Source: Opitutaceae bacterium EW11
GTDB taxonomy: Bacteria; Verrucomicrobiota; Verrucomicrobiia; Opitutales; Opitutaceae
Reading direction: 5' to 3'
DNA: 64,000 nt
NCBI GenBank assembly: GCA_003054665.1
Contig: QAYY01000001.1
Span: 857,501-921,500 of the forward strand
The translations under genes were made by a program, and so were the position numbers. A model generated the notes under the pieces. The model was given only the letters and a program-made list of their open reading frames with translations, did not search any database and was not told the origin of the DNA. Of this stretch, positions 1 through 64,000 are shown one piece after another. Within the stretch, counting starts at the first letter, position 1. Every line of letters begins with the position of its first letter.

Positions 1-1041
1 TCCAACTTCTCCTGCGTCCGCCGCGGGCGCAGGCCGCAGTCTCTCGCGTATGAGACGTCTCAATACCGGCCGCATTTTCTTCGCCAGGGCCGGATTGGCG
101 AACGCTACCCAGCTCACCGGCGACACCGTGTCGAGGGGAGCCTTGACCGGTCCGCCGAGCGGAGCCTCGACGACGGCCCCCAACTCGGTCGCGATCAGCG
201 CGGTGCAGATGTCGTACGGATGGCAGGCGAGGTTGGAGGAGAGCCCGAGCCGGGCGTGCGCCTCGGGTCGCAGGTCGGCGAGAAACCGATCGTGCCCGGC
301 GAGGATCTCGTAGAGCTGCCCGCCGGTGGAGATGTATTGATCGTCGAATACAAGCGGCGACCCCGGGGGCACGTCGGCGTGAATCTCCGCCCAAAGATCC
401 TCCTCGAGCTGCGACAACAATCCCTTCCCGTGGGGGAAGAACCGCACGAGGGCGGAAAAACCGTGTTTGAAGTCTTTGGCGCGGGACGGCCGCAACGTCA
501 GCGGCCCGCGTCCGCCCGCACGCACGTCGACCCACTCGGCGCGAACGCCCCTCGGCCCGGCGCCGCGGACCGCGCTGATCTGGTCGGAACGCCACTGTTT
601 GCTCGTCGGCAGTTCCGTCATCGCCGCGACGACAAGATCCGTGAGGTTCGTCCTCGCGCCGCGCTGCGGGGCCAGGGCCGCAAGGCTCCAGGCAGAGCGT
701 TTGTCGTACATGATTTCGCGGGTGCCATCGATCGGATCGAGGATGCACTTCCAGCGCGTCTTCGCGACGGGCGTGCCCCGGGGAAACGTCGTCACCTTGC
801 CTTCGAGCCCCTCCATCACCAGTTCCACCGGCCACGTTTTCGGCCAGTGACCGTCGAACCACGCCAAAATCACGTCCTCAGTCACTTTGTCGATTTGGTA
901 GATCGTGTCGGCTTCGGTGACATCGGCGATTCGCGAAAAATCCGACGACGAGCGCCGCCGCGCCTCCAACAGCGCGTCGCGGATGTGATCCTGAAGGGAG
1001 CAGAGGAGACGCCGGGCGCGATGAAGGGCTGAGGGTGACAT
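1..1041 (-). CDS. Inositol-monophosphatase-like (FIG superfamily) phosphatase, 3' end outside window
   Basis: The reading frame opens at an ATG (complement of 1039-1041) and stays open for 347 codons to the window edge, so the C-terminus is missing. It is a metal-dependent sugar- or inositol-phosphate phosphatase candidate. The family metal-binding motif DPIDGT is present at residues 102-107. An acidic MEGLEG segment lies upstream, and a YDICTALIATELGA stretch near the visible end matches the third family motif. The long plus-strand frame over 220-1032 is its mirror. The substrate cannot be told from sequence. The gene is divergent from the DUF485/symporter pair. Family assignment is good; the exact role is unknown. 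Confidence 0.8.
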   Translation of the reverse strand, partial: MSPSALHRARRLLCSLQDHIRDALLEARRRSSSDFSRIADVTEADTIYQIDKVTEDVILAWFDGHWPKTWPVELVMEGLEGKVTTFPRGTPVAKTRWKCILDPIDGTREIMYDKRSAWSLAALAPQRGARTNLTDLVVAAMTELPTSKQWRSDQISAVRGAGPRGVRAEWVDVRAGGRGPLTLRPSRAKDFKHGFSALVRFFPHGKGLLSQLEEDLWAEIHADVPPGSPLVFDDQYISTGGQLYEILAGHDRFLADLRPEAHARLGLSSNLACHPYDICTALIATELGAVVEAPLGGPVKAPLDTVSPVSWVAFANPALAKKMRPVLRRLIRERLRPAPAADAGEVG

Positions 1042-1229
1042 GCTGGCGGGATGACAAGCCCGGCGCCTGGGCGCGTCGAGCCTTTGGCGGACCGGAGCCT
1101 GCGCAGCGGCGCCCAGCCGGCTTTCCCAGTTCATTAGCGCTCTCTAGCGCCGCCCACTTCCTTATACCATTCAGTAGCTTGACTTCTCGCCCAACCTAGA
1201 CACCCGTCCCTCCGCATCACCCCGCCTGC

Positions 1230-1547
1230 ATGCCCCTCCCCGACCCGGACGATTCCGTGCATAGCGAAGCGTTTTTGCGCTCGCTGATGCGCCGCCAGCT
1301 CACGTTGTCGATCAGTTGCGCCGCGGCGTTCCTGATCGTTGTTCTCGGCCTTCCTCTCGCCAACTATTTCGCGCCCGAACTGATGGCGACGCGCGTCGGC
1401 GGCTTCACGCTGACGTGGTTGCTCCTCGGCGTTCTTTTTTTCCCGGCGGTTTGGGTGATATCGTGGACGTTCATCCGCCGGTCGATCTGGCTGGAAGAAG
1501 ACGAAGTGCGCCAGGCCGAGGCCGCCCGCAGGAGGACCGAGCCATGA
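1230..1547 (+). CDS. DUF485-like small membrane protein, symporter partner
   Basis: This 105-residue protein has two predicted membrane helices (about residues 25-47 and 58-80) and a charged C-terminal tail rich in Glu and Arg. That is the size and topology of the DUF485/YjcH family, which is usually encoded directly before an ActP-type acetate or solute:sodium symporter. Its stop codon overlaps the ATG of the symporter gene (ATGA), so the two are translationally coupled. A role as small accessory subunit of that symporter is inferred from context. No Shine-Dalgarno sequence is obvious before the ATG. Confidence 0.75.
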   Translation: MPLPDPDDSVHSEAFLRSLMRRQLTLSISCAAAFLIVVLGLPLANYFAPELMATRVGGFTLTWLLLGVLFFPAVWVISWTFIRRSIWLEEDEVRQAEAARRRTEP

Positions 1548-3301
1548 GCGCATCGCTTCGCACGCTCGCTTTTCTCGACGGGGCCGATCCGTGGATCCTC
1601 GCGTTCTCCCTCGTGACGGTCGTCGTGACGATCTGGATGGGTTTCCGCTCCGCGAAGAAGTCGAAAACCGCGAGCGATTTCTTCGTCGCGGGCCGCTCGG
1701 TCTCCGTCGGCTGGAACGCATCCGCGATTTCGGGCGAATACCTCTCGGCCGCGTCCTTCATGGGCATCGCCGGCATGGTCATGTCGGCGGGCTACGACGC
1801 GCTGTGGTATCCGGTGTGTTACGCGTGTGGATACCTGTTCCTGCTCCTTTTCATCGCCGGGCCGCTGCGCCGTTTCGGGGCGTACACGATCCCCGACTTC
1901 GCCGAGGGCCGCTTTGACTCGCCCCTCTTCCGCAAGATCGCGGTGTGTTTTGTCCTCTTCATCGGCTTTTTCTACACGATGCCGCAGATGAAAGGCGCCG
2001 GTACCACCCTCGCCTACATCTTCCCGGGCATGCCGTACTGGGGCGGTGTCGTCCTGGTCGGTGCTGTGATCACCCTCAACGTCGCGCTCGGGGGAATGAA
2101 GGGCATCACGCTCGTCCAGGCCTTCCAGTACTGGGCCAAGATGTTCGCGATCAGTCTCCCGATTTTCATCCTGATGTCGGTCTACGGCAGCTATGGGGCG
2201 CACCTCGGCGCCAACAAGGGCGCCCACCTCCCGGACGGTCCGTCGGCTCAGGTCCAAACGGTCGAACGCAAGCCGCTCGCGCCTAAAGCGCCCGGAGATG
2301 CGAGCTGGATTTCTCCGTTTGGCCCGCTCACGACGAAAGCCGCAAAAGCGGCCGGACTCTCGTCGGAGGAAAGCCGGCCGTATTCCCTCGTCTACACCTA
2401 CTCGCTCATCATGGCGCTCGTCTGCGGAACCGCAGGCCTGCCACACATCCTCGTGCGGTTCTACACCAATCCCGACGGTCTCGCGGCCAAGCGCACAACC
2501 ATGTGGGTGATGGTGCTGATCGGCGTGTTTTACGTCTTCCCGCCCGTATTCGGAGTTCTGGGACGCAACCTTATGCCCGATCTGTACGCCGGCTCGGGCG
2601 CCAAAGGCACGGACAAGATCGTCCTCGAACTCCCTCGTATCCTCAACGAACGCGGCGGCATCCTCGGCTCGGTCCTCAGCGGCATCACCTGCGCCGGCGC
2701 GTTCGCGGCGTTCATGAGCACGTTCAGCGGCTTGCTGGTATCGATGACCGGCGCGCTGGCGCACGACGTCTACGGCCGGATTCTCCAGCCGCACTCCACG
2801 GCGGACCAGCGCCTCCGGATGTTCAAGATCTCCGCCGTGATCGTCGGTGCGGTGGCGACGATCCTGGGCACGCAAGTCGAACAGCTTCAGATCAACTTCA
2901 TGGTCGGCCAAGCCTTCGCCATCGCCGCCGCGAGTTATTTCCCGCTCCTCTTCATGAGCGTCTGGTGGCGCGGGATGACGATGAAAGGCGCCGCAACCGG
3001 GATGCTCGGCGGGGGCCTGGCCGCGCTGGCCTGCACCACCGTGATCAACTTGAGCGACCTGAAGATGGTGGACCTGGCAAGATTCTGGGTCGCTCATCCG
3101 ATGGCGCGCATCCTCTGCGAGCAACCCGCCATCTGGACGGTGCCGCTCGCGATCGTGCTGATGATCGTCGTCTCGAAGCTCACGCAACGAGAGGTCCCCA
3201 CGGACGTGCAGATGAAGATGCTCGTTCTCCACGCCCCCGAGAAACTCGGACTCAAGCAGGAGTACATCGAGGAGCATCAAAGCGTCCCCGCGGGGCACTA
3301 G
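1544..3301 (+). CDS. Sodium:solute symporter, ActP-like (acetate or other monocarboxylate)
   Basis: The product is 585 residues with about 13 hydrophobic segments of the SSS family. The N-terminal segment contains the typical KKSKTASDFFVAGRSVS region and the GEYLSAASFMGIAG motif of the cation/acetate symporter branch. A hydrophilic insertion of about 60 residues (roughly 220-285) lies between helices, as in several ActP-type proteins. I chose the ATG at 1544 because it overlaps the upstream stop and gives a normal N-terminus; the longer frame from 1316 is read-through of non-coding phase. It probably imports a short carboxylate with Na+ across the inner membrane. The substrate is unproven. 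Confidence 0.85.
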   Translation: MSASLRTLAFLDGADPWILAFSLVTVVVTIWMGFRSAKKSKTASDFFVAGRSVSVGWNASAISGEYLSAASFMGIAGMVMSAGYDALWYPVCYACGYLFLLLFIAGPLRRFGAYTIPDFAEGRFDSPLFRKIAVCFVLFIGFFYTMPQMKGAGTTLAYIFPGMPYWGGVVLVGAVITLNVALGGMKGITLVQAFQYWAKMFAISLPIFILMSVYGSYGAHLGANKGAHLPDGPSAQVQTVERKPLAPKAPGDASWISPFGPLTTKAAKAAGLSSEESRPYSLVYTYSLIMALVCGTAGLPHILVRFYTNPDGLAAKRTTMWVMVLIGVFYVFPPVFGVLGRNLMPDLYAGSGAKGTDKIVLELPRILNERGGILGSVLSGITCAGAFAAFMSTFSGLLVSMTGALAHDVYGRILQPHSTADQRLRMFKISAVIVGAVATILGTQVEQLQINFMVGQAFAIAAASYFPLLFMSVWWRGMTMKGAATGMLGGGLAALACTTVINLSDLKMVDLARFWVAHPMARILCEQPAIWTVPLAIVLMIVVSKLTQREVPTDVQMKMLVLHAPEKLGLKQEYIEEHQSVPAGH

Positions 3302-3320
3302 CGCACCGGAGTTCACGCCT

Positions 3321-3342
3321 CGGCCTCGGAATCCTGAGGCCG
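3321..3342. terminator. Hairpin between convergent genes
   Basis: A perfect 7-bp inverted repeat (CGGCCTC / GAGGCCG) with an 8-nt loop lies between the converging symporter and gpsA genes. There is no T-tract on either side, so it may be a weak bidirectional terminator or only an RNA 3'-end stabiliser. Confidence 0.4.
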
Positions 3343-3415
3343 GCGAGATACGCTCCTCTCCAGATCCGGCTTCTCCGCCGCCAACCTCGCGCGGCGGACG
3401 GGCGGGCTGTCCGCG

Positions 3416-4417
3416 TCACCCCTCCCGTTTCAGTTCCCGCAGCATCAAGGCGGAGAGAGCGTCGGCCGCCTTCTTCCCGCCGAACAACAGGCGATGCACC
3501 TCGGTGAGGATCGGGGCGTCGATGCCTTTGTCGTGGCAGAGTTCGTAGAAGGACTCGGTGGTCTTGTAGCCCTCGACGACCGTCTTCCGGTGCGTCAGGA
3601 GCTCTGAAACCTCACGTCCTTCGCCGACCTTTGCGCCAAAATCGCGATTTCGGCTCCAGCCTCCGTAGCAGGTCGCCATCAGGTCGCCCGCCCCGCTGAG
3701 TCCGTAAAACGTCTCCGTGCGCGCCCCAAGCGCCTGACCGACGCGCACCATTTCCGCCAGAGCCCGGGTGATGAGCGCGGCCTTCGTGTTGTCCCCCAGC
3801 CGGAGCCCGTCGCAACAGCCCGCGGCAATCGCGTAGATGTTCTTGAGGCAGCTGCCGTATTCGGCTCCGCGCACGTCTTCGGACGTGTAGACGCGCAGGG
3901 TCGGGCCGCTGATCGCCGCCTGGAGATCCGTAACCGCGGCATCGATACGGGAAACGGCCAGCACCATCGCGGCCGGAAGGCCGCGGCCGACCTCGGCGGC
4001 GTTCGTCGGACCCGTCAGCACGCCGTGCGCGTAGTTGGGCAAGACCGACGCGATCACCTCCGACGTGCGGAGGTGAGTGCCCCGCTCGAGGCCCTTGGCG
4101 AGGCTGACGATCAAACGAAGCTGCGTCGCAAGCCTCAGGCTATCGCGAAGCCGTTCGCAGGTTTCGCGCAACGCCTGCGCGGGGCAGGCGAGCAGCACGA
4201 CTTCGGCCTCCATGAGCACCGGCGTAAGCTCGTGGCCAATCTGAAGGCTGGGCGGGAGCGGAATTCCCGGCAGATACTCTGCGTTTTCCCGAGCCGAGGA
4301 AAGAGCCAGGGCTTGCTCGAAACGGCGCGGCACGAGCGTCACCGTGTGGTTGAGGCGGCTCAGATGGATCGCAAAGGCGGTGCCCCAGGCACCTGCTCCG
4401 AGGACGGCGAAATTCAT
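3416..4417 (-). CDS. gpsA: Glycerol-3-phosphate dehydrogenase [NAD(P)+]
   Basis: At 333 residues this has the normal GpsA length. It interconverts dihydroxyacetone phosphate and sn-glycerol-3-phosphate, supplying phospholipid synthesis in the cytoplasm. The N-terminus carries the Rossmann signature GAGAWGTA at residues 7-14. The SLAKGLE segment supplies the family catalytic Lys, and a C-terminal half with GLSGAGDLMATC is also typical. It is the third gene of a minus-strand run lysA-panB-gpsA, 75 bp after panB. The spacing is compatible with co-transcription although the three pathways are different. Confidence 0.95.
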   Translation of the reverse strand: MNFAVLGAGAWGTAFAIHLSRLNHTVTLVPRRFEQALALSSARENAEYLPGIPLPPSLQIGHELTPVLMEAEVVLLACPAQALRETCERLRDSLRLATQLRLIVSLAKGLERGTHLRTSEVIASVLPNYAHGVLTGPTNAAEVGRGLPAAMVLAVSRIDAAVTDLQAAISGPTLRVYTSEDVRGAEYGSCLKNIYAIAAGCCDGLRLGDNTKAALITRALAEMVRVGQALGARTETFYGLSGAGDLMATCYGGWSRNRDFGAKVGEGREVSELLTHRKTVVEGYKTTESFYELCHDKGIDAPILTEVHRLLFGGKKAADALSALMLRELKREG

Positions 4418-4492
4418 GCGCGGCTCAGGCGACGAAAGTCGCCGGACGGGCGCAAGGCAAGGAGAGAGGGCCGCCGCGGACCCGTGCGCCGC

Positions 4493-5269
4493 TCAGGCGG
4501 GAAAGGTCTTTTTTCGCACCGCCTCGCTGTAGGCGGCAAAGCCCAGCTTCACCTGTTCGCCCGCCTCCGCGAAACGTTTGGCAAAACTCGGGACGTAGCC
4601 GGCGGAAAGGCCGAGGAGGTCGGTGCAGACCAGAATCTGTCCGTCACAATGCGGACCGGCGCCGATCCCGATCACCGGCACCTTGGCCGTTTCCGTGAGG
4701 GTGCGGGTGAGGCCCGGCTCGACCATTTCGACGAGCAGCGCGAAGACCCCGGCTTTCTCCAGCGCCAGCGCGTCGGCCATCAAGGACTCCGCCTCTTCCT
4801 GGGAGGCGCCAAACTTCCTGTAGCGGCCGAGCGTATGCACCTGTTGAGGCTTCAATCCGATATGGCCCCAGACGGGGATCCCGGCGTCGACCAGCCGCTT
4901 GATCTGCGGAGCAAGCTCCACGCCGCCCTCGATTTTCACCGCCTCGGCGCCGGCTTCCTGAACCAGTCGCTGGCAGGCCTGGAGGACCCGTTCGAAATCG
5001 TAGTGCGCTTCCGCGAACGGCACGTCCACGGCGACCAGCGCCTGGGGCTTCGCCCGCGCGACGGCCGCCGTGTGGTGGCACATCATGTCGAGGGTCACCG
5101 GGACGGTGGTCTCGAAGCCGAGCACGGTGTTGCCCACCGAGTCGCCGACGAGGATCAGATCGACCCCGGCCTCGCTCGCGTAGCGGGCGAAGATCGCGTC
5201 GTACGCCGTGACGGCCACGATGGGCCGTTCTCCTTTCAACTTCCGCAGAGTGTGAGTGGTGACTTTCAC
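4493..5269 (-). CDS. panB: 3-methyl-2-oxobutanoate hydroxymethyltransferase
   Basis: This 258-residue protein is the first enzyme of pantothenate synthesis, converting 2-oxoisovalerate and methylene-tetrahydrofolate to ketopantoate. Family-specific stretches are clear: [20 protein letters not shown] near the N-terminus, the metal-binding [17 protein letters not shown], and [11 protein letters not shown] toward the C-terminus. The start is a GTG (complement of 5267-5269), because no in-frame ATG precedes the conserved [14 protein letters not shown] beginning. The gene lies 45 bp after lysA and upstream of gpsA. Confidence 0.95.
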
Positions 5270-5314
5270 GGGAGAAAAAGGCGGCGGGCGCCTCGGCGTG
5301 CCGGACCCCTGCCG

Positions 5315-6619
5315 CTACTTCAGAAAGGCGGGAATCCGTTCGTTCGCAATCATGCTCTCGAACGACTCGCGGGCGTTCACCAACTCGAAGTTGGAGCCCT
5401 TCACGAGCACTTCGGCGGCAAGCGGACGGCTGTTGTATCGGCTCGCCATCGCGAAGCCGTAGGCGCCGGCGCTCATGAAAGCGAGGTATTCGCCCTCGCC
5501 GACTTCCTGAAGCTGGCGGTCCTTGGCGAAACAGTCGCCGCTCTCGCAGATCGGGCCGACAATGTCGGCCGTCAGCGCCCGGCGGGTCGTGTCGCGATGG
5601 AGCGGGACAATCTCGTGGTAGCTGTCGTACATCGCCGGCCGCACGAGGTCGTTCATCGCCGTATCCAGAATGAGGAAGTTCCGGCCGTGTCCGCGCTTCA
5701 AATACTCGACCCGCGCGAGCAGCACGCCGGCGTTGCCGACGAGGAAACGTCCCGGTTCGAGGAGAATCTTCAGGCCGAGCGGCTTCAGCAGCGGGAGAAG
5801 CGCCGCGCCGTACGCTTCGGGCGTGATCGGGCGCTTGTCCGCCGGCTGCGCCTGCCACCAGCCGGGCTGGCCGCTCGCGAGCGCGTCGCGGTAAACGATG
5901 CCGATGCCGCCGCCGATCGAGAAATAGCTGATGCCGAAGTTCGCCTTCAGCTCCTCGACCAGGGGAATCACCTTGGTCACGGCCTCGACGAAGGGCGACA
6001 CGTCCGTCAGCTGCGAGCCGATGTGCATCTGCACGCCCTTGATGGCGACGTTCTTGAACTTCGTCGCCGCCTCGTATGCAGCCAGCGCATACTTCAGCGG
6101 GATGCCGAACTTGTTTTCGCTCTTACCCGTCGTGATCTTGTGGTGCGTGTGGGCGTCCACATCCGGGTTCACGCGGATCGCGATCGGCGCCTTTACGCCC
6201 ATTTTACCAGCCACGTGATTGATGCGGGCGAGTTCGGGTTCGCTCTCGACGTGGAAGGCGAAAATGCCCGATTCCAGCGCCAGCTTCATTTCCGCCTCCG
6301 TCTTTCCGACTCCGGCAAATACGCTCTTCCTCACGTCCGATCCTGCGGCGATGGCGCGGCGAATTTCGCCTCCGCTCACGAGGTCGAAGGCGGCGCCCAA
6401 GTTCGCGAAGTGCTTCAGCAGCGCGAGGTTGGAGTTGGACTTCATCGCGAAGCAGATCTGCACGTCCAAACCCTTCAAGCTTTCGGAAAGGCGCGTCGTG
6501 TTATCCGCGATGGTTGCGGCGCTGTAAACGTAGGTGGGAGTCCCATACAACTTCGCTACCGCAGCGAGGTCAACGGACTCACAGTGGAGGTCTTGGCCAA
6601 CGTAGTGGAAGTGGTGCAT
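5315..6619 (-). CDS. lysA: Diaminopimelate decarboxylase
   Basis: This 434-residue PLP enzyme performs the last step of lysine biosynthesis, meso-diaminopimelate to L-lysine. The PLP-lysine motif FAMKSNSN is near residue 57, the glycine-rich phosphate-binding motif SIGGGIGI is in the middle, and the C-terminal domain has LDTAMNDLVRP and ICESGDCFAKDR, which supplies the active-site Cys of the second subunit. Length is standard. The gene leads the minus-strand set lysA-panB-gpsA and is preceded by an AT-rich patch (about 6660-6705), the most likely promoter area. I see no lysine riboswitch. Confidence 0.95.
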   Translation of the reverse strand: MHHFHYVGQDLHCESVDLAAVAKLYGTPTYVYSAATIADNTTRLSESLKGLDVQICFAMKSNSNLALLKHFANLGAAFDLVSGGEIRRAIAAGSDVRKSVFAGVGKTEAEMKLALESGIFAFHVESEPELARINHVAGKMGVKAPIAIRVNPDVDAHTHHKITTGKSENKFGIPLKYALAAYEAATKFKNVAIKGVQMHIGSQLTDVSPFVEAVTKVIPLVEELKANFGISYFSIGGGIGIVYRDALASGQPGWWQAQPADKRPITPEAYGAALLPLLKPLGLKILLEPGRFLVGNAGVLLARVEYLKRGHGRNFLILDTAMNDLVRPAMYDSYHEIVPLHRDTTRRALTADIVGPICESGDCFAKDRQLQEVGEGEYLAFMSAGAYGFAMASRYNSRPLAAEVLVKGSNFELVNARESFESMIANERIPAFLK

Positions 6620-6828
6620 AGCGCCTGAGGAAAAAGCTCGTGAAAAGCGGCAACGTGCGGATTTCGGTTTGAAAAAACGAACATATTTTTCCGATGTGAT
6701 ACTACCGGCTCAGGATGTTGCGCGCCTTCGTCACTCACCTCTTTCACCGCCCCGCGATTAAAATGGGCCGCGTGGACAACTCCTGTTTCCAAACCACCCG
6801 TCTGCGGAACGCTCAATTCGTGAGCTTC
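6620..6828. other. Divergent intergenic region with AT-rich patch
   Basis: This stretch separates lysA from the small plus-strand ORF. About 6660-6705 is clearly richer in A and T than the surroundings, with short A and T runs, which marks the likely promoter region for lysA. I cannot define a convincing -35/-10 pair with normal spacing on either strand. Confidence 0.35.
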
Positions 6829-6987
6829 ATGTCCGAGAGCGGGACATTTCGCTCCTCAAACAGCAGCGACCGCTATGAAGCGCGTATGCGCCGGCGGAAG
6901 CAGATCAAGGCGCTCTGCGCCGTGTTGATCGCCGCCGGGGGTGCCTGGATCGTGATCGAAAGCGCCCGCGCGCTGACGATTTTCTGA
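6829..6987 (+). CDS. Small single-pass membrane protein, hypothetical
   Basis: A 52-codon frame begins at ATG 6829. It has a polar N-terminal half (Ser-, Arg- and Lys-rich) followed by RRRKQIKALC and a hydrophobic segment of about 20 residues ending in ALTIF. Third codon positions are mostly G or C in the second half, as in neighbouring genes, which argues for coding. The open frame extends upstream to 6715, but those residues look non-coding. A shorter start at 6886 (33 residues) is also possible. Function is unknown and I recognise no family. Confidence 0.42.
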   Translation: MSESGTFRSSNSSDRYEARMRRRKQIKALCAVLIAAGGAWIVIESARALTIF

Positions 6988-7106
6988 GCCTGCGGCGCGC
7001 AGCCGCCGTTGGGGTTCTGTCCGGGCCGAAGCCAGGCACAGCTTTCAGCGAACGATCGCGGGCACTGTAGTGCTGCCGAACGAACTCGAGCGAGGCCGAT
7101 CGGCCC

Positions 7107-8219
7107 TCAATCCCGGCCTCTTCCCAGGCACCGCACGGACATCTCGCGAAGCACTTCTTCCTGCTCGTTGGGTCGGCGGATGATCTCTTCGAAAGCGGCG
7201 ATGAACTCCTGCTGATTGTCGATCAGGCGCTTCAGCGTCGGCATCCGCGCGTTGCCGGCGAGCTTTCCGAGGTACCAGGGATTCTGGCTGAAGACGTTGA
7301 ACGAACTCTTCTCGGAGGCGCCGATAAAGTGGGGCGCGTAGATCGCCGAGGAGCGATCGAACCCGCCCTTGTCGAGGCCTCGCGGCCCCACCTTGACCTC
7401 GCCCGAATCCATCAGGGCACGAACCTGCAGAAGAATGCGGTTCCGGTTCTGCAGCGCGGCGATGATCGGACGCGCGTCGCCGCCGGCGAAGAAGTGCCGG
7501 TGAAGCGCGGCAAGGGTCCATTTCAGGTCACCGCTGAAAAACGCTTCCGCGGCCTCGAAGAAGTCGCCCTCGGCCACGTTGGGCGTCAGCTCGGCGACCG
7601 TCGTCTCCTCGATCTTGCCGGCATCGCCGACGTAGGTCGCCAGCTTGTGAACCTCTTCGATCAGGAGCCGGGTGTTCGCGCCGACCTTGGCGAGAAGCAG
7701 TTCCAACGCGCCTTCGCCGAAACTCACGCCCAACGTGCGAGCCTCGCCGAGAACGATGCCGCCAAGGGCGTCCGCCGAACCTTCGGAATCGCCTCCGACG
7801 AGGTGAAACTCGGCCGTTTTCTCACACCATTTAGGGAAGGCTCGCCGCCGGTCCACCGGAGCGGCGGTCACGATGACGCTCGTTTCGTCGGGATTGATCG
7901 CGGCGAGGATTGCCTGCAGATCCTCCACCAGCTTTAACGTGCTCTCCGCCCGTCCCGTCACACTGTCAGCCAAGAAGTTAACGTCCTTCAGCCAAACGAC
8001 GCGTTTGCCGCCGAACATCGAAACCGTTTGCACGCTTTCCCGGAAACGGTTCACCGCGGCTTCGACGTCCGACACGTTGTTCGCAAAGCCGCTGAGGACC
8101 TCCCGCGAAAACTCGTCTGTCACGTCCTTCGTCAGGTCGTCGAACCGTTCCTTGCCCAACCGGTTGACCAGGAAGTCATCCGGCCCGCAGACAAAGACGA
8201 ACGGTTTCGCGGCGGCCAT
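7107..8219 (-). CDS. holA: DNA polymerase III subunit delta
   Basis: The product is the clamp-loader delta subunit (about 370 residues), which opens the beta sliding clamp at primer sites. The N-terminus MAAAKPFVFVCGPDDFLVNRL is the typical delta start, where 'CGPDDFLV' resembles the family's loader-fold beginning. Other family-like stretches are the RVVWLKDVNFL region and the C-terminal clamp-loader collar helices. I chose the ATG at 8219; an upstream in-frame ATG at 8255 would add 12 residues that do not look conserved. It is convergent with the small ORF upstream and divergent from the LtaS-like gene, with about 100 bp between the starts. Confidence 0.88.
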   Translation of the reverse strand: MAAAKPFVFVCGPDDFLVNRLGKERFDDLTKDVTDEFSREVLSGFANNVSDVEAAVNRFRESVQTVSMFGGKRVVWLKDVNFLADSVTGRAESTLKLVEDLQAILAAINPDETSVIVTAAPVDRRRAFPKWCEKTAEFHLVGGDSEGSADALGGIVLGEARTLGVSFGEGALELLLAKVGANTRLLIEEVHKLATYVGDAGKIEETTVAELTPNVAEGDFFEAAEAFFSGDLKWTLAALHRHFFAGGDARPIIAALQNRNRILLQVRALMDSGEVKVGPRGLDKGGFDRSSAIYAPHFIGASEKSSFNVFSQNPWYLGKLAGNARMPTLKRLIDNQQEFIAAFEEIIRRPNEQEEVLREMSVRCLGRGRD

Positions 8220-8318
8220 GGTGCCGCACGATGCGCGGCGCTCGCAGATGAACAAGGATTAATCTGCGATTCACCCCCCTTTCATCCAACCCACGTACCT
8301 TCAACTCCTGAGACCTGA

Positions 8319-10376
8319 ATGAAATTCCCGGTCGGCATTGCCTTTCGCTCGCTGGTCGAACGACGCCATGGCGGCGTGATGCTCTTCGTGTGCCTGTTTG
8401 TCGGAGTCGCGACCCTCACCCGGATCGCGCTCCTGCTCAAAGCGGCGCACTCGGTGAGCTTCGACTCAAGCCTGCTGGCCTCCTTCGGGTGGGGCCTCCT
8501 CTACGATCTCGGCGCCGCGCTGCTCTTCTCGATGCCGGCGACGCTCGCCCTGGCGGTCCTGCCCGCGGGTTTCTTCGACCGGCTCTGGGCCCGGTTTCTG
8601 GCCCAGGCATTCCTCTTTTTTGCGGTCGGCCTGCTCCTCTTCGGAGCGATCGCCGAATGGCTGTTCTGGGACGAGTTCAGCGCGCGTTTCAATTTCATCG
8701 CGGTCGACTATCTCGTCTACACGACCGAAGTGGTGGCCAACATCCGGGAATCGTACCCGATGCCGTGGATTTTCGCCGGTATCCTGACGGGGGCCGCGGT
8801 GATCTATGGTCTGCTCGCCCGCACAGGCTGGATCGGCCGCTGGCTCGACGACGCCCACGAACCGGCCCGTGCCCGCTGGCGCACGGGCTTCGGCTGGATC
8901 GCGGCCGCGGTCATCGCAGGCTTCGCCCTCAACGCGGACCAGCTCCCGTCTTTCGCCAACAACTACAACCGCGAGCTGGCCAAAGACGGAGTCTGGTCAC
9001 TCTTCGCCGCGTTCAGGAACAACGAACTCGAGTACGACCAGTTCTACACCACGCTGCCGCCCGACCGGGCTTTCCAGACGCTGCACCGGGAATTCGCCCA
9101 TGACGGCAGCACGCCCCTCGCCGGCGCGGCGCACGACACCCTGCGTCTCATCCGCAGCGAAGGGCCCGAATTCCACCCGAACATCATCCAGGTCACGGTT
9201 GAAAGCCTGAGCGCGGAGTTCCTCTCCATCTTCGATCCGAAGTCGACGCTCACGCCCAACCTCGAGGAGATCGCCCGCAAGAGCCTGGTGTTCGACAACC
9301 TCTTCGCCACGGGCACGCGCACCGACCGCGGCATGGAGGCGCTCACGCTCTCCCTTCCGCCGACCCCCGGCCGCTCGCTGGTCAAACGGCCGCGCAACGA
9401 AAACCTCTTCACGCTCGGCTCGGTGCTCCGCAGCCGCGGCTACGACACCGCCTTCGTGTACGGCGGCTACGGATACTTCGACAACATGAACTATTTCTTC
9501 GGCCACAATGGCTATCGCATTGTGGACCGCGCCTCGGTGGACGCGAAGGACATCACCTTCGCCAACGCCTGGGGCGCCTGCGACGAGGACCTGTTCCGCT
9601 GGGCGCTTCGCGACGCCGACGCCACGTACGCGAAGGGAAAGCCGTTCTTCCAGTTCATCATGACGACGTCGAACCACCGGCCCTTCACGTTTCCCGACGG
9701 GCGGATCGACCTGCCGTCGAAGACCTCGGGCCGGTCCGGCGGCGTGAAATACACCGACTACGCCATCGGCAAGCTGATCCGGGACGCGGAGAGCAAGCCG
9801 TGGTTCAAGAACACCGTCTTCGTCATCGTCGCCGACCACTGCGCCGAGGTCGCCGGCAAAACCGAACTGCCGGTGCAGAACTACCATATTCCGCTGATCA
9901 TCTACGCGCCGGGCGGCCAGCTGCCCACCGGCCGGGTGCCGGATCTGATGAGCCAGGTGGACTACGCGCCGACCCTCCTCGGACTGCTCAACTGGAGCTA
10001 CGCCTCCCGGTTCTACGGCTGGGACGTGCGCAAGTCCAAGGGCGAGCGCCGGGCGCTGATCGGCAATTACCAGCGCCTCGGGCTCTACGAGGACAAACTG
10101 CTCACCGTGTTGCGCCCGGTGCGCGGCGTTTCCCAGCTCCGCTACGAATCGCTGAAAGCTCCGCCGGTGCTCGTGCCGCCCGAACCCGCCACCGTCGACC
10201 GCGCCGTCGCCTACTACCAGACCGCCAGCATCCTGTATGGGAACGGCGGCTACCGCGAACTCTCCCCGGATGAACAGAAACGTTACCTGAGCCAGGCGGA
10301 TCGGACGCCCCAGGATCGCCGCCCGGAGGAACTGGCGGCCGCCCCGAGCCTTCCCGCCGGCTCGCCCGCCCCATGA
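8319..10376 (+). CDS. LtaS/MdoB-like membrane sulfatase-fold phosphoglycerol (or phosphoethanolamine) transferase
   Basis: The product is 685 residues. About five transmembrane helices occupy residues 1-205, followed by an extracytoplasmic alkaline-phosphatase/sulfatase-fold domain. The nucleophile Thr is expected at residue 335 in GTRTDRG, equivalent to the catalytic Thr of LtaS. Other family signatures are VESLSAEF, the histidine segment FIMTTSNHRPF and the metal site IVADHCAEVAG. In a Gram-negative cell such enzymes modify periplasmic glucans, lipids or other envelope polymers rather than making teichoic acid. Its last four bases form an ATGA overlap with the next gene, so it leads an envelope operon. 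The donor and acceptor are unknown. Confidence 0.85.
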   Translation: MKFPVGIAFRSLVERRHGGVMLFVCLFVGVATLTRIALLLKAAHSVSFDSSLLASFGWGLLYDLGAALLFSMPATLALAVLPAGFFDRLWARFLAQAFLFFAVGLLLFGAIAEWLFWDEFSARFNFIAVDYLVYTTEVVANIRESYPMPWIFAGILTGAAVIYGLLARTGWIGRWLDDAHEPARARWRTGFGWIAAAVIAGFALNADQLPSFANNYNRELAKDGVWSLFAAFRNNELEYDQFYTTLPPDRAFQTLHREFAHDGSTPLAGAAHDTLRLIRSEGPEFHPNIIQVTVESLSAEFLSIFDPKSTLTPNLEEIARKSLVFDNLFATGTRTDRGMEALTLSLPPTPGRSLVKRPRNENLFTLGSVLRSRGYDTAFVYGGYGYFDNMNYFFGHNGYRIVDRASVDAKDITFANAWGACDEDLFRWALRDADATYAKGKPFFQFIMTTSNHRPFTFPDGRIDLPSKTSGRSGGVKYTDYAIGKLIRDAESKPWFKNTVFVIVADHCAEVAGKTELPVQNYHIPLIIYAPGGQLPTGRVPDLMSQVDYAPTLLGLLNWSYASRFYGWDVRKSKGERRALIGNYQRLGLYEDKLLTVLRPVRGVSQLRYESLKAPPVLVPPEPATVDRAVAYYQTASILYGNGGYRELSPDEQKRYLSQADRTPQDRRPEELAAAPSLPAGSPAP

Positions 10377-11242
10377 AACGACTCTTTATCGCAGCCTGTG
10401 CCGTTGCCGGCGCGCTCGATTGCGCGGCCGAGGGTCCGGTGTCCGACGACGACGTCCGCATGCGCGACGTCTTCACCAGCAGCCTGCCGAAAACGCAGCC
10501 TCAGGGCACCGCGCGGTTCACCGTCCGGCCCCACTTCGGCGACTTCAACCGTTACGATTACCTGCGCGTGCCGCTCGGCCTTCGCTACGGCGTGACCGAT
10601 CGCTGGCAGGCGGAGACAGAACTCGAAGGTTATTTCTCCCATGGGCTCGGCGACGTTTCGTTCGGCAGGAGCGCCGGCTTCTCGAACTTGCGGGTGGCGA
10701 CGAAATACCACTTCCGGCGCCAGTTCGTACCCACATGGGAGACCGCCGTCGGCATCGAGTACTCCCAGCCGGTGGGCAATCCGCCGCCCCAGGTTACGGA
10801 CGGGCTCAAACACACCAGTTCGTTCGTCACCTTCGCCCACCGCCTCGATCGACGCCCGAACATGCGGGTGTTCTGGAACCTGACGTCCGACTTCGTCGAG
10901 AAGACCCGCATCGTCGGAGAGGACCGGAAAAACGATCTGCGCGACAACAACCTAGGCGTGTCCGGCGGACTGGTTTGGGACCGCAAGACGTTTCACTACA
11001 CGTTCGAGAGCTCCGTGCAGACCACGCGGATCACGGGCAAGAATCACCGCGACCTGTTCACCGTGCGCCCGGGCGTCGTCTGGGACGTGCCGCGGAAATA
11101 CACCTTCAACGCCAAGGGCCAGTGGCAGATCGGCGCCGGTCTCCGCGCAAGCTACGGCCACGACGGCACCGACGTCGGGCTCTCGGTGAAAATGCGCCTG
11201 AATTTCGACCTGAAACGCTGGTTCAAGAGGAACCAATCATGA
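10373..11242 (+). CDS. Outer-membrane beta-barrel protein, hypothetical
   Basis: This 289-residue protein has a Sec signal peptide (MKRLFIAACAVAGALDCAAE). The mature part is made of alternating short amphipathic strands with many aromatic residues and tight turns, such as RFTVRPHFGDFNRYDYLRVPLGLRYG and WQAETELEGYFSHGLGD. It ends in a strand with aromatic residues near the C-terminus. That pattern indicates a transmembrane barrel of roughly 12 strands. I recognise no characterised homologue. ATGA overlaps on both sides tie it to the LtaS-like and PAP2 genes, so a role in moving or presenting the lipid or glycan product of that operon is possible but speculative. Confidence 0.72.
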   Translation: MKRLFIAACAVAGALDCAAEGPVSDDDVRMRDVFTSSLPKTQPQGTARFTVRPHFGDFNRYDYLRVPLGLRYGVTDRWQAETELEGYFSHGLGDVSFGRSAGFSNLRVATKYHFRRQFVPTWETAVGIEYSQPVGNPPPQVTDGLKHTSSFVTFAHRLDRRPNMRVFWNLTSDFVEKTRIVGEDRKNDLRDNNLGVSGGLVWDRKTFHYTFESSVQTTRITGKNHRDLFTVRPGVVWDVPRKYTFNAKGQWQIGAGLRASYGHDGTDVGLSVKMRLNFDLKRWFKRNQS

Positions 11243-12024
11243 CTTTCGCCTCCTCCTCCCAACGCAATCCGCTCGACCGGACTCTCTGGGCCGTCATCGG
11301 CCTCCTGATCGCAGCGCTCGCGGTGTTCGAACTCACCGGGGTCGATCTCTGGCTGCAGGACTTCTTCTACAATCCCGCGGCTCATCGCTGGCTCGTCGAC
11401 CCCGCGTGGTATTGGCCGCGGATGATTTTCTACCAGGGCGCGAAGGGCGTGATCATCGCCTTCGGCGTCGGCATGCTCGTCGTCGCGGCGGGCCCCAGAC
11501 GCTGGCGCGCGTTTTTCGGCGTGCCCGCGGACGGCCGGAAGGATCTTTGGATCGCGTTCCTCACCCTCGCCTCCGTGCCGGCGCTGATCGGCTACGGCAA
11601 GGCGACGACCAACGTCTTCTGCCCGTATGATATCGAGCGATACGGCGGCGACGTGCCGTACGTGAGGGTTTTCGAGCGTTATCCGGAAGGCCGCCGCCCC
11701 GAGCGCCAGGGACGTTGTTTCCCCGCAGGTCACGCCAGCGGCGGCTTCGCGCTGCTCGCGCTCGCCGGACTCGGGCGCACGCGCCGCGGACGCTGGCTCG
11801 GCGCCGGAATCGGCCTGCTCGCCGGCTGGTGGATGGGGCTCTACCAGATGCTGAAGGGCGCGCACTACCTCAGCCACACGGTCGTCACGATGCTCGTGGC
11901 CTGGATCGTTTTCCTCTGCTGGCGCGCGCTGTTCGACCGCCTTTCCCGCTTTTCCAGATCGGCCCGACCTGCCGACACCGACGCGACCGAAACCGAAGAG
12001 AAACTCGTTTCAGAAAACCCATGA
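11239..12024 (+). CDS. PAP2-family membrane phosphatase
   Basis: This 261-residue integral membrane protein has about six helices. It carries the PAP2 (type 2 phosphatidic acid phosphatase) motifs: a CPYDIERYGGD segment, then GRCFPAGHASGG (the PSGH-like motif with catalytic His) and KGAHYLSHTVVTM, which holds the second catalytic His. These enzymes remove phosphate from lipid phosphates or polyprenyl diphosphates at the membrane. The start at 11239 overlaps the preceding stop (ATGA), and the C-terminal stop overlaps the yceI start. PAP2 proteins of this subtype often accompany LtaS-like transferases, where they may recycle the lipid by-product; the substrate here is inferred. Confidence 0.85.
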   Translation: MTFASSSQRNPLDRTLWAVIGLLIAALAVFELTGVDLWLQDFFYNPAAHRWLVDPAWYWPRMIFYQGAKGVIIAFGVGMLVVAAGPRRWRAFFGVPADGRKDLWIAFLTLASVPALIGYGKATTNVFCPYDIERYGGDVPYVRVFERYPEGRRPERQGRCFPAGHASGGFALLALAGLGRTRRGRWLGAGIGLLAGWWMGLYQMLKGAHYLSHTVVTMLVAWIVFLCWRALFDRLSRFSRSARPADTDATETEEKLVSENP

Positions 12025-12581
12025 AGAAGATCCTGATTGCCCTCGCAATCGCCGGGCTCGGCCTCTGCGTCCGCGCAGCTGAAAGCCCCGTTTCCATCGA
12101 CCCGCAGCACTCTCGCATCGAGTTCGACGTGAAAGCCACGATGCACGGTTTCACCGGCAAGGTGGAGGCGTACAAAACCGACATCATCGCCGATCCCGCC
12201 AGCGGCCTCGTCACGAAAGCGCAGGTCCAGGTGAAGTTCGCCGACCTCAAGACGGGCGACACCAAACGCGATCGCGAGATGCTCGAATGGGAGCAGGTCG
12301 ACCAGTTCCCCGAGGTCCTCTATACGATGACGAAGCTGGATTCGCTCGGCGGCGGAAAATACACCGCGCACGGGCAGCTGATCCTCCATGGGGTGACGAA
12401 GGAGATCGCTTTTCCGGTCACCATCGCGACGGCCGACAAGACCACGTATTCCATCGACGGCGAGACCAACCTCGACACCCACGACTACAACCTGCCGACG
12501 ATCCGGAAATTCGGCATGCTGAAGGTCAACCCGGTCGTGCGCGTCTTTTTCCATCTCCAGGGCTCAGCCGCCGTAAAATAA
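12021..12581 (+). CDS. YceI-family periplasmic lipocalin-like protein
   Basis: This 186-residue protein begins with a signal peptide (MKKILIALAIAGLGLCVRA). The mature domain shows the YceI pattern: SPVSIDPQHSRIEFDVKATMHGF, then a middle DLKTGDTKRDREM and GQLILHGVTKEIAFPV. The family folds as a lipocalin-like barrel, and characterised members bind long isoprenoid chains. Its position after PAP2 and immediately before a polyprenyl diphosphate synthase fits isoprenoid binding or handling. The start overlaps the PAP2 stop (ATGA). The ligand is not visible from sequence. Confidence 0.9.
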   Translation: MKKILIALAIAGLGLCVRAAESPVSIDPQHSRIEFDVKATMHGFTGKVEAYKTDIIADPASGLVTKAQVQVKFADLKTGDTKRDREMLEWEQVDQFPEVLYTMTKLDSLGGGKYTAHGQLILHGVTKEIAFPVTIATADKTTYSIDGETNLDTHDYNLPTIRKFGMLKVNPVVRVFFHLQGSAAVK

Positions 12582-12603
12582 CCTCCGCCAACCGCTTCGC
12601 GCC

Positions 12604-13503
12604 ATGCCCTCGCCAGAATCCGTCCGCCTCCGCAAGGCCCTGAGGGAGCACGCCCCGATCTCGCCGCGCACGGAGCCCGCGCTCCGCGCCGCGATCGAGT
12701 ACGTTTTGTCTGCACCGGGGAGCCTCTCTCGCGCCCAACTCGTCATGGCGGCCGGACGCGCTCACGGCCTGCCCGCCTCCGAAGTGGAGCAGCTCGCCTG
12801 CGCGGTGGAGTATTACCACGTCGCCTCGCTCATCATGGACGACCTTCCGTGCATGGACGACGCCGACACCCGGCGAGGCCAGCCCAGCCTGCACCGCGCC
12901 CACGGCCAGGCGACGGCACTGCTCACCTCCCTCGCACTGGTCAACCGGGCCTACTCGCTCGTCGCGTTCACGTTTGCGCCGCACCCGGTGATCGCCCGGA
13001 TGCAGGCGCAAAGCGTGCTCGACGGCTGCCTCGGGACCACGGGCATCCTCGACGGCCAGGCGCGCGACCTGAACTTCGCCGCTTCGCCCCGCGCGATCAC
13101 GGAGGCGTCCCGCGTGGCGCTGGGCAAGACCGTCAGCCTGTTTTCGCTCGCGGTCTTCCTGCCGGCGCTGCTCGTCGATCCGGATCCCCGCGAACGCGCG
13201 CAGCTCAAGGCGCTATGCGTGTATTGGGGATTGGCCTACCAGGCGCTCGACGATCTGCGCGACGTGCTCTCTCACCCGACAGAGATCGGGAAACCGACGC
13301 AGCGCGACCGTGAGCTCGCGCGGCCCAACCTGGCCTGCCTCTCCGGAGTCGCCTTCGCCCAGCGGCGTCTGCGCCGGCTGCTCGGCCAGGCTGAGCGCGC
13401 GGCCGGCCGTCTCGCCGGCTGGAATCCCCGCTGGTCCTACCTGCAGGCGTTCCAGCAGGCGGTATTCGACGGCGCCGCCCGCGAGGCGCTCGCCGCGGCC
13501 TGA
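12604..13503 (+). CDS. Polyprenyl (farnesyl/geranylgeranyl-type) diphosphate synthase
   Basis: The product is 299 residues of the IspA/isoprenyl synthase fold. The first Asp-rich motif is MDDLPCMDDADTRRG, with four residues between the Asp pairs as in bacterial FPP synthases. The second Asp-rich motif is QALDDLRDV. The LDGQARDLNF segment and a Lys-containing GKTVSLF are also typical. It condenses isopentenyl diphosphate with an allylic diphosphate in the cytosol. Product length cannot be read with confidence. It lies 22 bp after yceI and 11 bp before the ABC permease, so it is probably in the same transcript. Confidence 0.88.
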   Translation: MPSPESVRLRKALREHAPISPRTEPALRAAIEYVLSAPGSLSRAQLVMAAGRAHGLPASEVEQLACAVEYYHVASLIMDDLPCMDDADTRRGQPSLHRAHGQATALLTSLALVNRAYSLVAFTFAPHPVIARMQAQSVLDGCLGTTGILDGQARDLNFAASPRAITEASRVALGKTVSLFSLAVFLPALLVDPDPRERAQLKALCVYWGLAYQALDDLRDVLSHPTEIGKPTQRDRELARPNLACLSGVAFAQRRLRRLLGQAERAAGRLAGWNPRWSYLQAFQQAVFDGAAREALAAA

Positions 13504-13514
13504 TCGAAAGAAGC

Positions 13515-14627
13515 ATGCGTTTTCTCCGGCTTGTCCCCACCAACCTCCGACGGCATCGGATCCGCGCCCTGATCGGGGTCGCGGGCATCGCGTTCGGCGT
13601 CGCCGCAATGCTGACGATCCTGGCGATCGTCACCGGGGCGATCGGGATGTTCGAACGAATCCTCGCCACCGACAGCCACTTTCTCGTTTTCGAGCGCAAC
13701 GTCTCCGACCTGTTCTTCAGCTCCGTCAGCACCGAACAAGTCGCCGCCGTGCGCGCGCTGCCTCAGGTCGACACCGCGCACCCGCTGCTCTTCGGCATCG
13801 TCTCCTCTCCCGGACATCCGATCATCACCTGCTTTGGCGTCGAGCCGGACGACCCGCGCCTGGCGAAAGCCGAGTGGCGCTCCGGCAGCCGGGCCGAATT
13901 CGGCGCGAAACCGGGCGAGATTTTTCTCGGCTCCCGGGCCGCCGAGTTTCTCGGAGCCCAAGCCGGTGAGGAGATCGAGATCGGTCGCGCGCACTTCCGC
14001 GTCGGGGGCATTTTCAAGACGGAAAACGGCTTCGAGGACGGCGGCGTGTTCCTGCCCCTGGCCGCCGCCCAGGAGTTCTTTCATCGCGAGGGCCTCTCGT
14101 CCGTCGTGGCGGTGAAACTACGGCACCGCGATCAGGGCGGCGCCTTCAAGGCGGCGGTCGAGGCGAAATACCCGGGACTCATCGCTCTCGAAAACCGGGA
14201 GTTCAACCAGAGCTACACCCAGTTCCGGATCCTGCATTTCACCGCCTGGGCCGTGGGCATCTGCGCATTCCTGCTCGGCGGCCTCGGCGTGGCGAACACG
14301 ATGCTGCTGTCGGTTTTCAGCCGGATCCGTGAGATCGCGATTCTCCGGGTGTGCGGTTTTTCCTCCCGGCAGGTCGCGGCGCTGATCTTCACGGAGGCGG
14401 CTTCGATCGCCGCAGCCGGCCTGGCGATCGGATTCCTGATCGGACTGGTCGTGCTGGTCTCGCTGCAAAACGTGCCGCAGTTCCACGGCTATATCCAAGT
14501 GACAATCCAGCCCGGCATCGTCGTCGGCATCATCGGCACGGCCCTGCTCACGGCGATCGCCGGCGCCGTTTACCCGGCCCAGTACGCGTCCCGTATCCAA
14601 CCGGCGGAGGCGCTGCGCTATGAATGA
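13515..14627 (+). CDS. ABC transporter permease, FtsX/MacB/LolC type
   Basis: The product is 370 residues with one N-terminal helix (about 20-45), an extracytoplasmic domain of about 190 residues, and three C-terminal helices. The FtsX-domain signature GVANTMLLSVFSRIREIAILRVCGFS is present. Such permeases couple ATP hydrolysis inside to mechanical transfer of lipoproteins, lipids or peptides across the periplasm. The next gene encodes its ATPase and the reading frames overlap by 8 bp. The setting beside prenyl, PAP2 and YceI genes suggests an envelope substrate, but the true substrate is unknown. Confidence 0.88.
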   Translation: MRFLRLVPTNLRRHRIRALIGVAGIAFGVAAMLTILAIVTGAIGMFERILATDSHFLVFERNVSDLFFSSVSTEQVAAVRALPQVDTAHPLLFGIVSSPGHPIITCFGVEPDDPRLAKAEWRSGSRAEFGAKPGEIFLGSRAAEFLGAQAGEEIEIGRAHFRVGGIFKTENGFEDGGVFLPLAAAQEFFHREGLSSVVAVKLRHRDQGGAFKAAVEAKYPGLIALENREFNQSYTQFRILHFTAWAVGICAFLLGGLGVANTMLLSVFSRIREIAILRVCGFSSRQVAALIFTEAASIAAAGLAIGFLIGLVVLVSLQNVPQFHGYIQVTIQPGIVVGIIGTALLTAIAGAVYPAQYASRIQPAEALRYE

Positions 14628-15336
14628 CACGTCCCCGACGCCCGGCAATGGCGGCGCCAAGCTGCGCAAAAACGATCTCGTCGCCTGGGCGGATGAGGTC
14701 TGGAAATCCTACGACGGCGGCCGCATCGGCGTGCTTCAGGGCGCCAGCCTCGAGGTACGTCCCGGGCAGATGGTCGCGCTCTGGGGACCATCCGGCTCGG
14801 GCAAGAGCACGCTGCTTCACCTGCTCGGCGGCCTCGACGTCCCCGACCGGGGCGACCTCAGCGTCTGCGGCCTCGACCCCCGCAAGGAAGCCGACCGGCT
14901 CATGCTTCGCCGCAAGCACCTCGGCTTCGTGTTCCAGCTTCACAACCTCATTCCGGATCTCACCGTCGAGGAGAACCTGCACGTGCCCGCTCTCGCCGTC
15001 GGCCGGCCGCGGGGCGAATCCGCGGAACGCATTCGCGAGCTGACGGAGAAAGTCGGGCTCGGCCACCGCCTGGGCCACCGCATTCAAGATCTCTCCGGCG
15101 GCGAACGCCAGCGCACGGCGATCTGCCGGGCGTTGATGAATTCGCCGGGGCTGATTCTCGCCGACGAGCCGACCGGTTCGCTCGACGAAAAGACGGGCGA
15201 GACGGTTTTCGCCCTCCTGCGCAGCCTCGCCGAACGGGAGGGCATTGCGGTGGTTCTCGCGACGCACGAACGCCGCTTCGCCGAAGCCTGCAACCACATC
15301 CTCCGGGTTCGCGAAGGCAGGTTGTCGGAAGTGTGA
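14620..15336 (+). CDS. ABC transporter ATPase, LolD/MacB type
   Basis: This 238-residue ATPase pairs with the upstream FtsX-type permease. Walker A is GPSGSGKST at residues 56-64, the signature LSGGERQR begins at residue 158, and Walker B LILADEPTGSLD has its Asp-Glu pair at 182-183. A switch histidine follows in LATHERR. Length and motifs fit the LolD subfamily. It overlaps the permease gene by 8 bp, and the CcoN-like gene begins 31 bp downstream, so transcription may continue into the oxidase-like genes. Confidence 0.92.
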   Translation: MNDTSPTPGNGGAKLRKNDLVAWADEVWKSYDGGRIGVLQGASLEVRPGQMVALWGPSGSGKSTLLHLLGGLDVPDRGDLSVCGLDPRKEADRLMLRRKHLGFVFQLHNLIPDLTVEENLHVPALAVGRPRGESAERIRELTEKVGLGHRLGHRIQDLSGGERQRTAICRALMNSPGLILADEPTGSLDEKTGETVFALLRSLAEREGIAVVLATHERRFAEACNHILRVREGRLSEV

Positions 15337-15367
15337 ACGGCATACCCGCCGCAAACGGACGCTCGAA

Positions 15368-16684
15368 ATGAGGGAATCCAACAGGGCGCGATGGCGCGAG
15401 TCGGTGCGGCTTCATGCGCTGCTCTGGCTGGCGCTCGCGAATCTGGTCGGCGTGCTGCTCGCGGCGGAGCTCGTCTGGCCGCAGATCGGCGACTGGCTCG
15501 AGCCGTTTTCGTACGGTCGCTGGTCGCCGCTCCACCTCGATTGGCAGCTCTACGGCTGGTGCTCGCTTCCCCTCGTCGGGATGTTGATGGCGGGATTCGA
15601 ACCCGAGCGCGCCGCACGTCCCGCCGTCCCCCTGCACGACCGTCTGTTTCGCGCCGCTCTGATCGCCTGGTCGGTCGCCTTGTTTCTCAGCGGCATCGGC
15701 TGGCTCGGGGGCCACAACAGCGGGAAACTTTTTCTCGAATGGTCCGGCCCGGCGGTGCTCGCCTTGCCCGCCGCGATGTCGCTCCTCTGGTTCGCCCTCG
15801 CGGTATCCGCCTGGCAAGGACGGGCCCGGAGCGGCGTGGCGACCTGGGCGCGCTTCGGCGCGCTCGTGCTGCTCGCCGCCGTTCCGGCTTCCATCGCATG
15901 GGCTGCGGGCCCGTCGGTATATCCCGCGGTGAATCCCGACAGCGGCGGCGCCACCGGCACGAGCCTGCTCGGTTCGACGCTCGGGATCGTCGCCGTCTTT
16001 GGCGCCGCCCCGCTCCTGCTGCGCGTCGAACAGACGTCGCGAACGGCGTTTCGTGTCTACTGGATCTTCTGGGCGGTCGAGGGCGTGGTCTTCGGCTTGG
16101 TGAACCACCACAACGCCTCGCACCATGCCGTTTCACAGGTGCTCGCGCTCGGTTCTCTCGCCGGTTGGATCCCGCTCGCGTGGTTCGCGTTTCGCGGTTT
16201 CCGGTGGAGCGACGGCGCCCGACCCTGGCTCCTCGCGGCGTTTGCCTGGTGGGCGCTGCTGATCCTCACCGGCTGGACGACGTTTCTTCCCGGTGTCTCG
16301 GAGCGCCTGAAATTCACCAACGCGCTCGTCGCCCACGCGCATCTCGCGATGGCGGGTCTGGTGACCAGTTTCCACATCGCACTGCTGAACCAACTGCTCC
16401 CGGCATCTCCGCTTCGCCGCGGCTTCGGAGCCTGGCAGGCCGCCTGCGCGACGTACGTGCTCAGCATGGGAATCCTCGGCTGGACCGAAGCCGAGCACGC
16501 CGACGAGTTGTTCCGAAGCGAACCGTGGACACAGGCTTTGCTCGGCCTGCGCCTGGCGGCAGGCCTGGTCATGGCAATCGTGTCGGCTCGCTGGTTTGTG
16601 CAGGCAGCAGGCGCTTGCTCGCGTCGCGCGGCTCTGCATGATGGTCAGCGACTTGCCTCTGCCCTGCCCCGCTTCGAACCATGA
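15368..16684 (+). CDS. CcoN-like haem-copper oxidase subunit I homologue lacking a full CuB site
   Basis: This 438-residue membrane protein has about 12 hydrophobic segments and aligns by eye with cbb3 oxidase subunit CcoN. The low-spin haem ligand of helix 2 is kept (His56 in GRWSPLHLDWQLYGW), the two adjacent histidines of helix 7 are kept (His247-His248 in NHHNASHH), and the HxH of helix 10 is kept (His323, His325 in VAHAHLAMAGL). The helix-6 His, which in CcoN is a CuB ligand cross-linked to Tyr, is missing: no His occurs between the GGHNSGK segment and His247. The Tyr six residues before the first His of the pair is Val here. It is therefore unlikely to be a standard O2-reducing oxidase. 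It is followed by a small membrane protein and a cytochrome c fusion. I know of no characterised member. Confidence 0.72.
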   Translation: MRESNRARWRESVRLHALLWLALANLVGVLLAAELVWPQIGDWLEPFSYGRWSPLHLDWQLYGWCSLPLVGMLMAGFEPERAARPAVPLHDRLFRAALIAWSVALFLSGIGWLGGHNSGKLFLEWSGPAVLALPAAMSLLWFALAVSAWQGRARSGVATWARFGALVLLAAVPASIAWAAGPSVYPAVNPDSGGATGTSLLGSTLGIVAVFGAAPLLLRVEQTSRTAFRVYWIFWAVEGVVFGLVNHHNASHHAVSQVLALGSLAGWIPLAWFAFRGFRWSDGARPWLLAAFAWWALLILTGWTTFLPGVSERLKFTNALVAHAHLAMAGLVTSFHIALLNQLLPASPLRRGFGAWQAACATYVLSMGILGWTEAEHADELFRSEPWTQALLGLRLAAGLVMAIVSARWFVQAAGACSRRAALHDGQRLASALPRFEP

Positions 16685-17091
16685 ACGTCGTTCGACTGTC
16701 TCGCTGGCTCGCGTTGTTTGCAGGCGCGATGGATTTCTGCACCGGTTTGCTCCTGATCGGGGCGCCCGGATTCGCGCTCGATCTCATGCGCGTGCCACCG
16801 GTCTCGCTCGGCGAAACCGTGTACCTGCGCTGGGTGGGTGCCTTCGTCGCGGCCGTCGGCGCCACTTACCTGTGGGCCTTCTTTCGAGCGGGGCTTCTGC
16901 GTCTCCGTTTCACGCTGGAGCTGACCCTATTTTTCCGGCTCGCCGCCGGCAGTTATTCGGCCTGGGCGATCTTCCAGGGCGCGCTCAATTCCGCCTGGTG
17001 GACCGTGCCGGTCACGGACTTCCTTCTCTTCGCGGTGCAACTCGGCCTGTTGAAGTTCCTGCCTTCCCGTGATGAGTCCCTCCAGCCCTGA
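16681..17091 (+). CDS. Small four-helix membrane protein, hypothetical
   Basis: This 136-residue protein has four hydrophobic segments (about residues 8-32, 48-66, 75-97 and 105-125) and a short charged C-terminus. No cofactor motif is visible. It overlaps the CcoN-like gene by an ATGA and overlaps the downstream fusion gene by about 20 bp, so it is part of the same unit. It may be an assembly factor or small subunit of that complex. I do not recognise a family. Confidence 0.7.
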   Translation: MNVVRLSRWLALFAGAMDFCTGLLLIGAPGFALDLMRVPPVSLGETVYLRWVGAFVAAVGATYLWAFFRAGLLRLRFTLELTLFFRLAAGSYSAWAIFQGALNSAWWTVPVTDFLLFAVQLGLLKFLPSRDESLQP

Positions 17092-18976
17092 GTCGCAATC
17101 GACGGCCTCCGACGTGTCCCCGGCCGGGGTGGAGGTGCGCGGGCCCTTTGCGCTGGCGTCGGCAATCGCCGCGGTCGCGGCGCTGTACGTTCATTTTTTG
17201 ATCTTCGGCGAATTCGCCTTCCTCGAAGTGGTGCGCGTGGCGGTCCCGGCGGGCGCGCTGCCCAAGGTTCTGAGTGCGCTTGGTGCCGGCGGCATCGGGG
17301 GAAGCGTGCTCTGCGCCGTGCTGCTGCGGGCACGGATCGGGCGCTGGGTCACCCTCGCGGGGTTCGCCGGCTGCGCGGCGTCCGCCCTCTGGGCGATGCA
17401 CCTGGACTCGGTCATGTCCGCCGTGCTGGCGGCGGGCCTTTCGGGGCTGACGCTCGGCGTCACGACCGTGGGCCTGGCAATGTGCCTGCGGCCGACGGTT
17501 CACCTCAGTCGTCTCGGGCTGACCTGCGGCGCCGGCACCGGAATCGCCTATGGAATCTGCAATCTTCCGGCGGTGTTCAGCGCCCCTCCTCGTATCCAGA
17601 TTGCCATTGCGTTCTTCGCTTCGGTCGCCGGGCTCGTCGCCGCCCTGGGCCTGGCTTCGAACACCCATCACCACTCCGACGCGACCGACTACAAGCCGCG
17701 CGCGATCGCGGTGTGGATCCTGGTTTTTCTCACGCTCGTGTGGCTCGACTCCGCGGCGTTCTACGTCATCCAGCACACGGAGTACCTGAAATCGAACACC
17801 TGGGAAGGTTCGCTGGCGCTCGTCGGCAACGCTTTCGTGCACCTGCTCGCGGCCGTGCTGGCCGGCGTCGCCCTGGACCGACGCCGTTTCGGGCCGACGG
17901 CGATCACCGCGGCGGTCTGTCTTGTCGTGGCCTGCCTGATCATCGCCGGTTCGGCCCGCCACGCCGCGCTGGCGCGGGTGCTCTACATGACCGGCGTTTC
18001 GCTCTACTCGACGGCGCTCGTGTATTTCCCCGCCCGAAGCGGACGCCGCTGGGTGGCCGCCGGACTCTACGCCATCTCCGGCTGGATCGGTTCGGCGATC
18101 GGCATCGGCATAGCGGAAAACCTCCACCGGATTCCGGCCTGGACCGTCGCCGTCGCCGCGCTCCTCCTGACCGGCGCGTTTGCGCTTCGCCGCCGGGCGC
18201 GCGGCCCGGAAGGCGTGGGAATCCTGTTCGGCGCGGCGGTTCTGTTCGTCTTCGCCGCTCCCGGCAGTTCGGCCGGAATTCCGGATCCGGCTCCGGCGCC
18301 GGAGGAGTTCGGCCGCCGCGTCTACGTCGACGAGGGCTGCATGTACTGCCATTCGCAATACGTCCGGCCGTCCACGGACGACGTGATCAAATGGGGACCG
18401 GCGGAGCCTCTCGCGCACCGGCTCGAAGAAAAACCCCCGCTCTTCGGCAACCGCAGGCAGGGTCCGGATCTTTCCGAAGTCGGCACGCGCCGCACGTCCG
18501 AGTGGAACGAAGCGCACCTCGAGGCTCCACGGGCCATCAGCCCCGGCTCGCGCATGCCCAGCTACGCCTACCTGTTTCGTCCCGGCGATCCGCGCGGGCC
18601 CGCCCTGCTTGCTTACCTGTCGTCGCTCGGCCGGGACGTCTGGCCGGAGCGTCTGGCGATCGTCGACCGATGGAAGCCGGACCCTGCCGCGACCGTCTTG
18701 CCGCCGGACCGGCAGGCTCGGCTGTTCTCCAAAGTCTGCGCGCAGTGCCACGGCCCGGACGGGCGGGGCGACGGTCCGGCGGCCCGGAAACTGCAGCTGA
18801 AGCCGGCAAACCTGCACGAGCCCTGGAAGCGGGTCGACCCGGCGAACGAAGCCGTTTCGCTCGCCCGAATCGCCAAATTCGGCGTGCCCGGCACCGCGAT
18901 GGCGGGCCACGAAACCCTCACCGATTCGGAGGTTTTATCGCTGGTCGCTTATTTGGAAACGCTGCACCGTAGCTGA
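17072..18976 (+). CDS. Polytopic (MFS-like) membrane domain fused to CcoO-like and a second cytochrome c domain
   Basis: The product is 634 residues. Residues 1 to about 400 form 12 or more membrane helices with an MFS-like look, including a cytoplasmic-type loop with THHHSD. The next domain closely resembles the soluble part of CcoO: GRRVYVDEGCMYCHSQYVRP has the haem motif C423-M-Y-C426-H427, followed by GPDLSEVG, SEWNEAHL and the Met-ligand region SRMPSYAY. A second CcoP-like domain has C556-A-Q-C559-H560 and ends near a TAMAGH Met. The start is ATG 17072 (an in-frame GTG sits three bases upstream). The CcoN-like gene and a small membrane gene precede it, and a response regulator follows 46 bp downstream. 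A transporter-like domain joined to oxidase cytochromes is unusual. Function is unknown; electron delivery to the CcoN-like subunit is likely. Confidence 0.78.
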   Translation: MSPSSPESQSTASDVSPAGVEVRGPFALASAIAAVAALYVHFLIFGEFAFLEVVRVAVPAGALPKVLSALGAGGIGGSVLCAVLLRARIGRWVTLAGFAGCAASALWAMHLDSVMSAVLAAGLSGLTLGVTTVGLAMCLRPTVHLSRLGLTCGAGTGIAYGICNLPAVFSAPPRIQIAIAFFASVAGLVAALGLASNTHHHSDATDYKPRAIAVWILVFLTLVWLDSAAFYVIQHTEYLKSNTWEGSLALVGNAFVHLLAAVLAGVALDRRRFGPTAITAAVCLVVACLIIAGSARHAALARVLYMTGVSLYSTALVYFPARSGRRWVAAGLYAISGWIGSAIGIGIAENLHRIPAWTVAVAALLLTGAFALRRRARGPEGVGILFGAAVLFVFAAPGSSAGIPDPAPAPEEFGRRVYVDEGCMYCHSQYVRPSTDDVIKWGPAEPLAHRLEEKPPLFGNRRQGPDLSEVGTRRTSEWNEAHLEAPRAISPGSRMPSYAYLFRPGDPRGPALLAYLSSLGRDVWPERLAIVDRWKPDPAATVLPPDRQARLFSKVCAQCHGPDGRGDGPAARKLQLKPANLHEPWKRVDPANEAVSLARIAKFGVPGTAMAGHETLTDSEVLSLVAYLETLHRS

Positions 18977-19022
18977 GGTCGCACAAGGGGTCCGCCGCCG
19001 GACACCTTCAGATCGAACCCTC

Positions 19023-19688
19023 ATGCGAGCACTCATTGTCGAAGACGAACGCAAGGTCGGCCAGTTCGTGGAACGGGCCCTCAGCGAACAGAGCTACAGC
19101 ACGCGCCTGGTCCGCACGATCGCGGAGGCAAAAGACGCGCTCGCCGAGGCGCCGTACGACGTCGTGATCCTGGACCTGGGCCTGCCCGACGGCGACGGCC
19201 TCGATCTGTTGCGAGAATGGCGCCGGAACCGTTTCCTCGAGCCCGTCATCATTCTCAGCGCCCGCGACGCCGTGGCGGACCGGATCCAGGGCCTGAACCT
19301 CGGCGCGGACGATTACCTGCCCAAACCGTTTTCCATCGACGAACTGCTCGCGCGCATCCGCTCCGTGGTGCGCCGGCAGAGCGGGGCGAAAAGCACGGTG
19401 CTCTCCCACGGCGCCATCCGCCTCGACCTCCTCGGCCGCGTCGCGACGCTCAACGGCAACCCCGTCGAACTCACCAGCCGCGAATTCGCGCTGCTCGAGC
19501 TTTTCCTGCAGAATCCCGGTCGCGTTCTCACCAGAACCCTCATTTCCGAGAAAGTCTGGGAAGCCTGCTACGACCTGGAGACGAACCTGATCGACGTGTA
19601 CGTCCGCCGCCTCCGCAAGAAATTCGAAACCTCGCCGGAACGACCCCTGATCAAAACCGTGCGCGGCACCGGCTACCAACTGGTATGA
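19023..19688 (+). CDS. OmpR/PhoB-type response regulator
   Basis: This 221-residue two-domain regulator has an N-terminal receiver with the acidic pair VEDE at 7-10, phosphoacceptor Asp51 in VVILDLGLPDGDG, and the Lys in YLPKPFS. The C-terminal winged helix contains LTSREFALLELF and ends with the family signature KTVRGTGYQLV. It overlaps the histidine kinase start by ATGA and lies 46 bp after the MFS-cytochrome fusion. The closest look is to CusR/CopR-type regulators, so a copper or redox signal is a reasonable guess, not shown by sequence. Confidence 0.93.
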   Translation: MRALIVEDERKVGQFVERALSEQSYSTRLVRTIAEAKDALAEAPYDVVILDLGLPDGDGLDLLREWRRNRFLEPVIILSARDAVADRIQGLNLGADDYLPKPFSIDELLARIRSVVRRQSGAKSTVLSHGAIRLDLLGRVATLNGNPVELTSREFALLELFLQNPGRVLTRTLISEKVWEACYDLETNLIDVYVRRLRKKFETSPERPLIKTVRGTGYQLV

Positions 19689-21049
19689 CCTCCATCTCGC
19701 TCCGCGTCACGCTGGCGTTCGCCGCCGTCGTGACCGCCACCACCGCGGCGCTCCTTGTATTGGGAGGCTGGATGCTTTCTCGGCAGATGGTGCGGGGCAT
19801 CGATTTTCTGAACGAGGCCGAATTCGTCGAACTCAAGGACCGTCTCGGCGACCAGCCCGATGCCCTGACCCCCGACTCGATCAAGGCGAAGATCGGAAAT
19901 CATCTGATCATCGACGCCTCGCTCTACTACTGCCAGGTGCACGACTCGAAGGGAAACGTGCTCTTCCGCTCGGCCAACCTCGACGGCTCCTATCTACCGA
20001 TCGCGCTCACCCTCAGGCGGCAGGATCGCACGGTTGCGGTGAAGGAAATCGGCGACCTTCGCCTCTCGGACCTTCCGCTCGGACCGCTGAACGTCCAGAT
20101 CGCAAGCTCGCTGGAGGCCACGCGCCGCCTGCTCACGGACTACTATCGGGTGAGCGGCATCCTCCTGGTCTGCGCCGCCGCCGCGAGCCTCGGAATCGGC
20201 TACGGTTTCGCGCGGTTCACGCTGCGGCCGGTGAGGCTCATCACCGAAACCGCACGCCGCATCAGCGCGGCCAACCTGAGCGAACGGATCCCGGATGCGG
20301 GGAGGAGCGACGAAATCAGCCGGCTTGCTCGGCTGCTCAACGAAATGTTCGACCGGCTGGAACTGTCCTTCCAGCAGGTGCAACGCTTCAGCGCCGACGC
20401 GTCCCACGAGCTCAAGACCCCCCTTTCTCTCATCCAGCTCAATGCCGAGAAGCTGCGCGCCCAGGTGGCCTCCGACCCCGTCGCCACCGCGGCGGTGGAG
20501 GACCTGCTCGTCGAGATCGACCGGCTTCACCAGATCCTGGAGACGCTCTTGTTCATCGCCAAGGCCGAGGGCGGCGTGCTGCCGATCGACCGGCGCTTCG
20601 AGCTGCTGGAACGATTCGTCGACAGCTTCGCCGAGGATGCGCGGGTGCTGGCGGAAGATTCAGGCGTCCGGTTCGAGGTGGCGCGCAACGACCACGCGGA
20701 AATCAGCATCGAGCCCAATCTCATCCGGCAACTCCTGCTCAACCTGGTGACCAACGCCGTGCACGTCTCGCCGCCCGGGGGGACGATCGTCCTGTCCTCG
20801 CAGGCCGAAGACAGCCGTTGGACCTTGAGCGTCGCCGACGAAGGCCCGGGACTTCCCGCCGACCAGCTGGAACGCGTATTCGAACGGTTCGTACGCATCG
20901 AGCGCCCCGGGGCGACGGCACGCCGCGGTCACGGCCTCGGTCTCGCCATCTGCCGCAGCATCGCCGACCTCCACAACGGTCGCATCTACGCTCAAAACCG
21001 GCCCGACCGCTCCGGTTTGATCGTGACGGTGGAGTTGCCGCGTCGATAG
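19685..21049 (+). CDS. Sensor histidine kinase (CusS/QseC-like architecture)
   Basis: The product is 454 residues. There are two membrane helices (about 8-30 and 155-180) enclosing a periplasmic domain of about 125 residues, then HAMP, the H-box FSADASHELKTPLS with phosphoacceptor His241, and an HATPase domain with NLVTNAVH, a DEGPGLP G1 box and RGHGLGLAIC. It is the kinase partner of the overlapping response regulator. The periplasmic domain has no Met- or His-rich copper motif that I can see, so the signal is open. The frame from 19217 is an extension artefact. Confidence 0.92.
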   Translation: MTSISLRVTLAFAAVVTATTAALLVLGGWMLSRQMVRGIDFLNEAEFVELKDRLGDQPDALTPDSIKAKIGNHLIIDASLYYCQVHDSKGNVLFRSANLDGSYLPIALTLRRQDRTVAVKEIGDLRLSDLPLGPLNVQIASSLEATRRLLTDYYRVSGILLVCAAAASLGIGYGFARFTLRPVRLITETARRISAANLSERIPDAGRSDEISRLARLLNEMFDRLELSFQQVQRFSADASHELKTPLSLIQLNAEKLRAQVASDPVATAAVEDLLVEIDRLHQILETLLFIAKAEGGVLPIDRRFELLERFVDSFAEDARVLAEDSGVRFEVARNDHAEISIEPNLIRQLLLNLVTNAVHVSPPGGTIVLSSQAEDSRWTLSVADEGPGLPADQLERVFERFVRIERPGATARRGHGLGLAICRSIADLHNGRIYAQNRPDRSGLIVTVELPRR

Positions 21050-21053
21050 CCGC

Positions 21054-21125
21054 TGGCCGGCGCGCCGCACCCCAACGCCGCCGCAGCCGCAACGCGCTCG
21101 CGCGAACGGCGGACTTCGCCGGCCA
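21054..21125. repeat. Inverted repeat after histidine kinase gene
   Basis: Nine-base arms TGGCCGGCG (21054-21062) and CGCCGGCCA (21117-21125) are exact reverse complements separated by 54 nt in the gap between the kinase and the GH3 gene. It may end the upstream transcript or belong to the palindromes rich in CCGGCG found elsewhere in the window. No T-tract follows. Confidence 0.35.
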
Positions 21126-21216
21126 AAGGATGGAGAGCTCTCGGCACATTCGGCAACCCAACGGTACGAATACTCCGCCGCTTGCGCCGTGTCGGCGATC
21201 GCGCTCGATACAGGTC

Positions 21217-23691
21217 ATGACGCCCCGCCTCGCCCTCCTCCTGGGCTCCGCCTACGCGCTGCTTTCGTCGATCGCGCTCCACGCCGAATCCGCCAGCCTC
21301 TTCGTCCATGCCGCCCCCGAATCCAAAATCTACCGCGGTGGCTGGATCGACCTGAACAAGAACGGGCAGGAAGACCCCTACGAAAACCCCGCCCTCGAGA
21401 TCGAGGCGCGCATCGACGATCTCCTGCCGCGCATGACGCTCGAGGAGAAGACGGCGCAGATGGTGACGCTCTACGGTTTCCCCCGCGTCGCCAAAGACGA
21501 GCTTCCGACCGAGGCGTGGAAGACCGCGATGTGGAAGGACGGCATCGGCAACATCGACGAGCAGTCCAACGGCAACACCGGCTGGACCAACAACCTCCCC
21601 GACCCGAAATACGACCTGCCCTACTCGCTCCACGCCCGGGCGCTGAACGAAGTGCAGCGGTTCTTCGTCGAGCAGACCCGCCTGGGCATCCCGGCGGATT
21701 TCACCAACGAGGGCATTCGCGGCGTGCTGCACAGCAAGGCCACCAGTTTCCCCGCGGAATTGGGCGTCGCGAGCACGTGGGACGTCGATCTTGTCCATCA
21801 GATCGGCCAGATCACAGGCCGCGAGGCCCGCGCGCTGGGCTACACCAACGTGTATTCACCGGTCCTCGACGTCGCCCGCGATCCACGATGGGGTCGCACG
21901 ATCGAGTGTTATTCGGAGGATCCGTTTCTCGTCGGCGAACTCGGTCTCGCCCAAAGCCGGGGCATCCAGGAGGAACGCGTCGTCTCGACCCTGAAACACT
22001 TCGCCGTTTACAGCATCCCCAAGGGCGGACGCGACGGCGAGGCGCGCACCGATCCGCAGGCGAGCTGGCGCGAGGTCCAAACCGTGTACCTGGCCCCCTT
22101 CCGGCGCGTGATCCGCGACGGCGGTCCGCTCGGCGTCATGGCGTCGTACAACGACTACGACGGCATTCCCGTCGAGGGCAGCCGCCTCTTTCTCACCGAA
22201 ATCCTCCGTCACCAGTGGGGCTTCCGTGGATACGTCGTTTCCGACAGCGGGGCGGTCGAATTCATCCACATGAAACATCGCGTCGCGGCCACGCCAGCCG
22301 AGGCGATCCGTCAGTCGGTGGACGCGGGTCTCAACGTGCGCACCAACTTCACCTGGCCCGACGCCTACGTGGAGCCGCTCCGCCAGCTCGTGCGGGACGG
22401 CAAGCTCTCGATTGAGACGATCGATTCCCGGGTCCGCGACGTGCTCCGCGTGAAGTTCTGGCTCGGACTCTTTGACCGGCCGTACGTGCTCGATCCGGAC
22501 GGCGCGGATCGCGTCGTGCGCTCGTCGGCGCACCTGGCCGTGGCGGCCAAGGCGGCGCGCGAATCGATCGTCCTGCTCAAGAACGACTCCGGGATGCTCC
22601 CGCTAAAACGCGAAGCGGTGAAGCGCGTGCTCGTCGCCGGTCCGCTCGCCGACGACCCGCACGGCTGGTGGTCGCGTTACGGTCCGCAACGCCTGGATTT
22701 CGTCACCGTGCTCGCCGGACTGCGCGAGAAGCTCGGGCCAGCGGTCGAAGTCCGGTATGTCCAGGGCTGCGCGGTGAAGGACGCGAGTTTTCCCGAAAGC
22801 GACGTGTTGAAAGAGCCGGCTCCGGCCGATGTGAAGGCCGGAATCGACGCCGCGGTGGCCGCCGCAAACGACGTCGACGTGATCGTCGCCGCCCTGGGCG
22901 AGACCGACGAACTCTGCCGGGAGTCGGCCAGCCGAGTCAGCCTCGATCTTCCCGGCTACCAGGAGGACCTCCTTCGCGCGCTGCATGCGACGGGGAAACC
23001 GCTCGTGCTGGTGTTGAGCAACGGCCGCCCCCTCTCGATCAATTGGGCGGCAAAACACGTGCCTGCGATCCTCGAAATGTGGTTTCCGGGAGAAGAGGGA
23101 GGGCGGGCGCTGGCCGACATTCTCTTCGGAGACGTGAATCCCAGCGGCCATCTGCCCATCACCTTTCCCAAGAGCGTCGGCCAGATTCAGATGAACTTCC
23201 CGACCCATCCAGGGGCGCAGGACCGCGACCTCGGGCAGGTCTCGGGCGTGCTGTATCCGTTCGGCCATGGCCTGAGCTACACGACCTTCGCCTACAAGAA
23301 TCTGAAAATCTCGCCCCCTAATTCGGGACCTCAGGGTCACATCGCCGTCACCTGCGAGATCACCAACACCGGAGTCCGGGCAGGCGAGGAAGTCGTGCAG
23401 TTGTACCTGCGGGACGACTACAGCAGCGTCGTGACCTTCGAGCGCGTCCTCCGGGGTTTCAAGCGCGTCTCGCTCGCTCCGGGTGAAACGCGGACCGTGA
23501 CCTTCACCCTCAAGCCCGAACACCTCGAACTGTTGAACCGCGCAAACGAATGGGTGGTGGAGCCGGGGCGCTTCACCGTCTGGGTCGGTTCCTCCTCCGT
23601 CGACCTGCGTCTCGAAGGCAGCTTCGAAGTCGCCGGCTCCGCCGTGCCGGAAGGCGCGGTCGTGCCCGAGCAGCGGGTCGATCCGCGGTAA
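21217..23691 (+). CDS. Glycoside hydrolase family 3 (beta-glucosidase/beta-xylosidase type), secreted
   Basis: The product is 824 residues with a signal peptide (MTPRLALLLGSAYALLSSIALHAES). Domain order is the GH3 N-terminal barrel (about 60-400), the GH3 C-terminal domain (about 430-680) and a fibronectin type III-like domain (about 735-810). The expected nucleophile Asp343 lies in VVSDSGAVEF; other barrel motifs are PRWGRTIECYSEDP and STLKHFAVY. It hydrolyses beta-linked oligosaccharides in the periplasm or outside, and the exact sugar is not evident. The start at ATG 21217 gives the signal peptide; the frame runs far upstream in non-coding phase. It is likely a separate transcript from the two-component genes. 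Confidence 0.93.
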   Translation: MTPRLALLLGSAYALLSSIALHAESASLFVHAAPESKIYRGGWIDLNKNGQEDPYENPALEIEARIDDLLPRMTLEEKTAQMVTLYGFPRVAKDELPTEAWKTAMWKDGIGNIDEQSNGNTGWTNNLPDPKYDLPYSLHARALNEVQRFFVEQTRLGIPADFTNEGIRGVLHSKATSFPAELGVASTWDVDLVHQIGQITGREARALGYTNVYSPVLDVARDPRWGRTIECYSEDPFLVGELGLAQSRGIQEERVVSTLKHFAVYSIPKGGRDGEARTDPQASWREVQTVYLAPFRRVIRDGGPLGVMASYNDYDGIPVEGSRLFLTEILRHQWGFRGYVVSDSGAVEFIHMKHRVAATPAEAIRQSVDAGLNVRTNFTWPDAYVEPLRQLVRDGKLSIETIDSRVRDVLRVKFWLGLFDRPYVLDPDGADRVVRSSAHLAVAAKAARESIVLLKNDSGMLPLKREAVKRVLVAGPLADDPHGWWSRYGPQRLDFVTVLAGLREKLGPAVEVRYVQGCAVKDASFPESDVLKEPAPADVKAGIDAAVAAANDVDVIVAALGETDELCRESASRVSLDLPGYQEDLLRALHATGKPLVLVLSNGRPLSINWAAKHVPAILEMWFPGEEGGRALADILFGDVNPSGHLPITFPKSVGQIQMNFPTHPGAQDRDLGQVSGVLYPFGHGLSYTTFAYKNLKISPPNSGPQGHIAVTCEITNTGVRAGEEVVQLYLRDDYSSVVTFERVLRGFKRVSLAPGETRTVTFTLKPEHLELLNRANEWVVEPGRFTVWVGSSSVDLRLEGSFEVAGSAVPEGAVVPEQRVDPR

Positions 23692-23725
23692 ACCGGGATC
23701 ACAAAGGGCGCTTCCGGCCCAGAGT

Positions 23726-23743
23726 GCGGCGAACCTTCGCCGC
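23726..23743. terminator. Hairpin between convergent GH3 and cstA genes
   Basis: An exact 8-bp stem, GCGGCGAA / TTCGCCGC, with only CC between the arms lies in the 53-bp gap between two converging stop codons. The tight position supports a bidirectional terminator. A strong T-run is absent on both sides. Confidence 0.5.
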
Positions 23744-23744
23744 C

Positions 23745-25820
23745 TTAGTGCGCCGCCAACTCCGGTCCGTGTTTCGCGAGCGGCACGTACGGCTCTTCGC
23801 GGAGCACGGACTTTCTCCGGGCGCTTAGGAGCAGCCACGCCTCGCGGCCGCAGACGATCACGACCAGCGCGACGAGGATCAAAAACAGGCCGGTCACGGC
23901 GGCGTTCACCTGGGTGTTGAACAACATCCGTGACCATTCGTGCAGTTGCGCCGGCGTTCCTCCCGAAGCGAGGCTCCTTCTCAGGCCAGCGGCTTGGCTG
24001 AGGAAGCCGATTCGCGGATCTGGGCTGAAGATCTTCATCCAGCCGGCCGTCATCGTTACGGACAGCAACCAGGCCAGCGGCGCCACCGTGACCCAGAGAT
24101 AACGTAGGCGACCCATTTTGATCAGCACGATCGTGCCGAGCGACAAGGCGAGCACGGCGAGCAGTTGGTTCGCCACCCCGAAGATCGGCCACAGGCTGTT
24201 GATTCCGCCGAGCGGGTCGATCACGCCCTGGTAGAGAAACCAACCCCAGGTCGCAACGAAGGCGCCGCTCGCCAGCCAGTTGCCCACCGCGGAATCGGTT
24301 CGCCCAAGCGGTTTCCAGACCAGCCCGAGCAAATCCTGCGTCAGAAATCTCCCCACACGCGTGCCGGCGTCGATCGTCGTCAGGATGAACAGCGCCTCGA
24401 ACATGATCGCGAAGTGGTACCACAGCGCGAGGGCGGCCTTGCTGCCGAGCACGTGCGAGAACATCGCCGCCATGCCGACGGCGAACGTGGGCGCGCCGCC
24501 GGTGCGCCCGATCATGGTTTTCTCGCCGACGCTCGCCGCAAGGTCGGCCATCTGCGTTTCTGTCACCGGGTAACCCAGCGCGGTGACCTTCGCCACGACC
24601 GCAGCCGGTTCGCCCTTCATGTTGATGGCGAAGTATTCGCCCGGCTGCATGGCGCAGGCGGCGACCAGGGCCATCACGCCTACGAGCATCTCGGTGATCA
24701 TCGCTCCATAGCCGATCACGCGAATATCGCTTTCCCGCGTGATGAGCTTCGGCGTGGTCCCGGACGAGATCAGCGAGTGGAAGCCCGACACCGCCGCGCA
24801 AGCGATGGTGATGAAACAGAAGGGGAAAACGGGGCCGGCGACGACCGGTCCGGAACCGTCGATGAAGCTCGTCAGCGCCGGCATCTTCAAGGTGGGCGCG
24901 ATGATCACGATCGCCACGCCGAGCAGGGCCACCGCCCCGATCTTCATGAACGTGCTGAGGTAGTCGCGCGGCGCGAGCAGGAGCCAGACCGGAAGGATCG
25001 AGGCGAGCAGCCCGTATCCGATGATCCACCACGCGAGAGTGGTGCCCTTGAGCGTAAGGATCGGCTCCAGCCAGGAACCGTGCACATATTGCCCGGCCGC
25101 AACCGCCAGCAGGAGCCCGATCACCCCGGCTGCGCTGACAGCGCCAATCCTGCCGTTGGTCCAGTAACGAATTGCGCATCCCATGCCGATCGCGATGGGC
25201 ATCGTCGCGGCGATGGTGAACAAGCCCCACGGGCTTTCGGCCAGCGCGCGAACGACGACCAGGGCCAGCACCGCGATCAGGATGATCATGATCGCGATGA
25301 TGCTCACCAGGGCGAGAAAGCCGGCAAACGGCCCGACCTCGTCGGTCATCATCTGCCCCACCGACTTCCCGCGGCGGCGCGTCGAACAGAAAAGGACAAC
25401 CGAGTCGTGCACCGCTCCGCCCAGGGTCGCGCCGACGAGCATCCAGAGCAGTCCCGGGAGGAAGCCGAATTGCGCCGCCAGCACCGGCCCGACCAGCGGC
25501 CCCGGACCGGCAATCGCGGCGAAATGGTGCCCGAAAACGACCCAGCGATTCGTGCGGACATAGTCGCGGCCGTCCTCGTGCACGACAGCCGGCGTGGCAC
25601 GCAATTCGTCGAGCGTGAGCACCTTCGCCATCAGCCACGCGCTGTGAAAGCGGTAGGAAAGCACAAACACGCAAACGGACGCGACGATCACCCAAAGGGC
25701 GTTGACCGGCTCCCCCCGCGACCACGCCAGCGTGATGAGCGACACGAGCGTGAGCAGACCGACCAGAGACCAGCCGATGACGGAAGCGGCCGAGGGGTAA
25801 CGAGACGAAACGCGGGACAT
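23745..25820 (-). CDS. cstA: Carbon starvation protein CstA, pyruvate/peptide transporter
   Basis: This 691-residue membrane protein has about 16-18 hydrophobic segments. CstA hallmarks are visible: TNRWVVFGHHFAAIAGPGPLVGP, GATLGGAVHDSVVLF and, later, FALFITxTIDAGTR-like LTTIDAGTRVGRF. CstA-type proteins import pyruvate or peptides during carbon limitation. I chose the ATG at 25820 (MSRVSSRYP), because the upstream 42 residues of the open frame look non-coding. It converges with the GH3 gene and diverges from the nuo operon across a 402-bp gap. Confidence 0.9.
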   Translation of the reverse strand: MSRVSSRYPSAASVIGWSLVGLLTLVSLITLAWSRGEPVNALWVIVASVCVFVLSYRFHSAWLMAKVLTLDELRATPAVVHEDGRDYVRTNRWVVFGHHFAAIAGPGPLVGPVLAAQFGFLPGLLWMLVGATLGGAVHDSVVLFCSTRRRGKSVGQMMTDEVGPFAGFLALVSIIAIMIILIAVLALVVVRALAESPWGLFTIAATMPIAIGMGCAIRYWTNGRIGAVSAAGVIGLLLAVAAGQYVHGSWLEPILTLKGTTLAWWIIGYGLLASILPVWLLLAPRDYLSTFMKIGAVALLGVAIVIIAPTLKMPALTSFIDGSGPVVAGPVFPFCFITIACAAVSGFHSLISSGTTPKLITRESDIRVIGYGAMITEMLVGVMALVAACAMQPGEYFAINMKGEPAAVVAKVTALGYPVTETQMADLAASVGEKTMIGRTGGAPTFAVGMAAMFSHVLGSKAALALWYHFAIMFEALFILTTIDAGTRVGRFLTQDLLGLVWKPLGRTDSAVGNWLASGAFVATWGWFLYQGVIDPLGGINSLWPIFGVANQLLAVLALSLGTIVLIKMGRLRYLWVTVAPLAWLLSVTMTAGWMKIFSPDPRIGFLSQAAGLRRSLASGGTPAQLHEWSRMLFNTQVNAAVTGLFLILVALVVIVCGREAWLLLSARRKSVLREEPYVPLAKHGPELAAH

Positions 25821-26222
25821 GGGGTGAAGGCGCCGGGCCGGAAACTTACGCGTGAACCTCCATTCCGCCACGTAAATTTCCGGGGCCATCGGCGCGTCAA
25901 AAACCATCGCCGGCACCTGCGCGGAGACTGCCCGTGCCCCGAACATCGGCAGATCCGCGGCAACACAAGGTCACTCCACGAGCTTGAGTCTCCGTCGCGA
26001 TGCAGCTGCGCCCAGATTTCTCTGAGCCCCGGAGAATCAAGCTGTAGCGACGCTTTGGCGACAGCCTCGTCGGCTCGAACGCCCGGCACATCCGGGGGGT
26101 CTGGGAGCGTGCAGCTGCAGATTTTTCACCCGCTCATTGCCTCCGGAACAAAAAATGCGCAGCTTCTGCCAAGAAACATAGAGTTAAGCCCCACGTGTTC
26201 CTGTAAACATTTCAGGAGCAAA
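25821..26222. other. Divergent control region of cstA and the nuo operon
   Basis: This is 402 bp with no supported gene. The last 100 bp before nuoA are relatively AT-rich and contain a possible -10 (TAGAGT at 26179-26184) without a clear -35. AGGAG at 26214-26218 is a good ribosome-binding site 4 nt before the nuoA ATG. The palindrome GCAGCTGC occurs twice, near 26000 and near 26112. The rest shows nothing I can name. Confidence 0.45.
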
Positions 26223-26594
26223 ATGACTCCTCATCCGTACGCGTTTCTTGCGCTGTTCCTGGCCGTGGCGGTGGCCTTCCCGCTGGTCATGCTCAGCGTT
26301 TCGCGCGTGTGGTTCTGGCTGTTTCAGCCCCCGAAACCGAGCACCATCAAGAACGGCATCTACGAGTGCGGTCTGGCGCCGACGGGCGACTCGCGCATCC
26401 AGTTCAAGGCGCACTATTATCTCTACGCCATCGTCTTCCTGATTTTCGACGTCGAGGTCCTTTTCCTGCTTCCATTTGCTGTCGCGTTCACCGGCCTGTC
26501 TGCCGGAGCCCTGTTCGCGATGCTGGTGTTTATTCTGCTGCTGGTGGAGGGCCTGGTTTGGGCCTGGCATCGGGGCCATCTAAACTGGAAATAA
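26223..26594 (+). CDS. nuoA: NADH-quinone oxidoreductase subunit A
   Basis: This 123-residue, three-helix membrane subunit of complex I has the conserved loop KNGIYECGLAPTGDSRIQFKAHYY (given here as a family signature; Cys and acidic residues intact) and FLIFDVEVLFLLP. The ATG at 26223 follows an AGGAG site by four bases, which decides the start. It is the first gene of the operon, and its TAA abuts the nuoB ATG directly. NuoA forms part of the quinone-cavity side of the membrane arm. Confidence 0.95.
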   Translation: MTPHPYAFLALFLAVAVAFPLVMLSVSRVWFWLFQPPKPSTIKNGIYECGLAPTGDSRIQFKAHYYLYAIVFLIFDVEVLFLLPFAVAFTGLSAGALFAMLVFILLLVEGLVWAWHRGHLNWK

Positions 26595-27233
26595 ATGAGC
26601 GAGGCCCCGGCTATCTCACAAGAAGAGCGCGATGAGCTGCGCCGGAATGGCATCCTGCTCACAAGTCTGGAGGAGATCTATAACTGGGGCCGCAGTAACT
26701 CGGTCTGGCCCCTTCAGTTTGGTCTGGCCTGCTGCGCGATCGAGATGATCGCCGCGACGTGCTCGCGTTTCGACATCGCCCGTTTCGGAGCCGAAGTCTT
26801 CCGTCCCTCGCCTCGCCAAGCCGATCTGCTGATCGTCTCCGGTACGGTCACCAAGAAAATGGCGCCGCAGGTCGTCCGCATCTGGAATCAGATGGGCGAA
26901 CCCAAGTACTGCATCGCGATGGGCGCCTGCGCCATCTCCGGTGGGCCGTTCAAGCAGGGCTACAATGTTTTGAAGGGCATCGATCGTTTCATCCCGGTCG
27001 ACATCTACATCCCGGGCTGCCCGCCCCGACCCGAGGCCCTGCTCAACGGCCTCATCCAGCTCCAGGAAAAGATCAAGAGCCAGCACCTCAAAGGACCCGA
27101 CGCTCCCCGCCATCTGCGCGACGACGTCGACTGCATCTACCCCGTTCCGGAATTCGGCGAACACGACCTCGTGCCGCCCAAGAACCCCAATCTGTACGAA
27201 CCGCCCACGCTGGTGCGGCCGGACAAGCCCTAG
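26595..27233 (+). CDS. nuoB: NADH-quinone oxidoreductase subunit B
   Basis: This 212-residue peripheral subunit holds the terminal N2 [4Fe-4S] cluster that reduces quinone. The ligands are visible: the tandem Cys pair in [10 protein letters not shown], Cys in [11 protein letters not shown], and Cys in [12 protein letters not shown]. The hydrophilic C-terminal tail (about 40 residues after [10 protein letters not shown]) is longer than in E. coli. It starts immediately after the nuoA stop, and nuoC follows after 14 bp. Confidence 0.96.
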
Positions 27234-27247
27234 TACGACGCCCGCCC

Positions 27248-27907
27248 ATGCAGTCGATCGAACAGATCCGCGACCTTATTGTCGCCAGGTTTCCCGGTGC
27301 GGAAGTCACCGTGATCCAGAACCCCGGTCCTGCAGCCCAACACTCGCTGCTGCTCGGGCACGCCCAGGCTCGCGACATCGCGCTCTTTCTCCGCGACGAA
27401 CCCTCGCTGAAACTCGATTTTTGCTCCAACGCCACCGGCGTCGACTGGCCGGAAAAGGAGATCGTCGAAACGACGAAGGTGAAGGTCGCGCAGCCCGACG
27501 GGACCGAAAAGCTCGTCGAGCAGAAGACCAAACGCCTGCAGCCCGGCTACCTGGAAGCGGTTTACCACCTTTACTCGATGGCGCTGAAACACGGCCCGGT
27601 CGTCATTCGCCTGCGCACCGGCAACCGCACCGACGCCGTCTCCCTGCCTTCGCTGACGCCGGTCTGGCGCTCGTGCGAGTTCCAGGAGCGCGAGATCTTC
27701 GATCTTTTCGGCATCGTTTTCGAAGGGCATCCGGACCTCCGCCGCATCCTGATGTGGGACGAGTTCAAGGACCACCCGATGCGGAAAGACTACGTCGAAC
27801 CCGACGACTACGAGTGGGAGCCGACGCCGCATGACGCGGTGCTGACAAAGGCCAAGGGGCACTATCCCGCCCCGGGCAGCACCGCTAATGCAGAAGGAGG
27901 AATGTAG
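27248..27907 (+). CDS. nuoC: NADH-quinone oxidoreductase subunit C
   Basis: This 219-residue peripheral-arm subunit is recognisable from [18 protein letters not shown] and the family signature [20 protein letters not shown] followed by HPMRKDY. A linker of about 20 residues is inserted around residue 80 ([18 protein letters not shown]). It is separate from NuoD, unlike the fused NuoCD of E. coli. Its 3' end runs into the inverted-repeat element that also encodes the beginning of NuoD, so the last ten residues (STANAEGGM) come from that element. Confidence 0.94.
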
Positions 27908-27992
27908 AATGCAGAATGAACCGACATCCTCCGCCCCCGGCCTCGCGGGTACGCCTGCGAATTCTTCATTCGACATTCTGCATTCTCCATTA
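27886..27992. repeat. Inverted-repeat element at the nuoC-nuoD junction
   Basis: A 107-bp element is bounded by TAATG (27886-27890) and CATTA (27988-27992). It holds exact 13-bp inverted arms AGAATGCAGAATG (27906-27918) and CATTCTGCATTCT (27974-27986). The arms are built from a short recurring AGAATGC-type unit and are AT-rich compared with the genes around. The element overlaps the nuoC 3' end and supplies both the ribosome-binding site and the first codons of nuoD. Confidence 0.75.
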
Positions 27993-29141
27993 GGGTCGCC
28001 GCAGCAGGGCGCTTCGGTTCGCGAAGTGAACGACCCGTTCCACGGCGACCTGTTGGAGGTCTCGATGGGGCCTCATCACCCGTCCACCCACGGCGTTTTC
28101 CGGATGGTGGCGACGCTCGACGGCGAGATCATCGTCAAGCTGAAGCCGGTTTTTGGATACCTGCACCGCAACCATGAGAAGCTGGGCGAGAACACGACCT
28201 ACCTCGCCTCGATGCCGTACACCGACCGGCTCGATTACCTCGCGGGCATGACCAACAACTGGGCCTACGCCCTGGCGGTGGAGAAACTCTCCGGACAGGT
28301 CGCGACCGAGCGCGCAGAATACGTCCGCGTCATCGTCGGCGAGATGATGCGCATCGTGAACCACTGCTGCCTCGTCGGTTTCCTTTTCAACGACCTCGGC
28401 ACCTCCTTCACTCCGCTGTTGTACGCCTTCCGCGAGCGCGAAAAATTCCTCGATCTCTTCGAGGAGCTCACCGGCACGCGCATGATGTACAACTACCAGC
28501 GCTTTGGCGGCTGCCGCGTCGATCCGACGCCCGAGTGGCTGGCGAAGGCAAAGGCGCTGATCGACGGTTTCCCGAGGTTCCTCGACGAATACGAGCAGTT
28601 CCTCACCGGCAACGAGATCATGCTGGCCCGCACTCAGGGCGTCGGCCGCCTCTCGCCTGAGTTGGCGATCAACGCCGGCATCACGGGTCCCGTTCTCCGC
28701 GCCACCGGCGTGGGCTACGACATCCGCAAGGTCGACGGCTACGGCGTGTATCCGCGTTTCGACTTCCGCGTTCCGATCGGCGATCACGGCGACACCTACG
28801 ACCGGTACATGATGCGCATCCTCGAGATGCGCGAGTCGGTCAAAATCCTCCAACAGGCGTTCCGCGACCTCCCCGCCGGCCCGATCATCGATCCCAAGGC
28901 GAAAAACCGCGGCCTGCGTCCCAAGGCGGGCGAGGCCTACGGCCGCATCGAAGGGCCCAAAGGCGAAATCGGCTTTTATCTCATCAGCGACGGTTCGACG
29001 AACCCGTATCGCTACCGTGTTCGCCCGCCGTCGTTCATCAACCTCACCGTGCTCGAGGACATGTGCCTCGGCCATTCTGTCGCCGACGCCGTCGTGATTC
29101 TCGGAAGCATCGACATCGTCCTCGGGGAGGTCGACCGCTGA
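27909..29141 (+). CDS. nuoD: NADH-quinone oxidoreductase subunit D
   Basis: This roughly 410-residue 49-kDa-type subunit lines the quinone site. Conserved parts start at [16 protein letters not shown] and include [36 protein letters not shown] and the C-terminal [13 protein letters not shown] prefer the ATG at 27909, because GGAGGA at 27896-27901 is correctly spaced; an in-frame ATG at 27888 would add seven residues. About the first 40 residues are not family sequence: the opening part comes from the inverted-repeat element and the rest is a Pro/Ser-rich leader. NuoE, F and G genes do not follow. Confidence 0.94.
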
Positions 29142-29162
29142 GGAAAACGAAAGGCTAAAAGT

Positions 29163-29292
29163 CTGAAGGGCTGAAAGGCTGAAGGAATCTCCAGAACGAA
29201 CCGCATCCCTGGACACGACCTTCCCCGCCAAGCCAGCCTCTCACCTCAAGTCGCGCCCCCCTTCCTCAGCCTTCAGCCTTTCAGCCCTTCAG
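29163..29292. repeat. Inverted-repeat element between nuoD and nuoI
   Basis: Two 23-bp arms at 29163-29185 and 29270-29292 are exact reverse complements, separated by 84 nt. Each arm is made of a repeated GGCTGAA-type heptamer or octamer. The element sits in the 164-bp gap between nuoD and nuoI, the place where nuoEFG usually lie. The spacer shows no ORF of note. It could fold into a long stem in the transcript. Confidence 0.8.
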
Positions 29293-29305
29293 CCTTCTTC
29301 TTCCC

Positions 29306-30049
29306 ATGCTCGGTTCCGGCATCATCAAAGGTCTCGCGGTCACGGCGAAAAACTTCGTCGGGAGTTTCCACGACCCGGAGCGCCTGCCCACGGTCGAGTA
29401 TCCGGAGAAACGGCTCACGCTTCCGGAGGCATACCGGAGTTTCCCGTTCCTGGTTTTCGACGGCGAAAACGCCATCGACGGCTTGCGCTGCGTCGCCTGC
29501 AAGATGTGCGAGAACGAGTGCCCGCCGCAGTGCATCTACATCATCCCGGAGCGCGACGAGAAAGGGCGCCCGGTCAAAAAGCCGAAGGTCTTCGACATCG
29601 ACCTGTCGGTCTGCATGGGCTGCCAGATTTGCGTCGAGGTTTGTCCGTTTGACTCGATCAAGATGGACCAGGTTTTCGAGGTGGCGGCGACCAATCGCTT
29701 CGAGGGCTTGATCGCGCATCGCGAGATGCTCGCGAAGTCCAACACCTACTACCACCAGATCCGCCCGACGGAGGCCGCCGAGGTCGACACACGTCTGGCT
29801 GAAGAAAAGCGTCTCGCCGAGGAGAAGGCAAAAGCCGCCGCAGCAGCCAAGGCCGCTGCCGCCGCGAAAGCGGCCGCCGCTCCGAAACCCGTCGCCACGA
29901 CGGCGCCGGCAAGCGCGACCGCTCCGGCGGCAGCGCCGGCATCCCCGGCAAAGCCCGCCGTGGCTGCTCCGTCCCCTTCTCCTTCTAGCTCCAGCTCCGC
30001 CGCAGCGCCCATGGCTGCCGCGCCCAAACCGCCCGCAACCACCCCATGA
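29306..30049 (+). CDS. nuoI: NADH-quinone oxidoreductase subunit I with long C-terminal tail
   Basis: This 247-residue ferredoxin-like subunit carries clusters N6a/N6b. The two [4Fe-4S] motifs are Cys62-65-68-72 (CVACKMCENECPPQC) and Cys103-106-109-113 (CMGCQICVEVCP). The family body ends near residue 160. The remaining 87 residues are low complexity: a charged Glu/Lys/Ala stretch, then runs of Ala, Pro and Ser. Typical NuoI proteins are about 160-180 residues. Its stop overlaps the nuoH start (ATGA). Confidence 0.94.
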   Translation: MLGSGIIKGLAVTAKNFVGSFHDPERLPTVEYPEKRLTLPEAYRSFPFLVFDGENAIDGLRCVACKMCENECPPQCIYIIPERDEKGRPVKKPKVFDIDLSVCMGCQICVEVCPFDSIKMDQVFEVAATNRFEGLIAHREMLAKSNTYYHQIRPTEAAEVDTRLAEEKRLAEEKAKAAAAAKAAAAAKAAAAPKPVATTAPASATAPAAAPASPAKPAVAAPSPSPSSSSSAAAPMAAAPKPPATTP

Positions 30050-31233
30050 CCGCCACACTGGAGCGGCTGCCGCTGCTCGTGCGCGACTGGATCACCGGGT
30101 TTTTCCCGGAGCCTGTCCGCTGGCTCGTCTCCGGCCTGCTCGCGATCGTCGCCATCCTGGCCGTTTTCGGCCTGTATTTCGCGTACTTGACGCTCGCCGA
30201 GCGCAAGTTTCTGGGCCGGTTTCAGAATCGTCCGGGCCCGAACCGCACCGGTCCTTTCGGACTGCTCCAGCCTTTCGCGGACGCGGTCAAGGCCCTGACC
30301 AAGGAAGACATCGTTCCCCAGGCCGCGGACAAGCTGCTCCACTTCCTCGCGCCCTGCCTGGTCGTCGCCTTCGGCCTCATCTCCTTCGCGGTGATTCCAT
30401 TTGGGCGTTATCTCATCCCGGTCGATCTCGACGCCGCGGTGCTCTACTTCTTCGCAGCGGGTGTCTCGAGCGAACTCGCCCTCTTCATGGCCGGCTGGGC
30501 GAGCCATAACAAATACTCGATGATCTCGGCCATGCGCGCGCTGGCCCAGCTGATCAGCTACGAACTGCCGCTCCTCCTCGCCGTCGTTCCGGTGATCATG
30601 CTCTCCGGAACCCTCTCGACCTCGAAAATCGTCGTTGCGCAGGGCGGCTGGACCTTCGGCATCATCCCCCACTGGAATGTCCTGACGCCCTGGGGCTTCG
30701 CAGGCTTCTTCATCTTCATGATCGCGGCCGTCGCCGAGACGAACCGCTCGCCGTTCGATCTTCCGGAAGCGGAAAGCGAGCTGATCGCCGGCCACCTCAC
30801 TGAGTATTCGGGCTTCAAGTACGCGCTGTTCTTCATGGCCGAATACTTCGGCATGTCGGCCCTCTGCGGCCTGGGTGTGACGCTGTTTCTCGGCGGCTGG
30901 CAGGCGCCGATCGACATACTGCAGGTTGTCCCGTCCTACGTCTGGTTCATGGTGAAGCTCAGCTGCGTGATCTTCTGCCTGATGTGGGTGCGCGCGACAC
31001 TGCTCCGCCTCCGCATCGACCAGCTGACGCGCCTGGCGTGGAAGTTCCTCGTCCCGCTCGGTCTGATCAATCTCGGCAACGCCGCGTTCTGGCACCTTTC
31101 GGCGGACTGGAGCGGACCGCTCCAGATCGTCCGCTGGGCGATATCCGCCGCCGTGATCGTCATTCCCTTCGTCCTCATCGGCCGCACGCTCAGCTCCGGG
31201 CTCGCGCCTCGAACCTACCGGTACGCGACATGA
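30046..31233 (+). CDS. nuoH: NADH-quinone oxidoreductase subunit H
   Basis: This 395-residue membrane subunit of the quinone cavity has eight helices. Family signatures are AERKFLGRFQNRPGPNRTGPFGLLQPFADAVK-type sequence near residue 50 (read in parts), ETNRSPFDLPEAESELIAG and a C-terminal WMWVRATLLRLR-type region. It overlaps nuoI by ATGA and is followed by nuoJ with the same overlap. It couples quinone reduction to the antiporter-like subunits. Confidence 0.95.
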   Translation: MTATLERLPLLVRDWITGFFPEPVRWLVSGLLAIVAILAVFGLYFAYLTLAERKFLGRFQNRPGPNRTGPFGLLQPFADAVKALTKEDIVPQAADKLLHFLAPCLVVAFGLISFAVIPFGRYLIPVDLDAAVLYFFAAGVSSELALFMAGWASHNKYSMISAMRALAQLISYELPLLLAVVPVIMLSGTLSTSKIVVAQGGWTFGIIPHWNVLTPWGFAGFFIFMIAAVAETNRSPFDLPEAESELIAGHLTEYSGFKYALFFMAEYFGMSALCGLGVTLFLGGWQAPIDILQVVPSYVWFMVKLSCVIFCLMWVRATLLRLRIDQLTRLAWKFLVPLGLINLGNAAFWHLSADWSGPLQIVRWAISAAVIVIPFVLIGRTLSSGLAPRTYRYAT

Positions 31234-31739
31234 ACCTCATCCTTGTCCTCATCGGCGGGCTGATGCTCACCGCGGCGGCGGTGGCGATGAGCCTGCGCAA
31301 CATCATTCACAGCGCGCTGCTGCTGATCGGCAGCTGGCTGGGGGTATCGTTCTTCTATCTCTGGGCGGGAGCCGAGTTCGTGGCCTTCGCCCAGGTGCTC
31401 GTGTATGTCGGGGCGGTTTCGATGGTCGTGCTCTTCGCGGTGCTCCTCACGCGTCGGGATCGCCAGGATGTCGTCGTCGCCCCCGAGACTCGGACCCGTG
31501 CCATTTCCGCCCTGCTCGTGGGCGGTTCGGTCGCCGGCCTGCTCGTCTCGGCCGTTCTCGGAACGCCGCTCGCGACCGGTCCCGCTGAAACACCCACACT
31601 GACGGTCAAGGACCTCGGCACCCTTCTCGCTGGACCGCAGGCCGCCGGACTGCTCATCGCCGGAGTGATCCTCACCGTCGCGCTCCTTGGCGCCGTGGTT
31701 CTCGCGGCAACCGATTCCGGGAAGGAGGACGCGTCATGA
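31230..31739 (+). CDS. nuoJ: NADH-quinone oxidoreductase subunit J
   Basis: The 169-residue product has five predicted helices. The conserved FVAFAQVLVYVGAVSMVVLFAV contains the family pi-bulge helix segment. The start at ATG 31230 overlaps the nuoH stop; the frame extends upstream without coding features. The stop overlaps the nuoK start. Confidence 0.93.
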   Translation: MNLILVLIGGLMLTAAAVAMSLRNIIHSALLLIGSWLGVSFFYLWAGAEFVAFAQVLVYVGAVSMVVLFAVLLTRRDRQDVVVAPETRTRAISALLVGGSVAGLLVSAVLGTPLATGPAETPTLTVKDLGTLLAGPQAAGLLIAGVILTVALLGAVVLAATDSGKEDAS

Positions 31740-32047
31740 CGACTCTTCAACTCTGCCTGGTCATTTCGAGCCTCCTCTTCTGCATCGGGCTCGTCGGCGC
31801 GCTCTCCCGCAGTCACACGATCCTCGTGCTGCTCGGCATCGAACTGATGTTGAACGCGGCCAACATGAATTTCATCGCCTTCTGGCGCTTCGGCGCGTCG
31901 CCGACCGCCGCGACGGGCGTGCTCTTCGCAATCTTTTCCATCGCCGTCGCCGCCGCGGAGGCCGCAGTCGGCCTCGCCCTGGTGATCGCGGTCTATCGCC
32001 ACCAGAAGTCCGTCCGGCTCGAGGAGGCCAATCGGTTGAAGGGATGA
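31736..32047 (+). CDS. nuoK: NADH-quinone oxidoreductase subunit K
   Basis: This 103-residue three-helix subunit has the conserved membrane Glu in LLGIELMLNAANMNF and a second acidic helix AIFSIAVAAAEAAVGLALV, both needed for proton transfer in the family. It overlaps nuoJ by ATGA. A 92-bp gap with a small palindrome separates it from nuoL. Confidence 0.95.
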   Translation: MTTLQLCLVISSLLFCIGLVGALSRSHTILVLLGIELMLNAANMNFIAFWRFGASPTAATGVLFAIFSIAVAAAEAAVGLALVIAVYRHQKSVRLEEANRLKG

Positions 32048-32078
32048 AGACGATGAGCGCACATGCGACCAGCCTTTC

Positions 32079-32102
32079 GATGTGGGCGGGGTGCCCTCAC
32101 CC
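32079..32102. repeat. REP-like palindrome before nuoL
   Basis: The sequence begins GATGTGGGCG and contains GGGTG-CCCT-CACCC, a 5-bp stem with a 4-nt loop. The reverse strand of the palindrome at 48035-48106 begins with the same GATGTGGGCG and continues with a closely similar GCCCTCACC. I therefore place both in one dispersed intergenic family. Confidence 0.5.
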
Positions 32103-32139
32103 ACAACAGGCCACTTCAGGCCTCCGCTCCCTCTGAGCC

Positions 32140-34164
32140 ATGAACCTCCCCGTCCAACTTCTCTGGCTCATCCCCGCTCTCCCGCTCGTCGCCGCCGGCA
32201 TCGGCGCGCTCACGCCGCGCGGAGGACGTCCCATCGCCGCGGGTGCGGCCATCGCGGCACTGATCGGGTCGTTCATCCTCTCCTGTCTGGCGCTGAAAAC
32301 CGCGTTGGTCGATCCGGCCGCTCACCTCACGGCGAACTTCTCCTGGTTCGACCTCGGCACCGGCACGTTCCGCCTCGGCTGGCTGCTCGATCCGCTCAAC
32401 GCGTTCATGTGCGTGATGGTGACGTTTGTCGGCACGCTCATCTTCATCTTCAGCCTCGGCTACATGAAGGAGGACGCGAACTTCACGCGGTTCTTCTGTT
32501 TCCTCAGCCTGTTCGCCGCCGCGATGCTCGGCATCGTCGTCGCCAACAGCCTGCTCCTCCTCTTCGTCAGCTGGGAACTCGTCGGCCTCGCCTCGTATTT
32601 GCTGATTGGATTCTGGTTCCATAAACCGGAAGCCGCCGCCGCCGCGAAAAAGGCCTTCATCACCACCCGCATCGGCGACCTCGGCCTGCTCCTCGGCATG
32701 CTCTGGCTCTACGATCGCACGGGCACGCTGCTCTTCTTCGACAACGGCGCGGGCTGCCTCGAGGCGGGTGCCCTCGCAGGCCTCTCCAGCGCGACGCTCT
32801 GCAGCGGCTTGGCGGTTTCGACGGCGATCGGACTCCTCATCTTCTGCGGCGCGGTCGGCAAATCCGGTCAGTTCCCGCTCCACGTCTGGCTGCCGGACGC
32901 GATGGAAGGTCCGACCCCGGTCAGCGCGCTGATCCACGCCGCCACGATGGTGGCTGCCGGTGTGTTCCTGGTCGCCCGCGTTTACCCGCTGATGTCCGCC
33001 GACCAGGCGCTGACGAATGTCCCGCTCCACGCCCTCACCGTCGTAGCCGCAATCGGCGCCATCACCGCGCTGATGGGCGCCGTCATCGCCGTCGCGCAAA
33101 ACGACATCAAGCGCGTCCTCGCCTTCTCCACCGTATCCCAACTCGGATACATGATGCTGGCCCTGGGCGTCGGCTCCTGGGTCGCCGCGATCTTCCACCT
33201 CCTGACGCACGCCTTCTTCAAGGCCCTGCTCTTCCTCGGCGCCGGCTCGGTCATCCACGCCGCGCACCACGAGCAGGATATCCGCCAGCTCGGCGGACTC
33301 GGCCCGAAGCTCAAGGTCACGTTCGCCACCTTTGCCGTCGGCATGCTGGCGCTGGCCGGCTTCCCGTTCCTTTTCTCCGGCTTCTGGTCCAAGGAAGCCA
33401 TCCTCCACGCCGCCGAGGGTTGGGAAGTATCCCACCTGCCGCTGATCGCCGGCCTGATCGCGGTAGTGCTGACGGCGTTCTACATGACACGCCTGGTCTC
33501 CGAGACTTTCTTCGGCCACGGACGCAGCCATGCTTCCGAGCATGCGCATGAGAGCCCGGCGGTGATGACCGTCCCGCTTGCGATCCTGGCGGCCTGCTCG
33601 GTTCTGATCGGCTTTGTCGGTACGCCGGCGTGGCCCTGGCTCCAGTCGCAGTTGACCGGTGAGCCCGTTCACCCGCACGGCTGGTTCGAAGGTGCCGGAC
33701 TGATGATGCTTTCGATTCTCCTCGTCGCCTTCGGCATCGGCGCCGGTCTCGCGATCTACGCCCGCCGCACCCGCGTCACCGCCAGCCAGCGCGATCCCAT
33801 CGAAGCCAAGGCTCCAAGCCTGTTCGCCTTCCTCGGGGCGCGCATGAAGCTCGACGAGCTCTACGCCGCCACCGTTGGCAAGGTGAATTCAGCTCTCGCC
33901 GTGGTCTCCGACGGACTCGACCGCTACGTCTGGGCCGGGATCGTCAATTTCCTCGGCCGCCTGGGTGAATTCGCCGGAGTCGTTTACCGGGAAGCCGACG
34001 AGGAAGGCCTCAACGGCGGTTTCGACACCGGTAGCGAAACGCTTCGCGAAGCCGGCAAAGTCTACTCGCGCAGCCAGACCGGCGACGCCCACGCTTACCT
34101 GCGTGCGCTGGCCGTCGGTTTTGTCGTGCTCGTGCTCGTCATCACTCTGGGAGGCCTCCGATGA
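32140..34164 (+). CDS. nuoL: NADH-quinone oxidoreductase subunit L with enlarged lateral-helix region
   Basis: This 674-residue antiporter-like distal subunit is about 60 residues longer than E. coli NuoL. The typical body contains GKSGQFPLHVWLPDAMEGPTPVSALIHAATMV-type sequence (read in parts) and LAFSTVSQLGYM. From the LDELYAATVGK segment to the end there are about 101 residues, against about 70 in ordinary NuoL as I remember it. Much of the extra length is polar (VVYREADEEGLNGGFDTGSE) and lies where the lateral helix HL runs. It overlaps the first nuoM by ATGA. The longer HL fits the presence of two NuoM subunits. Confidence 0.93.
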   Translation: MNLPVQLLWLIPALPLVAAGIGALTPRGGRPIAAGAAIAALIGSFILSCLALKTALVDPAAHLTANFSWFDLGTGTFRLGWLLDPLNAFMCVMVTFVGTLIFIFSLGYMKEDANFTRFFCFLSLFAAAMLGIVVANSLLLLFVSWELVGLASYLLIGFWFHKPEAAAAAKKAFITTRIGDLGLLLGMLWLYDRTGTLLFFDNGAGCLEAGALAGLSSATLCSGLAVSTAIGLLIFCGAVGKSGQFPLHVWLPDAMEGPTPVSALIHAATMVAAGVFLVARVYPLMSADQALTNVPLHALTVVAAIGAITALMGAVIAVAQNDIKRVLAFSTVSQLGYMMLALGVGSWVAAIFHLLTHAFFKALLFLGAGSVIHAAHHEQDIRQLGGLGPKLKVTFATFAVGMLALAGFPFLFSGFWSKEAILHAAEGWEVSHLPLIAGLIAVVLTAFYMTRLVSETFFGHGRSHASEHAHESPAVMTVPLAILAACSVLIGFVGTPAWPWLQSQLTGEPVHPHGWFEGAGLMMLSILLVAFGIGAGLAIYARRTRVTASQRDPIEAKAPSLFAFLGARMKLDELYAATVGKVNSALAVVSDGLDRYVWAGIVNFLGRLGEFAGVVYREADEEGLNGGFDTGSETLREAGKVYSRSQTGDAHAYLRALAVGFVVLVLVITLGGLR

Positions 34165-35690
34165 ACGCGTTCCCCTGGCTGTCCGCCATCGTATTCACGC
34201 CGTGGATCGGCGCGCTCATCCTGGCGCTGCTTCCCAAGCTATCGCCCGCCGCCAGTCGCGGCCTCGCGCTGCTCTTCAGCTTCTCGACGCTCGCGTTCGG
34301 GCTGCTCGCCGCCTCGGGCTTCAACGCCTCGCAAGCCGGCTACCAGCTGGTGGAACAGCATCGCTGGATCAGTTCGCTCAACGTCGATTACCACCTCGGC
34401 CTCGACGGCATGAGCCTGCTGCTGGTGTTGCTCACCGGCATCGTTTCGCCCGCAGGCCTGCTCGCCTCCTGGCGCGATGAACGCGACACGCGCCTCTTCG
34501 GTCTGTTTTTCCTCCTGCTCCAGGGCGCCGCGCTCGGCGTTTTCCTGGCCCTCGATTTCTTCCCCTGGTTCCTGTTCTGGGAACTGAGCCTCGTTCCGGC
34601 CTTCTTCCTGATCAAACTCTGGGGCGGCCCGGGCGCGACCCGCGCCGCGTATCAGTTTGTCGTCTACACGATCGGCGGCAGCGCCTTCATGCTGATGGGC
34701 TTCGCCGCGATCTACGCCGCCACCGGCACGCTGAGCTTCGTCCAACTCGGGCAGCTCGCCGCGCAGGGCCAGCTGGTCGCCAAGCTCTCCTCCCTTTCCG
34801 GCTTCTGGCCCACCGCCGTTTTCCTCGGCGTGTTCCTGGGCCTGGCGGTGAAGGTTCCGCTCTTCCCGTTCCACTCCTGGCTGCCTCCCGCGTACGCCGA
34901 GGCGCCCACCGGCGGCTCGATGTTCCTCACCGGCGTGATGTCCAAGATGGGCGTCTACGGATTCCTCCGGATTCTCTGGCCGCTGTTCCCGACTCAGCTG
35001 CACGCCGCGGCCCAGCCGCTGCTCTGGCTCGCGCTCGGCGGTGTGGTCTTCGGCGCCTTCGCCGCGATGCGCCAGACGGACCTCAAACGGATGGTGGCGT
35101 ATTCGTCCATCAACCACCTGAGCTACTGCCTGCTCGCGCTGTTCGCCGTCGCCGCTGCCGGGACGACCAACACCGCCGCGACCAGCTCGGCCCTGAGCGG
35201 CGCGCTGCTCCAGATGTTCAACCACGGCCTCTCCGCGTCCGCGTTGTTCTTCTGCGTCGGGGCCCTGGAGGCCCGTTCGGGCGGCCTGCGTGGCCTCAAC
35301 GATTTCGGCGGTGCCCGCACGGCAGCGCCCGTCTTCGCCGGACTCTGCGGTTTCGCGATGTTCTCCTCGCTGGGTCTCCCCGGCCTGAACGGCTTCATCG
35401 GCGAGTTCCTCATCTTCCGCGGCGTGTGGGGCCTGACGCCCTGGGCTGCAGCCGTCGGCTGCCTCGGTCTCTTCGCCACCGCGCTGTTCCTCCTCACCTT
35501 CTGGCAACGCGTCTTCCACGGTCCGCGCAAAGGTGCGGTCGCGGGTGAGTTCGCCGACGCCTCCAAGCTCGAGCTGACCGTCCTGGTGCCGCTCGCGGCG
35601 TTGATGCTCCTCTTCGGACTTCTGCCCCAGTTGCTCGTCGGGCTCTTCAATCCGCTCGTCGCCACCTGGGCCAGCCACCTTCTGCCATGA
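34161..35690 (+). CDS. nuoM: NADH-quinone oxidoreductase subunit M, first copy
   Basis: This 509-residue antiporter-like subunit has about 14 helices. Family sequence includes DGMSLLLVLLTGIVSPAG, WELSLVPAFFLIKLWGG with the conserved Glu, VPLFPFHSWLPPAYAEAPT and LKRMVAYSSINHLSYC. It overlaps nuoL upstream and the second nuoM downstream, both by ATGA. It differs clearly from the second copy, so the two are old paralogues rather than a recent duplication. Confidence 0.93.
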   Translation: MNAFPWLSAIVFTPWIGALILALLPKLSPAASRGLALLFSFSTLAFGLLAASGFNASQAGYQLVEQHRWISSLNVDYHLGLDGMSLLLVLLTGIVSPAGLLASWRDERDTRLFGLFFLLLQGAALGVFLALDFFPWFLFWELSLVPAFFLIKLWGGPGATRAAYQFVVYTIGGSAFMLMGFAAIYAATGTLSFVQLGQLAAQGQLVAKLSSLSGFWPTAVFLGVFLGLAVKVPLFPFHSWLPPAYAEAPTGGSMFLTGVMSKMGVYGFLRILWPLFPTQLHAAAQPLLWLALGGVVFGAFAAMRQTDLKRMVAYSSINHLSYCLLALFAVAAAGTTNTAATSSALSGALLQMFNHGLSASALFFCVGALEARSGGLRGLNDFGGARTAAPVFAGLCGFAMFSSLGLPGLNGFIGEFLIFRGVWGLTPWAAAVGCLGLFATALFLLTFWQRVFHGPRKGAVAGEFADASKLELTVLVPLAALMLLFGLLPQLLVGLFNPLVATWASHLLP

Positions 35691-37195
35691 GCCTGCTGCC
35701 CTGGACCATCTACCTCTCGTTCGCCGGCGCCGCGCTAGCGCTGACGGCCGGTACGCGATCGGCCGCGGCGGCTCGCTGGACCGCCCTCACGGCTGCCGTC
35801 GCGAGCTGGGTCGTGGCGTTGCTCGCCGCGAAATCGTTCGTGCCGTCCAACGCCGCCCAGACGCTTGTCGACGTCGCCTGGATACCGCAGGTGGGCGCCC
35901 GCTACCACCTCACCGCCGACGGCATCAGCCTGACGCTGGTGGTTCTCACCGGCTTGGCCGCGACCGCCGGCATTCTCTTTTCCTGGAATATCAACGAACG
36001 CGTCGGCGAGTTTTTCGCTTTTTACCTGACGCTCATCGGCGGCGTTTACGGTGTTTTCCTCAGCGCCGACGCCTTTCTCTTCTTCGTCTACTACGAGATC
36101 GCGATCGTCCCGAAGTACTTCCTCATCGCGAACTGGGGCTCCACGAACCGCCAATACGGCGCGATGAAACTCGTGCTGTATTCGTTCGCCGGCAGCGCGC
36201 TCGTTCTCGCCGGACTGATCTGGGCCTACGCGATCTCGGGCGGAAATAGTTTCGCGCTCGGCGATTTGGCCGCAGCCGCCACGACGTTCACGCACGCCCA
36301 GCAGGTCGGGATGTTCTTCCTGGTCTTCTTCGGGTTCGCGGTGCTCGCGGGTCTCTTCCCCTTCCACACCTGGGCCCCCACCGGCCACGTGGCAGCGCCG
36401 ACCGGCGCTTCCATGCTGCTCGCCGGCGTGGTGATGAAGCTCGGTGCCTACGGTTGCCTGCGCGTGGCGCTCCCCCTCTTTCCCGTCGGCTTCGAGTTCT
36501 GGCAGCCGGTCATCGCGACGCTCGCGATCATCGGCATCATCTACGCCGGTTTCGTCGCCCTCGTGCAGGACGACTTCAAGTTTGTCATCGGTTATTCGTC
36601 CGTCAGCCACATGGGTTTCGTGCTCCTCGGCCTTGCGGCTGCGACGCCGCGGGCGGTGGCCGGCTCGGTCCTGCAGATGTTCTCGCACGGCGTGATCGCA
36701 GGGCTGCTCTTCGCCGTGGTCGGCCGCATGGTTTACGAGCGGACGCACACCCGCCAACTCGGCGATCTGCGCGCGATGCCGCTGCACAAGCTGATGCCGT
36801 TTGCCGCCACGGTGTTCGTCATCGCCGGCCTCGCGTCGATGGGCATGCCCGGCTTCAGCGGTTTCCCCGCCGAACTCTCCATCCTGATCGGCACTTGGAC
36901 AACCTCGCCGCTTTGGACCGCCTTCGCCGCGTTCGGCGTACTGGTCGCCGCGGCGTTCACCTTGCGCGTGATGCAGGTGGCCTTCTTCGGGAAAACGGAT
37001 GCCGGTGGCGCCGCCCACCATGACGCCGAACACCACGCTTTCGCTCCCATCACTCTCGCCGAAAAATCCGGCGCGGTGCTTCTTCTCGGCGCCACGATCC
37101 TCATCGGACTCAAGCCTGACATCCTGCTCGATTGGATCGTGCCCGCCCTTCAGTCGCCGCTCATGCAGACCGTGTTGAAAGGAGGCGTGCAATGA
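35687..37195 (+). CDS. nuoM: NADH-quinone oxidoreductase subunit M, second copy
   Basis: This 502-residue antiporter-like subunit also has the NuoM pattern: DGISLTLVVLTGLAATAGILFSW, YYEIAIVPKYFLIANWGS with Glu at the expected place, LFPFHTWAPTGHVAAPTGASM and FKFVIGYSSVSHMGFVLLG. The YGAMKLVLYSFAGSALVL segment separates it from the first copy. It lies between the first nuoM and nuoN with ATGA overlaps on both sides. Two NuoM subunits in one operon define the '2M' type of complex I. Confidence 0.93.
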   Translation: MSLLPWTIYLSFAGAALALTAGTRSAAAARWTALTAAVASWVVALLAAKSFVPSNAAQTLVDVAWIPQVGARYHLTADGISLTLVVLTGLAATAGILFSWNINERVGEFFAFYLTLIGGVYGVFLSADAFLFFVYYEIAIVPKYFLIANWGSTNRQYGAMKLVLYSFAGSALVLAGLIWAYAISGGNSFALGDLAAAATTFTHAQQVGMFFLVFFGFAVLAGLFPFHTWAPTGHVAAPTGASMLLAGVVMKLGAYGCLRVALPLFPVGFEFWQPVIATLAIIGIIYAGFVALVQDDFKFVIGYSSVSHMGFVLLGLAAATPRAVAGSVLQMFSHGVIAGLLFAVVGRMVYERTHTRQLGDLRAMPLHKLMPFAATVFVIAGLASMGMPGFSGFPAELSILIGTWTTSPLWTAFAAFGVLVAAAFTLRVMQVAFFGKTDAGGAAHHDAEHHAFAPITLAEKSGAVLLLGATILIGLKPDILLDWIVPALQSPLMQTVLKGGVQ

Positions 37196-38679
37196 ACCTC
37201 GACTACGCCGGACTTTTTCGGGCGCTCGCACCCGAAACCGCCATCGTCGTCGGCGCGCTTGCCGTGCTCGGCGTCGATCTGACCCTGCTCCGCGGACGCA
37301 GCCTGGCGACGCGAATGAACGTCGCCGCGCTCATCAGCGCATTGAGCGTGCTCGTCGCTTTCATGCTGAACGGCACCTGCCCGTGCGGCAGATGCTGGGT
37401 CGGCGCGTCGGGTCCCGTCTTCGGCGGCGCCCTGATGTTCGACTCGCTGGCCAACGCCACGCGCGGCGGCATTCTCGGACTGGTCCTCCTGACGATCGGC
37501 GTCTCGACGGGAGCGCGCATCAACCGCAATCCGGCCGAGTACCTCAGTATCCTGCTTTTCGCGACGGTGGGCTTCCTGCTCATGGCCGCCGCCCAGCAGC
37601 TGCTCGTCGCCTTCCTCTCGCTCGAACTCGCCAGCCTCTCGCTCTATATCCTGGCAGGCTTCGACAAGACCCGGCCGGACTCCGCCGAGGCCGGTCTGAA
37701 ATACTTCCTCTTCGGAGGCATGTCCGCGGCCTTCTTGCTCTTCGGCTTCAGCCTGCTCTACGGCCTGACGGGCTCGATCGAGCTGAACCACGTAGCCGAC
37801 GGACTTCGGCACCAGGGGATCAGTCCCCTGCTTATCGTCGCGCTCGTGATGGTGATCGTCGCCTTTGGTTTCAAGGCGGCCGCCGCGCCGTTCCATCTCT
37901 GGGCTCCCGACGCCTACCAGGGCGCGCCGACGCCCTCCGCGGCGCTCATCGCCTCTGCCTCCAAGCTTGCCGGCATCGTCTTCTTCGCGCGGCTGCTCTG
38001 GTCCGGGCTCGGCTTCTCGGCCGGCAACGTCTCCTACGCGTTCACGAGCGTCGGCTGGCTCCCGATCGTCGCGGTTCTCTCCGGCGTCTCGATGTTCGTC
38101 GGTAATCTCGCTGCCCTCGCCCAGACCAACGTCCGGCGCTTGCTCGCTTACTCCGCGATCTCGCACGCGGGCATTCTTCTCCTCGGCCTGATTGCAGTCA
38201 GCCGCAATGGAACGTCGCCGATTTTCTACTACGCCACGACCTACGGCATCGCAACTGCGGGCGCGTTCGGCGTGATCGGCGTTCTCGAACGCCAGGGCGG
38301 CTGCGACTCGATCAGCGATCTCGCCGGCCTCTACCGCCGTTCGCCCCTGCTCGCCGGTTGCCTGATGGTGTTCATCCTGTCCCTCGCAGGCGTTCCTCCG
38401 CTGGCCGGCTTTTTCGGGAAATTCTACGTCTTCGCCGCCACGCTGAAGCTGGCCGGTCTCGCCGGCGTAGCCGGATGGCTGACAATCCTCGCCATCCTCT
38501 TCAGCGCCGTGGCGCTCTACTACTACATGGTCGTGCTGAAGCAGGCCCTGGTCGTCGCGCCCGCGAAGGACGCGACGCCGGTCAGGGTCCCGATTGCGGC
38601 CGCGGTTACGCTCGTCCTGGCGGCAATCGCCATCGTCGCATTCGGCATCTGGCCGTCTGTGCTGCTAGGCGCGGTTTGA
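37192..38679 (+). CDS. nuoN: NADH-quinone oxidoreductase subunit N
   Basis: The 495-residue antiporter-like subunit next to NuoK closes the operon. Family stretches are LELASLSLYILAGFDK, FGFKAAAAPFHLWAPDAYQGAPTPSAALIAS-type sequence (read in parts) and RRLLAYSAISHAGILL. An odd Cys cluster, C63-P-C65-G-R-C68, lies in the loop after the second helix. The start at ATG 37192 overlaps the preceding stop, with GGAGG at 37181-37185 as ribosome-binding site. A hairpin follows its stop. Confidence 0.94.
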   Translation: MNLDYAGLFRALAPETAIVVGALAVLGVDLTLLRGRSLATRMNVAALISALSVLVAFMLNGTCPCGRCWVGASGPVFGGALMFDSLANATRGGILGLVLLTIGVSTGARINRNPAEYLSILLFATVGFLLMAAAQQLLVAFLSLELASLSLYILAGFDKTRPDSAEAGLKYFLFGGMSAAFLLFGFSLLYGLTGSIELNHVADGLRHQGISPLLIVALVMVIVAFGFKAAAAPFHLWAPDAYQGAPTPSAALIASASKLAGIVFFARLLWSGLGFSAGNVSYAFTSVGWLPIVAVLSGVSMFVGNLAALAQTNVRRLLAYSAISHAGILLLGLIAVSRNGTSPIFYYATTYGIATAGAFGVIGVLERQGGCDSISDLAGLYRRSPLLAGCLMVFILSLAGVPPLAGFFGKFYVFAATLKLAGLAGVAGWLTILAILFSAVALYYYMVVLKQALVVAPAKDATPVRVPIAAAVTLVLAAIAIVAFGIWPSVLLGAV

Positions 38680-38687
38680 ATTATTAA

Positions 38688-38726
38688 GGGACTCAGGGCG
38701 CCGGATCGCGCACGCTCCCGAGTCCC
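38688..38726 (+). terminator. Hairpin after nuoN
   Basis: Arms GGGACTC (38688-38694) and GAGTCCC (38720-38726) are exact complements. An inner GGG/CCC pair extends the stem across one bulged A. It starts 8 bases after the nuoN stop, so it may end the nuo transcript. No T-tract follows. Confidence 0.4.
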
Positions 38727-38799
38727 AAGATGCTGAGAACAGCGAGCTCGCTTCTGCCCCTTGTCATGCGGTGGTTTCCCGCTCAGCATCGTACACACG

Positions 38800-39432
38800 A
38801 TGGGGCTCCTTGAATACACGGTCTTTGCGTTCAGCTCGCTGTTCGTGATCGTGGATCCGGTCGGGCTGGTGCCGGTGTTCATCGCGATGACGCCGACGGA
38901 CTCCCACGCCGCCCGCGTTCGCATGGCCCGGATCGCCTGCCTCGTCGCCGCCGGGGTCCTGATGATCTTCGCCGCGGCGGGCAACTGGATCTTCCGCGTG
39001 ATGGGCATCACGCTCCCCGCCTTCCAACTCGCCGGCAGCGTGCTGCTCCTGCGCATCGCGCTCGACATGTTGTACGCCAAGCGGTCCGGCGCGCAGCAGA
39101 CGGAGGAGGAGGTCGAGGCGGGCGCCGCCAAGGACGACATCGCGATCGCCCCTCTCGGCGTGCCGATGCTCGCCGGCCCGGGCGCCATCTCCAGTTCGCT
39201 GATTCTCCTCAACCAGGCCAAGGGCCCCGTGCAGACCGGCATGCTTTTCGCCTGCATCCTCGCCGTCTGCCTCGCGACCTACGTCATCCTCATCATCGGC
39301 GCGCGGGCGACCCACCGGCTGAGTCCGCTGGCGGTGAAACTCGTCACCCGCCTCATGGGTTTGCTGCTCGCCGCCGTCGCGGTGCAGTTCGCCTTCGACG
39401 CCCTGGCGAAAGCTCCGTTCTTCGCGCACTGA
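38800..39432 (+). CDS. MarC-family integral membrane protein
   Basis: This 210-residue protein has six predicted helices in the MarC/YhgN pattern, including FVIVDPVGLVPVFIAMTP near the N-terminus and PLGVPMLAGPGAISSSLIL in the middle. Both are duplicated-half signatures of the family. No transported substrate is established for MarC proteins; they were once thought to affect antibiotic resistance. I chose the ATG at 38800 to match the normal N-terminus, because an upstream start at 38761 adds 13 non-conserved residues. Confidence 0.85.
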   Translation: MGLLEYTVFAFSSLFVIVDPVGLVPVFIAMTPTDSHAARVRMARIACLVAAGVLMIFAAAGNWIFRVMGITLPAFQLAGSVLLLRIALDMLYAKRSGAQQTEEEVEAGAAKDDIAIAPLGVPMLAGPGAISSSLILLNQAKGPVQTGMLFACILAVCLATYVILIIGARATHRLSPLAVKLVTRLMGLLLAAVAVQFAFDALAKAPFFAH

Positions 39433-39516
39433 GCGCAGCGGCCTCGGAACACCCCGCGCAAGGGCGATGGCCGGTTGCCGGCCAAGTCGGGATCGGCCGA
39501 TCCGCCGGACGGGGGC

Positions 39517-39855
39517 TCATCCCAGGAAAACCGCGACGAGCAGCCCCACACCGGCAAGGGCGGCCAACGCATGAATCGCGATCAAGCCGCCGGGCCCGGG
39601 TTTGGATCGGAGGTCGTTCGCAAACAGCCACACGCCTCCGAGCGCGGCTATGACAAAAAGGACGATGGCGACGGTGAGAAGGCGGTGAGGCGCCGAGAGC
39701 GCGTGGACGATCAGCATCACCAACCCGGTGGCGGCGGCCAAGCCGTGAGCCACCGCGACCGGCTTGGCCGTCGGTCGTTTCCCGAGGATTTGCATGGCGA
39801 CGACGAGGCCGAGAACGGCCGCGAGTCCGAATAGAACAAGAGCAAGCGTGAGCAT
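39517..39855 (-). CDS. Small four-helix membrane protein, hypothetical
   Basis: This 112-residue protein (MLTLALVLFGLAAVLGLVVA start) has four hydrophobic segments and little loop sequence, with a His in each of helices 2 and 4. It lies 57 bp after the ECF sigma gene in the same direction, with a GGA-type ribosome-binding site (GAAAGGACT) before ATG 39855. It is not a recognisable anti-sigma factor: it has no cytoplasmic ZAS domain. Function is unknown. Confidence 0.6.
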   Translation of the reverse strand: MLTLALVLFGLAAVLGLVVAMQILGKRPTAKPVAVAHGLAAATGLVMLIVHALSAPHRLLTVAIVLFVIAALGGVWLFANDLRSKPGPGGLIAIHALAALAGVGLLVAVFLG

Positions 39856-39912
39856 GGGAATGAGTCCTTTCGGAGCATTGGATGCCCCGCGCAGCCCGAC
39901 GTTACAGGCCAC

Positions 39913-40593
39913 CTACACTTCCAGCACACGCGCCATCACCTTCGCCGTGAGCGGATCGCAGCGCTCGGCGGTGAAGGGGAAAAGCTCCGCTCCGGCGGCG
40001 GTTTTCAGCAGGAGAGTCTTCAGGGCGGCCCGCGCGCGGTGCAGGCCCACTTTCACGTTTCCAGCGGAGATGCCGAGGCACGACGCCGTTTCTTCCGTCG
40101 TCAACTGCTGCACTTCGCGCAGAAGATATATGGAGCGCTGCCGGCGAGGGAGTTGCCGGATCGCCTCCTCCAGAAGCGTATTCATTTCCTTCAGACTCAA
40201 TCCGCGCGGCGCGTCGTCCGGCGCAACGGGCTCGGCCCGCTCAGCGTCGTTTTCCTCCGGTTTTTCCCAATACCGCTCGGCGGGACGGGACCGCAGCGAG
40301 CGCAGGAGCATCAGGCACTCGTTGATCATGATCCGAGTCAGCCAGGTGGCGAAACTGGCGCCGCCCTGGAAGCGGCCGAGGTGCAGATACGCCTTGAGGT
40401 ACGCGTTCTGCATACAGTCCTCCGCCGCCTCCGCATTTCGCAGGTAAGCGATGCCCACGCGGAAGAGCCGCGGATTGTGGCGGCGAACCAGGACTTCGAA
40501 CATCTCGCGATTGCCCCTCCGCACTTCGTCGACGACCTGGGCGTCCGTTGGTCCGGGGAAGGTTTCGTCCGAGCGGGTAGCGAGTGAGTTCAT
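39913..40593 (-). CDS. RNA polymerase sigma factor, ECF (sigma-70 region 2 and 4)
   Basis: The product is 226 residues. Region 2 spans about 30-100 (FEVLVRRHNPRLFRVGIAYL, then DCMQNAYLKAYLHLGRF and WLTRIMINECL). Region 4 spans about 145-205 (LPRRQRSIYLLREVQQLTTEETAS, then GNVKVGLHRARAAL). A Glu/Asp-rich linker of about 25 residues joins them. ECF sigma factors redirect RNA polymerase to stress promoters. No cognate anti-sigma gene is next to it; the following gene is a small polytopic membrane protein. Confidence 0.92.
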   Translation of the reverse strand: MNSLATRSDETFPGPTDAQVVDEVRRGNREMFEVLVRRHNPRLFRVGIAYLRNAEAAEDCMQNAYLKAYLHLGRFQGGASFATWLTRIMINECLMLLRSLRSRPAERYWEKPEENDAERAEPVAPDDAPRGLSLKEMNTLLEEAIRQLPRRQRSIYLLREVQQLTTEETASCLGISAGNVKVGLHRARAALKTLLLKTAAGAELFPFTAERCDPLTAKVMARVLEV

Positions 40594-40905
40594 CCGGACA
40601 ATTCGATGCGGAGCCTGCGCGGGAGGTTACACTTTGGCCCGATTTGGCGACTTTTCACCCCAGGCCGCGAGATGAGTTCGGTTTCCCGGGGTGAGGCCGG
40701 CCGCGTGCGGTCAGAGCGGACGGTCTGCGCCCCGCAAGCTGCACACAATGCACGCACAGCAAACAGAGATGGGGGGCCAAACTCGGGTCTGCCCCGAGCG
40801 GGTGTAACCCAAACGGAGTTTCTGGGTTATATCCTCGGCCGCCGGCTCCGGCGGGCAGCTGTTTCGTCGTTCTGCGCTCCTCCCGTCCGCAACCCTCGAT
40901 CTCTC
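40594..40905. other. Divergent region between ECF sigma gene and ADOP permease, with hairpin
   Basis: This 312-bp gap holds no supported gene. A hairpin at 40805-40829 pairs TAACCCA with TGGGTTA, with an inner AAC/GTT, and stands about 75 bp before the permease start. Plus-strand frames through this gap are Arg-rich read-through and not coding. Confidence 0.45.
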
Positions 40906-43326
40906 GTGACAAACCTCCGCTACGCCTTCCGTCGTCTGGCCAAAGTGCCCGGTTTCACGCTCGTCGCCATCGTCACGCTCGCCCTCGGCATCGGGGCCAG
41001 CACCGCGATCTTCTCCGTCGTCAACGGCGTGTTGCTGCAGCCCCTGGCCTTTCGCGATCACGCGCAACTGGTATGGCTACGCGAGTTCTGTCCGGTCTGG
41101 ACCCAGAACACCCTTCCGGTAAACGCCTACCACTTTCTTGCCTGGCGCGATCGCGCCAAGTCGTTCCAAGGGGTCACGGTCGTCGATCCGTATTCCGCCA
41201 CCGTGACCGGACGCGGCGCCCCGGAACAGGTCAGCGTCGTCGGCGTCTCGGCCAACTTCTTCAGCGTGCTGGGTGTCGGTCCCAATCTCGGACGGTCGTT
41301 CGCTCCCGAAGAAGAAACCGCGGGCCGGCATCGGGTCGTCGTGCTCGGGCATTCGTATTGGGCGCGAGCCTACAACAGCGACCCAACCGTGGTCGGCCGA
41401 GTCATCCAGGTGGACAAGGAGCCGTACACCGTGATCGGGGTGCTTCCGGAGAATTTCCGTTTCCCCCAGGTGTCGGGCCGCAACATGGGCTGGTCCGGCG
41501 TCGCCCGGCCGGACCTCTTCGCGCCGAAAATCTTCGAACCGGGTGAGCTCGGCGAAAAACTCGGACGCCACAACTACGGAGCGATTGCACGCCTGAAGCC
41601 GGACGTCGGTCTCGCTCAGGCCGAAAGCGATCTGAACGGCATCGCGAACCAGATCGTGGAGGAATCGGGAGAGAAGGGCTTTGTCCTGCGCAGTGCGGTC
41701 TTTCCGCTCCAGGAGGCGATCGTGGGAGAATCGCGCCGCGGTCTGCTCGTGCTGTTCGGGGCGGTGGTGGCCGTTCTCCTCATCGGCTGCCTCAATCTCG
41801 CCAACTTCCTTCTGGCCCAGGCAGAGCGTCGAAAGCACGAAGCCGCGCTGCGGCAGGCCTTGGGAGCCACCCGCGCGCAATTGGTCCGCCAGGCGTTGAC
41901 CGAAACGCTTCTGGTTTCCTGTTCGGGAGGCGTGTTGGGGATTCTCTTCGCCTATGGCGGGATCGCCGTGCTGCTCCGACACGCCCCGGCGTCGCTGCCG
42001 CGGTTGGACAGCGTGCACATCGATCCGGGGGTGCTCGGCTTCGCCCTCGGGCTGAGTCTTCTCTCGGGTTTGGCCGTCGGCCTGATCCCTGCCTTCCGCC
42101 TGGCGCGTTCCCAACCGCAGGCGGCCCTCGCGAGCGGCTCGCGCTCAATCGCCGGCGGACGTGGCCGGCGCTTCTCGGACGCGATCGTCGCGATCGAGGT
42201 CGGACTGAGCCTGGTGTTGCTCTCGGCGGCCGCGCTGCTCGGGGGAAGCTTCGCCAAACTTCTCCGCGCCGACCAGGGCTACAACGCCTCGACGGTGCTC
42301 ACGGCCAAACTCGGAATCCCCGAGTCGGTGTATCCAAGTCCCGCGGCGCGTGCGGGATTCTTCGAGAAGATCGTCGAGCAGCTCATCCGCACTCCCGGCA
42401 TCACGTCCGCCGCCGTGACCAGCGTTCTGCCCCTGCAGGGCAACCGCTGGATCGACAAGGCCTACCCGGTCGGCGACACGCGCCCGGAGGCGGAGAGGCC
42501 CAACGTCAACACCCGGTTCGTCAGCGGGCGCTACTTCGAAACGCTCGGGATCCCGCTCCACGCGGGCCGGACGTTCACCGACCTGGATCGCGAGCACCGT
42601 GTCATCCTCATCTCGGAATCCCTCGCGCAGCTGCTCTGGCCGGGGCAAGACCCGATCGGCCGCATGGTCGAACGAAACCCGGGGGAAAAACCGTTTCAGG
42701 TCGTCGGAGTGGTCGGCGACACCCGCACCGAATCGGACCAGTCGCTCACCCCGATCGTGTATCGGCCTTATTGGGACTGGCCGTTCCTCGGCATGACCGT
42801 CGCAGTCCGCGCCGCAGGCGATCCTCGAGCGGCGGCGGGTGCGATCCGCGCCGCACGCGACTCGGTGGACCGCGATGTCCCGATCACCGAGCTGCAAACG
42901 ATGGACGACCTCTTCGACACGTCGGTCGCAACGCACCGTTTCCAGATGCTGCTCGCCGCCGTGTTCGGCACGACCGCGCTCCTGCTCACCGCGCTGGGAA
43001 TCTACGGCGTCGTGGCTTACTCGGTCACGAGACGGACGCGCGAGATCGGCGTGCGCATGGCGTTCGGAGCGAACCCTTCCGCGGTGGCGGCCCTGATCAT
43101 CCGGCAGGGCATGAGGCCCGTGCTCCTCGGACTGGTCCTCGGTACGGCGGCTTCGGTCGCCGGCGGCCAGATCATCGCCAGCCTGCTGTACGAGACGCGC
43201 TCGGGCGATCCGGCGATCCTGGGCGGCGTCTGCGGCGGACTCGCGCTGATCGCGCTGATTGCCTGCTACCTGCCCGGCCGCGGCGCCACGCGAGTCGATC
43301 CGCTCGAGGCGTTGCGCTCGGACTGA
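40906..43326 (+). CDS. ADOP-type FtsX-like ABC permease (no attached ATPase)
   Basis: This 806-residue permease has a MacB periplasmic core domain plus FtsX domain, each occurring twice. Helix positions are about 22-44, 285-420, then 430-450, and 690-800. The N-terminal LRYAFRRLAKVPGFTLVAIVTLALGIGASTAIFSVVNGVLL-type signature (read in parts) is that of the ADOP family, which is frequent in Acidobacteriota and Verrucomicrobiota. The start is a GTG at 40906, since no ATG fits. No ATPase gene is adjacent, as is common for ADOP members. Substrate is unknown. Confidence 0.85.
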   Translation: MTNLRYAFRRLAKVPGFTLVAIVTLALGIGASTAIFSVVNGVLLQPLAFRDHAQLVWLREFCPVWTQNTLPVNAYHFLAWRDRAKSFQGVTVVDPYSATVTGRGAPEQVSVVGVSANFFSVLGVGPNLGRSFAPEEETAGRHRVVVLGHSYWARAYNSDPTVVGRVIQVDKEPYTVIGVLPENFRFPQVSGRNMGWSGVARPDLFAPKIFEPGELGEKLGRHNYGAIARLKPDVGLAQAESDLNGIANQIVEESGEKGFVLRSAVFPLQEAIVGESRRGLLVLFGAVVAVLLIGCLNLANFLLAQAERRKHEAALRQALGATRAQLVRQALTETLLVSCSGGVLGILFAYGGIAVLLRHAPASLPRLDSVHIDPGVLGFALGLSLLSGLAVGLIPAFRLARSQPQAALASGSRSIAGGRGRRFSDAIVAIEVGLSLVLLSAAALLGGSFAKLLRADQGYNASTVLTAKLGIPESVYPSPAARAGFFEKIVEQLIRTPGITSAAVTSVLPLQGNRWIDKAYPVGDTRPEAERPNVNTRFVSGRYFETLGIPLHAGRTFTDLDREHRVILISESLAQLLWPGQDPIGRMVERNPGEKPFQVVGVVGDTRTESDQSLTPIVYRPYWDWPFLGMTVAVRAAGDPRAAAGAIRAARDSVDRDVPITELQTMDDLFDTSVATHRFQMLLAAVFGTTALLLTALGIYGVVAYSVTRRTREIGVRMAFGANPSAVAALIIRQGMRPVLLGLVLGTAASVAGGQIIASLLYETRSGDPAILGGVCGGLALIALIACYLPGRGATRVDPLEALRSD

Positions 43327-43399
43327 CACCGCGGGCCTCCCAAAAAAAGCCGGGCTCTCCGGACAGACGGAAGGGTTGTGCTACTTTAGCCGCCCTTCC

Positions 43400-44434
43400 A
43401 TGCAGTACACCACGCTCGGAAACACCGGACTGATCGTCTCCCGTCTCGCGTTCGGCGCGATGACGTTTACCGCAGGAAACAAGAGCATCGGCAGCGTCTT
43501 CAAGGTCGGCGCGGAGCTGGCCGACCAACTCGTCGGACGAAGCCTGGACGCCGGCATCAACTTCTTCGATACAGCCGACGGCTATGCGGGCGGCGAGTCC
43601 GAGGCGCTCCTCGGGCGCGCGCTCGCCTCGCGGCGAAGCGAGGTCGTGATTGCCACAAAAGTCGGCTTCCGCACCGGGACGCCCCTGACTCAGGCCGGAC
43701 TCTCCCGTCGCCACGTGCTCTGGTCCGTCGACCAGAGTCTGAAGCGCCTTGGGACGAACTGGATCGACCTCTACATCGTCCATCGCGAAGACCCGTTCAC
43801 GCCTCTCGAGGAGACGCTCGCCGCCCTCGACGACGTCGTGCGCGCCGGGAAAGTCCGCTATCTCGGCTTCTCCAATTGGTCCGCGTGGAAAGTCGCCGCC
43901 GCGGTCGAAATCCAGAAGCGCGAGCGCCTGGCGCCGTTCACCCACGGACAAATGCACTATTCGCTGCTCGGGCGCGACGTGGAGCGGGACATCGTTCCCA
44001 TGCTCCGGCACTACGGCCTGGGACTGACGGTCTGGAGTCCGCTCTCTTCGGGCTTTCTCAGCGGGAAATACACGCGCGAAAGCCTTTCCGATCCGGCCAA
44101 TCGGTTCTCCGGTTTCGACATCCTTCCGTTCGACAAGGAAAAGGGCTTCGCCCTGGTCGAACAGCTGCGGCGGATAGCGGCGTCGCGCCAGGCTACCGTC
44201 GCCCAGGTGGCGCTCGCATGGCTGCTGTCCAGGAAAGCGGTTACCAGCATCATCCTCGGCGCTTCGAAGCTCTCGCAGCTCGAGGACAACCTCGGGGCGG
44301 CCGATCTTCAGCTGAGCGCAGCAGAGCTTTCGGAACTCGACGAAGCCACTCCCCTCGCGCCCGTCTATCCGAATTGGTTCACGGACAGGATTTCGGCAGA
44401 CCAGCCCGCGATGAAGGCCCTCGCCGGCGCTTAG
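43400..44434 (+). CDS. Aldo/keto reductase
   Basis: This 344-residue NADPH-dependent oxidoreductase has the AKR barrel. Catalytic residues are visible: Asp and Tyr in NFFDTADGYAGGESE, Lys in VVIATKVGF, His in LYIVHREDP. The NADP-binding C-terminal part has SIILGASKLSQLEDN. It resembles the YajO/AKR11-like group. Substrate is unknown. It follows the ADOP permease after 73 bp but is functionally unrelated, and converges with the quinone oxidoreductase gene. Confidence 0.93.
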   Translation: MQYTTLGNTGLIVSRLAFGAMTFTAGNKSIGSVFKVGAELADQLVGRSLDAGINFFDTADGYAGGESEALLGRALASRRSEVVIATKVGFRTGTPLTQAGLSRRHVLWSVDQSLKRLGTNWIDLYIVHREDPFTPLEETLAALDDVVRAGKVRYLGFSNWSAWKVAAAVEIQKRERLAPFTHGQMHYSLLGRDVERDIVPMLRHYGLGLTVWSPLSSGFLSGKYTRESLSDPANRFSGFDILPFDKEKGFALVEQLRRIAASRQATVAQVALAWLLSRKAVTSIILGASKLSQLEDNLGAADLQLSAAELSELDEATPLAPVYPNWFTDRISADQPAMKALAGA

Positions 44435-44538
44435 CGCCGACGGTCGCGAGCCCGGCCGGGTCAGTCTCCCTTCGGGCTGGTGCAAACGTATCCGATACCT
44501 GGATCTGCACGAGTCCCGCCAGGCGGACCCGGCGGCGT

Positions 44539-45540
44539 TCAGCGCACCTTCAGCACGATCTTGCCGAAGTGCGTGCCGCTTTCCATCAGGCGGTGCGCTT
44601 CGGCGGCCTCGGCCAGCGGGAAAACGCGATGGATCACGGGCGAGCAACGGCCGGCGTCCAGCAGCGGCCAAACCTTCTCCCGCAGGTCGCGCGCGATCGC
44701 CGCTTTTTCCTCGTCGCTGCGGGGCCGCATGGCCGAGCCGGTGATCGAGACCCGCTTGGCCATCAGCTGGGCGAGGTCGAATTTCTCGACCGTGGTCCCG
44801 CCGATGAAGGCGATGATGACGAGCCGTCCGTCTTTCGCGAGCGCCCCGAGATTCGATGCCAGGTATTTCGCGCCGACGATGTCCAGGACGACGTCCACGC
44901 CGCGTCCGCCGGTCGCGATCTTCACGGCTTCCTTGAAGTCCTGTTCCCGGTAATTGAACGCCGCGGATGCGCCCAGCGCCAGGCAGGCCTCGCATTTTTC
45001 CTTCGACCCGGCCGTGACGTACGGCCGCGCCCCGAAGGCGTTCGCCAGCTGGATCGCGGTCGTGCCGATGCCGCTCGTACCGCCGTGGATCAACACGCTT
45101 TGGCCCGCTGCGAGCCGGCCCATCTGAAAGAGATTTGCCCAGACGGTGAAAAACGTCTCGGGCAGCGCGGCCGCCTTGACCGCGTCGTACCCACTCGGCC
45201 ACGACAACGCCTGTCCCGTCGGCACCACGCAGTATTCCGCATAACCGCCGCCGTTGGTCAGCGCGCAGACCGGGTCGCCCACCCGAAAACGATCGACGCC
45301 CGGACCGACCGCCGCGACCTCGCCGGAGACTTCGAGCCCGAGCACGGGATTCGCGCCCGGAGGCATGGGATAGCGCCCCATGCGCTGGAGGACGTCGGGC
45401 CGATTCACCCCCGCCGCCGCGACGCGGATGAGCAGCTCTCCACGGCCCGGGACGGGCACCGGCGCCTGGCTGAGGCGGAGATTTTCGGGTCCGCCGGGCG
45501 CGGCGAGATCGACGAACGTCATGCTTTGCGGAAGGGACAT
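44539..45540 (-). CDS. NAD(P)H:quinone oxidoreductase (zeta-crystallin-like MDR family)
   Basis: This 333-residue medium-chain dehydrogenase/reductase lacks the catalytic zinc cysteines and has the quinone-reductase pattern: [32 protein letters not shown], and the nucleotide-binding [18 protein letters not shown]. The C-terminal [17 protein letters not shown] is typical of the TIGR02824-like group. The ATG at 45540 (MSLPQSMTF) was chosen because the longer frame runs into Arg-rich non-coding sequence. It is divergent from the MFS gene. Confidence 0.92.
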
Positions 45541-45762
45541 GCTTCGAGCTGAAGCGAGCTTCGGCGCCATGGCGAGGCCGTGTTTTTCGGCGGACGGGCG
45601 CAAGCGGGACGGATGACGTTGCCGGCGCCGGCTTCCGATTCGTAGAGGCTGTCCCAAACGTGGAAAGGATGCGCACCCTTTCGACTTTCTGGACAGCCTC
45701 TTGGCAGATCGTCGCCCGCGTTCGCAATTTCGGCGGTTTGGCATTCGCTGCGCGTCTCACGC

Positions 45763-46977
45763 ATGACGCGGCCCACCACCGATCGCTCCCGCCAACTCCT
45801 GCTGACGCTCGCCTTCGGCACCGCCGCGAGCGTGGCGACGCTCTACCTCTGCCAGCCGCTCCTCCCGCTGCTCAGCCAGGAGCTGCACGCCACGCCGAAA
45901 ACCGTGGGTCTGCTGGTCACCGTCACCCAGCTCGGATACGCGCTGGGGATCTTCTTCCTCGTTCCGCTTGGGGACGTGCTGAACAAGCGGAAGCTGATCG
46001 CGGCGAAGCTCGCCGCGCTCTTCCTTTCTCTCGCGGCAGCGGGTCTGGCGCCCAGCATCACGGCACTGCTCGCGGCGCATGCCGCCATCGGCATTTTTTC
46101 CACGGCTGCGCAGGACTTCGTTCCGCTCGCCGCGGACCTCGCCGCTCCGGAAAAGCGCGGGCGGGTGATCGGCACGGTGATGAGCGGGCTGCTCCTCGGA
46201 ATCCTCGTTTCCCGAACGTTCAGCGGATTGATCGCGGACCATTTCGGCTGGCGTGCGGTGTTTTTCACCGCCGGCGCGCTGATTGCAGGCGTGGCCGGGC
46301 TGGTCGCCGTGCTCGTCCCCTCGAGAGAAGGAAAGGCCCAGACCTCCTACCTCGCGCTGATGCGGTCCACCCTGCGTCTGCCGGTGACGTATCCGCTTCT
46401 TGGACTGGCATCGCTGACCCAGGGCATGCTCGGCCTCGTGTTCAGCGCCTTCTGGACCGTGCTGTCCTTCCACCTGGCCGGAGACGCGTTTCGCCTGAGC
46501 ACGTCCCAAATCGGCTACTTCGGGCTGGCCGGGGCGGCCGGCGCCTTCGCCGCTCCTTTGGCGGGAAAACTGGCCGACCGCCGGGGGCCGTTTTTCAACA
46601 TCCCGATCGCGATCGCCATCACCTTCTCGGCGTTTGTCTGGATGACGCTTTTGCCGACGGCGCTGCTCTCGATCATTGCCGGCGCCGTCTTCTTCGACAT
46701 GGGAGTGCAGATGTCGGCGGTCTCGCACCAATCGATCATCTACTCGCTCGATCCAGGCGCTCGCAGCCGGATCAACGCCATTTTTGTCAGCGTGCTTTTT
46801 GTCTTCTTCGCGATCGGCTCGGCCACCGGCAACGCGCTGTTCGTTCGCTTCGGCTGGCCCGGACTGACCTCGCTCTGCCTGGTCAGCTGCGCGATCGCTT
46901 ATGGCGTTCACCGGCTGGCGGCGTTCCGAGCCCGAACCACCGCGCAGCCCAGGCCAGCGCTCGTCCGAACGACCTAA
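45763..46977 (+). CDS. MFS transporter (drug/sugar efflux type)
   Basis: This 404-residue permease has 12 predicted helices. The loop between helices 2 and 3 has GDVLNKRKL, and the equivalent second-half loop has GKLADRRGP. An N-terminal LYLCQPLLPLLSQEL and GYALGIFFLVPLGD place it among YnfM-like transporters. Substrate unknown. It is divergent from the quinone oxidoreductase gene with 222 bp between, and the next gene begins 42 bp after its stop. Confidence 0.9.
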   Translation: MTRPTTDRSRQLLLTLAFGTAASVATLYLCQPLLPLLSQELHATPKTVGLLVTVTQLGYALGIFFLVPLGDVLNKRKLIAAKLAALFLSLAAAGLAPSITALLAAHAAIGIFSTAAQDFVPLAADLAAPEKRGRVIGTVMSGLLLGILVSRTFSGLIADHFGWRAVFFTAGALIAGVAGLVAVLVPSREGKAQTSYLALMRSTLRLPVTYPLLGLASLTQGMLGLVFSAFWTVLSFHLAGDAFRLSTSQIGYFGLAGAAGAFAAPLAGKLADRRGPFFNIPIAIAITFSAFVWMTLLPTALLSIIAGAVFFDMGVQMSAVSHQSIIYSLDPGARSRINAIFVSVLFVFFAIGSATGNALFVRFGWPGLTSLCLVSCAIAYGVHRLAAFRARTTAQPRPALVRTT

Positions 46978-47019
46978 GCCTTCTCCCGTAGGCGCTGGCG
47001 TGATAAACTACGCCGCGTC

Positions 47020-47973
47020 ATGCGCACGATTCACCCCGCGTACTTGCTATCGTTGCTGCTTTCCGTCGGATCCGCGCCGTTGTTTGGCGCCGAACCGACG
47101 CCGACATCCGCTCCGGCCTTCACCGTTCCCCCGCCGCACTCGTTTGCCGTCGGCGCACTGCGCTGCCACATCCTGTTCGACACGGACATGGACTACGCGG
47201 CGAACGCGTTTTTCATCAACGCGCCGGCCGCGCAGCTCACGGCCGCACTCGCACCGTACGGCGGCAAAGTGACCACGCCATACGCCGCGCTCTTGATCGA
47301 GACCGGCCAACAGCGGGTCCTGATCGATACCGGCATGGGTCCGACCGGAAACCCTCGCGAGGGGCACCTGCTCGAAAGCCTCAAGCGCGCCGGCTTTTCG
47401 CCCGAGCAGATCGACGTGGTCGTGATCACCCACGGGCACCTCGATCACATCGGCGGGCTGGTGCAGCCCGACGGGAAACTCACGTATCCCAGGGCCCGTT
47501 TCGTGATCGACAAGCGCGAGTGGGATTTCTGGGCCGCGGACCAGCCGAACCTCGCCAGCGTGAACATTCCCGACAAAGCCCGTGAGCGCTGGATCGAGAT
47601 CGCGCACCAGCAGCTGCTGCCGCTGCGCGACCGCATCACCCTTGCCGCACCCAACGCCGAGATCGTGCCCGGCGTCCGCTTCGTCGACGCCGCCGGTCAC
47701 ACGCCCGGCCACTCCCTCGTGCGGCTGGATTCGGAGGGCAAGAACCTGCTTTACGTATCGGATCTCGTCCTCAGCCCGGTATCGCTCGAGCACCCCGACT
47801 GGTACGCCCGGTACGAATACGACGTGCTCGCCGCGCAGGTTTCCAAGCAGCGAATCCTGAAACAGGCCGCGGACGAACACCTCCATGTCTGGGCGATGCA
47901 CTTCGCGTATCCCGGACTCGGTTACGTCGTCGCCGACGGCGATCACTGGAAGTGGGAAGTGGCGACCGACTAG
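47020..47973 (+). CDS. Periplasmic metallo-beta-lactamase-fold hydrolase
   Basis: This 317-residue protein has a signal peptide (about residues 1-24) and an MBL-fold domain. The zinc motif THGHLDHIGG gives His138, His140, Asp142 and His143. The third-site histidine lies in DAAGHTPGHSL. The PYAALLIETGQQRVLIDTGMG segment is the family beta-sheet start. Members of this group act as lactonases or related hydrolases; the substrate here is not visible. It follows the MFS gene and may share its transcript. Its end is followed by a palindrome that separates it from the converging MFS gene. Confidence 0.88.
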   Translation: MRTIHPAYLLSLLLSVGSAPLFGAEPTPTSAPAFTVPPPHSFAVGALRCHILFDTDMDYAANAFFINAPAAQLTAALAPYGGKVTTPYAALLIETGQQRVLIDTGMGPTGNPREGHLLESLKRAGFSPEQIDVVVITHGHLDHIGGLVQPDGKLTYPRARFVIDKREWDFWAADQPNLASVNIPDKARERWIEIAHQQLLPLRDRITLAAPNAEIVPGVRFVDAAGHTPGHSLVRLDSEGKNLLYVSDLVLSPVSLEHPDWYARYEYDVLAAQVSKQRILKQAADEHLHVWAMHFAYPGLGYVVADGDHWKWEVATD

Positions 47974-48034
47974 CCACGGTCCGGCGCCCTCCTCGAGCAC
48001 GGCCGGCCAGCGGCTGGCGCGCCTATTCAGGCCC

Positions 48035-48106
48035 GATGTAGGCCGGGTGCCCCCACCCGGCGGGATGCGACGACGCTCTGCGCGGTGAGGGCCCCGCGCC
48101 CACATC
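48035..48106. repeat. REP-like palindrome after the MBL-fold gene
   Basis: GATGT at 48035 and ACATC at 48102-48106 frame the element. An exact 8-bp stem GCCGGGTG / CACCCGGC (48042-48061) has a CCCC loop. The opposite end, read on the minus strand, starts GATGTGGGCG like the element at 32079. It lies between convergent genes and could also end transcription. Confidence 0.55.
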
Positions 48107-48236
48107 GAAACGGAACACGGCAGCTCGGGCGTATCTCACCGGCATCGGACCCCGATGCCGAGGCGCGGACGGCATCCTCCATCGTGGATTCCCGAGGTAT
48201 TCGGAATGATCGGCGGCGGTTCGCGCTCCTTGGAGC

Positions 48237-49475
48237 TTAGGCGGCAGGCTCAGGGTTCTCCACCCGTTCGGCTTCGGAGTGGACCGCTGGCTCCCCCTTG
48301 TCGCCGGCTCGGGCGCGGCGCGTTTTCGGGCTGAATGCCAGGACGGCAAACGCGAGCAGTTCGCACGCGGCCGCGAGCCAGCCGAGTCGGGCCACCGAGT
48401 GGTGCGCCACCATGATCGAGCCGAGGGCGGCTCCGACCGACACTCCGAGGTAGATGGCGGAGGCGTTGAGCGAGAGCGTAATTGGCGCCAGCTTCGGTTC
48501 CATCGCCACCAATCGCGCCTGCTGCGCCGCGGGGAACGACCAACCGATGAAACCCCAGAGCACGAGGGACGGCACGATCACCCAGCGTGCGGCGTGGGGA
48601 GCGAGCAACCCAGCGCTCAGGGCCACGATGGAAAACAGCACGATCAGGGAAACGAGCACCGCCTTGATGATCCGGCGCGGGCTGAAACGGTCGGACGCCG
48701 AACCGCTGACGAGGTTGCCCACCGCACTACCCGCACCGAAGAGGAACAGCACCGCGGCCACCGCGCTCCCGTCGAGATCGGTGGCTTCCTTGAGGAAAAG
48801 CGCAATGTAGGCGTAGAGGCTGAAGGCGCCGGCCAGCGTGATCACCGTCACCACGAGCGCACCGAGCACGTCGGGCCGCCGGGCGATCGCGATCCGCTCG
48901 CTCAGCGATGCCGCGGCCGAACTCGGCACGCGCTGCAGCGTCGCCAGCAAACCGACGAACGCGGCGGCCGTCAGCGCGGCCACGCCGCCAAAGGTCGTGC
49001 GCCAGCCGAAATGCTCGCCGACCAACACTCCGAGCGGCACGCCGATGACCGTGGCAACCGTCAACCCGGTGTAGATGATCGCCAACGCGCGGCCCCGGCG
49101 CGCGGCGGGAACGACGGCGACGGCATAGGCGCTCGCCGCCGGCATGAAGGTGCCCGCGGACAGGGCCATTCCGATCCGCGCGGCCATCAGCGCGGCGTAC
49201 GAATGCGACGCGGCCGCGACGAGGTTGAAAAGCCCGAACACCGCGAGCGATCCCAGCAACAGCCGCTTCCGCTCCATCGCGCCGGTCGCGATGGCGAGGA
49301 ACGGCGAACCAAAAGCGTAGGCGAGCGAAAACGCGGTGATCAGCTGCCCGCCCATCGCCGGCGACACTCCGAGATCGGCGGAGAGCGACGGCAAGAGCCC
49401 GGCGATGACGTAGCTTTCCGTGCCGATGGCGAAAGCCGCCACGGCGAGTCCGAACAATCGGGGAGACTTCTTCAT
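48237..49475 (-). CDS. MFS transporter (AraJ/Bcr-like)
   Basis: This 412-residue permease has 12 helices. The MFS signature loop GSPFLAIATGAMERKRLLLG and the second loop SGSASDRFSPRRIIK are present. The N-terminal FGLAVAAFAIGTESYVIAGLLPSLSADLGVS-type start (read in parts) fits the AraJ/NepI group. It begins 23 bp after the RND permease stop, so it is the last gene of the TetR-controlled efflux operon. It may export a related compound. Substrate unknown. Confidence 0.9.
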   Translation of the reverse strand: MKKSPRLFGLAVAAFAIGTESYVIAGLLPSLSADLGVSPAMGGQLITAFSLAYAFGSPFLAIATGAMERKRLLLGSLAVFGLFNLVAAASHSYAALMAARIGMALSAGTFMPAASAYAVAVVPAARRGRALAIIYTGLTVATVIGVPLGVLVGEHFGWRTTFGGVAALTAAAFVGLLATLQRVPSSAAASLSERIAIARRPDVLGALVVTVITLAGAFSLYAYIALFLKEATDLDGSAVAAVLFLFGAGSAVGNLVSGSASDRFSPRRIIKAVLVSLIVLFSIVALSAGLLAPHAARWVIVPSLVLWGFIGWSFPAAQQARLVAMEPKLAPITLSLNASAIYLGVSVGAALGSIMVAHHSVARLGWLAAACELLAFAVLAFSPKTRRARAGDKGEPAVHSEAERVENPEPAA

Positions 49476-49498
49476 CGTAGGATTCCTCCGGATACCGT

Positions 49499-52400
49499 TC
49501 AGACGTTTTCCTCCACCGGCACCGCCACGTCCGGCACGGCCACCCGGTCGGTTTTCCGAGCGCCGAGCTTTTCGAGCACGACGTAAAACACCGGCGTGAG
49601 GAACAGGCCGAAGAGCGTCACGCCGATCATGCCGGAGAAGACGGCGACGCCCATCGCACGGCGCATTTCCGCGCCGGCGCCGGTGCTGACCACGAGCGGA
49701 AACACACCCGCGATGAACGCGATCGACGTCATCAGAATCGGTCGCAGGCGCAGCCGCGCCGCATCGAGCGCCGCCTGAGTGATGCTCTCACCTTCTTCAC
49801 GGCGCTTCAGCGCGAATTCGACGATCAGAATGGCGTTTTTCGCCGCGAGGCCGATGAGGACGATCAGACCGATCTGGGTGAAGACGTTGTTCTCGCCCTT
49901 GGTCAGCCAGAGGCCGACGAAGGCGGACAAGAGCGCCATCGGCACGATCAGGATGACCGCGAACGGCAGCCGGAAGCTCTCGTACTGCGCGGCGAGCACG
50001 AGGAAGACGAGGAGGATGCTGATGGGGAACACCAGCACGCCCGTGTTTCCGGCGATGATCTTCTGGAACGTCAGCTCGGTCCAATCCAGCGCCATGCCCT
50101 TCGGCAGATGCTCCGCCGCGAGCTGCTCCATCGCGGCCTCCGCCTGCCCCGAACTGTATCCGGGAGCCGCGGCGCCGCTGATTTCCGCGGCCGGATAGCC
50201 GTTGTAGCGCATCACGCGGTCGGGACCGTAGACCTCGTTGACCTTCACGATCGCGCCGAGCGGGACGAGTTCGCCGGCGGCGTTCCGCGTCTTGAGCCGC
50301 AGGATGTCCTCCGGCCGGGTGCGGAACGGCGCATCGGCCTGCGCCACGACCTGGTAGGTGCGGCCGAAGCGGTTGAAGTCGTTCACGTACAGCGAACCCA
50401 GATTGATCTGCATCGTCTCGAAGACGTTCTGCAGGGGCACGCCCATCGTCTTCGCCTTCGCGCGGTCGATATCGGCGTCGAGCTGCGGCGTGTTGACGGT
50501 GAAACTCGAGAAGAGCCGGCCGAGCGCAGGTTTCTCCGAGGCCTTCATGATCAGCCCCTGCGTCGCGCCGTAGAGCGCGTCGAGTCCGTTGTCGCCACGA
50601 TCCTCCACGTACAGCTTGAAGCCGCCGATGGTGCCGAGGCCCTGGACGGGCGGCGGCGGGAAGATCGCGATGAACGCGTCCTGGATCGCGCCGAATTCTG
50701 CCTGCAGCTGTTGCGCGATCGCAGGCCCGGCCAGTTCCTTCGACTTGCGCTCCTCAAACGGCTTGAGCGCGACGAAGAGGATGCCGCTGTTGGACGAGTT
50801 GGTGAAGCCGTTGATCGAGAGTCCCGGGAATTCGATCGCGTTCGCCACGCCGGGATGCTTCAGCGCGATTTCGCTCATGCGCCGGATCACGGAATCGGTG
50901 CGGTCGAGCGACGCGGCCGCGGGCAGCTGGGCGAAGGCGACGAGATACTGCTTGTCCTGCACCGGCACGAAGCCCGTCGGGATCTTGCGGAAGAGTCCGC
51001 CGGTGAGCAGGAGCAGCCCGGCGTACACGATGAGGGCGATTGTGGATACGCGGAGGATCCTCGCGACCCCCGACGAATACTTCCGCGACGACCATTCGAA
51101 GAATCGGTTGAACGGGCGGAAGAACCAGCCGAGGCCCCGATCCATGGCCCGCGTCAGACCGTCCTTCGGCGCGTGGTGCGACTTCAGCAGCAGCGAACTC
51201 AGCGCGGGCGAAAGCGTGAGCGAGTTGAACGCCGAGATGATCGTCGAGATGGCGATCGTGATGGCGAACTGCTTGTAGAACTGGCCCGTCAGACCGCTGA
51301 TGAAAGCGGTCGGGATGAAGACCGCCGAAAGCACGAGCGCGGTGGCGACGATCGGTCCGGTCACCTCGCGCATCGCCTGCCGCGTGGCCTCGAACGGCGT
51401 TTTGCCGAGCCGGATGTTTCGCTCGACGTTTTCGACCACCACGATCGCGTCGTCCACCACGATGCCGATCGCCAGCACGAGGCCGAAGAGCGAGAGGGCG
51501 TTGATGGAGAAACCGAGCGCGTGCATCACCGCAAAGGTTCCCACGAGGGAAACCGGCACGGCGGCGAGCGGGATGATCGAGGCGCGCCAGGTCTGGAGGA
51601 AGAGTATCACGACCAGCACGACGAGCAGGATCGCCTCCACCAGCGTGTGCACGACCGCGTCGATCGAGTGGCGGACGAAGATCGTGGGATCGTAAACGAT
51701 GCTGTACTCGAGGCCGTCGGGGAAATTCTTCTTCAGCTCCTTCATCGTCGCGCGGACCGCGTCGGAGGTGGCGATCGCGTTCGACCCCGGCAGCTGCGCG
51801 ATGGGCAGCGCGACCGCGGGCTTGTTGTTGAGCAGGGAGCGGAGCGCGTACTCCGAGGCGCCGAGTTCGATTCGCGCGACATCGCGGAGGCGCACCCGCT
51901 CTCCGTCGGAACCCGTCTTCACAATGATCGCGCCGAATTCCTCCTCGGTCTGTAGACGGCCCTTGGCGTTGATCAGGAGTTCGGTGTCGATCGCGGTTGC
52001 GGTCGGTTGCGTGCCGACCGCGCCGGCCGCCACCTGCACGTTCTGCTCGCGGATAGCGGCGACGACGTCGGAGGCAGTCAGCCCCTTCGCGGCGATCTTG
52101 TTCGGATCGAGCCACACGCGCATCGCGTAGTCGCCCGAGCCGTACACGCGCACCTGGCCGACGCCGGGCAGCCGTGCGAGCACGTCGCGCACCTGGAGCG
52201 TGGCGTAGTTGCGGACGTAGATGTCGTCGTAGCGGTTGTCCGGCGAGAAGAGGTGCACGACCATCAGCAGGTCGGGCGACGTCTTGGTCGTGGTCACGCC
52301 CAGCCGGCGCACCTCCTCGGGGAGCTTGGGCTCGGCCTGGGCGACGCGGTTCTGGACCTGCACCTGGGCGTTATCGAGGTTCGTGCCGAGGGCGAAGGTG

Positions 52401-52687
52401 ATGGTGAGCGTCATCACGCCGTCGCTCGTCGCCTGCGACGCCATGTAGAGCGAATGCTCGACGCCGTTGATCGCCTGTTCGAGCGGGGCGGCGACGGTTT
52501 CGGAAATCGTCTTCGGATTGGCGCCCGGGTACACGGCACGCACCACGACGGTCGGGGGCACCACCTCCGGGTACTCGCTGATCGGCAGCAGCCACAGCGA
52601 GATGGCGCCGACGAGAAAGATGACGATCGAAAGAACGCCGGCGAAGATCGGGCGTTTGATGAAGAAATCGGAGAAATTCATGGACAA
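49499..52687 (-). CDS. RND efflux permease, HAE1 family (AcrB/MexF-like)
   Basis: This 1062-residue inner-membrane pump is full length. The family proton-relay Asp pair is in [18 protein letters not shown] (helix 4). N-terminal MNFSDFFIKRPIFAGVLSIV, porter loops with NRVAQAEPKLPEEV and QLPGSNAIAT, and C-terminal LRPILMTSIAFIAGVFPLV are all present. It works with the adaptor upstream and an outer-membrane channel, which is not encoded nearby. In the operon it follows a possible 26-residue peptide and precedes an MFS gene. Confidence 0.95.
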   Translation of the reverse strand: MSMNFSDFFIKRPIFAGVLSIVIFLVGAISLWLLPISEYPEVVPPTVVVRAVYPGANPKTISETVAAPLEQAINGVEHSLYMASQATSDGVMTLTITFALGTNLDNAQVQVQNRVAQAEPKLPEEVRRLGVTTTKTSPDLLMVVHLFSPDNRYDDIYVRNYATLQVRDVLARLPGVGQVRVYGSGDYAMRVWLDPNKIAAKGLTASDVVAAIREQNVQVAAGAVGTQPTATAIDTELLINAKGRLQTEEEFGAIIVKTGSDGERVRLRDVARIELGASEYALRSLLNNKPAVALPIAQLPGSNAIATSDAVRATMKELKKNFPDGLEYSIVYDPTIFVRHSIDAVVHTLVEAILLVVLVVILFLQTWRASIIPLAAVPVSLVGTFAVMHALGFSINALSLFGLVLAIGIVVDDAIVVVENVERNIRLGKTPFEATRQAMREVTGPIVATALVLSAVFIPTAFISGLTGQFYKQFAITIAISTIISAFNSLTLSPALSSLLLKSHHAPKDGLTRAMDRGLGWFFRPFNRFFEWSSRKYSSGVARILRVSTIALIVYAGLLLLTGGLFRKIPTGFVPVQDKQYLVAFAQLPAAASLDRTDSVIRRMSEIALKHPGVANAIEFPGLSINGFTNSSNSGILFVALKPFEERKSKELAGPAIAQQLQAEFGAIQDAFIAIFPPPPVQGLGTIGGFKLYVEDRGDNGLDALYGATQGLIMKASEKPALGRLFSSFTVNTPQLDADIDRAKAKTMGVPLQNVFETMQINLGSLYVNDFNRFGRTYQVVAQADAPFRTRPEDILRLKTRNAAGELVPLGAIVKVNEVYGPDRVMRYNGYPAAEISGAAAPGYSSGQAEAAMEQLAAEHLPKGMALDWTELTFQKIIAGNTGVLVFPISILLVFLVLAAQYESFRLPFAVILIVPMALLSAFVGLWLTKGENNVFTQIGLIVLIGLAAKNAILIVEFALKRREEGESITQAALDAARLRLRPILMTSIAFIAGVFPLVVSTGAGAEMRRAMGVAVFSGMIGVTLFGLFLTPVFYVVLEKLGARKTDRVAVPDVAVPVEENV

Positions 52688-52760
52688 CGAGGGAGGGCGG
52701 ACGGGGCGCGCGAGGTGGAGTCTCGGGCGCGAGAACGGAGAACGCGTTGAGGGAGTCCCT

Positions 52761-52817
52761 GGGAGCGCCGGCGACCCGCCGGCGCCTGACGACGGTCGGC
52801 GCGGGGACGGCGCTCCC
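52761..52817. repeat. REP-like palindrome between RND adaptor and permease genes
   Basis: Exact arms GGGAGCGCCG (52761-52770) and CGGCGCTCCC (52808-52817) enclose a second hairpin made of two copies of CGCCGGCG (52766-52773 and 52777-52784). The arms match the outer arms of the palindrome at 54257-54314, so the two form one family. Confidence 0.6.
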
Positions 52818-52840
52818 GGCCGGGCAGCCGAGGACGCGGA

Positions 52841-52921
52841 CTATTCCGAGGGATGCGACGTGCCGGTATCCCAGGCGGTGAAAAGCACGAGGGCCGCGAG
52901 AACGATAAGGGTGACGATCAT
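52841..52921 (-). CDS. Possible 26-residue membrane micropeptide in the RND operon
   Basis: An ATG frame of 26 codons encodes a hydrophobic helix (MIVTLIVLAALVLFTAW) and a short polar tail (DTGTSHPSE). About 19 of 26 third positions are G or C. It lies between the adaptor and permease genes and in their direction. No Shine-Dalgarno is evident. By analogy small helices such as AcrZ associate with RND pumps, but AcrZ is longer and no similarity is claimed. Confidence 0.3.
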   Translation of the reverse strand: MIVTLIVLAALVLFTAWDTGTSHPSE

Positions 52922-52981
52922 GGCAGGAGGGCCCGGCGTCCGACGGACGGCATCGCCGAAGCCCTGGTAGTTGTTCTGTGG

Positions 52982-54205
52982 TTACTTGGAGGCCACGGTG
53001 GCGGCGCTCGGCACGCTGTCGGCGGCGAGCTCCGGCTGGACGGCCATGCCGGGGCGGACCCGCTGCAGGCCGTTGACGATCACGCGATCGCCGGGGTTGA
53101 GCCCCGAGCGAACCACGCGTTTGTCCTCGTAGGTGCCGCCGAGCTTCACGGTGCGGTAAACGACCTTGTTGTCGTCGGCCACGGCGAGGACGAACTTCTG
53201 GCTCTGGTCGGTGCCGACGGCGCGCTCGCTCACGAGAAGCGCCGGCTGCGCCGGACTCACCGGCAGCTGGACGCGGGCAAAGAGACCGGGGACGAGCGCC
53301 TTGTCGGCGTTCGGGAACACCATCCGGAGAACGAGCGAGCCGGTCTCCGGATTGAGCCGGTTGTCCGCCGACTCGATGTAGCCCTCACGAGGATACCCGG
53401 ACTCGTCCGCCAGCTGCATGCGCACGGGAACACGGCCGTTCACGAGCGAGAGGCGGTTTTCGCGCAGCAGGCGGTTGAACCGGAGCAGCGTGTCCTCGTC
53501 GACGTCCGCATAGGCGTATGCCTCGTCGACCGAGACGATCGTCGCGAGCTTGGTGGCGCTGCCCGGCGCGCCGGAGACCAGGTTGCCCGGGGTGACCAGG
53601 GCCCGGCTGATCCGGCCGTCGATCGGCGAGCGGACCTCGGTGTACTCCAGATCGAGGCGCGCGCTGGCGAGGACGGCTTCGGCCGAATCCAGCGCGGCGC
53701 GGGCCGCGAGGGCCCGGGAGACGCGGGCGTCCGCCTCTTCGCTCGACAGGGCGTTGGCGGCGAGGAGTTCCTTGGCGCGTTTCGACTCGCGGTCGGCGAC
53801 GTCGGACTGAGCCTTCGCCTCCTCGACCTTGGCGTTCGCCAGGTCGAACTGAGCCCGGTACCAGCGCGGATCGATGGAGAAGAGCACGTCGCCCTTGTGC
53901 ACGAGCTGGCCGGCCTGGAAATGAACCTGTTCCAGGTGGCCCGAGACGCGGGCGCGCAGCTCCACCGTATCCAGCGAGTCGATGCGGCCGGTCAGTTCTT
54001 CATATTCGGTGACGAGTTTCTGCTCCACCGGGGCGACGGTGACCCGCGGCGCGGGAGGCGCCGCCGGAGCGGCTTGACCCTGGGCGGAGGCGTCATGCGT
54101 CACCAGGCGCACACCGCCGAAAGCGGCGAGCGCCGCGAGGAGGACGAAGGCGGCGTTGCGCCGCGGACGATGCAAGTACCAGCGAGTCGGATGGGTCTGA
54201 GGCAT
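52982..54205 (-). CDS. RND periplasmic adaptor (MexE/AcrA-like)
   Basis: This 407-residue membrane fusion protein has an N-terminal membrane or signal segment (about 16-38) and then an Ala/Pro-rich linker. The lipoyl halves are around LVTEYEELTGRI and VELRARVSGHLEQVHFQAGQLVHKGDVL-type sequence (read in parts). The alpha-hairpin lies around 110-190, and beta-barrel and membrane-proximal domains follow. No lipobox Cys is seen. It links the pump to an outer-membrane channel. I chose the ATG at 54205; the open frame upstream is read-through across a CA-rich repeat. Confidence 0.93.
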   Translation of the reverse strand: MPQTHPTRWYLHRPRRNAAFVLLAALAAFGGVRLVTHDASAQGQAAPAAPPAPRVTVAPVEQKLVTEYEELTGRIDSLDTVELRARVSGHLEQVHFQAGQLVHKGDVLFSIDPRWYRAQFDLANAKVEEAKAQSDVADRESKRAKELLAANALSSEEADARVSRALAARAALDSAEAVLASARLDLEYTEVRSPIDGRISRALVTPGNLVSGAPGSATKLATIVSVDEAYAYADVDEDTLLRFNRLLRENRLSLVNGRVPVRMQLADESGYPREGYIESADNRLNPETGSLVLRMVFPNADKALVPGLFARVQLPVSPAQPALLVSERAVGTDQSQKFVLAVADDNKVVYRTVKLGGTYEDKRVVRSGLNPGDRVIVNGLQRVRPGMAVQPELAADSVPSAATVASK

Positions 54206-54206
54206 G

Positions 54207-54233
54207 GTGTGTTGTGTGTGCGTGTGTGTGTGC
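54207..54233. repeat. CA/GT dinucleotide repeat before the adaptor start
   Basis: On the plus strand this is a GTGT-rich run interrupted by single bases, so the transcript has a CA-rich leader ending one base before the adaptor ATG. No Shine-Dalgarno is present. Simple repeats of this kind can slip in copy number; an effect on expression is only possible. Confidence 0.6.
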
Positions 54234-54256
54234 GAAAAGTGAGGTGCAGCAGGGCC

Positions 54257-54314
54257 GGGAGCGCCGGCGTGATGCCGGTACCTGGATGCTTGCCGGCACA
54301 TGGCCGGCGCTCCC
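54257..54314. repeat. REP-like palindrome upstream of the adaptor gene
   Basis: Exact 12-bp arms GGGAGCGCCGGC (54257-54268) and GCCGGCGCTCCC (54303-54314) enclose inner hairpins with GCCGGCGTGATGCCGG. The outer arms match those at 52761-52817. The inner GGCGTGATGCCG also occurs in the palindrome at 56297-56319 on the opposite strand. Confidence 0.65.
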
Positions 54315-54330
54315 TCCCACCCCGCGACGG

Positions 54331-54564
54331 TTATTCGTGGTAACGCGTCACCGTCGGAGGAAGCCGATCCAGCCAATCACGACGAATGAGGCGGTCGGTT
54401 TGGGACAGTTGAGGCGAAGCCGGCTGAAGACGCTCGGCCATCGCCTGCGTGTCCACACGGGGGATGCGGCCGGCGCGGGGCCGCGAGCCTACGGCGTAGT
54501 AGCCGGCGCGGCTGTTGCGAAGATTGCTGACGCTGAGGGCGAGAGAAGAGGGTTTCTGCATCAT
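54331..54564 (-). CDS. Hypothetical 77-residue protein, first gene of the efflux operon
   Basis: This small frame starts at ATG 54564, seven bases after the second copy of the operator-like motif. It encodes a basic protein (MMQKPSSLALSVSNLRNSRAG start) with no membrane helix or known motif. High GC at third positions and a composition without the Arg excess of mirror frames support coding. A start two codons in is possible. It lies between tetR and the adaptor gene, all in one direction. Function unknown. Confidence 0.5.
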   Translation of the reverse strand: MMQKPSSLALSVSNLRNSRAGYYAVGSRPRAGRIPRVDTQAMAERLQPASPQLSQTDRLIRRDWLDRLPPTVTRYHE

Positions 54565-54570
54565 GGATGC

Positions 54571-54592
54571 GGATAGTTGACTGTTTAGTTAC
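54571..54592. promoter_or_regulatory. Operator-like motif before the efflux operon
   Basis: GGATAGTTGAC at 54571-54581, followed by TGTTTAGTTAC, lies 7 bases before ATG 54564 (operon on minus strand). The same 11 bases occur before tetR at 55318-55328. This is a likely TetR-protein binding site controlling the pump genes; the binding is inferred. Confidence 0.55.
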
Positions 54593-54652
54593 AGAACGGT
54601 GACAAAAAACCGCGCACCTGTATTCGTGCGCGTCGTGGGAAAAACGGGACGG

Positions 54653-55306
54653 TCAACAGGCCGTCACGGCGGGAGCCGGAGGAGAGGAGGGCGCTGCCGG
54701 TGCGGCAGTCTGGCGGACCCGAAGGATGTCCATCCCCAAGTCAGGCAAGTCTTTCAAGACTTCGGGATCGTTCATCATTCGAGCGCGGGCCACCATGCCC
54801 TCCAGGAAACTGATCAGGACCGTCGCTCGTCGCGCGGGATCGCCCGGCTCGAGCGTGCCATCGGCCATGGCGTCGCGAATCGCTGACTCCACGTACGGTC
54901 GCTTGCGGGAGATGATCTCGCGCGTCTTCGAGCAGACCGTCGTCTCGCAGGAGCTCAGTTCGGAGCCGACCGAGGCGACCGGGCAGCCGAGGATCTTTCC
55001 CTTGCGGGCCTTGATATCGAGCTGACGCTTGTAAACTCCTCCCAAATAATTCTTTAGCCGGTCGATGGGAGCGACGCTGGGCGAAAAGGCTGCGTCCATG
55101 TGCGGCTTCCAATCCTGCTGCCATAGGCGCTCGAGAGCGGCGACGGCGAGTTCAGCCTTGGAGTCGAAGAAATAGTAGAAACTGCCCTTCCGAACGTCTG
55201 CCCGATTGCAGATATCCTCGATGGTGACGGCGCCGTAGCTCTCCTCCCAAATGAGGTCGAGAGCGGCATCCATCAAACGTTCGTTGGCATCTGAGACTCT
55301 TCCCAT
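54653..55306 (-). CDS. TetR-family transcriptional regulator
   Basis: This 217-residue protein has the N-terminal TetR helix-turn-helix: AVTIEDICNRADVRKGSFYYFFDSKAELA around residues 24-52 (read in parts). The C-terminal ligand-binding domain is helical and contains SFLEGMVARARMMNDPEVLKDL. It resembles regulators of the TetR_C_11/YcfQ-like group. It sits upstream of the efflux operon in the same direction, and its own start and the operon start share a palindromic motif. It probably represses both itself and the pump. Confidence 0.93.
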   Translation of the reverse strand: MGRVSDANERLMDAALDLIWEESYGAVTIEDICNRADVRKGSFYYFFDSKAELAVAALERLWQQDWKPHMDAAFSPSVAPIDRLKNYLGGVYKRQLDIKARKGKILGCPVASVGSELSSCETTVCSKTREIISRKRPYVESAIRDAMADGTLEPGDPARRATVLISFLEGMVARARMMNDPEVLKDLPDLGMDILRVRQTAAPAAPSSPPAPAVTAC

Positions 55307-55317
55307 GATGGGAATAT

Positions 55318-55333
55318 GGATAGTTGACCATCC
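55318..55333. promoter_or_regulatory. Operator-like palindrome before tetR
   Basis: GGATAGTTGACCATCC is near-palindromic (12 of 16 positions match on reversal) and lies 12 bases before the tetR ATG on the minus strand. Its first 11 bases are identical to those before the efflux operon at 54571. It is a likely autoregulatory TetR site. Confidence 0.6.
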
Positions 55334-55526
55334 GTCTAGCGCAAGTCGGAAAACCGAATTTTTCTATCAAGGCGACTCAACTCGCGTTCCGTGAACCGGT
55401 AGAGGGGGCTCTCGCGGAAGGTGCCCCAGCCGAGAAAGCCGCTGCAACGCAGCGGAGGGACGTCGATTGTCGCACAATTCGGCCTGTTTCGGCCGGAATA
55501 GTTGACGCCAGCGAAGACGAGGCGCG

Positions 55527-56237
55527 TCAGCGCCGGACGGCTCCAAACGCCGCAAAGCAGGCATTTTTGTGCAGCAGGTCGACCGCGTCGAAACCCGCGG
55601 CGCGCAACAGCTCGAGCTGGTAGGTGACCGGCGTGGGCGTGTCCTCCTTCTGCACGTACGCAAAAACCTTTTCTCGGCAGACCGCGCCGCCGAGTTGCTC
55701 GAGGTAATCGCCGTAGCGGTGCCAGAGCAGCGCCTCGATCCCCGAATGCTCGTGCGAAACGAGGTCGAAAACCCACACGCTTCCGCCGGGCCTCAACCAG
55801 CGACGAAACGCGTCGAAGACACTCCGCCACTCCTCGGGCGTGCGCAGATGGTGCAGCACGGCGGCGGCGACGATGACGTCGAAGGACGCATCCGGAAAAT
55901 CGATACTGCGAATGTCGCCCGCATGCGCCGCAACCGCCGAGGCGCCGAGCCGCTCTTGCGCGCGGTCGAGCATCGGACGGCTCAAGTCCACCAGCGTGAA
56001 ACGCGCGTCCGGAGCCCGCTCGCGGAGCTTGAGGGAGAAATTCCCCGCGCCGCAGCCCACGTCCAGCACGGAGCCGATCCGCGGAGTCGCGGCGCAGGCG
56101 GCGCGGGAAACCAGGTCGAGGCAATACGCCGCATCCATCGTCGCGGTCTGGCCCGTTTCGAGGTTGGAGAACCGCTCCACATCGCGGTCGAACCGGGAGC
56201 GGATTTCTTCGACGGTGGATTTGTCGTTCGGGCTCAT
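55527..56237 (-). CDS. SAM-dependent methyltransferase (class I), tRNA-cmo5U/UbiE-like
   Basis: The product is 236 residues. Motif I is VLDVGCGAGNFS (about residue 57-68), followed by RFTLVDLSRPMLDRAQERLG, the DIRSIDFPDASFDVIVAAAVLHHL region and a GGSVWVFD motif. It uses S-adenosylmethionine; the acceptor is unknown, and the Asn/Ser-rich N-terminus gives no clue. The start at ATG 56237 avoids five non-conserved residues. It is separated from the second methyltransferase by a strong palindrome. Confidence 0.85.
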   Translation of the reverse strand: MSPNDKSTVEEIRSRFDRDVERFSNLETGQTATMDAAYCLDLVSRAACAATPRIGSVLDVGCGAGNFSLKLRERAPDARFTLVDLSRPMLDRAQERLGASAVAAHAGDIRSIDFPDASFDVIVAAAVLHHLRTPEEWRSVFDAFRRWLRPGGSVWVFDLVSHEHSGIEALLWHRYGDYLEQLGGAVCREKVFAYVQKEDTPTPVTYQLELLRAAGFDAVDLLHKNACFAAFGAVRR

Positions 56238-56296
56238 GCTCCACGATACCACCAGCCCGCAACCGGCTCCATGACTTCGTTTGCCGCGACTGATTC

Positions 56297-56319
56297 CCCG
56301 GCGGCATCACGCCGCCGGG
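56297..56319. repeat. Palindrome between the two methyltransferase genes
   Basis: Exact 9-bp arms CCCGGCGGC (56297-56305) and GCCGCCGGG (56311-56319) enclose a 5-nt loop, ATCAC. The core GGCGTGATGCCG, read on the minus strand, is shared with the palindrome at 54257-54314. It may act as terminator or REP-like element. Confidence 0.55.
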
Positions 56320-56349
56320 AAGACAACAGGACTCTTTTCCCCGCTCCGC

Positions 56350-56955
56350 CTACTCCGGCTTCACGGCGATCACTTGCACGACGGCGGCGCGGCCGCTGTG
56401 GGCGGCGCCTTCCTTCACTTCCCGCTCGAGCTCCTTCCCGTGCACGATCTTCAAGCCGGCAAGCTCCTGCTCGAGCAACGCGAGCGTCGGGAGCAGTTCG
56501 ATCTCCTTCGGGCCGCCGGTGGCGTACTTCAGCTGCCCCGGGGTGTAGGCCTCCAGGAGAAACGCGCCGCCGGGCTTCAGGCCCGCCACGACCTGCGCGA
56601 GCACGCGCCGCCGCAGCGACGGCGGCAGGTGGAAAAAAATGGATACGATGCCCGACCAGGACGACGGCGCGATCGCGTACTCGGCGAGATCGGCGACGAC
56701 CGTGTGCAGCTGCACTCCCCGCCGGTCGGCCAGCGCCCGGGCCTTTCCGAGACCGACGGACGAGGCGTCCACGCCCGTGACGGCGTATCCCAGGCTCGCG
56801 AGGTGGACGCCGTTTCTCCCCTCGCCTTCCGCGAGGCACAGCACCGGCCCGCCCCGCGGAATCACTTCCGCATGGGCCGCCAGGAACTCGTTCGGCTCCT
56901 CGCCGAAAATGTACTCACCCACCGCGTACCGCTGATTCCACCGATCGGTATCCAT
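56350..56955 (-). CDS. SAM-dependent methyltransferase, TehB-like class I
   Basis: This 201-residue protein begins MDTDRWNQRYAVGEYIFGEEPN, typical of the small methyltransferase group near TehB and the thiol/tellurite methyltransferases. The SAM motif is PVLCLAEGEGRNGVHLA (about 37-53), followed by the acidic VTGVDASSVGL. Late sequence contains PGGAFLLEAYTPGQL. The acceptor is unknown; detoxification by methylation is possible. It lies upstream of the first methyltransferase in the same direction. Confidence 0.85.
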   Translation of the reverse strand: MDTDRWNQRYAVGEYIFGEEPNEFLAAHAEVIPRGGPVLCLAEGEGRNGVHLASLGYAVTGVDASSVGLGKARALADRRGVQLHTVVADLAEYAIAPSSWSGIVSIFFHLPPSLRRRVLAQVVAGLKPGGAFLLEAYTPGQLKYATGGPKEIELLPTLALLEQELAGLKIVHGKELEREVKEGAAHSGRAAVVQVIAVKPE

Positions 56956-57034
56956 GTTCCAGAGGTACGCGGCATCCGCCGCAGGTCAAACCGGCGTCCC
57001 TCCGAATCTCGCGTTCGCCGGTTTCCGCGCCCTC

Positions 57035-57056
57035 GCGGCGGGCGGAGTCCCGCCGC
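57035..57056 (-). terminator. Hairpin downstream of cydB
   Basis: An exact 8-bp stem GCGGCGGG / CCCGCCGC with a 6-nt loop lies about 50 bases after the cydB stop in the direction of its transcription. There is no T-tract. It also resembles the palindromes found in other gaps of the window. Confidence 0.4.
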
Positions 57057-57104
57057 GACGGTGAGACTCCGGACCGCAGCGAAAGAACGCGGCGCTCGCG
57101 CGCC

Positions 57105-58139
57105 TCAGTAGCTCATCCGGTCGAGTTTCACCTTGCCCCGGAAGATCGTGTAGATGCTCGCGGTGTAGGCGATCACCACGGGCACGCCGATCATCGCAAT
57201 CGTGAGCATCACGCCGAGCGTCTTGTCGGAGGAGGCCGAATTGAGCGCCGTCAGGCTGCGCTCCGGATGCGGGTTGCTGTAAACGAGGTTCGGATACATC
57301 CCGATGCCGAAGACCGCCATCAGCCCCGCCATCGCGAAGGCCGAGGAGAGAAACGCGTAAAACGCCTTTCCGCGGTTGATCTCCCTCGGGATGTTCGCGA
57401 TCGCGAGGACCAGCGGAATGACGAGAACGAAAAACCACGGCTCCCGGCGAAACGCCTCCGTGATGTGCGGCACGTACAGCAGCGTCGCGAGCGTGAGGAT
57501 CGAATAACAAAGGATGAACGCGATGATCAGTGGGTTCACCCAGCGGCGCACCCGCTCCTGGAGTTCGCCCTCGGTCTTGAGCACGAGATAGATCGAGCCG
57601 TGCATGGCGAACAGCGCCACCGTGGTGATTCCCATGAGCAGCGCGTACGGATGGAGCAGCCCGAAGAACGTGCCGGCAAACTCGCGGTCGGCCGCCAGGG
57701 GCACGCCCCAGGCGATGTTGCCCATCGCGACGCCGATCAGGAGGCTGGAAAACAGGCTCCCGCCCGCGAAGCTGAGATCCCAAAACTGGCGCCAGACCGG
57801 CGAGTGGTTTTTGCTCCGAAACTCGATCGCGACCGCGCGGAAGATGAGCGCGCAGAGCAGCGCCATGAAGGCGAGGTAGAAGCCGGAAAACACCGTCGCG
57901 TAGACGCTGGGAAACGCCGCGAACAGCGCGCCGCCCCCGGTGACGAGCCAGACTTCGTTGCCGTCCCAGACCGGTCCGATCGCGTTGAGGAACACCCGGC
58001 GCTCGTCGTCCTTCTTCACGGCGAACAGGTGCAGCACCCCGACGCCGAGATCGAAACCGTCGAGGATCACGTAGCCGGTGAAAAGCACGCCCACCAGGGC
58101 GAACCAGATGGTATTCAGGTCGAGATTACCGAAGCTCAC
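57105..58139 (-). CDS. cydB: Cytochrome bd ubiquinol oxidase subunit II
   Basis: This 344-residue membrane subunit has eight or nine helices. The family N-terminus FALVGVLFTGYVILDGFDLGVGVLH-type sequence (read in parts), then GPVWDGNEVWLVTGGGALFAAFPSVYA, and a late SSDKTLGVMLTIAMIGVP are characteristic. With CydA it reduces O2 to water with quinol and works at low oxygen. ATGA overlap with cydA shows co-translation. No CydX-like small gene follows before the hairpin. Confidence 0.95.
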   Translation of the reverse strand: MSFGNLDLNTIWFALVGVLFTGYVILDGFDLGVGVLHLFAVKKDDERRVFLNAIGPVWDGNEVWLVTGGGALFAAFPSVYATVFSGFYLAFMALLCALIFRAVAIEFRSKNHSPVWRQFWDLSFAGGSLFSSLLIGVAMGNIAWGVPLAADREFAGTFFGLLHPYALLMGITTVALFAMHGSIYLVLKTEGELQERVRRWVNPLIIAFILCYSILTLATLLYVPHITEAFRREPWFFVLVIPLVLAIANIPREINRGKAFYAFLSSAFAMAGLMAVFGIGMYPNLVYSNPHPERSLTALNSASSDKTLGVMLTIAMIGVPVVIAYTASIYTIFRGKVKLDRMSY

Positions 58140-59518
58140 GCCGCGCCTCCTTCCTTGGGGGCGTAACGCTGCGAGAGTTTTTCGTAGGGATCGATCAGGT
58201 CCGCGTCATCCGGCCCGTGCTGGATCTTGCTGTTGAGCAGGAAAACAAACACGGCGAAGAGCAGCGCGTAGATCGCGGTGAACATGATCATCGACGCCAC
58301 GACCTGATTGGCCTGCACCACCTTCGAGAGCGCCTCGGAGGTCCGCAGGAGCTTGTAGACGATCCAGGGCTGCCGGCCGACCTCCGCCGCCCACCAGCCC
58401 GCCTGATTCGCGATCTGCGGGCCGAGCACCGAGAAGGCCAGGAGCCAGAGCAACAGCCTCGACTCGGCGAGCGTGCCGCGCCACCACGCCCAGGCCGCCC
58501 AAAGCGAAAGGCCGATCATGGCCATGCCGACGGCGATCATCACGTGGTAGAGCTGGAAGGTGAAGTTGATCGGCGGGCGCTCTCCGGCCGGGATGTCGTT
58601 GAGCCCCGTCACGGGTTTCGAGGCGTCGCCGTAGGTGAGCCAGCTGAGCATGCCGGGGATGCCGACGCCCTGCGTGGTCCGGTTCTTTTCGTCGACGGCC
58701 CCGAAGAGATAAAGCGTCGCGTTGGGCGCCGTTTCCCAGTGTCCCTCGAACGCCGCCAGCTTCGCCGGCTGGTTTTTCGCCACCCCCGACGCGCTGGCGT
58801 GGCCGGTGAGGAGGGTGAAGCCCGACGACAGGATCGCGATCACCAGGCCGATCTTCACCGAAGCCAGCCCGAACTCGCGGTGCTTGCGGCGAAGCAGGTA
58901 ATACGCGCCGACGCTCACCATCAGCCAGGCGCCGGCCTGCCAGCAGCCGGAGATCGTGTGGCTGAGCCGGTCGACCGACGAGGGATTGAACACCATCGCC
59001 CAGAAATCCGTGATCTCGGCGCGCGCCGTGAGCCCCTCGCCCACGATGTGGTAGCCGGCCGGCGTCTGCATCCAGGAATTGGCTACGACGATCCAGATCG
59101 CGCTGAAGTGCGCGCCGAACGCCACCATGCACGTCGCGAGGAAATGCACCTTGGGTCCCACCTTGTCCCAGCCGAAGAGCAGCACGGCGAGAAAGCCCGA
59201 TTCGAGGAAGAAGGCGAAGATGCCCTCCGCCGCGAGCGCACTGCCGAAAACGTCGCCCACGTAACGCGAGTATGTGGCCCAGTTGGTGCCGAACTCGAAT
59301 TCGAGCACCAGCCCGGTGGCGACGCCGATGGCGAAGGTGAGCGCAAATACCTTGGTCCAAAACCGCGCCATCTGATGATAGAGCGGGTTCTTCGTCTTCA
59401 GCCAAAGCGCCTCGATGATGACGAGCAGCAGCCCCAGCCCGATGCTGAGCGGAGGATACAGGTAATGAAAGGTCGTGGTGAACGCGAACTGCGCTCGGGA
59501 GAGAGTCAGGACATCCAT
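58136..59518 (-). CDS. cydA: Cytochrome bd ubiquinol oxidase subunit I
   Basis: The 460-residue catalytic subunit of bd oxidase carries haems b558, b595 and d. [17 protein letters not shown] contains the haem His near residue 18, [23 protein letters not shown] follows, and the signature [13 protein letters not shown] is near residue 390. The loop after helix 6 (the Q-loop) is short, as in the short-Q-loop subfamily. It precedes cydB with an ATGA overlap. Upstream is a 287-bp gap presumably holding its promoter. Confidence 0.95.
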
Positions 59519-59805
59519 GAAACGTGCGCCGTGGAGGGTGAGTGGCTGAGCAGAGCCGCGCGCAGAGAATCATCGAAACACCCGCCGTCCAACCGCCGCC
59601 TGTTTTATGAACGCTCGTGATTGGTCGCAGTACGGCGGCTGATTCACGGCGCAATGCCCCTGACTCCGCCGACCCGCCGGACAACGCCGCACTCGTTTCC
59701 CGCCCCAGCCAACACGCCTGCGGGTCGGGCGGCGCGTCCCTGCGACGCCACCTTCGCTCCGCTCGCGTTCGGCGCCACCCTCGCGGGTGCGCCAGCTTCA
59801 CTCCG
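59519..59805. other. Region upstream of cydA
   Basis: This gap of 287 bp has no supported gene and should hold the cydAB promoter. The part next to cydA is less GC-rich than the rest. I find no clear operator, for example no FNR-type inverted TTGAT half-sites. Confidence 0.35.
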
Positions 59806-60258
59806 TCACCCCGCCTGTGCGGCGCGCAGCGCTTGCAGGAACGCCTGCGGCTCCAGCGGGCTGATACGCAGAGTGCCGCCACCCCCGCGACGGTGAATCT
59901 CCAGCGCACGCGCCGGATCCGTGACGGCGTTGAGCTCGGCCGTATCCACAGCACCGGTGGGAGTCACTTTGCTGAGATCCAGTTCGTCGAGGGCGATCGA
60001 CGCCTCCATCCCGCCGCACTCGATGACGAGACGGTCGTCGGTCAGGCGCGCCGAGCCGGTCCGCGGTCGTGCCGCCGGCATCGTGAGCACGGCGCTTCCC
60101 ACAAACGCCGCCAGAGCGACGCCGAGGGAAAAGCCGAAGCCGTTTCCGTAGCCTTCGAGCATCGCGAAGAGGACGATCGCCGGCACGAGCGAAAACGCGA
60201 TCGGAAGCTGCCAGTCGAGTCCCTTGCGGGCGGGTGCGAGTTCAAAACGTGTAGTCAT
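59806..60258 (-). CDS. Hypothetical membrane protein, about 150 residues
   Basis: Two hydrophobic segments (about 18-40 and 42-60) are followed by a soluble domain of about 85 residues with PH-like alternating strands (RTGSARLTDDRLVIECGGMEAS, then ELDLSKVTPTGAVDTAELN). The two short helices and cytoplasmic beta domain resemble DUF-type YcxB/PH-fold membrane proteins, though I cannot name the family. It lies downstream of the 66-residue small gene and upstream of cydA in the same direction. Confidence 0.6.
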   Translation of the reverse strand: MTTRFELAPARKGLDWQLPIAFSLVPAIVLFAMLEGYGNGFGFSLGVALAAFVGSAVLTMPAARPRTGSARLTDDRLVIECGGMEASIALDELDLSKVTPTGAVDTAELNAVTDPARALEIHRRGGGGTLRISPLEPQAFLQALRAAQAG

Positions 60259-60369
60259 GAGCGGATACGCGAAGTGGCTCCGATACTACAGCCGGCCGAT
60301 CCGCTCGGCAACTCGGAGGGCCAGGTCGCCGTCGGCGATTTGCTCTCTCGATAGAGCCCGGCGGGCCGC

Positions 60370-60570
60370 CTAAGGGCTCTTCGCCTTCGACTCGGGCGGC
60401 GGCTTCAGCAGCTCCGTCATCGGCTTCGAAGGGTCGCCCGTAAACGGCTCGCACGAGGCACCGGTCGCGCTGGCGTCGCCTCCGCCGATCCAGGCCTGCA
60501 CGATCGCGAGCGCCACGATGAAGGCGACGGGCAGAAGCCGTTTCAGCCGAAGTTGTGCCGCGGGAGTCAT
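60370..60570 (-). CDS. Small single-helix membrane or exported protein
   Basis: The 66-residue product has one hydrophobic segment (PVAFIVALAIVQAWIGG, about 14-30) with positive residues before it, and a polar tail rich in Pro, Lys and Ser that contains a single Cys. It follows the rhodanese gene after 16 bp in the same direction, so co-transcription is likely. I recognise no family. Confidence 0.5.
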   Translation of the reverse strand: MTPAAQLRLKRLLPVAFIVALAIVQAWIGGGDASATGASCEPFTGDPSKPMTELLKPPPESKAKSP

Positions 60571-60586
60571 CCGGCGCGTCGGTCAG

Positions 60587-60985
60587 TCAGGGTTTCCGCG
60601 TCGGCAGCCCGGCGGATTGCCACGCGCTGAAGCCGCCGGCGTTGGTCGTCTTGTATCCTTCGTCGGCCAGGATCTTCGCCGCGATGCCGGACCGGTTGCC
60701 CGAGCGGCAGTACAGGATCAGCTCCTTGTCGCGGTTCTTCTCCAGCACCGGCTTCCAGTCCTTCCGCGCTGCGCGCAGATCGCCCAGCGACAGCAGCAGC
60801 GCGGGCTTCGCCACGCCGCCCGCCCACTCGTCGGGCTCGCGCACGTCGATCAGCAGCGCGGTGCCGGCGGCGACGCGTTTTGCCGCTTCCTCCGGAGTCA
60901 CCCGCGGACCGGCGGCGCCGGTCACGCTGCGCGCGGCAAAAAACACAAGGACGACAACGACGATCGCAATGAGCCAGTAATTCAT
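60587..60985 (-). CDS. Membrane-anchored rhodanese-domain protein
   Basis: The product is 132 residues: an N-terminal helix ([20 protein letters not shown]) and a rhodanese domain. Its active-site loop is YCRSGNRSG with the catalytic Cys, and the family pattern includes [14 protein letters not shown] and [16 protein letters not shown]. Rhodaneses move or bind sulfane sulfur. The start overlaps the RND permease stop (ATGA), so the two are co-translated. The domain would face the periplasm if the helix is an uncleaved anchor. Confidence 0.9.
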
Positions 60986-63900
60986 TGGGCGGAGCGGGCT
61001 TCGGAGTTTTGGTTGGCCATGAAGTAGAGGACCGGGACAGCCATGCGGCTGATCAGGAGCGAGGCAATCTCGCCGAACATCAGGCTGATCGCCAGTCCCT
61101 GAAAGATCGGATCGGCGAGAATCACGCTCGCCCCCACCACGACCGCCAGAGCAGTCAGGAGCATCGGGCGGAACCGCACCGCGCCCGCTTCCACCACGGC
61201 GTCGCGCAGCATGAGGCCGTGCTCGCGGCGCAGCTCGATGAAGTCGACGAGGATGATGGAGTTTCGCACGACGATGCCCGCGCCGGCCATAAAACCGATC
61301 ATCGAAGTCGCGGTGAAAAACGCCCCCATCATCCAGTGGGCCGGCAGGATTCCGATGAGGGAAAACGGAATCGCCGCCATCACGACAAGCGGGGTGACGT
61401 AGCTGCGGAACCAGCCGACCATGAGCATCGCAATGAGGATCAGCACCGCGGCGAACGCCAGGCCGAGGTCCCGGAAAACCTCCAGCGTGATATGCCACTC
61501 GCCGTCCCACTTCATTGCGGGCTGCGTGTCGTCGAACGGCAGATTCAGGTGGAATACCGAGAGCTTCGCGTCCTTCGCGCCATACTTGCGCGCATCGATC
61601 TTCTCGATCTCGCGGTTCATGGCGAAGAGCGCGTAGGCCGGACTCTCGACCACGCCGGCGACGTCGCCGGTCACGTAGGTCACGGGCTTCAGATTCTTGC
61701 GGTAGAGCGCCTTTTCTCCGGTGGTCCGCTCGATCCGCACGAGCTCCGACAACGGCACGAGCGGCGCGGAGGGGTTCTGATCGGCGCGGACCTGCAGCGC
61801 GAGCAACGCCTGTGGATCGCCCTTGGCGGAATTCGGCAGTTCGAAAGAGATCGGCACGTCTTCGCGCTCCGCGGGGCGATGCAACAGATCGACCGCCATC
61901 CCTTGCGCGGCAAACTGCAGCGTCTGGGCAATCGCGGCTTCGCTCACCCCGTGGTAGGCGGCCTTCTCCTTGTCGATCACGTACCGAACCTTCGGTTGGT
62001 CGGCTTCGAGGTACCAATCGATATCCACCACACCGGCGGTCCGCTCCATCACGGCGCGAACCTCTTTGGCGAGGCCGATCCGCTGCTCCGGCGTCGGCGC
62101 GTAGATTTCCGCGACGAGCGTCTGCAGCACGGGCGGTCCCGGCGGAACCTCGGCCACGGCGACAGCGGCACCGTAGCGCTTGGCGATCTCCGCCAGGCGC
62201 GGGCGAACGCGCTTGGCGATCGCGTGGCTCTGGTCGGAGCGCTCGCCCTTGCCGACGAGGTTCACCTGGATATCCGCGACGTTCGGGCCACGGCGCATGA
62301 AGTAGTGGCGGACGAGTCCGTTGAAATTGAACGGCGACGCCGTCCCCGCGTAGATCTGGAAGTCGCGCACCTCCGGCTCGCGCTGAATCGCGGCCGCCAT
62401 CTCCTGCGCGATGCGGGTCGTCTGCTCCAGCGTCGTACCCTCGTCGGTGTTCAGGATGATCTGGAACTCCGATTTGTTGTCGAAAGGCAGCATCTTCACC
62501 TTCACGGCGCCGACGCCCACCAGCGCCACGGCGGCGAGCAGCAGCACGACGATCGTGACGAGAAAGCCCCAGCGCCAGCCGGCGTGATCGAGCAGCGGAT
62601 CCATCACCCGGTGGTAGAGGCGCGTCGACCAGTCCTTCGGCGCGTGGTCGTGTTCGAAGGCCAGGGCGGAGCGTTCCGCCTCGGGCAGTTTCTCCTCGCA
62701 GACAAAGCGGCGGCGAAGGACACGGATCGCGGCCCAGGGAGTGACGGTGAAAGCGATGAAGAGCGAAAACAGCATCGCCGCGGTGGAGCCGATCGGGATC
62801 GGCCGCATGTACGGCCCCATCAGGCCGCCGACGAACGCCATCGGCAGGATGGCCGCAATCACCGCCCAGGTCGCGAGAATCGTCGGATTGCCCACCTCGT
62901 CGACCGCATCGAGCGCGACCTGCGAGAGCGACTTCTTCCGCGACTCCGGCAGGCGCACGTGGCGGACGATGTTCTCCACCACCACGATCGCGTCGTCCAC
63001 CAGGATGCCGATGGAAAAGATCAGCGCGAAGAGCGTGATGCGGTTGAGCGTGTATCCGTACAGGTAAAACACGAGGAGCGTGAGCGCCAGGGTCGACGGG
63101 ATCGCGAGCAGCACGACCAGCGACTCGCGCCAGCCGAGGAAGACCAGGATGAGCAGCGCGACGCCGAAAACGGCGATGCCCATGTGGAGCAGGAGTTCGT
63201 TGCTCTTCTCGGCCGCGGTGTGGCCGTAGTCGCGGGTGACCGCGACGTCGACGTCGGCCGGCAGCAGCGTGCCGCGGAGCGTCTGCACCTTGGCGAGGAC
63301 GGAGTTCACCACGTCGACGGCGTTCGCACCCGGGCGCTTCGCCACGCTGAGCGTCACGGCGGCCTCGAGCGGCCCGCCCTCCGCTGAAGCGCCGTGGCCG
63401 TGCAGCACGTAGTTCGCGGGCTCCTCCGCGGCATCGACGACGCGGGCGACGTCCCGCAGGTAAACCGGACGGTCCTGAAACACGCCGACCACCACCGAGC
63501 CCACGTCTGCGGCGTCGCGAAGGAAGGAGCCGACATCGAGCAACACCTCGCGATTGGCGAAGGGACGCGAACCGGCCTGCGCCTGGCGATTGGCCTGCTG
63601 CAGGGCCGGGACCAGCTGCGTCGCGGAGAGACCGCGGCTTGCCAGCGCGGCCGGATCGAGCTGCACGCGCACCGCGCGGCGCACGCCGCCGATCAGCGTC
63701 GTCTCGGCGACCTGCGGGATCGACTTCACCGCGTCGTCCACCTGGGCGCCGAGGCGGCGGAGCGTGAGATGATCCTGCGTCCTGCTGTGCAGGGTGAGCG
63801 CGAGGATCGGCACGTCGTCGATCGTGCGCGGTTTCACCAGCGGCATGCCGACGCCCGTCGGAATGCGGTCGAAATTAGTCGCGAGCTTCTGGTTGAGGCG

Positions 63901-64000
63901 CACGAGCGCGGCCTCGATGTCCGTACCCACCTTGAAGCGCACGATCACCAGGGACGATCCGGGGGTCGACGTGGAGTAGAGGTATTCCACGCCGGAGATC
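60982..64000 (-). CDS. RND efflux permease, 5' end outside window
   Basis: About 1006 codons are in the window, and the frame continues past its edge (ISGVEYL is read from the last bases), so roughly 60-80 N-terminal residues are missing. The inner-membrane pump signature [20 protein letters not shown] gives the helix-4 Asp pair. C-terminal [17 protein letters not shown]-type sequence ([11 protein letters not shown]) is present. Loop [29 protein letters not shown] differs from AcrB, and the pump looks closer to the 'AcrB/AcrD/AcrF-like' group found with rhodaneses. An adaptor may lie outside the window. Confidence 0.93.

Follow-up and report, generated by a model that had tools for sequence, protein, structure and literature searches.

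The window analysed here, a stretch of 64,000 nucleotides from Opitutaceae bacterium EW11 (contig QAYY01000001.1, positions 857,501 to 921,500), encodes on its + strand a gene cluster that includes a fusion protein of 634 aa (17072..18976), in which a domain of the major facilitator superfamily (MFS) precedes a CcoO-like haem-c domain and a second cytochrome c domain. Upstream of it lie a YceI lipocalin (12021..12581; Pfam YceI 7.2e-22) with an N terminus that, by eye, resembles a signal peptide, a polyprenyl synthetase with two Asp-rich motifs (12604..13503; PF00348 8.7e-38), which is one of three in its genome, a MacB/FtsX-type permease (13515..14627; MacB_PCD 4.7e-20, FtsX 4.5e-17), the ABC ATPase of a MacB-type transporter (14620..15336; ABC_tran 2e-33), a diverged CcoN homolog denoted CcoN* (15368..16684) and an ORF for a small hydrophobic protein (16681..17091) that overlaps both neighboring genes. 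The fusion is followed by an OmpR-type response regulator (19023..19688) and a sensor histidine kinase (19685..21049), both identified with Pfam.

The fusion gene is a single frame with no interruption, and its haem-c motifs, C423xxC426H427 and C556xxC559H560 (numbered from the ATG), lie exactly where the original prediction had placed them. The first belongs to a mono-haem CcoO/FixO-like domain (residues 411-503; 18302..18580; Pfam FixO 1.3e-27) that retains the motif CHSQYVRP, of the CxxCHSQxxRP-like type, and a Met ligand (M495); C423, C426, H427 and M495 were kept in 64/64 aligned fusions, in agreement with the CcoO-like character attributed to this domain. The fusion scored 91.1 bits against the NCBIfam ccoO model TIGR00781, whose full-length cut-off is 200.65. 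The second domain (residues 546-631; 18707..18964) was recognized by Pfam as Cytochrom_C (3.4e-14, best stretch 549-631) and Cytochrome_CBB3, with C556, C559 and H560 kept in 64/64 aligned fusions and M610 in 63/64. These ligand counts omit four of the 67 fused named loci, in which the second cytochrome c domain is missing from the frame. The fusion also matched NF011054, "bifunctional cbb3 subunit II/cytochrome c", at 6.2e-30, below the family cut-off. The C-terminal half is of this known two-haem kind, and the new part is the MFS domain in front.

Neither Pfam (residues 1-413 alone, E up to 1) nor NCBIfam named a family for the membrane domain of the window protein, which was therefore identified by alignment and structure. 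The AF2 model (pLDDT 88.1) displays the 12-helix, two-lobe MFS fold at residues 25-377 (17144..18202), and VIA-align produced Z scores of 29.9 to 27.6 over ~residues 11-381 among the 50 matches listed, all of which, going by their entry names, we take to be MFS transporters. Pfam MFS_1 was matched by 4 of 32 aligned family members (alignment A1, 31 of the 55 family MFS rows that were available, together with the window protein), and the structure comparison (Z ~29) shows the N-terminal part to be a complete MFS domain. The ~12 membrane helices originally predicted correspond to this fold; a 13th hydrophobic segment, a CcoO-type anchor at ~residues 383-402 (18218..18277), had been overlooked. 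AF2 places a helix at 383-395 with low pLDDT (~60), the segment is hydrophobic across aligned homologs too, and most split CcoO genes begin with a hydrophobic segment at the same position; topology demands such a segment between the MFS and CcoO domains if the haem c is periplasmic. Thirteen chosen MFS residues, mostly polar, were identical in 36/36 fused and 5/5 split family proteins, and each was retained in 11 to 15 of 15 MFS-only proteins, among which L065, L075, L090 and L093 have lost several.

The named loci came from an alignment-based contig search, a single-protein query having given no matches. MFS and CcoO share one frame in 67 of the 80 named loci found with an MFS domain; the fused loci, isolates included, belong to Verrucomicrobiota and Acidobacteriota. 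Separate MFS and CcoO genes occur in some relatives, which would be compatible with two genes having been joined in the window by a sequencing frameshift or by the assembly; this explanation can be practically dismissed, since the same fusion recurs in so many loci. Counting MFS-only forms, the MFS domain was present in 70/252 family genomes and 13/240 phylum genomes, and it stands alone in 16/102 tree rows, which are placed among the fused ones. Length limits dropped 3/60 MFS rows and 1/38 CcoN rows, and the counts for the family set and the named loci are not additive because the two share organisms (e.g., L042/L099, L073/L119).

The product of the gene preceding the small protein has the fold of haem-copper oxidase (HCO) subunit I, as its AF2 model (pLDDT 93.2) aligned with cbb3 oxidase 9g6b at Z 29.0 and with cNOR 4xyd at Z 28.1 (VIA-align). 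Pfam gave COX1 for 12 of 26 CcoN* members (alignment A2, 25 of 37 CcoN rows plus the window protein) and no b561 family for any of the 26. Three His residues in helices II and X, to which we assign haem-ligand roles from cbb3 structures, are all present in the window protein; H56 and H323 were found in 64/64 and H325, presumably the second low-spin haem b ligand, in 46/64, the 18 losses being nearly all in Acidobacteriota. Conversely, the full set of three CuB-ligand His was found in 0/64, based on columns set by alignment with 15 canonical CcoN proteins (ligand motifs in 15/15). The helix VI ligand aligns with T198 (A in 48, T in 7, S in 6, H in 2 and M in 1 of 64), a His at this place being visible also in the lineage with split MFS and CcoO genes. 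The helix VII HH pair aligns with positions 248 and 249, which are His in 3/64 and 10/64, and the helix VII Tyr aligns with F242, with Tyr in 7/64; the window protein holds His at a single CuB column, H248. All these column counts omit 4/67 matches shorter than 1000 bases. Judged from the alignment, CcoN* appears to have lost the oxygen-reducing copper site.

CcoN* lies just upstream of the fusion in 60 of the 61 fused named loci whose upstream sequence is long enough. In the family set it was found at 31/35 fused loci, the others being L042 and L059, which start near a contig end, and L072 and L073, located at a his locus. An apparent CcoN-MFS fusion in one open frame at L163 and L172 was rejected, because the stretch between the two is low-complexity sequence that shadows the small gene in a different frame. 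Among the 43 loci with long flanks, the permease was found in 41, the ABC ATPase and the polyprenyl synthetase in 40 each, and YceI and the small hydrophobic protein (alignment A5, 22 members, 21 of 60 matches plus the window protein) in 38 each. The synthetase went undetected in 3/43 and YceI in 5/43, and both DDxx(xx)D motifs were present in 54 of the 55 complete synthetases of named loci. Genes similar to the response regulator and the histidine kinase occur in 26/43 and are weaker evidence of linkage, as these are common families. None of the conserved neighbors counted in the 43 loci is a metal-handling gene. The Terriglobus roseus locus carries the same gene set. At the nine named loci that lack CcoN* although over 6 kb of sequence precedes the MFS match, the synthetase was found in 0/9 and YceI in 1/9, while at L111, L131 and L162 the synthetase directly precedes CcoN* and no MacB or ABC gene was detected.

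At the level of sequence, the anatomy of the fusion and of the cluster is well supported, including the predicted union in one polypeptide of a transporter fold with CcoO-like and cytochrome c domains next to a CcoN-like partner gene; the cargo and the electron direction are what we infer from it. Based on the available evidence, the best explanation, to which we assign a probability somewhat below one half (roughly 45%), is that the fusion serves as the combined transporter and cytochrome subunit of an envelope complex that derives from an oxidase, has ceased to reduce O2 and is tied to an isoprenoid and a lipocalin, with the MFS domain as a working transporter. CcoN*, the small protein and the fusion would form one complex in which electrons may pass between the haem b of CcoN*, the CcoO haem c and the outer cytochrome c, and thereby reduce or oxidise an isoprenoid (prenylquinone-like) molecule. 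The polyprenyl synthetase would help to make this isoprenoid and the periplasmic YceI lipocalin would carry it, in a way similar to that proposed for cytochrome b561 LcoA, which would recharge BcnA, a YceI lipocalin, as a defence against lipid peroxidation. The MFS domain, held by the fusion beside the redox centres, would transport a small molecule or ion of the same pathway. The isoprenoid link is suggested by gene neighborhood.

The conserved fusion with its haem-c ligands argues for an oxidase-derived complex, and so does the adjoining CcoN* with an HCO fold and no CuB set. The frequencies of permease, synthetase, ABC ATPase and YceI, the near absence of synthetase and YceI where CcoN* is lacking, the synthetase adjoining CcoN* in loci where MacB/ABC genes were not detected, the nearly invariant Asp-rich motifs of the synthetase and its being one of three in the genome, the 13 MFS residues conserved also in MFS-only forms, and the isoprenoid or ubiquinone-8 cargo of YceI lipocalins with their LcoA partner point to the same explanation. 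Counting against it are the loss of H325 in 18 CcoN* proteins, the helix VI His in two, the cytochrome c domain missing from the frame in four fused loci and the four family-set fused loci without CcoN*; the loci with no detected synthetase or YceI weaken the isoprenoid link. A tentative possibility is a redox-driven or redox-gated transporter, in which electron flow through the haem b, CcoO and cytochrome c of an oxidase-derived complex deprived of its oxygen chemistry would power or control the fused MFS domain and an isoprenoid redox cargo would be handed to the lipocalin.

Other readings of the locus have to be weighed against this oxidase-derived complex. The fused and MFS-only forms recall MamZ and MamH, and by analogy with the MamZ/MamX/MamH system the cytochromes could set the redox state of iron or copper moved by the MFS domain; we regard such a metal transporter as unlikely, because the conserved neighbors are isoprenoid, lipid-type ABC and lipocalin genes rather than metal-handling ones, and the copper motifs of CcoA are missing. 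The latter result also leads us to reject the CcoA-type copper import to which the original prediction alluded: CcoA/CalT importers, described in the portion of PMC6362234 covered here as MFS proteins with MxxxM in TM7 and HxxxM in TM8, are similarly tied to cbb3 oxidases, whereas each motif was found in 0/64 aligned MFS domains of the present family. The haem-ligand His of CcoN*, the CcoO haem c and the outer cytochrome c would make a plausible chain for a general quinol:cytochrome c oxidoreductase, in which an HCO fold devoid of the CuB set oxidises quinol, the fused cytochromes feed oxidases and the MFS domain is incidental. This is distinctly unlikely, as it leaves the polyprenyl synthetase, YceI and MacB genes unexplained, together with the patchy distribution among family and phylum genomes.

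The suggestion that the MFS domain transports nothing and serves solely as an anchor in the membrane or a scaffold for assembly agrees with its fusion to CcoO in most loci and its position directly before a separate anchor segment. However, CcoO retains that anchor of its own, and some relatives have the MFS domain with no cytochrome part, the polar residues being kept in most of them; the suggestion is thereby weakened, and we consider it quite improbable. That the locus encodes a functional cbb3-type oxygen reductase whose CcoO is decorated, an idea favored by the CHSQYVRP motif and the CcoN fold, is very improbable, given that His at the CuB columns 198, 248 and 249 (2, 3 and 10 of 64) never occur together and that the same genome already encodes, besides a canonical CcoN-CcoO frame, four further genes for oxidase subunit I.

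The literature searches made found no description of the fusion or of its conserved envelope system, in line with the original view of an undescribed architecture, which has to be qualified for the C-terminal half, already known, and for MamZ as a broader precedent. The CcoO-like haem c, the cytochrome c domain and the adjacent CcoN fold are shared with cbb3 CcoN/CcoO and the bifunctional CcoO/cytochrome c proteins, from which the present system differs by the full MFS transporter in front and the lack of a CuB ligand set in CcoN*. According to the part of PMC3905215 considered, MamZ of magnetotactic bacteria joins an MFS domain to a YedZ-like redox membrane domain and has an MFS-only relative and a c-type cytochrome partner (MamX, MamH system), which makes it the nearest architectural precedent. 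The C-terminal half is here FixO plus Cytochrom_C and not YedZ-like, and MamZ belongs to a magnetosome operon for which the same part of the source mentions no CcoN, YceI or polyprenyl synthetase. The ligands of YceI lipocalins are isoprenoids or ubiquinone-8, and their partner, cytochrome b561 LcoA, is proposed to recharge BcnA against lipid peroxidation in Burkholderia and other Gram-negatives, YceI and the haem b protein being sometimes fused (PMC9113575, in the sections drawn on here). Compared with those sections, a YceI lipocalin is again genetically linked to a membrane protein, here with predicted haem b ligands (38/43 loci), but the latter has an HCO fold and c-type subunits instead of being a cytochrome b561, and the cluster adds an MFS domain, a polyprenyl synthetase and an ABC transporter.

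Altogether, the evidence points to an envelope system that is conserved in Verrucomicrobiota and Acidobacteriota and in which a haem-copper subunit seems to have lost its catalytic copper and become connected with a transporter, a lipocalin and an isoprenoid enzyme. Without the CuB ligand set in CcoN*, the system is unlikely to be an oxygen-reducing oxidase; its probable role is to move electrons or cargo within the cell envelope, not O2 respiration. CcoO/FixO matches in such genomes do not necessarily denote an oxidase. If true, this would be an oxidase fold used for something besides O2 reduction, and the isolates Terriglobus roseus and Edaphobacter modestus would allow electron transfer coupled to transport or lipid protection to be tested.

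The fusion gene (17072-18976, + strand) was read in the window as a single uninterrupted frame of 634 residues, and the open frame and both haem c motifs of the original prediction (C423xxC426H427 and C556xxC559H560) were confirmed at the residues given there. Pfam detected FixO at residues 411-503 (1.3e-27), which bears out the CcoO-like character proposed for the stretch around the first haem, and Cytochrom_C (3.4e-14, best stretch 549-631); zero Pfam families matched the first 413 residues up to E 1. The two-haem C-terminal half, taken alone, is already of a known kind, since the best NCBIfam model was NF011054, "bifunctional cbb3 subunit II/cytochrome c" (6.2e-30, 104.7 bits vs a cut-off of 447). 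Residues C423, C426, H427, M495, C556, C559, and H560 are invariant in 64/64 fusions and M610 is kept in 63 of them; M495 and M610 would be the axial haem ligands, as the corresponding Met are in CcoO and cytochrome c.

Among 32 aligned members, Pfam MFS_1 was matched by four (best 1.9e-07), and when PDB sequences were searched with a profile of the N-terminal domain, monocarboxylate transporter 1 came up at 0.0036. The fusion was modeled with AF2 using 63 homologues (pLDDT 88.1, pTM 0.75). The model contained twelve helices across residues 25-377, and fold comparison with VIA-align placed this domain next to SV2A (Z 29.9, rmsd 4.1, 352 aligned), MCT8 (Z 29.6), and NorA (Z 29.2), supporting the prediction of about 12 MFS-like membrane helices. 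All 50 of the 50 matches listed are MFS proteins by name, and they name no substrate. Membership among the CcoA-type copper importers was not supported, as the domain failed the CcoA/CalT motif test, with the motifs as defined in PMC6362234. Residues N164, D226, S227, Q234, W244, H257, Y305, S310, Y312, and S313 are invariant in the 64 fusions. In the family set (60 loci from Opitutaceae genomes), 13 chosen MFS positions are identical in 36/36 fused and 5/5 split proteins and each is kept by 11 to 15 of 15 MFS-only proteins without CcoN*, the diverged CcoN homologue; four MFS-only rows (L065, L075, L090, and L093) are clearly degenerate at these positions.

The MFS domain is followed by a 13th hydrophobic segment, modeled as a helix at 383-395 (pLDDT about 60), with a best 17-residue mean hydropathy of 0.99 to 2.55 in 64 aligned members; this gives the odd number of membrane crossings needed for periplasmic haem c. 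In some fusions (e.g., L100 and L120) the segment ends, by eye, in an AxA-like motif, and the cytochrome part of these proteins might be released by signal peptidase.

Directly upstream lies CcoN* (15368-16684, + strand), a gene found right before the fusion in 60/61 fused loci having over 2.2 kb of upstream sequence, among the best 80 of 153 relatives. Its Pfam COX1 match is weak and under the cut-off (8.9e-05), and its structure model (pLDDT 93.2, pTM 0.93) is that of a complete haem-copper subunit I, with cbb3 CcoN as best VIA-align matches (9g6b, Z 29.0; 8smr, 28.8; 3mk7, 28.5), together with cNOR (4xyd, 28.1). CcoN* was compared by profile alignment with canonical CcoN proteins of relatives, 15/15 of which carry the ligand motifs (E 3.3e-07 in global and 3e-05 in local alignment). 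H56 (64/64) aligns with the helix II His, and H323 (64/64) and H325 (46/64) align with the two His of helix X, the assignment of each His to a haem being presumed from cbb3 structures. Column 198 corresponds to the helix VI CuB His and, across the 64 proteins, holds A in 48, T in 7, S in 6, H in 2, and M in 1. Columns 248 and 249, matched to the helix VII HH, have His in 3/64 and 10/64, respectively, and column 242, matched to the helix VII Tyr, has Tyr in 7/64. Both proteins with H198 (L113 and L151) carry G248, hence all three CuB His occur together in 0/64; the window protein keeps only H248. The helix VI register depends on the alignment, a separate PDB profile alignment setting the ligand column a few residues later, but only 8/64 proteins have any His in residues 185-215. 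Judging from these alignments, the CuB site of CcoN* is gone.

H198 was also seen in split-gene rows of an alignment of 25 family CcoN rows plus the window. The CcoN* of this split-gene lineage (L087, L089, L091, L092, L094, L113, and L151) keeps the helix VI CuB-aligned His without the helix VII HH and may preserve an intermediate state. H252 is kept in 59/64 CcoN* though aligned with no canonical HCO ligand. H325 is absent in 18 CcoN*, namely L116 and 17 proteins (L129, L139, L144-L146, L153, L157-L161, L166-L168, L170, L173, and L174) with E202 in helix VI, a residue found in 0/47 of the remainder. These 17 are the Acidobacteriota rows except Thermoanaerobaculia, with L139, labelled only "bacterium", grouping among them; by sequence, H325 loss and E202 gain go together at the haem site in the Acidobacteriota branch. 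In three Acidobacteria MAGs (L160, L166, and L167), CcoN* and the small hydrophobic protein are encoded in a single open frame, which may be another fusion in this cluster. Besides CcoN*, the source genome encodes five oxidase subunit I proteins, one of them within a canonical CcoN-CcoO frame (contig C27); separate from it is a second CcoN/CcoO-like pair (G000:C1:123948-126004; L002 and L199) with frames of 513 and 339 aa.

Scanning of genome contigs with the MFS-domain alignment yielded 153 relatives, and the best 80 were kept as named loci: MFS and CcoO share one frame in 67, are split in 3, and CcoO was not detected in 10, two of which (L163 and L171) are cut by a contig end. The fusion was observed in many Verrucomicrobiota. 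It is also carried by Acidobacteriota isolates, among them Terriglobus roseus, Edaphobacter modestus, Acidipila rosea, and Occallatibacter savannae, as well as by MAGs labelled as Thermoanaerobaculia, Bdellovibrionales, and Deltaproteobacteria. The MFS domain is present in 70/252 genomes of the family of the window (35 loci fused, 5 split, and 20 without CcoO in the same locus, in the set of 60) and in 13/240 genomes sampled evenly across the phylum. In the 8 split loci listed, the MFS gene stops past helix 12 and the CcoO gene, most often beginning with its own hydrophobic segment, is immediately next; loss of one stop between neighbours, or the reverse, thus explains both states.

On a quick tree of 102 MFS domains (SH-aLRT only, root not inferred), 16 MFS-only rows sit among fused rows in one well-supported clade of 54, 7 changes being needed, and several adjoin the histidine operon. 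This pattern would be explained most simply by loss of the oxidase part in some lineages that retained the transporter, the direction not being proved by an unrooted tree. Two distinct fused loci also lie at the histidine operon without CcoN*, L072 and L073 (taken as the same locus as L119). In L052, L043, L051, L053, L061, L064, L068, L074, L079, and L083 the MFS-only gene is divergent from hisG (gene names read by eye from L052), and a sulfatase-family membrane protein comes after most of these genes. As the window encodes a relative (8319-10376) of the sulfatase-family proteins following many MFS-only genes there, this gene is common to both MFS contexts.

Genes of the surrounding cluster were counted across 43 long-flanked loci, a match at any position within a locus being accepted up to E 1e-6 (up to 1e-4 for the small protein): MacB/FtsX permease in 41, polyprenyl synthetase and ABC ATPase in 40 each, YceI and the small hydrophobic protein in 38 each, and response regulator and histidine kinase in 26 each. 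Gene order is recurrent by match positions, and Terriglobus roseus has the same gene set by Pfam; in L111, L131, and L162 a MacB or ABC gene was not detected and the synthetase precedes CcoN*. As an internal control, named loci without CcoN* whose sequence extends upstream of the MFS match by over 6 kb had the synthetase in 0/9 and YceI in 1/9. The synthetase is one of three in the source genome and its two Asp-rich motifs are kept in 54/55 complete copies, so it is probably dedicated. In Terriglobus roseus the regulator and polyprenyl synthetase genes are separated by the gene of a small protein (L153:2836-3300) with weak, below-cut-off matches to PepSY-TM and cytochrome b561.

A search of the open-licence PMC literature found no description of the MFS::CcoO::cytochrome c architecture, CcoN*, or the cluster. 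The nearest architectural precedent is MamZ, in which an MFS domain is joined to a redox domain of YedZ-like type (PMC3905215), so that "MFS plus redox domain" is not unprecedented. The HCO fold with haem ligands and no CuB ligand set, combined with two haem c domains, suggests a function in transferring electrons rather than in reducing O2, and the isoprenoid synthetase and YceI lipocalin suggest what the redox partner may be. According to one report, the ligands carried by YceI lipocalins are octaprenyl compounds or ubiquinone-8, and one such lipocalin, BcnA, is linked to the cytochrome b561 LcoA, presumed by its authors to re-reduce the bound quinone and thereby quench lipid peroxyl radicals (PMC9113575). 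It is proposed that CcoN* and the fusion act in the role of LcoA, with a transporter built in, any cargo, direction, and coupling being inferred.
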